This document shows, piece after piece, positions 1-37,618 of a stretch of DNA of 37,618 nucleotides. The notes beneath the pieces are model-generated. The model made no database searches, was not told where the DNA came from, and saw nothing but the letters and a program-made list of their open reading frames with translations. A program made the position numbers and the translations under genes. The stretch is from IMG/VR virus record IMGVR_UViG_3300036832_001633, positions 1 to 37,618 of that record, one strand, 5' to 3'. This DNA comes from a virus. Within the stretch, counting starts at the first letter, position 1. The number at the start of each line of letters is the position of its first letter.

Positions 1-1910
1 CCGATATGGGCCGGGCCACTGAGCAGGCGATGGGAGCCCTCCTCATGCTCGGTGCCGTCCAGGCTGGAGTGCTTGGGCATGTCAGCCCGGCGCTCGTCGG
101 ATTGCTCGGGCCGCATGCGCTGACGGGGCAGGGGGATGATGGTGGCCATGGGAGCCATTTGCGGTGGGCCGGAGGCGTTGGAGGCTCCCACGTCACCGGG
201 GGCTTCACCCTCCTGCTCGGCCTCGTCGGCAGCGGCATAGTCCTCCGGGCCGGGGGCCAAGGCGGTGGGTGGTCCTCCGGCCGGGTCCATGGCCATGTTC
301 GGCAACGGCAGTTGCTCGGCCGCCGGTTGACCGGTTTCGGCGTCGAGGGCCACAGCCCGAAAGTCCTGCTCCAGGTCGTCGGGGATGGGCAGACCCTGAG
401 CGGCCAGAGCAGAGAAGGTGTCCCGGCGGGTCTCCTGGGTGGCCACCGCGATCTTGATTTGCTCGTCGCGGCTCTGCTCGATCTCGTCGTCCAGGTCGAT
501 CTCGATGTTGGTCATGCGGGTCTTCATGGAGATGGGCACCCCGGTGCTGCGTAGCTCTTCGAGCAGTTGCCGTCGCAGCGTGTCGTTCTTCATGTCCATG
601 GACTTCATGACCAGGTCCGGCACCAGCAGCTTGGGCTGCTCGATGATGCGCTTCTCACCGGTCTCCTCATCGACTTCGAGGACCTCTTCCATGACCGGGA
701 ACTTCTTGCCGCCCCGCACCTCGTAGTCCCAGTGCTGCTGGGCCTCGGCCACCACCAAGGCCCGATCCTTGAAGAACCTCTTTATCAGCCGCTGTGCCCC
801 ACCCAGTAGCTGGCTCATGATGTCCAGGTTCAGAGCGTCGGCGGCGTAGGTCTCGCCGTCGCCTGCACCCGAGAGCATGGTCTTGGAGATGCCGAAGACC
901 TGTAGCTGGCGTTCGGCCAGACGCTCGAAATCGCCGCTGAGGTCGGGCATGACCTCCCGGCCGAACACCGACTCCATGGTCAGAGCAAAGTGATGGGTCA
1001 GGACACGGAAGTCGGCGGCCAGGGCCTCGTCCAGGGCCTCCTCGAAGTCAGCCAGATCTCCGGCGGTGGGGATGAAGGGATAGCTGGTGCCCAGGTCGGT
1101 GGCCGAGGCTCCGATCTTGGCCAGGATGAGCGGGGTGTAGAGCCGGGAGGCGATGGCGTCCTGGGCCGCGTTCAGCATCTCCTCCTGGAAGATGGCCCGG
1201 AAGCCTCGCATCAGGATGGGGATGCCGCGGGGATGGAAGGTGTCGGCCTTGAACTTGATCTGCTTGAGCAGGATGTTGCTCACCGGCATGCGGGCGTCGT
1301 CAGCCAAGAAGGCCAATAGCTCGGGATAGGCATTGACCAGCTTCTTGTACTCCCACTCCGGCTGGCGCTCCTTGAGGATGGTGCGGAGGGTCTCGGGCAG
1401 GCGCATCTCGAAGCGGGGCTCTTTGATGAACGGGCTCTTAATGACATCCACGTCATCGGGGTTGATGAGTTCGTCGTCCTCCCAGATGCCCAGCGTGTCG
1501 TTCCACTGCCCCAATGGCCACGCTTCTCCTACCAACCAGCGCTCATGCAGGACATCGGTGAGATACTCGGGATAGTTCAGATCATCCAGGAAGTGCGTGC
1601 CATAGAAGTCAACAAGCTCGTTGTCCTTACAGTTCAACTCCATGCCTTGCATGGGGTATTTGCTGAAGATATCAATGGCTGATGCCAACAGTGGATGCGT
1701 CAGATAGAGCAACCGGCAATAATGCCGGATGACCACAAGCTCTTCTTCCTTCCAGATGTCATAGGGGAGATTCGCTTGCTTCCAGTAGAACATAGGATCC
1801 TGAGGACGCCCGGTAGCAAACGACAAAGCGCTGGATCCGGTACCACCCAGGAGATCGGCGGTGTGCTGGACTCCCGCCAGCTTGCGGTTGATGCGACGAT
1901 TCTTTCGCAT
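1..1910 (-). CDS. Phage portal protein (C-terminus beyond left edge)
   Basis: The portal forms the dodecameric DNA channel at the capsid vertex and docks the terminase. The open minus-strand frame covers about 636 residues and runs off the left edge without a stop. The N-terminal third has the usual portal pattern: a basic start (MRKNRRINRK), then a helical segment of the type LLYLTHPLLASAIDIFSKYP, then a tryptophan-rich clip-like part (WPLGQWND, GIWEDDEL). A stem-like segment with GAGDGETYAADALNLD and LIKRFF follows. The last ~130 visible residues are acidic, Pro/Gln/Met-rich and low in complexity. I chose the ATG at 1908-1910, with GAGG 8 nt upstream. The frame stays open to 2058 and a TTG at 1964 is an alternative. 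Codons near the 5' end are less GC-rich than in the rest. The family call rests on pattern and length, not on a search. Confidence 0.8.
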   Translation of the reverse strand, partial: MRKNRRINRKLAGVQHTADLLGGTGSSALSFATGRPQDPMFYWKQANLPYDIWKEEELVVIRHYCRLLYLTHPLLASAIDIFSKYPMQGMELNCKDNELVDFYGTHFLDDLNYPEYLTDVLHERWLVGEAWPLGQWNDTLGIWEDDELINPDDVDVIKSPFIKEPRFEMRLPETLRTILKERQPEWEYKKLVNAYPELLAFLADDARMPVSNILLKQIKFKADTFHPRGIPILMRGFRAIFQEEMLNAAQDAIASRLYTPLILAKIGASATDLGTSYPFIPTAGDLADFEEALDEALAADFRVLTHHFALTMESVFGREVMPDLSGDFERLAERQLQVFGISKTMLSGAGDGETYAADALNLDIMSQLLGGAQRLIKRFFKDRALVVAEAQQHWDYEVRGGKKFPVMEEVLEVDEETGEKRIIEQPKLLVPDLVMKSMDMKNDTLRRQLLEELRSTGVPISMKTRMTNIEIDLDDEIEQSRDEQIKIAVATQETRRDTFSALAAQGLPIPDDLEQDFRAVALDAETGQPAAEQLPLPNMAMDPAGGPPTALAPGPEDYAAADEAEQEGEAPGDVGASNASGPPQMAPMATIIPLPRQRMRPEQSDERRADMPKHSSLDGTEHEEGSHRLLSGPAHI

Positions 1911-2008
1911 CTCCTTGACCTCAGGCGTCTCCTCCCCTGGGCCTTCTGCGATGCCCCGGCGCAACGAAGCCGTAGCCAGCTTGGCCAGGACATCGGAGTC
2001 CCGTTCGC

Positions 2009-2380
2009 CTATGGAGTGTTCCCCGCTCGGGGTCCAGATGCTAGAGATGATGCCCCCTCAGATGCATAGATCTCCCATCCCTGTTTGGCCAGGGCGCGGA
2101 TGGCATTGCCGAATGAGCGCTGGACCTCCCAGGGAATGTCGCCTCTTCGCTCCTGCAAGAGACGTTGATATACCCAGAGATTGCTCCGGCACGTACCACA
2201 TAGCCAGGCAGTGTGAACCGCGGCATGAGAGTCCCAGGGGACCAGATTGGTCTCATGGACAATGAGCGGATTGGGCGAGTGGAACTTAGCACCTTCACAC
2301 TCATGTTCCGATGAGAAAACAGAGCCATTGTTCGGATAGATATTGACAATGGCCTGCTGTATGAGAGGGGGCACAGGCAT
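2009..2380 (-). CDS. Small Cys/His protein, unknown function
   Basis: A 123-aa protein in tight series with the gene upstream (3-nt gap). Cys and His residues occur at about residues 26-62 (HEC, then CGTC), spaced as in a small zinc knuckle or HNH-like treble clef. A tryptophan-rich helical tail follows. There is no complete HNH signature, so a nuclease role cannot be claimed. The order zinc protein then portal suggests a virion or head-assembly accessory role (inference). Base composition is clearly less GC-rich than in the flanking structural genes. Confidence 0.65.
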   Translation of the reverse strand: MPVPPLIQQAIVNIYPNNGSVFSSEHECEGAKFHSPNPLIVHETNLVPWDSHAAVHTAWLCGTCRSNLWVYQRLLQERRGDIPWEVQRSFGNAIRALAKQGWEIYASEGASSLASGPRAGNTP

Positions 2381-2383
2381 GCG

Positions 2384-3466
2384 TCATCCGTTCTTTACCA
2401 CCACACTGTGAAGGAGAGCGAGATGCGCCATGTACTGTCCTTCGGTCAGGAGACCGGCGGATGAAGAAAAGGCTGCAGTCTTGGAATCGTCTCTTAACTG
2501 GATGCGATGGCCATTCTTGAACTGTGCTGGTCGCGTCTGACGTTCATGCTCGACGGCCCGGTTGTAGGCATCACGTTGACGTGATTCGGTGGATTGCCAA
2601 TCACAGTCCTTACACAGAGCCGTCCAGGTCTTCTTGGCCGACTGATGCTCCCAGGGCACCGAGGAGCCGTTCTTGCCCTGGGCCTCCTCGTCCTCAGGGC
2701 TGCCCATCTCGGCCCCTTCAGGCGGCATCTCCTCCTCGTCGCCCATCTCCTGGTCTTCACCCATCTCTGGCGGCAGGCCGGTGTTGGGATCCACGCCACC
2801 CGGCATGCCGGGCACGTCGTAGGGCTGGCCGTCGATGGTCTGGGGCATGCCCGCGAACTCGGGCTGGACCTGCACCGTGAAGTGGGTGTTGCAGAACCCG
2901 CACTCTATCGTTCCATCCGACCTTCCAATGACGTTACCGCCGCCGCAGAAAGGACAATGATACACAGTTTGACCATCACCAGAATCATGAGCCAAATACT
3001 GCATAGCATGATATCGAATACGATCCTGAGCATGCGCTACTCGGGCTTCCTTCTGATAGTACTCAGGATGATCCTGGGCGTGCTGTAAATGCTGAGCAAA
3101 CTTGTCCTTCACGTTCTGCACCTTCTTACTGGGCATCACATAGGTCCCAAGCTCAGCCCACATTCCACAGGAGCATTGACCCCGAGCATCCCTGCCCCGC
3201 CCCATCCATTGCAACTTGTGCTTGCCATTCCAGTTGGGATCGACAGACGCCACCTTGTGAGGATCGGACTCTTTGGAGTTCCTGGTGCTTTCCGGGCCGT
3301 CCCCATGACCTTGGCCCTGCACGCCCTTGTCAGAGATGGATAGCAGATGATGGTTCCCACCCTTGGGGCAATGACTCTGCCGTTGCACGTTCTTCTTGCA
3401 CTTGGTGCAATACATCGGGGTATCACCGGTAGGATCCCGATTGGTAGCGGATTCGCCTTCACTCAT
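2384..3466 (-). CDS. Multi-zinc-ribbon protein in the head operon
   Basis: A 360-aa protein built of several Cys-pair modules. There is CTKC near residue 20, a CSCGMW knuckle near 98, and a full zinc ribbon (CPFC ... CGFC) at about 171-192. After a Gly/Pro/Met/Glu-rich acidic linker (about 205-265) there is a CKDC pair with a following His near 285-305. Many His residues suggest further metal binding. The start ATG overlaps the stop of the upstream gene by 4 nt (ATGA), so translation is coupled. Its place between the two giant modular proteins and the portal suggests a head-associated or DNA-binding structural protein; no specific function is known to me. Confidence 0.75.
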   Translation of the reverse strand: MSEGESATNRDPTGDTPMYCTKCKKNVQRQSHCPKGGNHHLLSISDKGVQGQGHGDGPESTRNSKESDPHKVASVDPNWNGKHKLQWMGRGRDARGQCSCGMWAELGTYVMPSKKVQNVKDKFAQHLQHAQDHPEYYQKEARVAHAQDRIRYHAMQYLAHDSGDGQTVYHCPFCGGGNVIGRSDGTIECGFCNTHFTVQVQPEFAGMPQTIDGQPYDVPGMPGGVDPNTGLPPEMGEDQEMGDEEEMPPEGAEMGSPEDEEAQGKNGSSVPWEHQSAKKTWTALCKDCDWQSTESRQRDAYNRAVEHERQTRPAQFKNGHRIQLRDDSKTAAFSSSAGLLTEGQYMAHLALLHSVVVKNG

Positions 3467-3954
3467 CCGATGACCTCGTCAATGGCCGACATGGCCAAGG
3501 ACTGGATGAAGTTCTCACCTTCCTCATCATCAAGCTCGGCCAGTACCCGGATCATGACGGGATCGCGGCGCACGGTGGCGATCACCTGCTGCACGGCCTG
3601 CTCGGCCACCTCGAAGAAGTCCGGTAGCTCTCCCCGGTTGGCCAGGGCGGTGATGAGTCCCTTCTCCCCCTGACGGTCATAGACGCTCCGCACCGCCGTG
3701 GTGACCAGGGTGGGCTCGTCCAGGGAGCCGTCCAGGAGGGAGTCATCGATGGCGTGACGCGGCGCAGCCAGGACGGTGAGGTCTCCCTGATCCACCAGGA
3801 TCACCTGACCCACCTTGCCGCCGGTCCTCATGATGACGTGGCACATACGACCGCTGGATTGCAGGACCTTGCCCTCGTCTCCGATATCGACATCGTGATG
3901 AGGGAGACCGGCGTAGGCGACCCGTGCGCCTTCGGGTACGGAGGTCTTTTGCAT
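3463..3954 (-). CDS. Small protein with SH3-like N-terminus, helical C-terminus
   Basis: A 163-aa protein. Residues about 8-60 alternate short beta strands and glycines (DIGDEGKVLQSSGRMCHVIM, then GQVILVDQGDL), as in small SH3/KOW-like barrels. The rest is predominantly helical and acidic. It begins directly after the stop of the 937-aa protein and overlaps the next gene by 4 nt, so it belongs to the same operon. A head or connector accessory role is inferred from position only. Confidence 0.7.
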   Translation of the reverse strand: MQKTSVPEGARVAYAGLPHHDVDIGDEGKVLQSSGRMCHVIMRTGGKVGQVILVDQGDLTVLAAPRHAIDDSLLDGSLDEPTLVTTAVRSVYDRQGEKGLITALANRGELPDFFEVAEQAVQQVIATVRRDPVMIRVLAELDDEEGENFIQSLAMSAIDEVIG

Positions 3955-6768
3955 TTACCGAATGCCTGGGTTTCGCATGTCGAACTGACCCGGTCGGATG
4001 GTGGTTGGACCTGTCAATGGATCCCAGCCTGGAGAGCCGGTACCGCCGACGTAGCCACAGTTGTGACAATGCCCGCTGCGACCGTCGAAGGCATTGGCCT
4101 CACATTGCGGACAGACCGAGTAGCTGCCCGGCGTGTCCTCATCGCCAAAAGGGAAGTCGAACCCTCCGTAAGCCTGGCGGACCAGGTGGGGATAGCGCTC
4201 GATGGTCCGCGAGGCCAGGTGCAGGGCCTGGTCCTCGGACATCTCCGGGTTGTCGTTGAGGATGGACTCGGCCACCAGGACCTGCGCCCGGCTGGCCATC
4301 ATGGGCAGGCTGGTCATCATCTGGCCGCCCATGGGGGCTGCACCCATTGGCGATGTGCCCATCGGCATACCCACGGGCATCCCCACCGGCATCTGTGGCG
4401 ACGGCTGGTTGGGGGCGTTGGGGTTGCTGGAGGGCTTGGTGCGGGGCTTGGAGGAGGCCGCCGTGGCCGAGCCCGGCACGGTCTGACCGGCGATCTCGTC
4501 CGGTGGCTGAGTGGAGGGATCCATGGCCCCACCGGCCCCGGCCGCCCCACCACCCCCACCCATAGGGTTGGTGTCGGTCATGGCCGCGTTGACATCCTGG
4601 GCCGGGGAGAAGGGGTTGGCCACCGAGGCGGGGTCCATGGGGTTGGACATGCCCGCCATGCCGCCCTGGGCGGTGCGACCCATGAGCCGGTCCCACAGCC
4701 GTCCCATCCGGCTCTGCCGGGAGCCCTCGACCTGGTGCTTGATGCTCCCGCAGTACGCCTCGGGATTGTCCTTGTCCTGGTTCTTTCTTACGCAGTCATG
4801 GAAGTCCTTGTACCCGGCGAAAGGGGCTCCCTTTTGGAGGGAAGCCTCCTTTCCATCGTCTTCACCGACTTTGGGCTCGCCCAGTTCATCGGCCTTACGA
4901 TTGATGTAGTTGACGACCTTGTCATGGGGCTCATTGGTGCGGCCGATGTCATGCTTGGCCTTGGCCAAATCACTGGCGTTCTCGATGGGGAACTTGTCGG
5001 TGCCGGGCAGGGTGTCACCGGCCTTCTCGGCCCGATCCCGCTTGGCCTCGGGCACCCCATTGGCGGTGTGCCGACTGGCCGTGGTGCTGGTGCCCCAACC
5101 ATCGATGGGATAGCCGTGCTGCCGGGCCAGTTCCTGGGCCTGCCGCCAGCCATTGTGCAAAGCCTGCACCGTCTCCAGCGAGTCGCCTTCGTAGTGACCC
5201 TTGCCGCCGCAGCCCCAGCACTTGGTGTCACCCGGCTGACGATGAGGAGCATTGTCACCGGGATCGGCCTGGCCGGAGCCATCGCAGGTCTGACAGATCT
5301 TGTGGCCCTCACCCCGAGGCCCGGCCCAGGTAGCTGGCTCGGCCAGACCATGGAATGCGCCCTTGTTCTGGGTGACGGCCATGGGCCACGCCTTGTGCAT
5401 GTAGCCGGTGATGCCCTCCTCGGGGATGTGGAAGACATCGCCGTTCTTGATCTCGTCGTCGGTCTGGCTGCGGTCGTAGGCGTGCCCGGAGTCATCGAAG
5501 GTGTGGACGCGGGCGGCCCAGCGCGGCCAGTGACGACGCTCGTCAATGAGGGCCAGGCGCTCGTTGACCCGGCCCAGGGCGGCGTTGATGACCAGGTCGG
5601 TCTCGGGCTCGGAAAGCTCGAAACCACGGGCACGCATGAGCATGGCCTTGGCCACGGCGTGGTGCTGGGCCTCGATGGGCATCTGATCGACCAGGGAGCG
5701 GGCGGCCTGGACGGCCCGGTGCTGCAGGGCGGTCAGGCGCAGGCTGGCCTTCTTGCCCTCCTCCTGGACCGCCTTAGGGGTGTGGCCGTGGCGCTTCTCG
5801 GCCTCCTCGGTGGCTCCGGGCACATGGACGTACAGGGCCGACTGCTGGGCGCGGGCCTGCTCCTTGGTATCGAAGGTGCCCTTGATCTCACCGTTGCGAT
5901 TGACGACCTTGAACTTGCCGCCTTCCTCCCGGACATAATACGGGGCATGCTCTCCACCGCCGGGCGCGGTATGCAAGACGGCTGAATGCCATCCTTCCCA
6001 AGGATGGGTGTGATCGACGGTGGGGTTGTACTCATGTTCCTGGCTGTGGGCACCGGGGAGCATGCGATCAATCTCACGATCTTCATCCCCGAATATCCCG
6101 AAGTCTCGATGGCCCCAGCCATGAGCATTCATCAGATGCTCGCGCACGTCTGTAGGATCCGCGGTGACATCCACCGGCTCACCAGCCACCCGTATGAGCG
6201 CCCCGAAGGCGTCCAGGCGGTAGGCACCCGGAGCCAGCCCGGCCTCGATATCCAGGGCGCTGGCGTGCAGGAGCGGGGTCTCGCCGGGATTGGCTCCCGG
6301 CCCGGCCACATTGGGGCCGGAGGAGTCATCGGACACCCCCAGGCCGTTGCCCATGTTGACCCGGCTCTGCTGGTCAGTCCCTTCCCAGGCCGCGATCTCG
6401 TTCTCCAGTTGGGGAGCCTCGTTGGGTAGGGGCTCGGCCGGGAAGCCGAAGCCCATCTGCTCGGCGTAGGCCGGGGCGTTCTCCACCACAGCCTGCTTGG
6501 CCGCCACATGGGTGTCCCAGTCCTCGGTGAAGCTGTCCAGCACCCGGCTGGCCAACACCGCGGTCTCGGCCGGGGAGGCGGCGATGCCCGCCACCGAGGT
6601 GGTGACCCCCTCGGAGATCAGGGCCTTGGCGTGGTCCAGGCCCTCCCTGGTGGTGACCGAGGCCAGCACCGGCCAGTAGTTGGCGCAGGCCACGCGGGCC
6701 AGGGCCAGCTTGTGATCGGAGGCGTCGCGCTCGGCCTCCTCACCGGCCATCATCCACAGGTCAGTCAT
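3955..6768 (-). CDS. 937-aa modular structural/morphogenesis protein
   Basis: A very large mosaic protein. Visible modules in order are as follows. A helical N-terminus covers about 1-110. A strand-rich insert contains the motif FKVVNRNGEIKGTFDTKEQA near 280-310, a short module I know from many actinophage head proteins. A helical segment follows, then a DDSGHAYDRSQTDDEI...GDVFHIPEEG module near 430-470. A DnaJ-type pair (CQTCDGSG, CWGCGGKG) lies at about 494-521. A KFPIENASDLAKAKHDIG module resembling DUF6582 lies near 591-632, and an FHDCVRKNQDKDNPEAYCGS motif near 656-674. A long Gly/Pro/Met linker precedes a C-terminal zinc ribbon (CPQC ... CHNC, about 883-906). Capsid-associated or scaffold/protease-region proteins of actinophages carry some of these modules; the combination looks unusual. 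The exact role is unknown. Confidence 0.75.
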   Translation of the reverse strand: MTDLWMMAGEEAERDASDHKLALARVACANYWPVLASVTTREGLDHAKALISEGVTTSVAGIAASPAETAVLASRVLDSFTEDWDTHVAAKQAVVENAPAYAEQMGFGFPAEPLPNEAPQLENEIAAWEGTDQQSRVNMGNGLGVSDDSSGPNVAGPGANPGETPLLHASALDIEAGLAPGAYRLDAFGALIRVAGEPVDVTADPTDVREHLMNAHGWGHRDFGIFGDEDREIDRMLPGAHSQEHEYNPTVDHTHPWEGWHSAVLHTAPGGGEHAPYYVREEGGKFKVVNRNGEIKGTFDTKEQARAQQSALYVHVPGATEEAEKRHGHTPKAVQEEGKKASLRLTALQHRAVQAARSLVDQMPIEAQHHAVAKAMLMRARGFELSEPETDLVINAALGRVNERLALIDERRHWPRWAARVHTFDDSGHAYDRSQTDDEIKNGDVFHIPEEGITGYMHKAWPMAVTQNKGAFHGLAEPATWAGPRGEGHKICQTCDGSGQADPGDNAPHRQPGDTKCWGCGGKGHYEGDSLETVQALHNGWRQAQELARQHGYPIDGWGTSTTASRHTANGVPEAKRDRAEKAGDTLPGTDKFPIENASDLAKAKHDIGRTNEPHDKVVNYINRKADELGEPKVGEDDGKEASLQKGAPFAGYKDFHDCVRKNQDKDNPEAYCGSIKHQVEGSRQSRMGRLWDRLMGRTAQGGMAGMSNPMDPASVANPFSPAQDVNAAMTDTNPMGGGGGAAGAGGAMDPSTQPPDEIAGQTVPGSATAASSKPRTKPSSNPNAPNQPSPQMPVGMPVGMPMGTSPMGAAPMGGQMMTSLPMMASRAQVLVAESILNDNPEMSEDQALHLASRTIERYPHLVRQAYGGFDFPFGDEDTPGSYSVCPQCEANAFDGRSGHCHNCGYVGGTGSPGWDPLTGPTTIRPGQFDMRNPGIR

Positions 6769-6794
6769 CGGACACCTCTCTGATACCGTTTGAA

Positions 6795-7262
6795 GTGGTG
6801 TTGTATCCGCCTCCGCTGGAGAGGTATCTCTCCGGGATCGATCGTTCGAATCCCGATGGATGCTGGCCTTGGACCAGAAGTGGGACTCGCGATGGCTATG
6901 GGACCTTCACCGTGGATGGGAAAACCGTAAGAGTCCACCGCTGGGGATACGAGAACCTGATCGGTCCCATCCCCAATGGACTCTCTGTCTTGCATCGCTG
7001 TGACAACCCGCCTTGTCAACGACCCGATCATTGGTTCCTCGGTACCCAGCGAGAGAATATCGCTGATCGCACTGTCAAGGGCCGTTCTTGGAGACCAGCC
7101 GGAGAGCGCCATGGGTTCTCCAAGCTCACTGCCGAGGATGTGCTTCTCATACGCCAGTTGCATGCTGAGGGTGTCAGCTATCGATTGCTGGTAGCACGAT
7201 TCGATGTCCACAAATGCCACATCTCTCGTATCATCAACCGTCAAGCCTGGACTCATATCTGA
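6795..7262 (+). CDS. Free-standing HNH homing endonuclease
   Basis: A 155-aa HNH endonuclease with GCWPW near residues 22-26, a GYGTF strand, HRWGYE, and the HNH core HRCDNPPCQRPDHWFLGT at about 68-85, followed by an N-rich continuation. The C-terminal third (LTAEDVLLIRQLHAEGVSY, then a second helix pair) is a helix-turn-helix DNA-binding part. Such proteins nick or cut DNA and usually spread by homing. The start is GTG. It is the only plus-strand gene in a minus-strand structural operon. It fills the gap between two giant genes almost exactly, and its last 10 nt overlap the end of the 948-aa gene. Confidence 0.9.
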   Translation: MVLYPPPLERYLSGIDRSNPDGCWPWTRSGTRDGYGTFTVDGKTVRVHRWGYENLIGPIPNGLSVLHRCDNPPCQRPDHWFLGTQRENIADRTVKGRSWRPAGERHGFSKLTAEDVLLIRQLHAEGVSYRLLVARFDVHKCHISRIINRQAWTHI

Positions 7263-10099
7263 GTTCCCATACGCTGACGAACCATGGAGCGAACCCGCTC
7301 TAATCTCGCCTCTTTACCTTCAGGAGATTCTGGACCATTAAGGTCAGTGGGTTGTGATGCTCCTACTTGTCCTGCACCCGGTGGAGGAACATCCGCTACA
7401 TTGGCTGCTCCAACTGGTACTCCACCTGGTGCCATCTGCCAAGTGAACATTTCACCATTCGGATTAGCACCATACCCTTGCACGGGTACTGTTCCCAGTT
7501 GTCCTATCCCTGTTTCAGAATAGTCTATGTTGCGGCCTGAGGAGTACGCCTGCTCGTACTGCTCGGTGGTGGCCGCCTGCCCGCCGGGGGTGGTGGCGTA
7601 GTCCTCACGGGCTTCCTCGGCCGGGTTGAAGGACTTGTCCTTGTCCGCCGCGGTCATGCGCCGGGCGTAGACGTGCATGGGATGACGGCGGGATTCTCCG
7701 CAGGTCCGGCAGTACTGGGAGTTGCCCTGGGGCTCGAAATCGTGGGGGATCTCGCTCATGTAACGATCGCTGGTATCGCCCCAGGCTCCCTCGTCGGTGT
7801 AGCCGGGATCGAAGTCGTAGGGGGTCTCGGTGGTGGCCCCGGTGTGCGCCCCGTTGGCCGAGATGTTGGCGGCCCGATCGGAGGGCACCTCGGTGGGGCC
7901 GGTGTCGGGGAAGTCGGTCAGGAAGTCCAGGTGCTGGGTGACCTCGGGTCCTTCGGGAGCCAGGGGCAGGTTGGACTGGGCCTCGCCGGACTGGGCGTGG
8001 GCCTCGTCCTTGTCCCAGTTACCGCCCTCGGGGTACCCGGCCATGGGGTTCCCGGCCAGGTCATTGCCCTGAGGGTCGGGGTCGGTGCCACGCTCGGCCC
8101 AGCGGAACATGGCCGTGACCGGGGTGACGACGTTGGAGGGGGCCGGGCTGACGGCGGACATGGATCCGGCCCAATGCTCCTGATCCATGGGCTCGGATCC
8201 CTCGGACAGCCGGGCCAGGTAGTCCTGGTAGGTCTGCTTGGGGCCGTTGAAGGCTTCAGAGGCTTGACGACGGCTCTCGAAGATGTTGGCCCGGCCGGGG
8301 TCAGGGTCGTACTCGCCCAGGGAACGACTATCGATGGTCTGATGATTTCCGGCCTCGTCGGAGACGTGGACCAGGCGCATGCCGCCGGGGCCGCGGGGGC
8401 TCATGTAGCCGTGGTTCATGATGGGCACGCCGGGGGTGATGGCCTTGGAGCCGGGGTGGGGTCGGGCGTCGAAGGCGTCCCAGCCGATGGGGTTGTAGGT
8501 GTGGGTGGCCTTCCAGGGCTTCTCTGGGCCACGGCCGCCCATACCCGAGCGGGGTGAGTACTCCTTGGCGTCAGCCTCTCGCTGCAGAGCCGACATATGG
8601 GTGTCGGCCCCGACGGCGTTGTAGTTGTCAGGGGCGACGGGCGGCAGGGGCTCTTCGCCTTCCAGGTTCTCGGCCGGGGGCCAGGCACTGGCTCCGTTGT
8701 CGAGGGGTAGGGGCTGGGAGCCGGGGTAGACCTCGGTGGCCATGGGATTGAAGTTCTGACCGTTGAGGGGAGCCCCGCCCTGAGGTACGCCGAAGGGGGC
8801 GTTACCGCCACCCGTGGGTGGCAGCGCCATGGGCGGAGCGCTCCAGGGCAGGGCTCCACTCTCGCCGTCGGCCGCGGTCCGCATGAAGGTCTGGAAGGCC
8901 AGATCCCGGTGCGGTCCCTGAGCCGACGCATATTGGCGGGCCACGCCACGGGCCTGCTCCAGGTACTCGTCCCGGTCCTCCTTGACCGCCATCGAGACGC
9001 GGGACATCCAGCGCTGGGCCTCCACCACGGTGGCCTGGTGGACCGAGGTGGCGTCGTAGCCGGGCTCGGCCACGTCGGAGATCCAGTCGGTGGCGGCGGT
9101 GTGATGCTCATGGACCCGTACCGGGGTGAGGCTGTCATGGATGTAGGCGTCGGCCAGGTCGATCTCCCGATCGGCTATGACCCGGCGGCGGGCCTGGCGG
9201 CGCAGCCCTTCAAGCTCGCCCATGATCTGACGCTGCTCGTCGCCGTGGGCCTTGGCCATGGCGGCCAGGAGTTGGCCTTCCCGGACGTGCAGGGACTCCT
9301 TTTTCTGCCAGCTTGAGATCTCGTAGGGAGCGGGCTGACGGCGTTCCTCGTTGGCCTGGCGGATCTCCTCGTTCTCTTCTTCCTCTTCAGGGGTGTAGGC
9401 CCCCTCCTTGTGGCTGCGCCAGTTGGCCTCGCCGCCACCGATGTACTGCTGGTCCGCCACCCCGTTGGCCTCAGCGCGAGTGAGGCCCCCGGCTCGCTCA
9501 TGGGCGCGCAGGGCCTCCACGGTGTCGGGGTTGTCATGGCCGTTCTCCCTGGCCCACTGCAGGTGCCGCTCGTAGGCGGCGTTGATGCGATCGTCGGACA
9601 GCGCGCCCTGGGCGATGAGGTCCTGGTCCTTGGCGTTCTGAGCGCCCTCGTCCTCGTCGGCGTCAGCCTCTTCACCACCCATCCCGGCTACGAAGAGGAA
9701 CTCGTCATCGAGGTGGGCAGACATGGACAGGCTCCCGTTGACTTGGTTGAGGTTGGGCGGCCAGGGCTCTGCGACGTGAGAGGAGTTGGGGGCCTGGTCC
9801 AGGTACTGCATCAGTTGCCCGGACTCCGGCTGTAGCTGAGCCTCGGCCTCGCTCAGGGTGTCGAAGCGCCCGGACTGGGGCGTGCCGTCCTTGTCCACCA
9901 GGTAGTAGCCGGGCTGGCTATAGGCCGCGCTGACGCGCCGCCGCCGCCGCTTGACGGTGCGCTCCTCGTTGGTCAGGTTGCGCCGCTCCGCCGGGGAGTG
10001 CTGGGCCGGGCGTATGGGCTGACGATCCGGCTCTTCTTCATCTGAACTGCGCTCGCCCTTGGCCTTGGCCGATCGAACCTCAAAGCCTTGCAGCGTCAT
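7253..10099 (-). CDS. 948-aa low-complexity modular structural protein
   Basis: A very large hydrophilic protein. It has a charged, Arg-rich N-terminus with a run of five Arg-type residues. A YYLVDKDGTPQSGRFDTLSEA module near 65-90 parallels the FKVVN...FDTKEQA module of the 937-aa protein. A long acidic helical middle (EEEEENEE near 240) and an extended Pro/Gly/Asn-rich part follow, with one CRTCGESRRHPMH zinc-like knuckle near 805. No enzymatic motif is visible. The organisation suggests a capsid-interior, scaffold-like or decorated structural protein (inference). The last ~280 nt use noticeably more A/T at third positions than the rest, next to the HNH gene. Confidence 0.7.
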   Translation of the reverse strand: MTLQGFEVRSAKAKGERSSDEEEPDRQPIRPAQHSPAERRNLTNEERTVKRRRRRVSAAYSQPGYYLVDKDGTPQSGRFDTLSEAEAQLQPESGQLMQYLDQAPNSSHVAEPWPPNLNQVNGSLSMSAHLDDEFLFVAGMGGEEADADEDEGAQNAKDQDLIAQGALSDDRINAAYERHLQWARENGHDNPDTVEALRAHERAGGLTRAEANGVADQQYIGGGEANWRSHKEGAYTPEEEEENEEIRQANEERRQPAPYEISSWQKKESLHVREGQLLAAMAKAHGDEQRQIMGELEGLRRQARRRVIADREIDLADAYIHDSLTPVRVHEHHTAATDWISDVAEPGYDATSVHQATVVEAQRWMSRVSMAVKEDRDEYLEQARGVARQYASAQGPHRDLAFQTFMRTAADGESGALPWSAPPMALPPTGGGNAPFGVPQGGAPLNGQNFNPMATEVYPGSQPLPLDNGASAWPPAENLEGEEPLPPVAPDNYNAVGADTHMSALQREADAKEYSPRSGMGGRGPEKPWKATHTYNPIGWDAFDARPHPGSKAITPGVPIMNHGYMSPRGPGGMRLVHVSDEAGNHQTIDSRSLGEYDPDPGRANIFESRRQASEAFNGPKQTYQDYLARLSEGSEPMDQEHWAGSMSAVSPAPSNVVTPVTAMFRWAERGTDPDPQGNDLAGNPMAGYPEGGNWDKDEAHAQSGEAQSNLPLAPEGPEVTQHLDFLTDFPDTGPTEVPSDRAANISANGAHTGATTETPYDFDPGYTDEGAWGDTSDRYMSEIPHDFEPQGNSQYCRTCGESRRHPMHVYARRMTAADKDKSFNPAEEAREDYATTPGGQAATTEQYEQAYSSGRNIDYSETGIGQLGTVPVQGYGANPNGEMFTWQMAPGGVPVGAANVADVPPPGAGQVGASQPTDLNGPESPEGKEARLERVRSMVRQRMGTQI

Positions 10100-10112
10100 G
10101 CAGGGACTCCCT

Positions 10113-10178
10113 CACGAAGGGGTAACTCACTCCTTCGTGGGGCTGATCTCCGAAGCGACAGGCTTAGGCTTCGGAGAT
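10113..10178. terminator. Two tandem hairpins between genes
   Basis: Two perfect stems stand side by side. CACGAAGG (10113-10120) pairs with CCTTCGTG (10132-10139). An 11-bp stem pairs ATCTCCGAAGC (10146-10156) with GCTTCGGAGAT (10168-10178). Both loops are 11 nt. They lie between the end of the zinc/winged-helix gene and the 948-aa gene. There is no U-run on either strand, so they may be attenuators, RNA-processing signals or U-less terminators. Confidence 0.55.
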
Positions 10179-10664
10179 TCTTGCCGTTACAGGCTCAGCC
10201 CGTCGTACCCGATACTCGAACAACCCATTACGACGATCACCGCGAGCCCTTATATCAACCATGTAACCACCAAATCTTGGCTTACGAAAATCTCGTACCC
10301 TCGCACTGATAGCAGCAGTGGCATATTCTTTCCCACCATTTGCCACAATAGCCGAGATGATCTCATCTAATGTTCGCCATTCTGCATCTCGAACTATATT
10401 CCAAACAGCACGATGCTGTTCACCCAATCTCTTTTCATCAAACTCTGGCTCATACGTTCTGCCATCGAAATAGATACGAGAGGCATGACGACGGGGTTCA
10501 GCCCGGCGCACTATGTCCAATGGGGTAGGGGCGGCCCGGTACTCCTCGTTGGGCCAGGAGATCAGATGGTTGACCCCCAGGGCCTCCATGTGGACCGGAT
10601 CCTTATGACCCAACTCCTGGTTGCAGATCGCTCCATCTGGACCCTCTGCTCCACACAGTTCCAT
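10164..10664 (-). CDS. Zinc knuckle plus winged-helix-like protein
   Basis: A 166-aa protein. Residues 4-25 form a C-x9-C-x5-H-x5-H knuckle (CGAEG ... CNQELGHKDPVHME), common as a small phage module. After a linker, residues about 80-160 look like a winged helix: RLGEQHRAVWNIVRDAEWRTLDEI, then an AISARVRDFRK recognition helix, then a beta wing ending in GLFEYRV. This suggests DNA binding. The winged-helix half is visibly AT-richer than the zinc half; the switch falls near 10500 at the domain boundary, suggesting a fusion of parts with different histories. Its target is unknown. Confidence 0.7.
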   Translation of the reverse strand: MELCGAEGPDGAICNQELGHKDPVHMEALGVNHLISWPNEEYRAAPTPLDIVRRAEPRRHASRIYFDGRTYEPEFDEKRLGEQHRAVWNIVRDAEWRTLDEIISAIVANGGKEYATAAISARVRDFRKPRFGGYMVDIRARGDRRNGLFEYRVRRAEPVTARISEA

Positions 10665-10673
10665 GGGCGCAGT

Positions 10674-10961
10674 CTAATGTAAGAGAGCTTGAGAAACCAG
10701 GTCCTCGGCCTCGGCCGGATCTAAGACCACCGAATAGCTGACGGCCTTGCCGCCGAAGCGAGCCACCAGCCGGTCCGCGGCGGTCATCAGATCCCCGCCG
10801 TGGGTGCTGACGTACATGACCTGGGTCTGCCAGTCCACGTACTGGATCTCCCGTTCGGTCTCGGCGTACAGCACGGCGTCGTCAGGCCGGGGTGGGTTGC
10901 CGATGACCCACAGGAACCCGGCCTTGTGCTTCTCGGTTACGAAACAGACTCCCTTGGGCAT
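10674..10961 (-). CDS. Small protein of unknown function
   Basis: A 95-aa protein with alternating strands and helices (GFLWVIGN, VLYAETEREIQYV, QVMYVSTH, MTAADRLVARFGG). There is no cysteine cluster and no membrane segment. Codon use fits the neighbours. It sits 9 nt upstream of the zinc/winged-helix gene and is presumably co-transcribed with it. I do not recognise the family. Confidence 0.6.
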   Translation of the reverse strand: MPKGVCFVTEKHKAGFLWVIGNPPRPDDAVLYAETEREIQYVDWQTQVMYVSTHGGDLMTAADRLVARFGGKAVSYSVVLDPAEAEDLVSQALLH

Positions 10962-10980
10962 AGCGTCCCTCCAGCCTTGT

Positions 10981-11271
10981 TCATTCGATCACCGCCGTCA
11001 CCCTGGGATGATCGAGGAGATTGTCAGGGATCAAGTAGAACCCTATCTGCACTGCTATGAGTTGGTCTTCCTCATCGAGAATACGCTCAACTGTTCCTTC
11101 GAAGAATGAACCGAAGTTCTGAAACTTGTCACCATAGAAGTCAAAGAACGGTGCTATGGCCAATCCCACCACATGAACAGCCGCCCTTTGACCCTCTTCG
11201 AGATCCTGGGGAAACACCCAGCGCAGCTTGCGTTGCAGGGCCACTTCCGCAGGCAGGACATCACTGCTCAT
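10981..11271 (-). CDS. Small protein of unknown function (start corrected)
   Basis: The frame is open to 11499, but the upstream part is the shadow of the overlapping gene. The natural start is the ATG at 11269-11271, which overlaps the stop region of the previous gene by 11 nt. The 96-aa product begins MSSDVLPAEVALQRKLRW. It is strand-rich with aromatic residues (PFFDFYGDKFQNFGSFFEG, IAVQIGFYLIPDNLL), which suggests a compact all-beta or alpha/beta fold. The function is unknown. Confidence 0.65.
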   Translation of the reverse strand: MSSDVLPAEVALQRKLRWVFPQDLEEGQRAAVHVVGLAIAPFFDFYGDKFQNFGSFFEGTVERILDEEDQLIAVQIGFYLIPDNLLDHPRVTAVIE

Positions 11272-11629
11272 GGTTGCGCTCCAGATGCTCGACGTAGTGG
11301 TACTCGCTGGGGTCGGAGAACTCGGTGGTGGGACCGAAGTGATAGTGGGTGACCGACTGCTTCTTGGGCCGGGCGCGCTTCCACTCCTGCGGCCCCCACT
11401 CGTCCTCCAGGGCCTGCTTGGCCTCCCGCAGGGTGGACCGGCTGGCCTTGGGCTCGCCATTGACGTGCAGGGTGTAGCGCTTGCGCCCGGCCGCCCCACC
11501 CTCGGGGATGATCACCGCCGGATGGGTGTGCCAGGCTCCCTGGCCACCCTCCTCGTAGCCGGGGTCGATGGCGCGCCAGGAGGTGTCAGCCTCGATGCGC
11601 CTGGCCCAGGCTCGCCGGAGGTGATTCAC
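11261..11629 (-). CDS. Basic small protein of unknown function
   Basis: A 122-aa protein with a GTG start directly abutting the TAG of the GNAT-like gene. The middle has a strand pair (KRYTLHVNGEPKASRSTLREAKQ) like the short strand-turn-helix modules in the large structural proteins. The C-terminus is His/Tyr-rich (HYHFGPTTE, HYVEHLERNHE). The tail overlaps the next gene by 11 nt. No function is recognised. Confidence 0.65.
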   Translation of the reverse strand: MNHLRRAWARRIEADTSWRAIDPGYEEGGQGAWHTHPAVIIPEGGAAGRKRYTLHVNGEPKASRSTLREAKQALEDEWGPQEWKRARPKKQSVTHYHFGPTTEFSDPSEYHYVEHLERNHEQ

Positions 11630-12370
11630 CTACACTCCTGGATGCTCCGGCCCGCCGCCGAACAAGGCCCAGGCCGCCTTCCAGGAGTGTTCCTTCTGCT
11701 CCGGGGTCATGCTGGCCCAGTCCTCACCGCCCTCGATGTCTAGCTCGGCCTCGATCTTCACCTTGAGCGCCGCGACCCACTCAGGATCGTCCCAATGCTC
11801 GTCTGAGCCGTCAGGGTTCCACTCCTCGTCGCTGTCGTTGTACGGACCCGGTATGAATGCCATCTTCCTCTTACCTCCTTTCAATCCCATGATGTGGTAG
11901 TTGGGCGAATCGAACTTCCTGAAGTCCCAGCCTGAAGCAGCCTGGTCCCGGTCGAAGCGGTACTGCGCCGTGTCACGAAATCCCACCCGGTTGTACAGCT
12001 TGGGCAGGCGAGGGCCGTAGCACTCCGCGTAGTTTACCCCATGATGCTGGATAGCATGGCGCAGAAGATCGACCCCTGCACCCTTGACATCAGACTGATT
12101 GTACAGACCCGTTCCTTCGATTCTTCCATCACCGTGATCATGGATCAAGATGCCGGTCTTTCCACCGTTGGTTGTAAGAGGGGTCATACGTTCCGAGCGG
12201 ATCTCCTCCGGGGTATGGTTGGTGACGTGGTGGACGAAGGGCGAGCCCGCCATGGCCGTCGAGAAGCGCTGGTGGTACTCCTCGGGTTCGATCTGGGACA
12301 CGTCCTCGGGGTCCAGGACGCCCAGGGCGATGCGGCTGGCCCAGGTCTGGCGCAGGTGACTACTGAGCAT
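11630..12370 (-). CDS. GNAT-like acetyltransferase-fold protein
   Basis: A 246-aa protein. Residues about 70-145 resemble a GNAT fold: a strand (GILIHDHGDGRIEGTGLYN), a V-K-G-A-G-V-D-L-L-R-H-A helix in the position of the acetyl-CoA binding loop, a strand (YAECYG), then RLPKLYNRVGF, matching the LxxFYxxxGF ending typical of N-acetyltransferases. The canonical Q/RxxGxG/A loop is degenerate, so activity is uncertain. The acidic C-terminal ~70 residues are rich in Trp, Asp and Glu. It overlaps the nucleotidyltransferase-like gene by 11 nt, so both are translated together. Its target is unknown. Confidence 0.6.
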   Translation of the reverse strand: MLSSHLRQTWASRIALGVLDPEDVSQIEPEEYHQRFSTAMAGSPFVHHVTNHTPEEIRSERMTPLTTNGGKTGILIHDHGDGRIEGTGLYNQSDVKGAGVDLLRHAIQHHGVNYAECYGPRLPKLYNRVGFRDTAQYRFDRDQAASGWDFRKFDSPNYHIMGLKGGKRKMAFIPGPYNDSDEEWNPDGSDEHWDDPEWVAALKVKIEAELDIEGGEDWASMTPEQKEHSWKAAWALFGGGPEHPGV

Positions 12371-13316
12371 GGCGGCCTGCGATGGCCGGAGGGATGTGGG
12401 CCATCTCCCGGCCGGGGTGAGCGGCCACTTCGAGGGGACCCAGCAGGCCCCAGCGATTCAGCACGATCCACTGCAGGGAGCGGGGGTCGGTCACCCCTCG
12501 ACCGGCCGGGCCGAAGGCGTGACCTCGGTCGGTGTGTATGCGGTCATATATCGCCAGGCACTCCGAAGTGCGCGCCGGTTCTGAGAGTTTCAGAGCGGCC
12601 TTGATGGCGTCGGCTATATCGGCCATGCGCTCCCAGAAGTCATGGCTCAGGGCCTGGGCTCCCCAGGACTTGGCCATCTTGTCGGGATGCACCGCCCAGC
12701 GATCGTTGGTCACGTCGTAGGCTGCATAGGGCTTGATGGCCCGGATGTCATAGGCAGCCGGATTGACGTACCAGGTCATCTCCATGGGACCAAGCCCGGT
12801 GACCACGGTCATGGGCACCGACTTGTAGACCGGGGTGGGATCAGGACCGTTCAGGGCATCCATGACCCGATGCAGGTTGGGCTCGGGGGGAAAGCTCCAG
12901 TCCAAGAGGAGAGGATCGAGTTCGGTGATGAACTCATGGGTCAGGGCCTGACACACCTCGGCGTCGGACATACCCCCGAACTCGGGGTGGTCGCGCACCA
13001 TGTGGTGGGTATCGACGCCCACCAGGGTGTCGAAGTCCAGGGTGGCGTGCCAGTAGCTGGCCAAGGAGCCCGCCAGGTAGATGCGGGTCCAGGGCAGCCA
13101 GTCGCCATAGCGGGGCCGCCAGAAGGCTTCCAGGATGTCGATGAGGCTGCCCCGGATCCAAGGCCACATCTTCTCGGAGGGATCGAAGAGGTCGGGGTCC
13201 AGGCTGGCCTGGGTGGGGGCGAACTGGCCGCCGAGGGGCAAGGGGTAGCCCCGGATCTCGGTGGGTAGCCGCCAGGCGTGGACCTGTCGCCATTGCTGGT
13301 GGACCGACGATGCCAT
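12360..13316 (-). CDS. Nucleotidyltransferase-fold protein
   Basis: A 318-aa protein carrying the polymerase-beta-type signature G-S-x9-D-x-D at about residues 83-96 (AGSLASYWHATLDFD), followed by a GVD strand that could place the third acidic residue. This resembles stand-alone phage nucleotidyltransferases, which transfer NMP to a protein, RNA or small molecule. Helical regions with conserved Trp (WERMADIADAIKAALK) follow. The gene is the first of the leftward structural run and faces the plus-strand accessory block across a 135-nt divergent region. GAGGTGAG just before its ATG serves as ribosome site. Substrate unknown; a toxin or modifying role is possible but unproven. Confidence 0.6.
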   Translation of the reverse strand: MASSVHQQWRQVHAWRLPTEIRGYPLPLGGQFAPTQASLDPDLFDPSEKMWPWIRGSLIDILEAFWRPRYGDWLPWTRIYLAGSLASYWHATLDFDTLVGVDTHHMVRDHPEFGGMSDAEVCQALTHEFITELDPLLLDWSFPPEPNLHRVMDALNGPDPTPVYKSVPMTVVTGLGPMEMTWYVNPAAYDIRAIKPYAAYDVTNDRWAVHPDKMAKSWGAQALSHDFWERMADIADAIKAALKLSEPARTSECLAIYDRIHTDRGHAFGPAGRGVTDPRSLQWIVLNRWGLLGPLEVAAHPGREMAHIPPAIAGRHAQ

Positions 13317-13349
13317 CTCACCTCTTCACGGTCCTGGACAGACCCCGGA

Positions 13350-13363
13350 CAGGGGAGCCCCTG
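13350..13363. promoter_or_regulatory. Dyad in divergent intergenic region
   Basis: The sequence CAGGGGAGCCCCTG is a 6-bp perfect dyad with a 2-nt centre. It lies between the divergent starts of the nucleotidyltransferase-like gene (minus) and the zinc protein gene (plus), upstream of both ribosome sites. An operator role is possible; no other evidence. Confidence 0.3.
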
Positions 13364-13367
13364 ACAG

Positions 13368-13381
13368 GCGACTCCTCTAAG
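13368..13381 (+). promoter_or_regulatory. Truncated copy of the repeated promoter motif
   Basis: GCGACTCCTCTAAG matches the upstream half of the four leaderless promoter cassettes further right, but lacks one GACT unit and the -10 half. It sits directly upstream of a different promoter (13387-13415). This suggests the conserved block is a regulator site that can work apart from the cassette's own -10 box (inference). Confidence 0.5.
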
Positions 13382-13386
13382 CTGAC

Positions 13387-13415
13387 TTGACAACGGTCGG
13401 AGCCTACTGTACCGT
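13387..13415 (+). promoter_or_regulatory. Sigma-70-type promoter of plus-strand block
   Basis: TTGACA at 13387-13392, a 17-nt spacer, and TACCGT at 13410-13415. Transcription would start near 13422 and give a leader of ~30 nt with AGGAG 8 nt before the ATG at 13452. Unlike the four cassettes downstream, this mRNA has a normal leader. Confidence 0.65.
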
Positions 13416-13451
13416 GGGACCACGACCACCACAACCCAGGAGATCCCTCCC

Positions 13452-14264
13452 ATGGCCCGCATCACCTACGTCAAGGCTGCTCAGCAGCGCTTCAAGCAGA
13501 TCCCCGTCATCGACCCTGAGACCGGCCAGCAGAAGCGCACCCCGGTCATGACCAAGAACGGCCAGCAGAAGACCGACAAGCGCGGCAAGCCGGTGTTCCT
13601 GCGGGTCACCCAGGCCGATCGCGACCATCCCCTGCCCAACCGCCACTGCGACAAGTGCGGCAAGGAGATCGAGGTAGGCCAGCCCTATAAGCACATCTCT
13701 CCCCGCTCCGGCCCCTACGGCGGACGCACCCTGTACCGCTGCGCCGAGTGCCCGTCCTGGCACGTCTGGGAGTACTCCTCCTCGCTGTCCGCCCGCACGG
13801 CGCAGATCTCCTACGACTTCAGCGAGGCCCTCTCCTCGGTGGAGGATCCCGACGACGTTCGCACCGCTCTGGGCGAGGCCGCCGAGGCCATCCGCGAGAT
13901 CGCCTCGGAGAAGGCCGAGGGGGCCGACAACATGGAGTCCGGCTTCGGTCATGAGACCGAGCGCTCCGCCGAGCTTCGCGAAACCGGCGAGAGCCTCGAA
14001 GCGTGGGCCGACGAGGTCGAGAACTGCGACGTGCCCGACCTGCCCGAGGTCGAAGAGGGCGATTGCGAGGAGTGCGAGGGCTCCGGTGTCATCCCCAACC
14101 CGGACTGGGATGACGAGGTCGAAGACCAGGAGGCCGAGATCGCCTGTGACACCTGTGACGGCACCGGTCGGTTCACCCCCGACGAGCCCACCTCGGACCA
14201 GATGGACGAATGGCGCTCGGAAGTCACCGATGCCTGCTCGATCGTGGACGAATGCCCGGTATAA
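13452..14264 (+). CDS. Zinc protein with DnaJ-type CxxCxGxG pair
   Basis: A 270-aa protein. It has a basic N-terminus with repeated QQK and KRGKP, a zinc finger with HCDKCGKEIEVGQPY and CAECPSWH (about 65-100), and a long acidic helical middle. The C-terminal DnaJ-type pair is CEECEGSG ... CDTCDGTG near 200-240. It is a probable zinc-dependent nucleic-acid or protein-binding protein expressed first in the rightward block. The arrangement (basic tail, finger, acidic rod, zinc pair) is not one I know. It precedes the C2H2 gene by 5 nt. Confidence 0.75.
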   Translation: MARITYVKAAQQRFKQIPVIDPETGQQKRTPVMTKNGQQKTDKRGKPVFLRVTQADRDHPLPNRHCDKCGKEIEVGQPYKHISPRSGPYGGRTLYRCAECPSWHVWEYSSSLSARTAQISYDFSEALSSVEDPDDVRTALGEAAEAIREIASEKAEGADNMESGFGHETERSAELRETGESLEAWADEVENCDVPDLPEVEEGDCEECEGSGVIPNPDWDDEVEDQEAEIACDTCDGTGRFTPDEPTSDQMDEWRSEVTDACSIVDECPV

Positions 14265-14269
14265 AGCCT

Positions 14270-14638
14270 ATGACAAACCAGCACAACGGAGCCGTTGAGA
14301 ACTTCCATGCGAAGGGCCTGAATCAGTGCCCGGTATGCGGGAAGACATACACAGGCCATAATGTGTTCGCCCATCTTCGCAAGGTCCACAACATCTGGGG
14401 TGGGCGCAGTGGTCGGATCCGTAACGACCCCCGGTACAACCGCCGGGGGCGTCGGATCAACGCCAATCCCAAGGCTACGGCCCAGGCCCTGCTGCCTGCG
14501 GTGGTGGCGCGCCCGGCCGAGGTGCTGCCGCCGCCCATCGAGGGGCTCCACTTCCCGGAGAACCTCAAGGTAGGGCTGGGCGAGGACGGGTCGATGTGGA
14601 TCTGCGAGCAAGTGAGGGCACCCCGTGGCCGTTCTTGA
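14270..14638 (+). CDS. C2H2-type zinc-finger protein
   Basis: A 122-aa protein. The frame is open from 14210, but the first 20 codons overlap the upstream gene, and the ATG at 14270-14272 is the likely start. Residues about 20-40 form one classical finger, CPVCGKTYTGHNVFAHLRKVH (C-x2-C-x12-H-x4-H), followed by an Arg/Asn-rich basic stretch suited to DNA or RNA binding. Its end overlaps the next gene by 14 nt. A small regulator or nucleoid-type protein is likely (inference). Confidence 0.75.
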   Translation: MTNQHNGAVENFHAKGLNQCPVCGKTYTGHNVFAHLRKVHNIWGGRSGRIRNDPRYNRRGRRINANPKATAQALLPAVVARPAEVLPPPIEGLHFPENLKVGLGEDGSMWICEQVRAPRGRS

Positions 14639-14954
14639 GTACACCGACATCACCGAGCTTGGCGATGACATCCTCACCTGCAAGGCCCTATGGGCGCATG
14701 ACTGGGCCAAGAACCCCTCGCCCAAGCACATCGACGGCGCGGTGGCCCGCATCGCCCACGTCATCGTCTGCCTGCGCTGCAAGCGCTGCCGCCGGGAGCG
14801 CTACGACTACCTGGGCCTGCATGGCCAACGCATCGGCCGGTACTACCGCAACCCGGTCAACTACCCGAAGACCAGGCGGCTGACCAACGACGCCCTGTGG
14901 ACCGAGATGATCGGTCGCAGCCTGTTGGTCTCTACCTACAACGGTGACGACTAG
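14625..14954 (+). CDS. Small Cys-cluster protein, unknown function
   Basis: A 109-aa protein starting at GTG, overlapping the C2H2 gene by 14 nt. The middle holds CLRCKRCRRERY, a compact CxxCxxC cluster, in front of a Tyr/Arg-rich C-terminal half. An additional Cys precedes it (LTCKALW). Zinc binding and nucleic-acid contact are plausible. It ends 6 nt before the first leaderless promoter cassette, so it closes the first transcription unit of the block. Confidence 0.65.
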   Translation: MAVLEYTDITELGDDILTCKALWAHDWAKNPSPKHIDGAVARIAHVIVCLRCKRCRRERYDYLGLHGQRIGRYYRNPVNYPKTRRLTNDALWTEMIGRSLLVSTYNGDD

Positions 14955-14960
14955 CCTGAC

Positions 14961-14989
14961 TGGACTCCTCTAAGGAAACCTGCTAACGT
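14961..14989 (+). promoter_or_regulatory. Leaderless promoter cassette, copy 1
   Basis: TGGACT (14961-14966), a 17-nt spacer, TAACGT (14984-14989), then 7 nt and the ATG at 14997. The start point expected 7 nt after the -10 box coincides with the A of ATG, and no ribosome site is present. The spacer core CTCTAAGGAAACCTGC is identical in copies 2 and 3. Confidence 0.8.
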
Positions 14990-14996
14990 GTTTCCC

Positions 14997-15563
14997 ATGA
15001 GCGTTACCTTCCACTCCGAACTCGACACCCCCACCGGCTTCCGGGTGGGCTGCTCCTGCGAGGACAACCAGGGGCCGGTCTTCGGCACCTACGCCGACGC
15101 CGAGGCGTTCTACGTCAAGCACGATCTCCTCAACCGGGCCATCCCCGAGGTCCTGGTGGGCTGTGACTACCTCGGCCAGGAGGGCTTCTGCGACCTGGGC
15201 CACTGCTTCATCACCGCCGTGTACCCCGAGCGCGGCCCCGAACTCAACGTCTCCAACGGCAATGCCATCCTCATCCTGTCCACCCTGGGCCTGCGGCCCC
15301 GCGTGGTGGACGGCCCCTTCGGCCCCACCCCCGAAGAGCCCTATGGCTCCATGGACGCCGAGGACTTCCTGGGCCGGGTGCTGGCCGCCGAGATCATGTC
15401 GGTGGGCGATCCCGGCTCCGAGACCGAGACCTTCATCGAGGAGGGCTGCGCCACCCTGATCAACTGCGGCCGCCCCGAGGGCTATACCGACGCCCGCCTG
15501 GCCCAACTGCGTGAGGTGGCGGAGTTCGCCAGGGCGCATGGCAAGGCCGTGGTGTGGTCATGA
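14997..15563 (+). CDS. Conserved phage protein, unknown function (leaderless)
   Basis: A 188-aa protein. The frame is open from 14988, but the -10 box overlaps that GTG; the ATG at 14997-14999, 7 nt after the -10 box, is the start. It has CGCSCED-type cysteines near the N-terminus, a central LNVSNGNAILILSTLGLRP segment, and GSMDAEDFLGRVLAAE. That Asn-rich strand plus GR helix recurs in actinophage hypotheticals (from memory of the family pattern). It is acidic overall. It overlaps the next gene by 4 nt. Function unknown. Confidence 0.75.
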   Translation: MSVTFHSELDTPTGFRVGCSCEDNQGPVFGTYADAEAFYVKHDLLNRAIPEVLVGCDYLGQEGFCDLGHCFITAVYPERGPELNVSNGNAILILSTLGLRPRVVDGPFGPTPEEPYGSMDAEDFLGRVLAAEIMSVGDPGSETETFIEEGCATLINCGRPEGYTDARLAQLREVAEFARAHGKAVVWS

Positions 15564-15931
15564 CGGCCACCTGCCCCAAGTGCGGTCAGGTCGAAGTGCC
15601 CGTCCGCCAGCAGCCCTGGCAGGAACGGGCCTCCCTGGCCTCCCACAACGCCCCGCCCAACGCCGACGGCTACGTGGCTCGCTGTGGCAACCGTCAGCCC
15701 GTCCTGAAGGCCCAGAGGCCCCGCTGGGCAGGCGAGGTGGGCGCGCCACCCCGCGGCCTGTCTCACGCCATCGTGGGCTACTTCGAGAACCGCCTGGCGG
15801 TTGGAGCCTGCGGCACTCGGTTCCGGCTCCAGGACAACCACTACTCCGAACGCGGCGAGCCCCTAGAGCGGGACCTGTGCCCGGCCTGCCGCCGCCGCAT
15901 CGAGGGTGGAAGCGTGGAGGACGCCCGATGA
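15560..15931 (+). CDS. Zinc-binding protein, unknown function
   Basis: A 123-aa protein whose ATG at 15560 overlaps the previous stop (ATGA). It opens with MTATCPKCGQVEV, a CxxCG knuckle, and closes with a second pair (DLCPACRRRIEGG). Between them are another Cys pair and a basic middle. Two separated CxxC pairs suggest one zinc ribbon with a long insert. It shares ATGA with the following gene, so the three genes form one translationally coupled unit driven by promoter copy 1. Confidence 0.7.
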   Translation: MTATCPKCGQVEVPVRQQPWQERASLASHNAPPNADGYVARCGNRQPVLKAQRPRWAGEVGAPPRGLSHAIVGYFENRLAVGACGTRFRLQDNHYSERGEPLERDLCPACRRRIEGGSVEDAR

Positions 15932-16212
15932 AGAAGCTCGGCAACACCCAGCGCTGGGTCCTGCAGTGGGTCAGGGACGAGCCCAACCATGCCTCCGCTC
16001 GGTCGCGCCGGGAGGTGCTGGAGTCCCTGCACAAGCGAGGTCTGACCAGCATCGACGCCCGCCTCTACGTCCGCTTCTGGGGCCGGAACAAGCCCTTCTA
16101 CCGGATCACCCCCGCAGGGGAGCAGGCTCTGGCGGAGGATCCGCTCATCGCGGAGTACGACCAGAAGGTGGCCGACACAAGTGCTGAGGCAGAGGCGACT
16201 GGACTCCTCTAA
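15928..16212 (+). CDS. Small winged-helix-like protein
   Basis: A 94-aa protein starting at the ATG at 15928, overlapping the previous gene by 4 nt. The frame is open further upstream but only as a shadow. The order of elements (NTQRWVLQWVRDEP, SRREVLESLHKRGL, then a strand FYRITPAGEQAL) is the MarR/PadR-like winged-helix pattern in which 'xYRITPAGxxxL' forms the wing and last helix. It is probably DNA-binding. Its last codons lie inside promoter copy 2, so the cassette begins within coding sequence. Confidence 0.7.
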   Translation: MKKLGNTQRWVLQWVRDEPNHASARSRREVLESLHKRGLTSIDARLYVRFWGRNKPFYRITPAGEQALAEDPLIAEYDQKVADTSAEAEATGLL

Positions 16213-16228
16213 GGAAACCTGCTAACGT
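16200..16228 (+). promoter_or_regulatory. Leaderless promoter cassette, copy 2
   Basis: TGGACT (16200-16205), 17-nt spacer, TAACGT (16223-16228), then 7 nt to the ATG at 16236. The spacer is identical to copy 1. It overlaps the stop of the winged-helix gene. Confidence 0.8.
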
Positions 16229-16235
16229 GCTTGCC

Positions 16236-16373
16236 ATGGCCACCACCAAGCCCCAGGCCGCCCGCGCCAAGCGGGCCATGAACCCCCTGGTCACCTTGCG
16301 GGCCAAGACCATCCCCTCGAAGAAGCGGGTCGCCGCCAAACGGGCCTGCCGGGGCCGGGTGGTGCAGGATTAG
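16236..16373 (+). CDS. 45-aa basic peptide (leaderless)
   Basis: A very short gene supported by its promoter. The ATG stands exactly 7 nt after the -10 box of cassette 2, and the frame runs to TAG at 16371-16373. The product begins MATTKPQAARAKRAM and is almost entirely Ala, Lys and Arg with a single Cys near the end, so it should bind nucleic acid or an acidic partner. Its first codons resemble those of the genes behind cassettes 3 and 4 (MTTK, VTTK). It is followed directly by the structured RNA region. Confidence 0.6.
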   Translation: MATTKPQAARAKRAMNPLVTLRAKTIPSKKRVAAKRACRGRVVQD

Positions 16374-16379
16374 ATCTCA

Positions 16380-16662
16380 CCGACGCATGGCACCGTCTGC
16401 GCCGGGGGCTGGGAGGCCCCTGGTGGCGGTAGTCGAGTCCATGCGAGCCAGGGCGAACGACTTGAGCCCCTGGGACTGACCTCTGACAACCAAAACCACC
16501 GAGTACGCAGGGATGCTTACCCTGCCGGAGAGAGTGGGAGGGCTCCCAAGCCCGCCAGGCTGCGATGCGACCAAGCTCCGGGTACGAGGTCAGGCAGGAC
16601 GGCAGTAGCAGTACACACCCGGACTGAAGAGCCCCCGCTTACAACGGGGGCTCTTCCCTTTT
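16380..16662 (+). ncRNA. Structured noncoding RNA with intrinsic terminator
   Basis: There is no credible ORF here, but a dense series of stems in the plus-strand transcript. GGGGC 16405-16409 pairs with 16416-16420. CCAGGGC 16448-16454 pairs with 16467-16473 (one bulge), extended by AGTC/GACT. GCAGGG 16507-16512 pairs with CCCTGC 16520-16525. GGGCT 16540-16544 pairs with AGCCC 16549-16553. TCCGGGT 16577-16583 pairs with ACCCGGA 16617-16623. A terminator stem (16628-16654) and a U-rich tail follow. The arm at 16577-16623 contains GTCAGG-N9-AGTAGC, reminiscent of the SRP RNA domain IV loops, but the apical part does not match the GGAA tetraloop form. The 5' end is unknown; it may be processed from the transcript of cassette 2. 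Confidence 0.6.
16628..16662 (+). terminator. Intrinsic terminator of the ncRNA
   Basis: AGAGCCCCCG (16628-16637), 7-nt loop, CGGGGGCTCT (16645-16654), then TCCCTTTT. A 10-bp perfect stem followed by a U-rich tract, reading rightward. It ends the transcription unit 10 nt before cassette 3. Confidence 0.9.
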
Positions 16663-16672
16663 CCGGGGCGAC

Positions 16673-16701
16673 TGGACTTCTCTAAGGAAACCTGCTAACG
16701 T
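16673..16701 (+). promoter_or_regulatory. Leaderless promoter cassette, copy 3
   Basis: TGGACT (16673-16678), 17-nt spacer, TAACGT (16696-16701), 7 nt, ATG at 16709. It differs from copies 1 and 2 by one spacer base (TTCTCTAAGG instead of TCCTCTAAGG). Confidence 0.8.
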
Positions 16702-16708
16702 GACTGCC

Positions 16709-17101
16709 ATGACCACCAAGCCAATCTCCGCCCAGGGCGTGAGCCGCCAGCTTCGGGCTGCCGGGTTCCTGCCCTCCCCCGATCGCCGCCGTGAAGGCGT
16801 GCGAGTCCGCAAGGGCTTCGCCGGGGCCGTCAACGTCGCGGCTGACCTGGACCGCCCCGGTGAGGCCAACCGCCTGGCCGACGACCTGGCCGAGGCCCTG
16901 CGTCGGCTGGGCTACCAGGTCGAGCGCCAGGACACCATCCTGACCGTCACCCGGCCCACCCACGCCCCCTGCGCCACCTGCGGCTCGGACAACCTCTTCA
17001 GTGGATTCTTCGACCTGGAGGGCTACGGAGTGCCCGACGACTCCGGCGACGGCTGGCGCTGGACCACCTACTGCAACGAGTGCGGGGCCGAGCAGTCATG
17101 A
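16709..17101 (+). CDS. Zinc-ribbon protein with BRCT-length N-terminal domain
   Basis: A 130-aa protein. The ATG at 16709 is set by the -10 box 7 nt upstream; a GTG at 16700 lies inside that box. The N-terminal ~85 residues form an alpha/beta domain: VSRQLRAAGFLPS, a strand pair GVRVRKGFAGAVNVAAD, and a helix ANRLADDLAEALRRLGYQVERQ. The C-terminal zinc ribbon is CATCGSDNLF ... YCNECGAEQ. The domain looks like a sequence-recognition or capping protein; no specific family is recognised. It overlaps the next gene by 4 nt. Confidence 0.75.
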   Translation: MTTKPISAQGVSRQLRAAGFLPSPDRRREGVRVRKGFAGAVNVAADLDRPGEANRLADDLAEALRRLGYQVERQDTILTVTRPTHAPCATCGSDNLFSGFFDLEGYGVPDDSGDGWRWTTYCNECGAEQS

Positions 17102-17352
17102 GCAACCTGGCCAACCGCACCCTGGGTCCCCGCCAACACGATGCCGCCGCCGATCGCTCTCTGTCCATCGAACTGTGGGCCAGAGAGTTGAACCAGATCG
17201 TGGGCGATCAGTACGGCGCACCCGTCATCCCCGAGCAGCTTGAGCGGGCCAGGCTCATCACCGCCGCCATCGCCCGTGACGCCGCCACCCTGCTCGACCT
17301 CCTGAACCGGCCCAGCAAGGTGGTCGAGGCCCCTCAGGAGGTGAGCCCCTGA
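17098..17352 (+). CDS. Small helical protein, unknown function
   Basis: An 84-aa protein starting at the ATG at 17098, which overlaps the TGA of the zinc-ribbon gene. It is almost entirely helical (LSIELWARELNQIVGDQYG, PEQLERARLITAAIARDAATLLDLLNR) with no cysteine. It is the second gene of the cassette-3 unit and is followed after 23 nt by an intrinsic terminator. Function unknown. Confidence 0.65.
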   Translation: MSNLANRTLGPRQHDAAADRSLSIELWARELNQIVGDQYGAPVIPEQLERARLITAAIARDAATLLDLLNRPSKVVEAPQEVSP

Positions 17353-17375
17353 TCCTCCCCCACTATCCCCCACTT

Positions 17376-17401
17376 GAGCCGCCCTCCGGGGCGGCTCTTT
17401 T
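17376..17401 (+). terminator. Intrinsic terminator
   Basis: GAGCCGCCC (17376-17384), 4-nt loop, GGGCGGCTC (17389-17397), then TTTT. It closes the cassette-3 unit. The following ~155 nt to cassette 4 hold no convincing ORF; several weak stems and a T-arm-like sequence are visible (see rejected items). Confidence 0.85.
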
Positions 17402-17560
17402 CGTTGGTGGGCCGTCCCACGCTTGACCGGCCCTGTCGCGGATTTCGAGACTCGCCGCTCCCGATGCCGGAGGGGACCGGGCTTAGTCGGGGCACCGTGG
17501 CCTAGGACGGTGCGGGCTAACTACCGCGCTGGTCGAATCCTAGCTGATGGCAGGGGCGAC

Positions 17561-17589
17561 TTGACTTCTCTAAGAATCCTTGCTAACGT
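17561..17589 (+). promoter_or_regulatory. Leaderless promoter cassette, copy 4 (ardC)
   Basis: TTGACT (17561-17566), 17-nt spacer, TAACGT (17584-17589), 7 nt, GTG at 17597. It has the best -35 of the four and the most divergent spacer (TCTCTAAGAATCCTTGC), and drives the antirestriction gene. Confidence 0.8.
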
Positions 17590-17596
17590 ACTGATC

Positions 17597-18706
17597 GTGA
17601 CCACCAAACGCAGCACCTCAAAGAAGTCCTCCAAGCCCCGTCGGGACATCTACACCGAGATCTCGACCAAGCTCATCGCCCAGTCCCTGGCCGAGGGCAA
17701 GCTGGTCTGGCGCAAGTCCTGGAAGTCGGTTGACGGCTTCTCGACCTTCCCGGTCTCGGTGTCCACCGGCAAGCGCTATCGGGGCATCAACGTCTGGATC
17801 CTGGCGGGCGAGGCCCTGGACAAGGGCTACCAGTCCAACAAGTGGGCCACCTACGACGAGTGGGCACGCCTGGGCGGCATGGTCCGCACCGTCGTCGGCC
17901 AGTACCCCAACGGCAAGGAGAAGGTCAAGTACCTCTCGCCGGTCCTTGAAGACGGCACCGTCGATCCCACCCCCCGCGGCGTGCGCCGGGGCGAGAAGGG
18001 CACCGAGATCACCCTGTGGATCCAGATCTACGTCGAGGACATCGATGAGGTCACCGGCCGCAAGTCCCGCAAGCGCATCCCCTACCTCCGCACCTACTGG
18101 GTCTACAACCAAGACCAGGTGTCCGCCGAGACCCTCCCGAAGAAGTTTCAGCCCGCCGATCCCGCCGATCTCCCCGAGGAGTTCGATCCCATCGCAGAGG
18201 CCGAGGCCATCGCCGCCGGGTATACCGAGGTCGAGGTCCGCCATGGCGGCAACCGGGCCTACTACTCACCCAGGGCGGACTTCATCGGCATGCCCGAGCG
18301 CCATCAGTTCGACGGGGCCGAGGAGTACTACTCGACCCTGTTCCATGAGATGGGCCACTCGACCGGCCACCAGAGCCGCCTGGCCCGCCCCGACCTGCTG
18401 GAGATGCACCACTTCGGGGATGTCAGCTACTCCAAGGAGGAGCTTGTGGCCGAGATGACGGCGGCCATGCTGGCCGGGATCGCCGGGATCGAGAACGTCA
18501 CCCTGAACAACTCGGCCGCCTACCTGCAGTCCTGGGTGTCCAAGCTGCAGTCCGAGCCCAAGTGGCTGATCCAGGCGGCCACCAAGGCGTCTGAGGCCGC
18601 CGACTACATCCTGGGCATCAAGTACGCCAAGGACGGCGAGGAGGGCTCCAGCGAGCCCTCAGAGGCCGCTCAGGCCCCGGCAGAGAAGGAGGTGGCCCTT
18701 GTCTAG
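17597..18706 (+). CDS. ardC: ArdC-type antirestriction protein
   Basis: A 369-aa protein. The frame is open from 17423, but the leaderless promoter puts the start at the GTG at 17597. The N-terminal ~130 residues match the ssDNA-binding domain of ArdC (RDIYTEISTKLIAQSLAEGK, W-rich, YRGINVWIL, YQSNKWATYDEWARLGG). A zinc metallopeptidase-like domain follows, with HEMGHSTGH near 249-257, RLARPDLLE and an EELVAEMTAA helix supplying the third ligand. ArdC proteins protect incoming DNA against host restriction. A long acidic insertion and tail are visible. A 10-bp hairpin lies 35 nt after the stop. Early expression from its own cassette fits a role just after entry (inference). Confidence 0.9.
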   Translation: MTTKRSTSKKSSKPRRDIYTEISTKLIAQSLAEGKLVWRKSWKSVDGFSTFPVSVSTGKRYRGINVWILAGEALDKGYQSNKWATYDEWARLGGMVRTVVGQYPNGKEKVKYLSPVLEDGTVDPTPRGVRRGEKGTEITLWIQIYVEDIDEVTGRKSRKRIPYLRTYWVYNQDQVSAETLPKKFQPADPADLPEEFDPIAEAEAIAAGYTEVEVRHGGNRAYYSPRADFIGMPERHQFDGAEEYYSTLFHEMGHSTGHQSRLARPDLLEMHHFGDVSYSKEELVAEMTAAMLAGIAGIENVTLNNSAAYLQSWVSKLQSEPKWLIQAATKASEAADYILGIKYAKDGEEGSSEPSEAAQAPAEKEVALV

Positions 18707-18715
18707 CAGGTGGCG

Positions 18716-18937
18716 CTAGAGCGCCTCTCCAGCATCGATCGGAGCCCCCTGCTCGCCAGGGGGCTCCATCGCGTCGGGGATGCCCACGGTCATGGTGTTG
18801 AGGGGGTGGTGAGGGCAGAACACCACCGGGATGTTGTGGCCGTCCTCGGTCAGGATGACCGACTTGCGGTGACGGCCGTCGGACAGCAGGCCCTTGCAGC
18901 TAGGGCAACGCTCGTCGGAGGTGAGAGGATCTGGCAT
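18716..18937 (-). CDS. Small zinc-knuckle protein
   Basis: A 73-aa protein with CPSCKG near residue 11 and CPHH near 41, together a C-x2-C ... C-x2-H set. The rest is Pro/Gly-rich. It begins 3 nt after the stop of the membrane-protein gene and ends 9 nt from the convergent ardC gene. The C-terminal codons overlap a strong hairpin. Function unknown. Confidence 0.65.
   Translation of the reverse strand: MPDPLTSDERCPSCKGLLSDGRHRKSVILTEDGHNIPVVFCPHHPLNTMTVGIPDAMEPPGEQGAPIDAGEAL
18741..18767. terminator. Perfect 10-bp hairpin between convergent genes
   Basis: GGAGCCCCCT (18741-18750) pairs with AGGGGGCTCC (18758-18767) around a 7-nt loop. It lies 35 nt after the ardC stop, inside the last codons of the opposing small gene. 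There is no U-run; it may act as a shared terminator for both directions. Confidence 0.6.
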
Positions 18938-18940
18938 GCC

Positions 18941-19114
18941 TCAGTAGTAGTACCGGCGGGGACCGGTGTAGCCCCCTCGCCAGGTCCGGCCCGCCCAGAA
19001 CAGGTCCAGGATGCCGAACAGGATGGCCAGCACGCCCAGCAGGACGTGGAAGGGGAAGATCAGGAAGGCCAGAAATATGAAGCCGATGATGATCAGAGCG
19101 ATTCCAAGTGCCAT
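18941..19114 (-). CDS. 57-aa membrane protein
   Basis: A short gene read on the minus strand from ATG at 19112-19114 to TGA at 18941-18943. The product starts MALGIALIIIGFIFLAF and has one long or two short hydrophobic segments up to about residue 41. A positively charged Trp/Arg/Tyr tail ending in YYY follows. It has AGGA 8 nt before the start and continues into the zinc-knuckle gene with a 3-nt gap. Such small membrane proteins occur in phage lysis or superinfection functions, but nothing here decides. Confidence 0.6.
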   Translation of the reverse strand: MALGIALIIIGFIFLAFLIFPFHVLLGVLAILFGILDLFWAGRTWRGGYTGPRRYYY

Positions 19115-19184
19115 GCCTGGGTCCTACCCCAGGTCATGGGCCATTCCACACAAGGGGTGATGCTTAAGACCGTTTCAAGTGGTC

Positions 19185-19376
19185 TTATTGGCGGATGTTG
19201 GCGATCTTGGCCTGGATCTCATCGATGCGGGTCTGCACCGTCACCCGCAGGGAGTCGAACTCCTGCTGGACGGTGGCCACTAGCTGCTTGAGGGAGTCCA
19301 CCACGGCGGCTACGTCGTCGGCTACCGGGCTGTCAGAGGCGGCGGGATCAGGCGGGGTCGGGGCGGTGTCGGTCAT
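19185..19376 (-). CDS. 63-aa coiled-coil protein
   Basis: The likely start is the ATG at 19374-19376, not the frame's first ATG at 19421, because the shorter form clears the divergent SAP gene. The product has an acidic Pro/Ala N-terminus and a heptad-like helix (VVDSLKQLVATVQQEF, then VQTRIDEIQAKIANI). It is a probable short coiled coil. A hairpin (AAGACC/GGTCTT) surrounds its stop codon. Function unknown. Confidence 0.6.
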   Translation of the reverse strand: MTDTAPTPPDPAASDSPVADDVAAVVDSLKQLVATVQQEFDSLRVTVQTRIDEIQAKIANIRQ

Positions 19377-19400
19377 GCGCCGGAGGGTATCACTAGAGCC

Positions 19401-19679
19401 ATGACACACGATACGAGCCAAGAGGTGGCCCAGCAGATGGCCGAGAAGCAGCGCCAGGACGAGGAGCGCGCCCGTGCCGAGATGCAGGCCCAGGGCACCC
19501 AGGCCACCGAGGGATCCTCCTACCAGGACCAGACCGTGGCCGAGTTGAAGGACGAGCTAGCCGAGCGGGACCTGCCCAAGTCCGGCAAGAAGGACGACCT
19601 GGTGGCCCGGCTGGAGGAGGACGACCAGCAGGGCTCCACTCAGCAGGACCAGCCCCAGGAAGAGGAAAAGCAGGGCTAG
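19401..19679 (+). CDS. SAP-domain DNA-binding protein
   Basis: A 92-aa protein. Residues about 43-75 form a SAP motif: TVAELKDELAERDLP, then KSGKKDDLVARLEE. SAP is a two-helix DNA-binding element. The N-terminal half is a charged helix rich in Gln and Glu, and the C-terminus is Gln/Glu-rich. It is divergent from the coiled-coil gene. TATCAC lies 7 nt before its ATG, so it too may be transcribed without a leader, although the -35 is poor and GGAGGG is also present. It is convergent with the Toprim gene across a hairpin region. Confidence 0.75.
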   Translation: MTHDTSQEVAQQMAEKQRQDEERARAEMQAQGTQATEGSSYQDQTVAELKDELAERDLPKSGKKDDLVARLEEDDQQGSTQQDQPQEEEKQG

Positions 19680-19685
19680 CTGAGG

Positions 19686-19780
19686 GGGACCGACCGACGG
19701 CGGCGTCTCCACCCGTTCCGGCGATAGACCGCCCGTTGGCTGGCACGTAGCCAGGCAGTGGAGGGCCGCCGGTCGGTCCC
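19686..19780. terminator. Long nested hairpin between convergent genes
   Basis: GGGACCGACCG (19686-19696) pairs perfectly with CGGTCGGTCCC (19770-19780). After a 3-nt bulge five more pairs follow (19700-19704 with 19765-19769). A small hairpin TGGCT/AGCCA (19737-19753) sits in the loop. The 110-nt gap has no ORF. It is a probable bidirectional transcription barrier or a structured RNA. Confidence 0.5.
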
Positions 19781-19789
19781 GATTCGAGG

Positions 19790-20698
19790 TTAACCGTCGT
19801 AGCCGTCCAGGTAGCGGCGGATGCGCTCCCGCTGCTCGTCCTCCTCGGCCGTGACGGCCTCGTAGATGTCGTAGTCGAAGTGAGCGTCGATGCCCGCCTG
19901 GAGCTTGGCCTGCAGATCGACGGGGTCGAGGGCCTCGACCTCGCATTGCACGGGCACGGCCGGGTCCAGGTCATACTTAGCCGCGAAGGCAGGCCAGCGG
20001 GAGTCCTCCTTGGGGCTGCCGTCGGACTTGACGGCCTCGATCCAGGGCAGGTCGTAGGCCAGCCCAGAGGTGGCGGGGGACCTGTCCCCGATGTTGATGC
20101 CGAGCCGGATGGCCGGGATGGCCCAGGGGCCGGACTTGGACTCCCAATCCGCCTGCAGGTTCTCACCCGAGGGATCCAGGTCCCCGAAGTACAGCAGGAC
20201 GGCCGGGCGGCCATCCTCAGCGATGCGCTGGCTGACCTCCTTGGCGTAGGTCTCCGAGCCGTAGCCCTTCAGCACCACCACCGGGATGCCCAGCGGTCGG
20301 GCCAGGTTCAGGGCCTGGGCGCGCAGGGTGTCCTTCTCGACCCCCACGAAGAGGTGGATCTCCTGCCCGGCGTTGCGCCGTCGCGCCCAGGACTCGATGA
20401 CTGCCTCGAAGAACTCCGCTTCGGTGTCCCAGCCCGGCATCTCATGGATCTCCCGGCCGTAATCGACCAGGTCCGGGAAGGGGTTGTCCTCGTCCCGCCG
20501 GGCCTCCACCAGCTTGGCCGACAGGCGCTTGTAGTAGCCCTGGTTGAGAGGGAAGTACAGGTCGGGCAGGCTGCCCAAGCGGTAGAAGACCTGCCGCAGG
20601 GTCACCGGGGTGCCCTGGGCGTGATAGCCCTCCACGATAGGCCGGGCCGCGGCCACCACCGCGGGCCAGTTGACGTGGGGTGGGCGTCGTCGTCTCAA
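19790..20698 (-). CDS. TopoVI-A/Spo11-like Toprim protein
   Basis: A 302-aa protein. The N-terminal half has a winged-helix-like segment with VTLRQVFYRLG and AKLVEARR, the pattern that carries the catalytic Tyr in TopoVI-A/Spo11 relatives. A Toprim-like part follows: a strand ending in VEKDTL near 119 (Glu), KGYGSETYAKE, and FGDLDPSGE near 168 (Asp-x-Asp). These acidic positions would bind Mg2+. It starts at TTG (20696-20698) with GAGAGGA 7 nt upstream, behind its own promoter. Similar proteins occur in other phages, where the function is unproven; DNA cleavage or topology control is the natural guess. Confidence 0.65.
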   Translation of the reverse strand: MRRRRPPHVNWPAVVAAARPIVEGYHAQGTPVTLRQVFYRLGSLPDLYFPLNQGYYKRLSAKLVEARRDEDNPFPDLVDYGREIHEMPGWDTEAEFFEAVIESWARRRNAGQEIHLFVGVEKDTLRAQALNLARPLGIPVVVLKGYGSETYAKEVSQRIAEDGRPAVLLYFGDLDPSGENLQADWESKSGPWAIPAIRLGINIGDRSPATSGLAYDLPWIEAVKSDGSPKEDSRWPAFAAKYDLDPAVPVQCEVEALDPVDLQAKLQAGIDAHFDYDIYEAVTAEEDEQRERIRRYLDGYDG

Positions 20699-20765
20699 GG
20701 ATCAGTCCTCTCTCTAGGAATGCCTGAGCATACCAGACTTACCCTAGCCGTCAAGGACTGATCCT
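20698..20765. promoter_or_regulatory. 11-bp inverted repeat flanking a promoter
   Basis: AGGATCAGTCC (20698-20708) and its exact complement GGACTGATCCT (20755-20765) bracket the promoter of the Toprim gene. One arm abuts the -35 box, the other lies over the ribosome-site/start region. The paired arms fit a repressor pair or an RNA/DNA stem (inference). Confidence 0.6.
20727..20754 (-). promoter_or_regulatory. Promoter of the Toprim gene
   Basis: On the minus strand TTGACG (20754-20749), a 16-nt spacer, and TATGCT (20732-20727). It predicts a leader of ~20-25 nt with a ribosome site. Confidence 0.7.
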
Positions 20766-20769
20766 CGAT

Positions 20770-21489
20770 CTAACCTACCTTGACAAACTCCAGGACCCAT
20801 TCGCAGAGGACCCTGAGGTCCCCGTTCTGGCCGTGGCGCTGGCGGCGGACATCCACCGGGGTGCGATCCAGGCACAGCCAACCCAGGCCCTCCAGGGCGC
20901 TCTGGTGCCAATCGGTGACCGGCATGACCGCGCCACCGCGGATGTGGTCGGAGATGTCCAGCAGCAGGTGCGCCCAGCGATCACAGACACGGGTCATCTC
21001 GGCCCAGGCGGCCAGGTGGAAGGACCGGTACTCCCCGCCCCACTGCAGGGTGGCGGACGAGGCCGGGTGGGGGTCCCGACCCAGGTAGTGCTTGTAGGTG
21101 TGGCGGCGTGACAGCCCCGAGCCCCTACAGGCCCTACAGGGGCTGCTCAGGTCATCGGAGAGACCTGTCCCCCGGCAGGGCTTGCAGGAGTCCCGGTTGT
21201 CGTGGTGGTCGGCCATGCGGTTGCCGAAGCAGGGCGAGGTGGCCACCCAGCGGAAGGTGCCTGCCCGAAAGGGCAATGAGAGGGCGTTGCCGACGACCTG
21301 GGTGGCCCAGGGCTTCTCGATCTCCACGCACACGGTGTAGACGCCCGGCATGACGTTCGGTCTGCTGGTCCCGGCGAAAGGGTCGAGGACGGTTGCCCCT
21401 TTGGGCAACCGGGCGGCGATGACCTCCAGGACCGGGGCGGACCAGGTGGCCGGATGCTCGGTGGGCTCAGTCGCAACGGTTGAAGTCAC
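20770..21489 (-). CDS. DNA methylase with inserted DnaJ-type zinc module
   Basis: A 239-aa amino-methyltransferase. DPFAGT near 33-38 is motif I (AdoMet binding). TSPCFGNRMADHHDNRD near 83-99 stands at motif IV, where TSPPY is usual. LQWGGEYRSFHLAAWAE and DISDHIRGG match the MADHH-type phage DNA methylases. Directly after motif IV two CxxCxGxG units (CKPCRGTG near 100, CRACRGSG near 117) are inserted, which I have not seen described in this family. The replacement of Pro-Tyr by Cys-Phe in motif IV is noteworthy. The GTG at 21489 is the likely start; it overlaps the ribonucleotide reductase gene by 23 nt. The methylated sequence is unknown. Confidence 0.8.
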   Translation of the reverse strand: MTSTVATEPTEHPATWSAPVLEVIAARLPKGATVLDPFAGTSRPNVMPGVYTVCVEIEKPWATQVVGNALSLPFRAGTFRWVATSPCFGNRMADHHDNRDSCKPCRGTGLSDDLSSPCRACRGSGLSRRHTYKHYLGRDPHPASSATLQWGGEYRSFHLAAWAEMTRVCDRWAHLLLDISDHIRGGAVMPVTDWHQSALEGLGWLCLDRTPVDVRRQRHGQNGDLRVLCEWVLEFVKVG

Positions 21490-23956
21490 CGCAGCCCCCG
21501 TAGCGCACGTCGCAGTGCAGGCAGCCGGACTCGTAGACCAGGGAGGCCACCCCGCACCGGGGGCAAGTCTGGCCCCGGTCAAGCTGCATGAGCCCAGAAG
21601 GCCCGGAGAGGCCCCCAGGAGCCTCTAGGAGGGCTTGAGAGGGGTCAGGCAGGTAGAGGCGCTCCAGGAGCTTGCCCACGCCGTCAGCCACGCTCAGGAC
21701 GCGGGTGGCTCCGAAGCCGTCGATGGTCCGGCCGCCGATGCCGGTGAGTTGGTCGGTGATGGCCTCCACCGACACCCCCGAGCGCAAGGCGATGGAGATC
21801 ATGCGGGCCAGGGCCTCCACGTCGGCGTTCTTGTCCGAGCCGTGCTTGCCCACCGAGATGCGGCAGTCGAAGGGACGGCCGGGGTGGTCGGGATGCTCGG
21901 TCACGTAGACCTGCAGGGTGCCGAAGCCGGTCTTGACCGGGAAGGTCCGGGTGGGCAGGCCCAGGGTGGCGGCGCTGGCCGGGATGGGCATGGGGGTGAT
22001 GGTCTTCCACCCGTTAGCGTGGGCCTCCAGGGTAGCCGGTTCCGGCGCTGCCTCCGGCTCGCTGACGGTGGCCGAGAGGACCTCCAGGGATCGGCTGCCC
22101 TGCCGGTAGACGGTGATGCCCTTGCAGCCCAGTTGGTAGGCCAGCCGGTAGGCATGCTCCACCTCGCCCACGGTGGCCTCATGAGGCAGGTTGATGGTCT
22201 TGGAGATGGAGTTGTCCACCCAGGCTTGGGCCGCCGCCTGCATGCGGATGTGTTCCTGGTAGCCCAGGTCCCCGGCCACCACGAAGGCGTCCTTGACCGA
22301 CTGGGACAGGTCCCCCACGGCCTGGCAGGAGCCCCCCTCGGCGGCCACCTGCTCGATGATGGCCTGCCGCCGGGTGGGGTCGTAGCCCTGGCCGATCAGG
22401 GCCTGCTCGAACAGGGTGGAGGCATAGTGCAGGGCGATGTTCTGCTCCTCCTGCATGACCTTGCGCTCGAAGACCAGGGCGAAGAAGCACTCGATGCCCG
22501 AGCCCTCGCAATCCCCGACGTTGCTGATGGTGCCGGTGGGGGCGTAGGTCAGGGTGCAGGCGTTGCGGATGCCGTAGGACTCCAGGCCCTCCTCGATGAT
22601 GTGCCAGTCCAGGACGGGCCGTCCCCAGCCCCGCACATGCTCCACCGAGCCCTGCGGCGGGGTCCAGGTGATCAGGCCGGGCTGGATCTCGGTGCCCCAG
22701 CCCCGGCCGGAGACCAGCTTGGGATCATAGATGGAGCCCTCGATCCAGGGGAAGGCCCCCCGCTCCTGGGCGCGCAGGATGGAGGCGGACATGGCGTGGA
22801 AGCGCAGGAACTCGGTGACCTGGCTGATGAAGTCCTCGCCGTCGGGGGAGCCGTAGCGGATGCCGAGGAGGGCCATGGTGTCGGCCACGCCCATGTAGCC
22901 CAGCCCGATGCGCCGCTCGTTCAAGGCCATCTCGGCCAGTTCGGGCACCGACTCCACGTAGTGGTTGGCGTCGATGGCGTCGTCCAGGAAGTTCACCGAG
23001 GTATGGATGGCCTGGGCCAGGCCCTCCCAATAGATGAAGGGCTGGCCATCATTCTGGCCGTGATGCACGAAGCGTTGCAGGGCTATCGATCCCAGATTGC
23101 AGGATCCATACGGCGGTAGCCATTGCTCTCCGCAGGGATTGGTAGCCTCGTATCGATAGTGCAAAGGACAGGGGTTGTCCTGCTCGGCTCGATCGATGAA
23201 CAACAGACCGGGATCTCCGAACTTCCAGGCATCCTCTGCGATCTCGGAGAACAGATCACCGGCTTTGATGGTCTCGTACACCTGGCCGTTATGCACCAGG
23301 TCGAACTCGGCTTCTTGGGCCACCGCCTTCATGAAGTCCTCGGTCACCGCCACCGAGATGTTGAAGTTGGAGATCTTGCCCTCTTCGATCTTGGCCCGGA
23401 TGAACCTGGTCACGTCGGGATGGTCGCAGCGCAGCACGGCCATGTTGGCCCCCCGGCGGGAGCCGCCCTGAGCAATGGTGCCGAACACGGCGTCGTAGCT
23501 GACCAGGAAGCCCACCGGCCCGGACGCCTTGCCCATGGACCGGCTGACCACGGCGTTGGCCGGGCGCAGGCGAGAGAAGTCGAAGCCGTTGCCGCCGCCG
23601 GTCTGCTGGATCAGCACGGCGTCGCGCAGGGTGGAGTAGATGCCAGTGCGCTCCCGGCCCAGGTCGTCATCGATGGGCAGCACGAAGCAGGCCGATAGCT
23701 GCCCGAGCGGGGTCCCGGCCCCGGTCCAGGTGGGGCTGTTGGGGAACATCAGCCGGTCATTGAGCAGGTCCCGGTACGCCTTGTAGACCTCCTCCCGACG
23801 GCCTTGCTCGTCGGGGTGGTACATCAGGGTGACGTTGGCGATGGTGCCCGCCACGCGGGCCACCACCTGCTCGGGGGTCTCGGTGGGGTTACCCTGCCCG
23901 TCTTTGCGCGAGTAGCGCAGATCCATGATCTGGCGCGCGTTGGCCGACAAATCCAT
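21467..23956 (-). CDS. nrdJ: Adenosylcobalamin-dependent ribonucleotide reductase (class II)
   Basis: An 829-aa enzyme reducing ribonucleotides to deoxyribonucleotides with a B12-generated thiyl radical. The N-terminus follows the class II pattern (LSANARQIMDLRYSRKD, ET-PEQVVARVA). Visible sites are a redox Cys in QLSACFVLPIDDD, GGGNGFDFSRLRP, the radical-site segment NPCGEQWLPPYGSCNLGS near 270-287, and the phosphate-binding LTYAPTGTISNVGD. A C-terminal TSCPD-like domain and a terminal CPRC ... CxxC tail for thioredoxin-type reduction follow. No ATP cone is evident. With dcd next door, it supplies dNTPs independent of host regulation. The middle around 23060-23260 has AT-richer codons. Confidence 0.95.
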   Translation of the reverse strand: MDLSANARQIMDLRYSRKDGQGNPTETPEQVVARVAGTIANVTLMYHPDEQGRREEVYKAYRDLLNDRLMFPNSPTWTGAGTPLGQLSACFVLPIDDDLGRERTGIYSTLRDAVLIQQTGGGNGFDFSRLRPANAVVSRSMGKASGPVGFLVSYDAVFGTIAQGGSRRGANMAVLRCDHPDVTRFIRAKIEEGKISNFNISVAVTEDFMKAVAQEAEFDLVHNGQVYETIKAGDLFSEIAEDAWKFGDPGLLFIDRAEQDNPCPLHYRYEATNPCGEQWLPPYGSCNLGSIALQRFVHHGQNDGQPFIYWEGLAQAIHTSVNFLDDAIDANHYVESVPELAEMALNERRIGLGYMGVADTMALLGIRYGSPDGEDFISQVTEFLRFHAMSASILRAQERGAFPWIEGSIYDPKLVSGRGWGTEIQPGLITWTPPQGSVEHVRGWGRPVLDWHIIEEGLESYGIRNACTLTYAPTGTISNVGDCEGSGIECFFALVFERKVMQEEQNIALHYASTLFEQALIGQGYDPTRRQAIIEQVAAEGGSCQAVGDLSQSVKDAFVVAGDLGYQEHIRMQAAAQAWVDNSISKTINLPHEATVGEVEHAYRLAYQLGCKGITVYRQGSRSLEVLSATVSEPEAAPEPATLEAHANGWKTITPMPIPASAATLGLPTRTFPVKTGFGTLQVYVTEHPDHPGRPFDCRISVGKHGSDKNADVEALARMISIALRSGVSVEAITDQLTGIGGRTIDGFGATRVLSVADGVGKLLERLYLPDPSQALLEAPGGLSGPSGLMQLDRGQTCPRCGVASLVYESGCLHCDVRYGGCGDFNRCD

Positions 23957-24305
23957 GAGGTTCCAGCCCTTCTGCCTCTCCAGCCTGAGAGGGTGTCGAT
24001 AGGTTAGTCAACCGGCCGCGGGCCTGCCACCCCAAGTGATTGCAGGTGGGGCACAGCCGGGTGGAGCTTCGCCCCTTCAGACGACGCTCGTCGGTGCGGG
24101 TGCCCTCCTCCCAGACCCGCACCACCTCCCAGGCGATCCCGGCCTCCTGGACGGCCCGCAGCAACTTCGAGCCCCGACCCTTGCGATGGAACGCCAGGCG
24201 GCTCTCCAGGGCCTCCTCCAGGGAGAACCGGGACGTGTCCACAAAGCCCAGGTAATGACCGGCGTGGTGGTAGGGCTGCTCGAAGTGGATCAGGTACAGG
24301 GCCAT
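23889..24305 (-). CDS. GIY-YIG-like/CPxC small protein
   Basis: A 138-aa protein. The first ~95 residues match an actinobacterial family: YLIHFEQPYHHAGHYLGF, then a helix with RLAFHRKGRGSKLL, VQEAGIAWEVVRVW, TRTDERRLKGR and STRLCPTC. The (Y/H)-x-H-x-x-H-Y-x-G core resembles a GIY-YIG nuclease, and the LCPTC pair ends the domain. The remaining tail has low complexity and overlaps the first 68 nt of nrdJ, so the true end may be functional only up to the Cys pair. Nuclease activity is inferred. Confidence 0.6.
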   Translation of the reverse strand: MALYLIHFEQPYHHAGHYLGFVDTSRFSLEEALESRLAFHRKGRGSKLLRAVQEAGIAWEVVRVWEEGTRTDERRLKGRSSTRLCPTCNHLGWQARGRLTNLSTPSQAGEAEGLEPHGFVGQRAPDHGSALLAQRRAG

Positions 24306-24317
24306 GGCGGGATGCTG

Positions 24318-24491
24318 TCAGGAGGGTGTGACGATCACCCGGTAATGGGCCGGTGGTCCAGGGCAGTCATGGGCTGCCCCCAGACGCTCCTGCTCCCCGG
24401 TCAGTTCATCCCAGGAGGTGGGCCACTCCTGCCCGCAGCGATGGCAGTAGATCACCACCGTCTCGTAGTAGTCCAGGTCATGGTCGGTCAC
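24318..24491 (-). CDS. 57-aa zinc-knuckle protein
   Basis: A short gene read from GTG at 24489-24491 (overlapping the dcd TGA by 3 nt) to TGA at 24318-24320. The product begins MTDHDLDYYETVVIYCHRCG and has a CHRC pair plus a later HDCPG, a likely single zinc site. It is acidic. It is positioned as a coupled unit between dcd and the GIY-YIG-like gene. Function unknown. Confidence 0.6.
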   Translation of the reverse strand: MTDHDLDYYETVVIYCHRCGQEWPTSWDELTGEQERLGAAHDCPGPPAHYRVIVTPS

Positions 24492-25042
24492 TCGGGAGGA
24501 TCCTCACGCCACATAGCCGACGGCGTGGGACCTTCCTGGTTCTGGTATTTGGAACCAAGCTCGGGGTGCCCGTAGGGCCGGGCGGCAGACGAGTTGGTGG
24601 TGGAGAAGACCAGTTGGGCGATCTTCATGCGGGGGAACAGCCGCACCGGGCGCTGGGTCAGGTTGACCAGTTCCATGGTGCATTGGCCATTCCAACCGGG
24701 GTCGAAGAACCCGGCCGACTCGATCTGGATGCCCAGCCGGGCCAGGGAGGACTTCCCGGCTAGCTGGGCCACCATGTTGTCGGGCAAGCGGACGCGCTCC
24801 ACCGAGGAGGCCAGGATGAACTCGCCGGGATGCAGGATGAAGGCGTGGTTGAGGACCTCGACAAAGGTGTAGGGCTGCTCGATGGAGGGGTCCAGGCATT
24901 CGATGCGGGGATCGATGCGGCGGATCTCGGGGGACAGGCGCACGTCGTAGGAGGCGGCCTGGAGATGGGCGGGCTCGAAGGGATCGATCTCGATCACCTT
25001 GTAGGCCAGCGCCATCTGGATGTCATGATCGACCAGGATCAC
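24488..25042 (-). CDS. dcd: dCTP deaminase (possibly bifunctional with dUTPase)
   Basis: A 184-aa protein converting dCTP to dUTP, or in bifunctional forms directly to dUMP. Motifs are ASYDVRL near 30, AGKSSLARLGI near 92-102, SAGFFDPGWNG followed by CTMELVN (catalytic Glu) near 108-126, KIAQLVF, and the C-terminal GSKYQNQEGPTPS lid. The GTG start overlaps the TGA of the membrane-protein gene upstream by 4 nt. It works with the nearby class II reductase to feed dTMP synthesis. Whether it is mono- or bifunctional cannot be decided here. Confidence 0.92.
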   Translation of the reverse strand: MILVDHDIQMALAYKVIEIDPFEPAHLQAASYDVRLSPEIRRIDPRIECLDPSIEQPYTFVEVLNHAFILHPGEFILASSVERVRLPDNMVAQLAGKSSLARLGIQIESAGFFDPGWNGQCTMELVNLTQRPVRLFPRMKIAQLVFSTTNSSAARPYGHPELGSKYQNQEGPTPSAMWREDPPE

Positions 25043-25257
25043 TTGTCGTTCTCCCAGTCATAGGGATGCGGATGGAGTACACGCACATGGCAATGCCATT
25101 CTCTATCCGGGTAATCATCCCGGTTGCCAGGGTCTAGGGATGAGGCTTTCATGTGGGAGGAGATGGCCATAAGGATGACGACGGTGGCCAGGAGTATCAA
25201 GACTCCAATGATCACCAATAGCCACACAGAGTTGGCCAGCGGCAGGGCACCCACCAT
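25039..25257 (-). CDS. Single-pass membrane protein
   Basis: A 72-aa protein with one clear transmembrane helix (VWLLVIIGVLILLATVVILM, about residues 11-30). A charged, His-rich cytoplasmic or periplasmic tail (HCHVRVLHPHPYDWEN) follows. Its TGA overlaps the GTG of dcd. Role unknown. Confidence 0.7.
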   Translation of the reverse strand: MVGALPLANSVWLLVIIGVLILLATVVILMAISSHMKASSLDPGNRDDYPDREWHCHVRVLHPHPYDWENDK

Positions 25258-25299
25258 CGAGGCGACACTAGCGGACGGCTACTCGATTGTCAAGCATCC

Positions 25300-25479
25300 C
25301 TATAATCGGCTGACGGCCTCCTCGGCCACGTCCTTGACCTGCTTGGCCGTCTTGGTCACGGTGAAGATGCCAGTCAGATTGGCGAACAGGGCGATGGTGG
25401 CACAGGTGGCCAGCACCCCCAGTTCCGCGATGATGAGGTAGCCCTGGGCCTCGGTCAGAGGGACCGACCGACGGCTCAC
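25300..25479 (-). CDS. 59-aa membrane protein
   Basis: Read from GTG at 25477-25479 (GTGA overlap with the previous stop) to TAG at 25300-25302. The product begins MSRRSVPLTEAQGYLI and has a hydrophobic span of about 25 residues (LGVLATCATIALFANLTGIF). A Lys-rich amphipathic tail (TKTAKQVKDVAEEAV) follows. A longer frame on the same strand covers this stretch but its translation is Arg/Gly/His-rich and implausible; this one has natural composition. The start codons overlap a repeat of a 16-nt sequence also at 19686. Confidence 0.65.
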   Translation of the reverse strand: MSRRSVPLTEAQGYLIIAELGVLATCATIALFANLTGIFTVTKTAKQVKDVAEEAVSRL

Positions 25480-25793
25480 CGGCCTGGACGGCCGACAACC
25501 TCCGGGCCAGGGGCGTCCTCCGCCGGTATCCCGGCCGCGGGCTCATCCTGGCGGGCCGGGCGATCTCGGATCCCGGCCAGTTCTCGCAGGTCAGCCAGGT
25601 GACCGGGAGCGGCTAGCTCCAGGTGGTGCAGGCCGCACACCGGTAGCTGATGCTCGTCGGGGGCCACCACGATGATCATGGTGTGGGTGGCCACCCGGTC
25701 GCAGCCGGGGACGATGCAGTCCAGGCCGGGCTCGGGCTCTTCGGCTTCGGGGTAGACGGGCTCTTCGGGGTAAGCAGGCTCTTCGACGCTCAT
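25476..25793 (-). CDS. Small Cys/His protein, acidic N-terminus
   Basis: A 105-aa protein. It opens with a repetitive EEPAYPEEPVYPEAEEPEPG acidic stretch. A compact zinc-like domain follows: CIVPGCDRVATH ... VCGLHHLELA, i.e. C-x4-C, then C-x2-HH. This small treble-clef pattern is frequent in phage hypotheticals. The gene shares one base with the previous stop (TGATG) and 4 with the next start. Confidence 0.65.
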   Translation of the reverse strand: MSVEEPAYPEEPVYPEAEEPEPGLDCIVPGCDRVATHTMIIVVAPDEHQLPVCGLHHLELAAPGHLADLRELAGIRDRPARQDEPAAGIPAEDAPGPEVVGRPGR

Positions 25794-26305
25794 CAGGACT
25801 CCATGGCCTCGTTGGGATAGGTCCAGGTTGCCACGATGCGGGCCACCTCCTCGGCGTCGGTGTCATGGGGCATGACATCGGAGCCGGACTCGGTCACCGC
25901 CCCTTCCCGATCGACCACCGAGTAGCTCCAGGGGCCGTCGTAGTTGGCCCAGATGGCGAAGGGCGGTTGCCAGCCGCCCGGCAACCCTGGGGCCTCGCTC
26001 CCGGCCTCGGCCAGGTCGTAGAGGTCGGGCTCGACGTAGCCACCGATGTAGATCAAGGGCCGCTCCCCCTGCTGCATCAGCCGGGAGGGCACCTCTAAGG
26101 CTCTCAGCAGGGTTACCACCGCGGCGTAGTGGTCCCGCGTGCCGAAGGGGTCCTCCTCGCTCCAGGTCCCGCACCGGCAGCCCATGGCCTTGCACCCGGT
26201 GTAGCCGTTGCCGTGGAAACTTAGAGGGTGATGACAGGACGCACACTTCTTCTGAACTACCGGCTCACGGCTGGAGTTCTCTGAAGGCACCTCCACTGAG
26301 GTCAT
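25793..26305 (-). CDS. Zinc-binding N-terminus plus alpha/beta domain
   Basis: A 170-aa protein, the first of the dNTP operon. Its ATG stands 6 nt after a -10 box. Residues about 21-46 hold CASCHHPL ... GCKAMGCRC, a four-Cys zinc site. The rest is an alpha/beta domain with YIGGYVEPDLYDLAE, WQPPFAIWANYDGPWSY and a C-terminal helix. It is not recognised as an enzyme family. Confidence 0.65.
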   Translation of the reverse strand: MTSVEVPSENSSREPVVQKKCASCHHPLSFHGNGYTGCKAMGCRCGTWSEEDPFGTRDHYAAVVTLLRALEVPSRLMQQGERPLIYIGGYVEPDLYDLAEAGSEAPGLPGGWQPPFAIWANYDGPWSYSVVDREGAVTESGSDVMPHDTDAEEVARIVATWTYPNEAMES

Positions 26306-26311
26306 GGGGTC

Positions 26312-26340
26312 AGCATATCCAAGAGGGTTTGCTAGGCCAA
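26312..26340 (-). promoter_or_regulatory. Probable leaderless promoter of the dNTP operon
   Basis: On the minus strand TTGGCC (26340-26335), a 17-nt spacer, TATGCT (26317-26312), then 6 nt to the ATG at 26305. No ribosome site precedes the ATG. It differs in sequence from the plus-strand cassettes but shares their geometry. Confidence 0.6.
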
Positions 26341-26358
26341 TCCCCCTCTAACTTCGCG

Positions 26359-26398
26359 GTCGAGCCCCCACCGGGCTGGATCGGTGGGGGATCTCGAC
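26359..26398 (-). terminator. Strong GC-rich hairpin after terL
   Basis: GTCGAG (26359-26364) plus CCCCCACCG (26365-26373) pair with CGGTGGGGG (26382-26390) and CTCGAC (26393-26398), with an 8-nt loop and a 2-nt bulge: 15 pairs. It has no U-run, as in the U-less terminators proposed for high-GC actinobacteria. The surrounding gap 26306-26523 holds this, the promoter and a weak AGAGGG/CCCTCT stem; a 70-codon frame there (GTG 26522 to 26310) is not convincing. Confidence 0.65.
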
Positions 26399-26523
26399 AG
26401 GCCCACAAGGACCACCACGCATCCTGTGTTCCTACAGCCCTTTTCAAGATCAAGATGATCGAACTGCAGAAATGGTGACCAGGATTAGCCTTAATATACC
26501 CCGTAACCCTACCGCGGACCACA

Positions 26524-28572
26524 TCACCTTCTACTGCGCCGCCCCGATCCGCTGAATCGGCCCCGAGCAGGCGAGTAGCCACTGGTCATGGAACGGTTGC
26601 GACCACCCCAGTTACGAAGGGCGTTGATGGGGTCACCGGCCGATACCTCCGCCGCCTGTTCGGCCGGAGTCGGCAACCCGCCTTGCACCCCGCCACGCAT
26701 CTTCAGTGACGAGAAGGCTTCCCCGATGAAGGCCGAGATCTCGTTTCCGATCAGGGCATGCACCAGGATCATCATGCAGTCGGCCACGTCCTTGGTCTGC
26801 ACTGGACCAGACGTGGGATGATCGACTTTGTTCTCGCCCACTTTCTGCAAGAAGACCAGTTCCTCCTGGGCCTGCTCATAATACGGAGCGTGGACCAGGC
26901 TCAGTCCTATAGCCGTTTTGAAGGTCTCGGCTATTGTCCAGTTCATGGGGGCGGTGGCAGTGCGTTCAAAGACCTGAACTCGCTTGGCGAAGTTACGGGT
27001 TCTCACCCACTTCATCAATCGGGAGATCATCCAGTTCGAGTAGCCCTGGTCGAAGGTGACCTCGGTAGGCATGAAAGCGTCGATGTAGCCCTGGATGGAC
27101 TTCTCGATATAATCGTAATCGATCTGGTATTCGTTCTCCGGGAAGTTGGCTGGCTCCCAGTGAGTGATGTAGTCGAAGACAACGTGCGGAAAGTCGTCCT
27201 CGCCGTAGCGCACCACATGAGCGATGGCGAAGCCGAAGTTCGCCCCCGACTTCGAGGGATCCCCGTGGGCCTTGTAGAGGACGGCCAGCTTGCCCTCTTC
27301 ACGCATGTGCAGGTTGAGGGGATTGTCTTCTGGCCATGGCAGCCAGATGGCCTTTACACGATCCTCGTTGAGGTATGCATCGAGGACGGCGGCCCAATGG
27401 GAGCGGCGCTCCACGGCAAAGGTCTCGGGGTTGGCGGCCTCGATGCGCTGTAGCTGGCGATCGTAGACCTGCTGGGCGCGCCGCTGCTGGGGCAGGCAAT
27501 AACCATGACCACGGGAATGGGGGCGATCGCCCAAAGGACGGCGGCGGGGATGATCGAACTCGACCCGAGCCATGGTGGGGATGTGGTCGGAACGCTCCCA
27601 GTCGATGTAGGGATCCCAGGAGGTCAACTGGATGAGCAGCATCTCCGGCCGCACGATCTCACCCTGCTCCAGGCCGTCGGTGCCGTCGGAGATGGCCAGA
27701 GCCTGCACAGCGTTGTCGTAGAACTGGCCGGTCTTGGCCCAGGGAGACGATGCCTCGTACATCCAGGCGTCGGCCCCGAAGGTGTCCAATGCCGGAGAGG
27801 CGGATTGATAGACCTCGGCCGCGTCGGACTTGGCCACCTGGCGAACGACGTGGGCCATCTCATCGAAAAGCATGGCGAAAACGGCCGGACCACGGGCCGC
27901 CATAGGCGTGGATTCCTTGGGCAGAATCGTAAAGGTGGCCATGTCCCCGTCCTCGTAAATACCGAGGTCCTCACGGGCATTGATACGCTTGTTGTCATGC
28001 GGGGCTCTAAGCGTCAGACTCTCACCCAGAGAACGAGAGAAGTACGGCGCGAAGCACTTGCCGCCTTTGATGATGTCGGCCACGTCCTTCCACTGGTTGA
28101 CGGTGGCCTGTTCCTTCTTCCCGGCAAAGACCAAAATAGCCAGGCGCTTGTCCCGGTCGATGCCGTAGTACTCCTGGGGATCAACCTTGCAAATGTAGTG
28201 CCATAAGACATAGGCGGCCCCGATGCCGCCCAGGTAGCCCTTCGAGCCCCGCCGTCCGATGATGTTGAGCCACTCCCGGAACCAGGGACGACCCTCGGCC
28301 TTGCAGATCCTGATGCGCTCCAGGATGTCGGGCTGGATGCCGTTCTCCTCGGTCTCCCGGAACGAGCGCGCCCAGCCGTCGATGACCTCGTAGTCGTAGT
28401 CGGTGAAAAGCTCGTCCTGCAGGAAGGCCACCTTCAGCATGGTGGCCTGACGGGGATAGAGGTTGCGATGCAGGAAGGCGTCCGAGAGGGTGAACTCGAT
28501 GATGTCGGGGATCCACAGTCCCGTCTCGTCCTCGGTCAACTGCGCCATCCGGGGGGACAGGATGTTGGCCAT
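26524..28572 (-). CDS. terL: Terminase large subunit
   Basis: A 682-aa packaging motor. An ATPase domain comes first. GRRGSKG near 106-112 acts as the Walker A-like loop, AILVFAGKKEQA is an adjacent strand-turn, and FAMLFDEMAH near 230-239 is the Walker B with the catalytic Glu. The RNase H-like nuclease follows, with AHGDPSKSGANFGFAIAH near 435-452 (first Asp), FDQGYSN (second Asp) and TKDVADCMMILVHAL near the end (third Asp). It ends in a basic, Arg/Ser-rich tail. The ATG shares one base with the stop of the gene upstream (TGATG). A small-subunit candidate lies 1.4 kb upstream in the same run, while the portal is ~24.6 kb away. Confidence 0.92.
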   Translation of the reverse strand: MANILSPRMAQLTEDETGLWIPDIIEFTLSDAFLHRNLYPRQATMLKVAFLQDELFTDYDYEVIDGWARSFRETEENGIQPDILERIRICKAEGRPWFREWLNIIGRRGSKGYLGGIGAAYVLWHYICKVDPQEYYGIDRDKRLAILVFAGKKEQATVNQWKDVADIIKGGKCFAPYFSRSLGESLTLRAPHDNKRINAREDLGIYEDGDMATFTILPKESTPMAARGPAVFAMLFDEMAHVVRQVAKSDAAEVYQSASPALDTFGADAWMYEASSPWAKTGQFYDNAVQALAISDGTDGLEQGEIVRPEMLLIQLTSWDPYIDWERSDHIPTMARVEFDHPRRRPLGDRPHSRGHGYCLPQQRRAQQVYDRQLQRIEAANPETFAVERRSHWAAVLDAYLNEDRVKAIWLPWPEDNPLNLHMREEGKLAVLYKAHGDPSKSGANFGFAIAHVVRYGEDDFPHVVFDYITHWEPANFPENEYQIDYDYIEKSIQGYIDAFMPTEVTFDQGYSNWMISRLMKWVRTRNFAKRVQVFERTATAPMNWTIAETFKTAIGLSLVHAPYYEQAQEELVFLQKVGENKVDHPTSGPVQTKDVADCMMILVHALIGNEISAFIGEAFSSLKMRGGVQGGLPTPAEQAAEVSAGDPINALRNWGGRNRSMTSGYSPARGRFSGSGRRSRR

Positions 28573-28928
28573 CAGGCATCCGGTACGGGAAAGGTGACGC
28601 CTTTCATGTCGGGCTCGATACCGGCCACATCGTTGATCACCTCATAGCGCTGTCGATCGAAGTCGAAGGGCTTACGTTCGCAACGATCAGAGATAGTGAT
28701 GTCGAAAGCATACACATCATCAAGCGGCTTCCCATAAGTGTCCATAGTGGAGTAAACCTGGATATTGACGACCAGTCCTATGTCCTCGAAACGCTCGATA
28801 GCCTCCTTACGAAAGGCTTCCATAGGGACATAACTGCCCTGTTTCTCATTGAGCTTCTCAAGGATCTTCTCGACCTGTAGGATCTCGGAGTCATACAGGT
28901 CGATCTGGGGGATGACTTCATTGGGCAT
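28572..28928 (-). CDS. Small acidic protein upstream of terL
   Basis: A 118-aa protein with a helical N-terminus (SEILQVEKILEKLNEKQG) and a strand-rich second half (LVVNIQVYSTMDTYG, VYAFDITISDR). It ends with FPVPDA. It is translationally coupled to terL and starts 1 nt after the stop of the DUF932-like gene. Codons are AT-richer than those of its neighbours. Its invariable place directly before terL would suggest packaging, but no family is recognised. Confidence 0.65.
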   Translation of the reverse strand: MPNEVIPQIDLYDSEILQVEKILEKLNEKQGSYVPMEAFRKEAIERFEDIGLVVNIQVYSTMDTYGKPLDDVYAFDITISDRCERKPFDFDRQRYEVINDVAGIEPDMKGVTFPVPDA

Positions 28929-28929
28929 G

Positions 28930-29940
28930 TCAGCCCACCTTGGCCGCGCACTTGGTGCAGCGGGCGCTCTGCTCGGTGACGATGTGGCCGCCGATGGACT
29001 CCAGCCGCCGCCGGGTCCCGGCCGGTACGCCCGGCTCCAGGGCGGCGTTGGTGAACAGGTTGACCAGGTCGAACTGGCTGGGGTTCTCGTCGGGGATCAT
29101 GTCCGGCACCAGGCGGACCAGGTGGGTGGCCACCCGCTCGGGCAGCTTCTGCTCCGCGGCCACCCGCAGCACGGCCTGGGAGGCGTCCCCGAGCGGCACC
29201 CGGCGTAGCTGGTAGAAGTGGTCGATGTCGGCCTCCACCTCGGAGTACAGCCGTCGGGACAGGATCTCGAAGCTGTCCAGGAACTCGGCGTGGGAGGAGC
29301 CCCGGCCGTCCATCTTGGCCGTGGCGTCGGCGCACTCCATGCCGTTGGTGCAGACCAGCCGGTAGACCAGCTTCTGGACCTGGGGCATCATGTGCTTGCG
29401 GAGGTCCTGGCTGTAGCGCAGCCCGCCGTGGCAGATGTCGCCCAGCTTGCGATCACCGCCGGTCAGGCCGGTTTCGGGAGAGACCACGTCCAGGCGGAAG
29501 TCGGTCAGGTTGATCCACCACTCCAGCACCTGGGCCTCCTCACCCACGATGCGCTCCGCGATCTCCACCACCGACAGGGGCTCGATGGGATCCAGGCGGG
29601 CCTCCAGGATGTCATGGATGCCGTTCTCGGAGTGACGCACCCGGACCTCGCCATGGACCTCACCCAGCAGGCCGTTGACGATGTAGTCGGCCATGCCATC
29701 GTTGACCCGGTCCAGAAAGGCGTAGGGGATGTTCAAGAACTGGGAGAAGACGTTGCGTGCCCCCAGCGCCGGAATGGTCAAATGATCCTCCGGGCCTACA
29801 CGTATTCTCACCGAGGGCTCTGCACCACCAAAGTTGACCCTTATATCGTCGGTAGCACAGACGAGTTTGGAGTCTGGAGGAGCGACCTGGCTAGCTATCT
29901 CCTCCAGGGTTATCCCTGACAAAGTACGGGCACCAAACAT
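28930..29940 (-). CDS. DUF932-like phage protein
   Basis: A 336-aa protein resembling the DUF932/phage-plasmid family. It shows FSQFLNIPYAFLDRVND, a long strand-rich middle, and LVCTNGMECADATAKMDGRGSSHAEFLDSF, which corresponds to the family's R-x-V-C-x-N-x-M segment followed by a helix. The C-terminus has a CTKC pair with no partner pair. DUF932 proteins are common beside phage or plasmid replication genes, without a proven role. GAGAGG precedes the ATG. The first ~50 codons are AT-richer. Confidence 0.6.
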   Translation of the reverse strand: MFGARTLSGITLEEIASQVAPPDSKLVCATDDIRVNFGGAEPSVRIRVGPEDHLTIPALGARNVFSQFLNIPYAFLDRVNDGMADYIVNGLLGEVHGEVRVRHSENGIHDILEARLDPIEPLSVVEIAERIVGEEAQVLEWWINLTDFRLDVVSPETGLTGGDRKLGDICHGGLRYSQDLRKHMMPQVQKLVYRLVCTNGMECADATAKMDGRGSSHAEFLDSFEILSRRLYSEVEADIDHFYQLRRVPLGDASQAVLRVAAEQKLPERVATHLVRLVPDMIPDENPSQFDLVNLFTNAALEPGVPAGTRRRLESIGGHIVTEQSARCTKCAAKVG

Positions 29941-29963
29941 AGGACTTTCCTCTCAGTGAGGTG

Positions 29964-30701
29964 TTACCGGGATTCAGCATGATCGGATGTCGGGGGGATC
30001 TCATCGGTTGATGAGGCCATGTGCGTCTGATTGTAGTCAACCTTGGCATCGACGGGAGGCAAGCCGGTATGACCGGATCGCGCCAGCGGGGCACTGACCT
30101 CCTTGACCTCTTCCACCGTTCCGTACATGCCCATGGCCGGGTTCTCCTTCAGGTCCCACATGAACTTGACCCAGTCTTCCCGGCTCATGTAGGAGCGGGC
30201 ACCCTCGATGATGGCCATCACCGCGTCATCGTCAATGGCCTGCTCGCCCTGGGCGCGGGCCTCGATGGCCGACAGTTCCTTGGCCGCCGCCAGGGTGTCC
30301 TTCACGTCCGGCTCGGCCAGGCCCATGGCCAGGCGCTCGAAGCCCCGCTGCATGATCTGCTGGACCACCACCCACTGATCGACGGGAGGGGCAGCGTTGT
30401 CGGCGGTGGACAGGCGCAGCATCTTGGCCCGCCGCTCGATGACCGACCGGCGCAGGGACTCCGGCAGAGGCATGTGACCGGTCTCGAAGTGGCGGCGGAT
30501 CTGCTCCTTGGACAGCCCGGCCTCGGTGGGCAGGTGATCCGCGATGGTGCCCCAGGAGTACCCCATGATGATGAGGTTCTCGATCTCGGCCCGGTGGATC
30601 GAGCGGCAGGTCTGGCAGTTCCCAATCACCCGCATGGGGTAGTTGGTGCCACCGACCCGGTAGACCACCGAGGTCTGCGGAGGTGGACGGCGATTGGTCA
30701 T
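29964..30701 (-). CDS. HTH protein, probable small terminase subunit
   Basis: A 245-aa protein. CQTCRSIHRAEIENLIIMGYSWGTIADHL is followed by LSKEQIRRHFETGHMPL, i.e. a Cys pair in front of a helix-turn-helix with an RRHFxxxH second helix. Long helices follow (RSVIERRAKMLRL, QIMQRGFERLAMGL, VKDTLAAAKELSAIEARA) typical of oligomerising small terminases, then a disordered tail. It precedes terL in the same run, separated by the DUF932-like and one small gene. The call is by architecture and context; another DNA-binding regulator is possible. Confidence 0.55.
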   Translation of the reverse strand: MTNRRPPPQTSVVYRVGGTNYPMRVIGNCQTCRSIHRAEIENLIIMGYSWGTIADHLPTEAGLSKEQIRRHFETGHMPLPESLRRSVIERRAKMLRLSTADNAAPPVDQWVVVQQIMQRGFERLAMGLAEPDVKDTLAAAKELSAIEARAQGEQAIDDDAVMAIIEGARSYMSREDWVKFMWDLKENPAMGMYGTVEEVKEVSAPLARSGHTGLPPVDAKVDYNQTHMASSTDEIPPTSDHAESR

Positions 30702-31018
30702 TCTTCTAGGGCTGCTCCGTATTCCTGCACGAAGGTCTGCAGGCGCTCCAGGCCCCGGCCTCGGGCCTGGGCGATGCCATCCCTGGAGTTTAGGTCGGGC
30801 CGGGAGGGGTTGTGCCGCCGGTTGAACATGCCCTGGCGCAGGGAGGACTCGGGGAACCCCGAGGAGGTCAGGATCTCTCGCTTGGCCCGGCTCTTCTGCT
30901 TCCAGGGAGTGAGGATGTCCGACTTGTCGCTATAGCGAGTCACCCCCTTCAATGACTCTTTGATTATGCGATCGGCCTCGTCTTCCAATATGCGGTTGGT
31001 TCCATGATGCATGGCCAT
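30698..31018 (-). CDS. Small basic protein, unknown function
   Basis: A 106-aa protein, largely helical and charged (ILEDEADRIIKESLKGVTR, PWKQKSRAKREILTSSG, GIAQARGRGLERLQTF). No cysteine or membrane segment. It overlaps the next gene by 4 nt (ATGA). Possibly a small DNA-binding partner of the HTH protein; no family known. Confidence 0.6.
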   Translation of the reverse strand: MAMHHGTNRILEDEADRIIKESLKGVTRYSDKSDILTPWKQKSRAKREILTSSGFPESSLRQGMFNRRHNPSRPDLNSRDGIAQARGRGLERLQTFVQEYGAALEE

Positions 31019-31030
31019 TGCTCATACCTC

Positions 31031-31411
31031 TTATCCAGCCTTATAAGAGTCGATACGGACGTTTGGGATCATCCCTGAACGGAGGTGATCCAGCACTTTT
31101 TCAAGTCCCTTAGTCGCATACATGGCAACAGGGTTAGTAGGCGATACGCCCATCATCTCAGCAGCATCCTTCTCCAGGACGTTCTCGTATAAGCAAAGAA
31201 AGATGGCCTGATATTGTCGTCTGGGCAAAGCTATCTGCGAGTACTCGTAGATGCGTTCGAGATCCCAGTAGTTGAACTCATGACCGCGCCAGATGAGATC
31301 TTCTGCCCCGCCGGACTCCACAAAGGACCGGAAGGCTTGCAGGTTGCGGAATAGCTCTCGCAGGACCGAGACCGACCAGCCGTCCAGTTCCTCACCATCA
31401 TGGGACCCCAA
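31031..31411 (-). CDS. Sigma-70 region-4-like HTH protein
   Basis: A 126-aa protein starting at TTG. The second half reads LPRRQYQAIFLCLYENVLEKDAAEMMGV followed by PVAMYATKGLEKVLDHL. This is the region-4 pattern of sigma factors (L-P-x-R-Q...A-I...L-x-E...E-I/A-A...G-V...T/V...H-R-x-x-x-x-L), which contacts the -35 element. No region 2 is present, so it cannot be a complete sigma factor. It may be an anti-sigma-like appropriator, a regulator or a middle/late activator. Its AT-richer codons set it apart. Confidence 0.6.
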   Translation of the reverse strand: MGSHDGEELDGWSVSVLRELFRNLQAFRSFVESGGAEDLIWRGHEFNYWDLERIYEYSQIALPRRQYQAIFLCLYENVLEKDAAEMMGVSPTNPVAMYATKGLEKVLDHLRSGMIPNVRIDSYKAG

Positions 31412-31417
31412 CTCAGA

Positions 31418-31528
31418 TCACTGAACTGCCCTTCTCTGGCCCATCCGATCGGGGTCCCCTGTAGTCGGAGACACGGCATCCCAAAACGCCGTCGGCTCCA
31501 ACTTGGCAGATCCAAACGACAGGCGCAA
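31418..31528 (-). CDS. Possible 36-aa peptide
   Basis: A short frame from TTG (31526-31528) to TGA (31418-31420) fills most of the 147-nt gap. The product (starting MRLSFGSAKLEPTAFW) has natural composition, while the longer overlapping frame on the same strand is Cys/Arg/Trp-rich and unlikely. There is no clear ribosome site. It could be a remnant of a longer gene or of the 5' part of the sigma-like gene. Confidence 0.3.
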   Translation of the reverse strand: MRLSFGSAKLEPTAFWDAVSPTTGDPDRMGQRRAVQ

Positions 31529-31558
31529 GAAATCACCCTGTCGAGATGACCATGAGGG

Positions 31559-32239
31559 CTAGCGATGCAACAGGCTGTCCTTCAGGCGATCGGCCAGGCG
31601 AGTCATGGTCCGTACCAGGGCGTCGGCCTTACGGGAGTAGAAGGTCATCTGGATGGCGAAGTAACGCTCGTCCGCGCTCCAGATGCGCCCGGTGGCTTCC
31701 CGGTCTTGCACGGTACCAGACATAGGAGCATCAAAGCCGATGCTGAAGCGCTCCTCCCATTGGCCCTTGGCGAACATGGCCTCGCCCCAGGCGTCGGCGG
31801 CCTTCTGCTCCCAGTCGTAGAGCCGGGTGGCCAGGGTGAACAGGATGGTGTCACGGTGGCCGGTGGTGAGCTTGGACCAATCCTCGATGAAGCTGCCGTA
31901 CTCGTCCTTGGCCCACATGGTCCAGCCGTGACGGTCCTTCTGGACCTGGCCATCCACCTCCAGCGGGGTGCGGACGATGTCGTAGATGTGGGCCAGGACC
32001 CGGTAGGCGTCCGCGAACTCCAGGATGAGGCGATCCTCGGCGGCCAGCTTGGCCTTGGTCAGGATGATGGCGTCTTCGGGCCGCCAGTCGGTTCGCATGC
32101 GGGCGAAGCCAGGCGTGCGGAACTTGCGGGTGTGTTCGATGTCGGAGTCCAGCGGGGCGTCGGCGTCCTTACCGGCCTCGATGGCGGTCTCCTGAGCGGC
32201 GGTCTTGCCGCTCTGGCGTGGCTTACCCTGCGCGACCAT
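31559..32239 (-). CDS. Helical phage protein, unknown function
   Basis: A 226-aa protein. The frame extends to 32308, but the ATG at 32237-32239 is chosen because the extra part only overlaps the resolvase gene. It has a charged disordered N-terminus (residues 1-45) and then a mostly helical, Trp-rich body: AAEDRLILEFADAYRVLAHIYDIV, DTILFTLATRLYDWEQKAADAWG, YSRKADALVRTMTRLADRL. It is in the recombination operon, directly after the RuvC-like gene (17-nt overlap). Not recognised. Confidence 0.65.
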   Translation of the reverse strand: MVAQGKPRQSGKTAAQETAIEAGKDADAPLDSDIEHTRKFRTPGFARMRTDWRPEDAIILTKAKLAAEDRLILEFADAYRVLAHIYDIVRTPLEVDGQVQKDRHGWTMWAKDEYGSFIEDWSKLTTGHRDTILFTLATRLYDWEQKAADAWGEAMFAKGQWEERFSIGFDAPMSGTVQDREATGRIWSADERYFAIQMTFYSRKADALVRTMTRLADRLKDSLLHR

Positions 32240-32840
32240 CGTTGCTTCCTTCCATGAAGAATAGGCCCAGGCTGAGCGCATCGCAGACATGCTCGTTCCA
32301 GTAGCCATCGGGCCTGGAGATCTTACGGACCTCCATCAGCCTTTCCAGGGCGGCTCGCACCACCTTCTTGTCGGCGTTGGCATTGCCGGTCCAACGCTTG
32401 GCGGCCTTCTGACGGCTCATCATGATCAGCTTGACGAAGGGATTCTCGATGATGGCGGCCAGGCGAATGGTCAAGGCGGCCAGCAGGGAGGACTCCGGCC
32501 GGGACATCTTGCCCCCGACCGGCGGAGTCTCGAAGATGACGCTGTCAGGGCGATGCTCCCGGCATACGTCCTGGACCTCCCAGAACAGGTCCATGCCTCG
32601 ATCGAGGGCCTTCTCATGGCCTTTGACATCGTCCTTGGCCTTGAGCATGCCGGTGGCCTCGAAGCGGAACTCGGGGGTGGAGAAGGTCGGACCACGATTG
32701 CTCAGCACCACGTAGCCAGTGTTGGACAGGCTCTGGTCGAAGGCGATGATCTTGCCCCAGTGGCGAATGTCCAGGAAGGTGAGCGGCACCATGGGCGAGC
32801 CGTCGGGCTCCCCGATACGGAACTTCGACAGGTCGGTCAT
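32223..32840 (-). CDS. RuvC-like Holliday junction resolvase
   Basis: A 205-aa RNase H-fold nuclease. IIAFDQSLSNTGYVVL near 31-46 gives the first Asp, VIFETPP near 99-105 the Glu, and a helix with KKVVRAALE, then NEHVCDALSLGL near 181-192 the final Asp. Together these form the RuvC-type DEDD site. Such phage enzymes cut recombination intermediates before packaging. It overlaps the zinc protein upstream by 4 nt and lies in the same operon as RecA and two other nucleases. Confidence 0.8.
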   Translation of the reverse strand: MTDLSKFRIGEPDGSPMVPLTFLDIRHWGKIIAFDQSLSNTGYVVLSNRGPTFSTPEFRFEATGMLKAKDDVKGHEKALDRGMDLFWEVQDVCREHRPDSVIFETPPVGGKMSRPESSLLAALTIRLAAIIENPFVKLIMMSRQKAAKRWTGNANADKKVVRAALERLMEVRKISRPDGYWNEHVCDALSLGLFFMEGSNDGRAG

Positions 32841-33115
32841 CGCGATACCGGAGCCAGGATGGGATCAGCCAGAATCGACTCCGCAATATCGAGGGCCATA
32901 TGCGCCCGGTCGGGACACATTGGACATTGGAATGGCCAGTGCAAGGCCATACGACCGGCCACCAGAAGCGCCATCCGTTCTAGGATCTCTTGTTTGGTCA
33001 TCGGGGCCGGGAACATTCGCTCCTGCTCGGACACCGCCCCTTTTGAAGGCGCGGTCGAGCGGCAGGTTGGGTTGGAGCAGTGGATGTGTTCGCAGGAGCA
33101 GTCAGGTGGGTTCAT
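32837..33115 (-). CDS. Small Cys-rich protein
   Basis: A 92-aa protein with CSCEHIHCSNPTC at the N-terminus and CPMCPDRAH in the C-terminal half, so likely two zinc-bound Cys/His groups. A helix (MTKQEILERMALLVAG) lies between them. ATGA overlaps on both sides tie it to the resolvase and the next small gene. Possible cofactor protein; function unknown. Confidence 0.65.
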   Translation of the reverse strand: MNPPDCSCEHIHCSNPTCRSTAPSKGAVSEQERMFPAPMTKQEILERMALLVAGRMALHWPFQCPMCPDRAHMALDIAESILADPILAPVSR

Positions 33116-33273
33116 GCTGGGCCGAACGGGTTGTAGTCGTCATCGGCTTGCGAGACGATCAGCAGGCCCAGCGGCTTGACCTGCTCGGACATCAGTTCCA
33201 GTTCCGGCAGTGAGCAATCGACGTAGCCGCGTAGTTCCAGGTCCTCACCGCGCAATGTGACTCGCCATCTCAT
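33112..33273 (-). CDS. 53-aa protein (start corrected)
   Basis: The ATG at 33271-33273 overlaps the stop of the Cas4-like gene (ATGA) and is preferred over the in-frame ATG at 33318, which would add 15 codons shadowing that gene. The product begins MRWRVTLRGEDLELRGYVDC and is a small strand-rich, acidic protein. Function unknown. Confidence 0.6.
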   Translation of the reverse strand: MRWRVTLRGEDLELRGYVDCSLPELELMSEQVKPLGLLIVSQADDDYNPFGPA

Positions 33274-34097
33274 CGAGCGATCCTCAGGGCGATGGGGCAG
33301 ACGGTGCGAGCCGGACACATCTGCTGGACCTTGGTGTCGAAGTAGCCACAGCAGGGATCAGGCATGCTGTCCTCGGCCACGGCCTGGCGTACCCGCCGGT
33401 ACTTCTCCACGATAGCAGAGGAGTAACCACGATCGAAGGGAACACATAGCTCCACCTTCGGATAGGGGTATTCCACCGAGGTGATCAAGATCCTTTGACG
33501 CTGATAGCCGGACATCCTGAGATACTCCATGGCCTGGGCATAGTACTCGGGGCAACTCTCTCGGAACCACTCGACCTTCTCATCGGACATGGGCGGAGCC
33601 TTGGGGCACTTGCGGAGCTTGGCGTTGACCATGGTCTTGATCTCGAAGCCCTCCTCCACCTCGATGGGCAGGGCGTCGGGCTCCAGCACGCCATCCAGGG
33701 AGCCACCGGTCCCCAGGGACGCGTCCTCCACCCAGTACTCGGCCATATCATGGGGCGTCTTGGCCCTGGGGGACATGACCTTGAGCCAGCCGTCGGCCAC
33801 CCCGATGGTCTGGAAGAAGGCGTGCCAGAAGTTGCCCTGGGTAACGGCCTGGGTGCCGATGGGGTCGAGGGGCTCGGCCACCATGTGCCGGGGGTCGCGG
33901 GCGTACCAGTACAGCAAGCGCTCCGGCCACAGGGGATGGGTGGATGGATGGAACCAACCGTCGGGAATGCGCTTCTCGAACCCGGCCATGGGCACCTCGA
34001 AGCCGGGAAACTTGGGATCGTAGAGGTAGGTGTTGAGCCGGGGAATGATGATCTCTTTCTCCAGCACTCCCTTGAGGATGGTGCCGAACTTACTCAT
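33270..34097 (-). CDS. PD-(D/E)XK exonuclease, Cas4/RecB-like
   Basis: A 275-aa protein. GNFWHAFF near 88 corresponds to the His-containing first helix (GxxxH). SLDGVLEP near 130-137 gives the catalytic Asp, FEIKTM near 150-155 the E-x-K. A QAMEYLRMSG helix (Q-x-x-x-Y) follows. The C-terminus holds CCGYFDTKVQQMCPARTVCP, four or more cysteines suited to an iron-sulfur cluster as in Cas4/AddB. It is a probable DNA end-processing nuclease working with RecA. It overlaps the small gene before it by 8 nt and the one after by 4. Confidence 0.8.
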   Translation of the reverse strand: MSKFGTILKGVLEKEIIIPRLNTYLYDPKFPGFEVPMAGFEKRIPDGWFHPSTHPLWPERLLYWYARDPRHMVAEPLDPIGTQAVTQGNFWHAFFQTIGVADGWLKVMSPRAKTPHDMAEYWVEDASLGTGGSLDGVLEPDALPIEVEEGFEIKTMVNAKLRKCPKAPPMSDEKVEWFRESCPEYYAQAMEYLRMSGYQRQRILITSVEYPYPKVELCVPFDRGYSSAIVEKYRRVRQAVAEDSMPDPCCGYFDTKVQQMCPARTVCPIALRIAR

Positions 34098-34254
34098 AGC
34101 GCTTCATCCAGATCAGTTCGTCATCATCGGGTAGCCACTGAGCCGCGAAGGGCTCCCAGCCTTCGTTAAGCAAGCGCTCTACCGTCTCTGTCTCCTTGGC
34201 GTACACCCGGATCATATACCATCGACCCTCGGTGTTTACCATCCCGATTTTCAT
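34090..34254 (-). CDS. 54-aa small protein
   Basis: A short gene from ATG at 34252-34254 (ATGA overlap with the nuclease upstream) to TAA at 34090-34092, whose end overlaps the start of the Cas4-like gene by 8 nt. The product starts MKIGMVNTEGRWYMIR and shows the strand-helix-strand pattern of small actinophage proteins (VYAKETETVERLLNEGWEPF). The tight packing on both sides supports expression. Function unknown. Confidence 0.65.
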   Translation of the reverse strand: MKIGMVNTEGRWYMIRVYAKETETVERLLNEGWEPFAAQWLPDDDELIWMKRYE

Positions 34255-34703
34255 TCGCCATCCGCCGCTTGCAAGGCGGATATGACCATGGGATGATCCT
34301 GGTATTTCGGCAGGCAGTTGATCATCTTGTCACGCACGTTGTCGAGCCTGCGCTCTGACTCCTCCAGTAGCTCCAGGATCTCGATCAGGTCTTCGGGCTT
34401 CATGACCACCAGGTCTACAAACTCGGTGAGACGGTTGTTCAGATACAGCCGCAGAGGCATGAGCGGCTTGTCGATGCCGCACTGCTCGGTCAGCTTGTGC
34501 CAGGAAGCCAGGGTGACGCTGATGGACTGGGCCAGGGTGGACTTGCAGTCCCACACCCAGCCCATGCCGTAGCGGTAGTAGCTGCGATGGCCGTCGCCCT
34601 GGTTGACCAGTTGGTTGCCCGAGCCGGGGTGGATGACCCCGGCGAAGAGCCGGGTGAACCAGGCTTCGTGCATGCTGGCCATGCGGTGGCGGATGTCGCC
34701 CAT
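34251..34703 (-). CDS. Hjc/RecU-like nuclease
   Basis: A 150-aa protein. The frame reaches 34760, but the ATG at 34701-34703, 10 nt after the recA stop and with GAGGG upstream, avoids overlap. GSGNQLVNQGD near 27-37 and WDCKST near 49-54, then SISVTLASWHKLTEQC, match the pattern of PD-(D/E)XK Holliday-junction-type nucleases (GSGN ... GD ... E/D-x-K-x-T ... S-x ... W-x-K). The usual E-x-K is D-C-K here. A long amphipathic C-terminal helix follows. Resolvase activity is inferred; it could be redundant with the RuvC-like enzyme. Confidence 0.6.
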   Translation of the reverse strand: MGDIRHRMASMHEAWFTRLFAGVIHPGSGNQLVNQGDGHRSYYRYGMGWVWDCKSTLAQSISVTLASWHKLTEQCGIDKPLMPLRLYLNNRLTEFVDLVVMKPEDLIEILELLEESERRLDNVRDKMINCLPKYQDHPMVISALQAADGE

Positions 34704-34713
34704 CACCCAGCCC

Positions 34714-35892
34714 TCATACCGTCGGGCGATGAAACTTCGAACGAAGGATCTTGTCCCCATCGATCTCGTCGGGCAGGAAGACCGGCTGGCCCTCTACGGC
34801 CTCCAGTTCCCCTTCCCCGGCCAGGGGCGCACCCAGGTCGTCGGTGACCTCTGCGGCCCGTGTAGCCAGGATCTGAGCCCGCAGGGCATCGGCCTCCTCC
34901 TGGTGGGCTCTAAGCCAGTTTGCGACCGTCCTGACGCCTTGCAGGGGCTTCTCATGGCCGGGCAGGGTGTACCAGCTTCCGGCCTTGGGAATGAGGCCGA
35001 GGATGTCACCCAGGCGAGCCGTCTCGTCATAGACATCGATGCCCATCGCGCCGTGAGCCTCGGAGGGTACCGAGACCAGCTTGATCTTAGCCACCCGGCC
35101 CTTGATGCCGCACTTGTTGCGCTCCACCTGGACCCCGATCTCACGGGCCGCCTCGATGTCGTCGGCCCCCACCTTGATGGTCATGGCGGGCTCGGCCGTG
35201 TAGGCCAGCTTCAGCCGGGTGGTGGTCTGGAAGCGCAGGGCGTTGCCGCCCGGCCGGGTGGTGCCGTTGCCGCCCCGCCCGGCCGTGCGGATCTCGGAGC
35301 GAAGCTGGTTGATCAGCACCACCACCGGCTTGTGGGTGCGGGCCTGGGAGGTGGCGGCCTTGACCATGCGGGTGACGATGCGGGCCACCACCGCCACGGT
35401 GGCCTCGTCGGCCTGCTTCTCCATCTCCACCCGGCTGATCATGGCCCCGATGGAGTCCACCACCAGCATGGACACGAAGTTCTCCCGCAGGAAATCGGTG
35501 ACGGCGTCGGCCACGTCCTCGGCCGTCTTGGGCCAGTAAGGCCAGAACCGGTCCAGGTTCACCCCGTGGGCGGTGGCCCAGTCCAGGTCCAGCTTGTTCT
35601 CCATGTCCACGTAGGCCACGTAGCGATCGGGGTACTTGCGCTGGGCCTGGGCCGCGGTGATCAGGGCCAGGGTGGTCTTGCCCACGTCGTCCCAGCCGTA
35701 CCACTCGGACAGACGGCCCTCCACCAGGCCCCCGGTGCCCAGGGCGTAGTCGAGCCCCAGCGAGCCGGTGGGGATGACCTGGTAGGCCCCCTGGGCCTCG
35801 GTGCCGGTCTTGAGGGCTCCCTCCCCATAGCTCTGATCGAAGCGTTGTTTGAATGCTTCGATGCCTTTGAGCGCAGCAGCTTTTCCAGCCAT
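34714..35892 (-). CDS. recA: RecA recombinase
   Basis: A 392-aa RecA. The Walker A is GWDDVGKT near 66-73 (usual cellular form GPESSGKT). ADMENKLD stands at the position of the catalytic-Glu strand (cellular AxIDAExAxD). Walker B is SMLVVDSIGAM near 139-149. Loop L2 has VVLINQLRSEI near 189-199 and the basic GNGTTRPGGNALRF follows. A C-terminal domain with a ~45-residue acidic extension ends the protein. TAAGGAGGA just before the ATG is a strong ribosome site overlapping the polymerase stop region. It should promote replication-coupled strand exchange with the nucleases downstream. The Walker A residues are strongly diverged from host RecA, so it was not recently taken from a host. Confidence 0.92.
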   Translation of the reverse strand: MAGKAAALKGIEAFKQRFDQSYGEGALKTGTEAQGAYQVIPTGSLGLDYALGTGGLVEGRLSEWYGWDDVGKTTLALITAAQAQRKYPDRYVAYVDMENKLDLDWATAHGVNLDRFWPYWPKTAEDVADAVTDFLRENFVSMLVVDSIGAMISRVEMEKQADEATVAVVARIVTRMVKAATSQARTHKPVVVLINQLRSEIRTAGRGGNGTTRPGGNALRFQTTTRLKLAYTAEPAMTIKVGADDIEAAREIGVQVERNKCGIKGRVAKIKLVSVPSEAHGAMGIDVYDETARLGDILGLIPKAGSWYTLPGHEKPLQGVRTVANWLRAHQEEADALRAQILATRAAEVTDDLGAPLAGEGELEAVEGQPVFLPDEIDGDKILRSKFHRPTV

Positions 35893-35903
35893 ATACTTCC
35901 TCC

Positions 35904-37618
35904 TTACACCGGCATCACGGCGGTGAGTTCATAGGTCTCACGCTCCCGGCTGATCTTCTTGTTCACGTAGGCGATCACCAGGATCTCCTCTCGGAGCATG
36001 TTCTTCAGTTCTGCGAATGTCTTGCTCCAGCACACCGTATCGAACGAGCCTGTCTGGGCAAAGAGCTTGACCCAGGCGTACTCATTGTCATAGCGGTCTT
36101 TGCGCCGGTTTACCTTCTCGATGATGGCGGCGACAAGGTATGGCCCAAGAGGACCACGTACTACGGAGTCTGCAGTGTGGCACATCTCCAGGTCCGCCGG
36201 GGCGATGCGATCGAAGGGGGTCGAGGACAGCCAGACGCCCAGGTGTTCCATCTCCTTGTCCTGGATGTCGGCCGGGGTGTAGGGCTCGACCTCGGGGTTC
36301 CAGGGCGGCGGCGGGGTGTAGCGACGGCAGCCCTTGAAGCACTTGGTGGGCAGAGCCTTGGCCTTCTTGGGCTTGCCGGTCTTGGTGAACTCCACCGGCT
36401 CGGAGGACCAGTCAAAGCCGCAGGGTAGGCCGTTGGGGACGGTGGAGGTGGGGTCCAGGTGGACGCACTTGGTGGACTCCGGGCTGGCCTGATAGTTCAG
36501 ATGAACTTCTAGCTCATGGCGGTTGGGGTAGAGGCTGTCGAAGACCCCCACTTCGGCCAGCAACCGGACGTGCAGGTCGTTGCAGGCTTTGCCCCGGCGC
36601 TCCAGGAAGTCCTCGAAGCTGGCGTAGGGCTGGCCGGACACCAGGGCCTCGACCACCGCGTCCCCGATGCCCTTGATGCCGTCCAGGGCATAGCGTACCG
36701 AGGTGTCATAGGCGGTGAATCCCTGACCAGATTCGTTGATGTCGGGCGGCAGCACCTTGAAGTGCATGCGCCGGGCCTCGTTGACGAAGTCGGGGATACG
36801 GGCCTTATCCACGGTGGACAGCACTGAAGTAAGAAACTCGGGTGTGTAATGGAACTTGAACCAGGCCGTCCAATAGCTCAACACGGCGTAGGCATAGGCA
36901 TGGGCACGATTGAAGCTGTACTTCGAGAACTCCGCCATTTGATGCCACAGGGATTCGGCGGCCTCTTTATCCATCCCTCTTTCGACGCAGGCAGGGACGA
37001 ACTTTTGCCCCATGGCCGTGACCTGCTCGATCTTCTTTTTACCAAGCACCTTACGGACTGCGTCTGCTTCTTCTTCGTCGTACCCGGCCAGGATCCGGCA
37101 GACGTTGATGATGTCCTCCTGGTAGACGATGCAGCCGTAGGTTTTGGAGAGGACATCGACCAGCCGGGGATCTGGGACTGAGATGGGCTCCTGCTCGAAC
37201 TTGCGCCGGATGTAGGTGCTGGTCAGGCCGGAGTTGGTGGGACCGGGCCGGACCAGGGTGATCACGTCGGCTAGCTCATCCAGGTTGTTGGGCTGGATGC
37301 GCCGGACCAGGGCGGTGACCGGGGTGGTCTCCACCTGGAACAGGCCCATGGTATAGCCGTCCCGGATGCCCTCCCAGACCAGGGGATCCTCGTACATCTC
37401 CTTGGTCCAGGAGTAGATGTCCACCCGTGCCCCGGTGCGCCGCTTGTGGATCAGATCGATGCACTCCTGCAGGGTGTCGAGGGTGCGGATAGTCAGGAAG
37501 TCAAACTTGAGCAGGTGGAGCTTCTCCAGCGCCTCCATGTCGAAGTCGGAGATCATGTGGCCGTCGTCGCCCATCCGCATGGGCAGCCAGTCGGTCAGGG
37601 TGTTCTCGGTGGAGATAA
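35904..37618 (-). CDS. dnaE: DNA polymerase III alpha-like replicative polymerase (5' part beyond right edge)
   Basis: About 571 C-terminal residues of a C-family polymerase. The frame stays open to the right edge, so the PHP domain and most of the palm lie outside. Present are LISTENTLTDWLP, LEKLHLLKFDFLTIRTLD (third palm Asp), GLFQVET, VTLVRPGPTNSG, the fingers YGCIVYQEDIINVCRILAGY with EADAVRKVLGKKK, FSKYSFNRAHAYAYAVLSYWTAWFKFHY, and a helix-hairpin-helix (GIKGIGDAVVEALV). A Cys-containing insertion (KCVHLDP ... PTKCFKGC) precedes a C-terminal OB-fold region. No beta-clamp motif is obvious at the end. It is the phage replicase, leading the operon with recA. Confidence 0.93.
   Translation of the reverse strand, partial: ISTENTLTDWLPMRMGDDGHMISDFDMEALEKLHLLKFDFLTIRTLDTLQECIDLIHKRRTGARVDIYSWTKEMYEDPLVWEGIRDGYTMGLFQVETTPVTALVRRIQPNNLDELADVITLVRPGPTNSGLTSTYIRRKFEQEPISVPDPRLVDVLSKTYGCIVYQEDIINVCRILAGYDEEEADAVRKVLGKKKIEQVTAMGQKFVPACVERGMDKEAAESLWHQMAEFSKYSFNRAHAYAYAVLSYWTAWFKFHYTPEFLTSVLSTVDKARIPDFVNEARRMHFKVLPPDINESGQGFTAYDTSVRYALDGIKGIGDAVVEALVSGQPYASFEDFLERRGKACNDLHVRLLAEVGVFDSLYPNRHELEVHLNYQASPESTKCVHLDPTSTVPNGLPCGFDWSSEPVEFTKTGKPKKAKALPTKCFKGCRRYTPPPPWNPEVEPYTPADIQDKEMEHLGVWLSSTPFDRIAPADLEMCHTADSVVRGPLGPYLVAAIIEKVNRRKDRYDNEYAWVKLFAQTGSFDTVCWSKTFAELKNMLREEILVIAYVNKKISRERETYELTAVMPV

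Follow-up and report, generated by a model that had tools for sequence, protein, structure and literature searches.

In the window, i.e. the whole 37,618-nt (37.6-kb) stretch of viral DNA from IMG/VR that was analysed here, a σA-like promoter repeat precedes a leaderless gene for a 45-aa basic peptide, whose stop codon is directly followed by a putative structured non-coding RNA (Table 1). A further copy of the repeat then starts the next leaderless gene. The initial annotation had described the intervening region as a structured RNA with at least five stems, and helices P1–P6 as well as a terminator hairpin could indeed be located, supported by homologues in the related phage records G001, G002 and G003 and by the pairing of P1. 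The hairpin at the 3′ end does resemble an intrinsic terminator, although it comprises 12 bp rather than the 10 bp originally given and is followed by a weak U-tract.

Table 1. Features at the RNA locus (window coordinates)
Feature	Position	Strand	Evidence or remark
σA-like promoter repeat GACTGGACT-CTCTAAGGAAACC-TGCTAACGT, predicted to drive peptide gene and RNA	16194..16229	+	Repeat copies
Leaderless gene, 45-aa basic peptide	16236..16373	+	Predicted co-transcription with the RNA in the window; unlinked in G002 and G003
Putative structured non-coding RNA, whole	16374..16662	+	Homologues in G001, G002 and G003; non-coding substitution pattern; covariation; 5′ end predicted
P1 helix with variable apical arm	16384..16445 (16384-16390/16439-16445)	+	7/7 Watson-Crick pairs in window and G001 and, with a different sequence, in G002
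P2 hairpin, conserved 11-nt loop GAACGRCUUGA	16448..16473 (16448-16454/16466-16473)	+	Alignment; pair counts
Multibranch core (P6, P3, P4, P5 and conserved strands)	16476..16593	+	Alignment; pair counts
P6, CUGAC/GUCAG	16476-16480/16589-16593	+	Core
P3	16507-16512/16520-16525	+	Core
P4	16526-16530/16576-16580	+	Core
P5	16535-16544/16549-16557	+	Core
Conserved single strand CUGACAAYCAAAACCACMGAG	Within 16476..16593	+	
Conserved strand GCUGCGAUGCRACCAAG	Within 16476..16593	+	
Intrinsic-terminator-like hairpin (12 bp), then CCTTTT	16626..16662 (16626-16637/16645-16656)	+	Fold; compensatory A-U to G-C change in G001
Next promoter repeat, starting the next leaderless gene	16667..16702	+	Repeat copies

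Elsewhere, the window encodes RecA together with proteins resembling a terminase, a ribonucleotide reductase (829 aa) and DNA polymerase III alpha, the latter three being presumptive assignments read off the sequences. A terminase search returned phage records of up to ~160 kb as relatives, and the nearest named phages by this protein, with ~31–33% identity, are Rhodococcus phage E3 and the Bxz1-like (cluster C) mycobacteriophages. The carriers of the RNA are large phages of one family, with relatives among the phages of actinobacteria, and the host of the window phage is likely an actinobacterium. A related terminase is also found on 152–157-kb contigs of two Streptomyces drafts (L163 and L164), which are possibly extrachromosomal prophages or contaminating phage. 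ARAGORN detects seven tRNAs in the relative G005.

Promoter repeats, the basic peptide and the RNA

The promoter repeat is present in 22 copies in the window, G001 and G002, and in 20 of these an ATG or GTG lies 6–9 nt downstream, marking leaderless genes. The copies in the window are located at 14955, 16194, 16667 and 17555; one copy on the minus strand of G002 (G002:41687) lacks a leaderless start codon and has ATA at the expected place. The repeat is absent from three other relatives (G004, G005 and G015). Cassettes of this kind are gained and lost between phages.

Two arrangements of the RNA are found. In the window and G001, a single repeat copy is followed by the peptide gene and then, with no promoter in between, by the RNA, meaning that the promoter is shared. 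In G002 and G003, the RNA instead lies directly behind a repeat of its own (TTGACT-N17-TAACGT) with no start codon, i.e. promoter and terminator enclose no ORF. The peptide is 93% identical at the amino acid level in G001 and 80% identical over 30 aa in G002 (G002:48962-49051), yet in G002 and G003 its gene sits ~6 kb from the RNA, in another operon among other genes from which the RNA is absent. The proposal that the peptide could be the partner of the RNA thus does not hold up. Likewise, to place the RNA between two cassettes is too simple a description. Judged by gene order, it appears to be the 3′ half of the peptide transcription unit in the window and G001 and a stand-alone cassette in G002 and G003.

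These two arrangements bear on the explanation that the element is a structured 3′ UTR of the peptide mRNA, either stabilising this mRNA or processed from it. The window and G001, where the RNA begins right at the peptide stop codon, could equally be accounted for by a processed 3′ UTR if taken alone, and a precedent is known from phage ΦKZ, in which a ~100-nt RNA is cut from a 3′ UTR (PMC8545117). However, the separate promoter in G002 and G003 and the distant peptide operon devoid of the RNA make a 3′ UTR an unlikely explanation of the element.

The RNA is ~290 nt long in the window and ~410 nt in G002. A short sequence, CTCACCGA, is shared between the predicted 5′ end of the G002 RNA and the bases just past the peptide stop codon in the window, which hints at a mature 5′ end near 16374.

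Homologues and searches for known RNA families

One copy of the RNA each is present in G001 (90% identity) and in G002 and G003 (83% over 234 nt); because the latter two RNAs are identical, three distinct sequences are available overall. A covariance model built from the core (model R1; 156 columns) revealed nothing convincing beyond these three records, neither in 14 records comprising terminase relatives and motif matches, nor in 50 further terminase-relative records including two Streptomyces genomes, nor in D29, Shrimp, E3, DSL-LC01 or G015. Its weak hits, at about 10–22 bits, mostly represent the searched motif itself or short pieces. When 2.9 million viral contigs were scanned for motifs in six ways, likewise only the three records were returned; such scans let divergent copies escape, and one of the six, whose gap range is off by one base and excludes the known RNAs, is hence uninformative on close relatives. 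Matches to a loose two-motif pattern were no commoner than in a reversed control. Within the searched collections, the distribution is narrow, and this limits the argument from conservation.

A search of the window and 140 kb of G002 against Rfam 15 gave no match at or above the gathering threshold, and hits to the element up to E=10 were at chance level only. As ARAGORN also found neither a tRNA nor a tmRNA in the element, the initial annotation, which saw no tRNA, tmRNA, RNase P or 6S pattern in it, is confirmed in leaving it unassigned. The element is an RNA family new to Rfam, of an already known kind of RNA.

Rfam models can overlook divergent members, and a tmRNA is carried by the distant cluster C cousins of these phages, so the element might be a divergent tmRNA, 6S/Ms1 RNA, group I intron, GOLLD/ROOL RNA, type III antitoxin RNA or reRNA/omega RNA. 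Membership of any of these classes is nevertheless even less likely than a 3′ UTR origin: no sub-threshold hit to such families was obtained up to E=10, ARAGORN was negative, the element is far smaller than GOLLD and ROOL, and no toxin, reverse transcriptase or transposon nuclease was recognised among the scanned neighbouring genes. For type III antitoxin RNAs in particular, no tandem repeats were found in the element among the repeat families listed, and the downstream gene is not conserved.

Coding potential and conserved base pairing

That the region lacks a credible ORF is borne out by the absence of any ATG-, GTG- or TTG-started ORF of at least 40 aa on the plus strand of 16374-16662. Still, the frame past the TAG of the peptide stays open to 16682 (103 codons), and its counterpart in G002 spans 137 aa from a TTG, or ~125 open codons when counted from where transcription is predicted to start, raising the question of whether a small protein is made. 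This is very unlikely. The window frame contains no ORF of at least 40 aa begun by one of these start codons; in G002, the TTG and GTG fall within the promoter, and the first codon after the predicted transcription start is GTA; indels in G001 place a TGA directly before the conserved block, breaking the sole open frame. At 65% G+C, moreover, long open frames are to be expected, and neither Pfam nor PHROGs has a match for the frame.

The substitution pattern points the same way. Between the window and G002, the core differs in 12 of 105 columns (88.6% identity), and the differences are spread 7/2/3 over the three positions of the frame. Genes compared between the same two records are 77–84% identical, with 56–73% of the changes at the third codon position and 27–41% divergence there. 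The relatives thus show neither a conserved protein-coding frame nor a third-position bias, and by this comparison it appears to be an RNA fold, not a protein gene, that is preserved in the element.

Predicted folding energy by itself sets the element only slightly apart from shuffled sequences (z = -1.88; 5 of 200 shuffles fold equally well). The case for an RNA consequently rests on sequence comparison, i.e. on the homologues, the non-coding substitutions and the pairing of P1. The window and G001 have CGCATGG/CCATGCG at this helix, and G002 has TCCCCGG/CCGGGGA. In four of the pairs both bases are replaced, yet all seven pairs form in either version, and the flanking conserved motifs, YACCG and AGTCGARU, fix the position of the helix. 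The background frequency of a 7/7 match is 0.00015.

Across the whole structure, a MAFFT alignment contains nine pairs that change on both sides, a number reached by none of 500 shuffles, and sliding the structure along the alignment yields 0–2 such pairs. Since the terminator contributes six of the nine, in part owing to a shift by one base, P1 was given the most weight. The compensatory changes that the initial annotation had suggested looking for in relatives are accordingly present in P1, the tip of P5 and the terminator. P2 differs in its bases and in the position of its bulge in each of the three RNAs and earns no credit from column counts; in our reading, it may have been rebuilt in each of them. 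P3, P4 and most of P5 and P6 do not vary among the three distinct sequences and are uninformative on pairing. Similarly, an RNAalifold column shuffle of the core alone was not significant, as its conservation leaves too little variation.

Proposed role and comparison with known phage RNAs

Beyond the terminator, a new promoter is followed by a gene that differs between the phages, namely one for a 133-aa protein in the window, another ORF in G001 and ArdC in G002. A terminator-like hairpin ending just ahead of a gene would suit a cis-acting leader or attenuator, but such a role is highly improbable given that a separate promoter past the hairpin serves the next gene in every phage, that the identity of this gene varies and that Rfam finds no riboswitch in the element; in the window, the repeat at 16667..16702 starts this gene, so the RNA is not its leader. 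The RNA is independent of both neighbouring genes in its arrangement: what lies upstream (the peptide gene or none) and downstream changes from phage to phage, which renders cis action less likely and favours an RNA acting in trans.

ArdC, which PHROGs places in the host-takeover category, is encoded downstream of the RNA in all RNA-bearing records. The best reading is that the RNA belongs to an array of promoter cassettes upstream of the ArdC anti-restriction genes. Because the promoters resemble host σA sites and ArdC is a gene of the host-takeover type, the RNA is probably made early and used in host takeover.

Taken together, the element is likely a lineage-specific phage RNA gene with a cassette promoter, a terminator-like end, a P1/P2 domain and a multibranched core, most likely acting in trans. 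Transcription would start from the σA-like cassette promoter, which the RNA owns in G002 and G003 and shares with the peptide gene in the window and G001, and would stop at the terminator-like hairpin. The transcript may then fold into a 5′ domain of P1 and P2 and a multibranched core displaying invariant unpaired strands. While the phage takes over the cell, the RNA would act in trans on a host protein or RNA, which it might contact through GAACGRCUUGA, CUGACAAYCAAAACCAC and GCUGCGAUGCRACCAAG. A bolder version, in which the cassette array is an anti-defence array and the RNA represents an undescribed class that is expressed early and disables or redirects a host factor as RNA alone, is tentative and rather doubtful.

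A search of the phage genomes themselves for antisense targets gave no excess over a reversed control in G001 and G002. In the short window, 11 antisense 11-mers were counted versus 3 in the reversed control, and none reached 13 nt or more. An apparent long antisense match at 20957-21200 in the minus-strand numbering of the window proved to be the other strand of the RNA's own locus and not a second copy.

To our knowledge, structured phage RNAs with a defined architecture have rarely been described beyond tRNAs, tmRNAs, GOLLD and ROOL, and takeover RNAs of actinophages are known chiefly through transcript maps. The present RNA offers a testable fold and invariant strands that are possible bait sequences, and its occurrence in peptide-linked and stand-alone form provides a natural contrast for separating the function of the RNA from that of the peptide.

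Among large-genome actinophages, the Bxz1-like (cluster C) mycobacteriophages are relatives by terminase (~32% identity) and carry a tmRNA. The element differs in that it is not called as a tmRNA by ARAGORN or Rfam, and model R1 is unmatched in Shrimp. The ncRNA detected by Grad-seq in ΦKZ is similarly a phage ncRNA that may derive from a 3′ UTR, but it is ~100 nt long with two stems and of unrelated sequence (PMC8545117), whereas in two records the RNA described here lies behind a promoter of its own. GOLLD and ROOL are likewise structured phage and prophage RNAs whose function is not established, yet they measure 600–800 nt or more (PMC12286853), compared with ~290 or ~410 nt here. In addition, the present RNA does not lie beside tRNA genes (ARAGORN finds no tRNA or tmRNA in the 157 kb of G002) and has no Rfam match.

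The Pleft ncRNA of cluster A mycobacteriophages, located at the right genome end of L5, D29 and StarStuff, is abundant, early and toxic to Mycobacterium smegmatis (PMC5712189). It comes from another phage group, and neither blastn of the phage collection nor model R1 on D29 revealed homology. Both, however, are non-coding actinophage RNAs inside a strong promoter unit with no conserved ORF (PMC5712189), and by analogy Pleft may be regarded as the nearest functional precedent.
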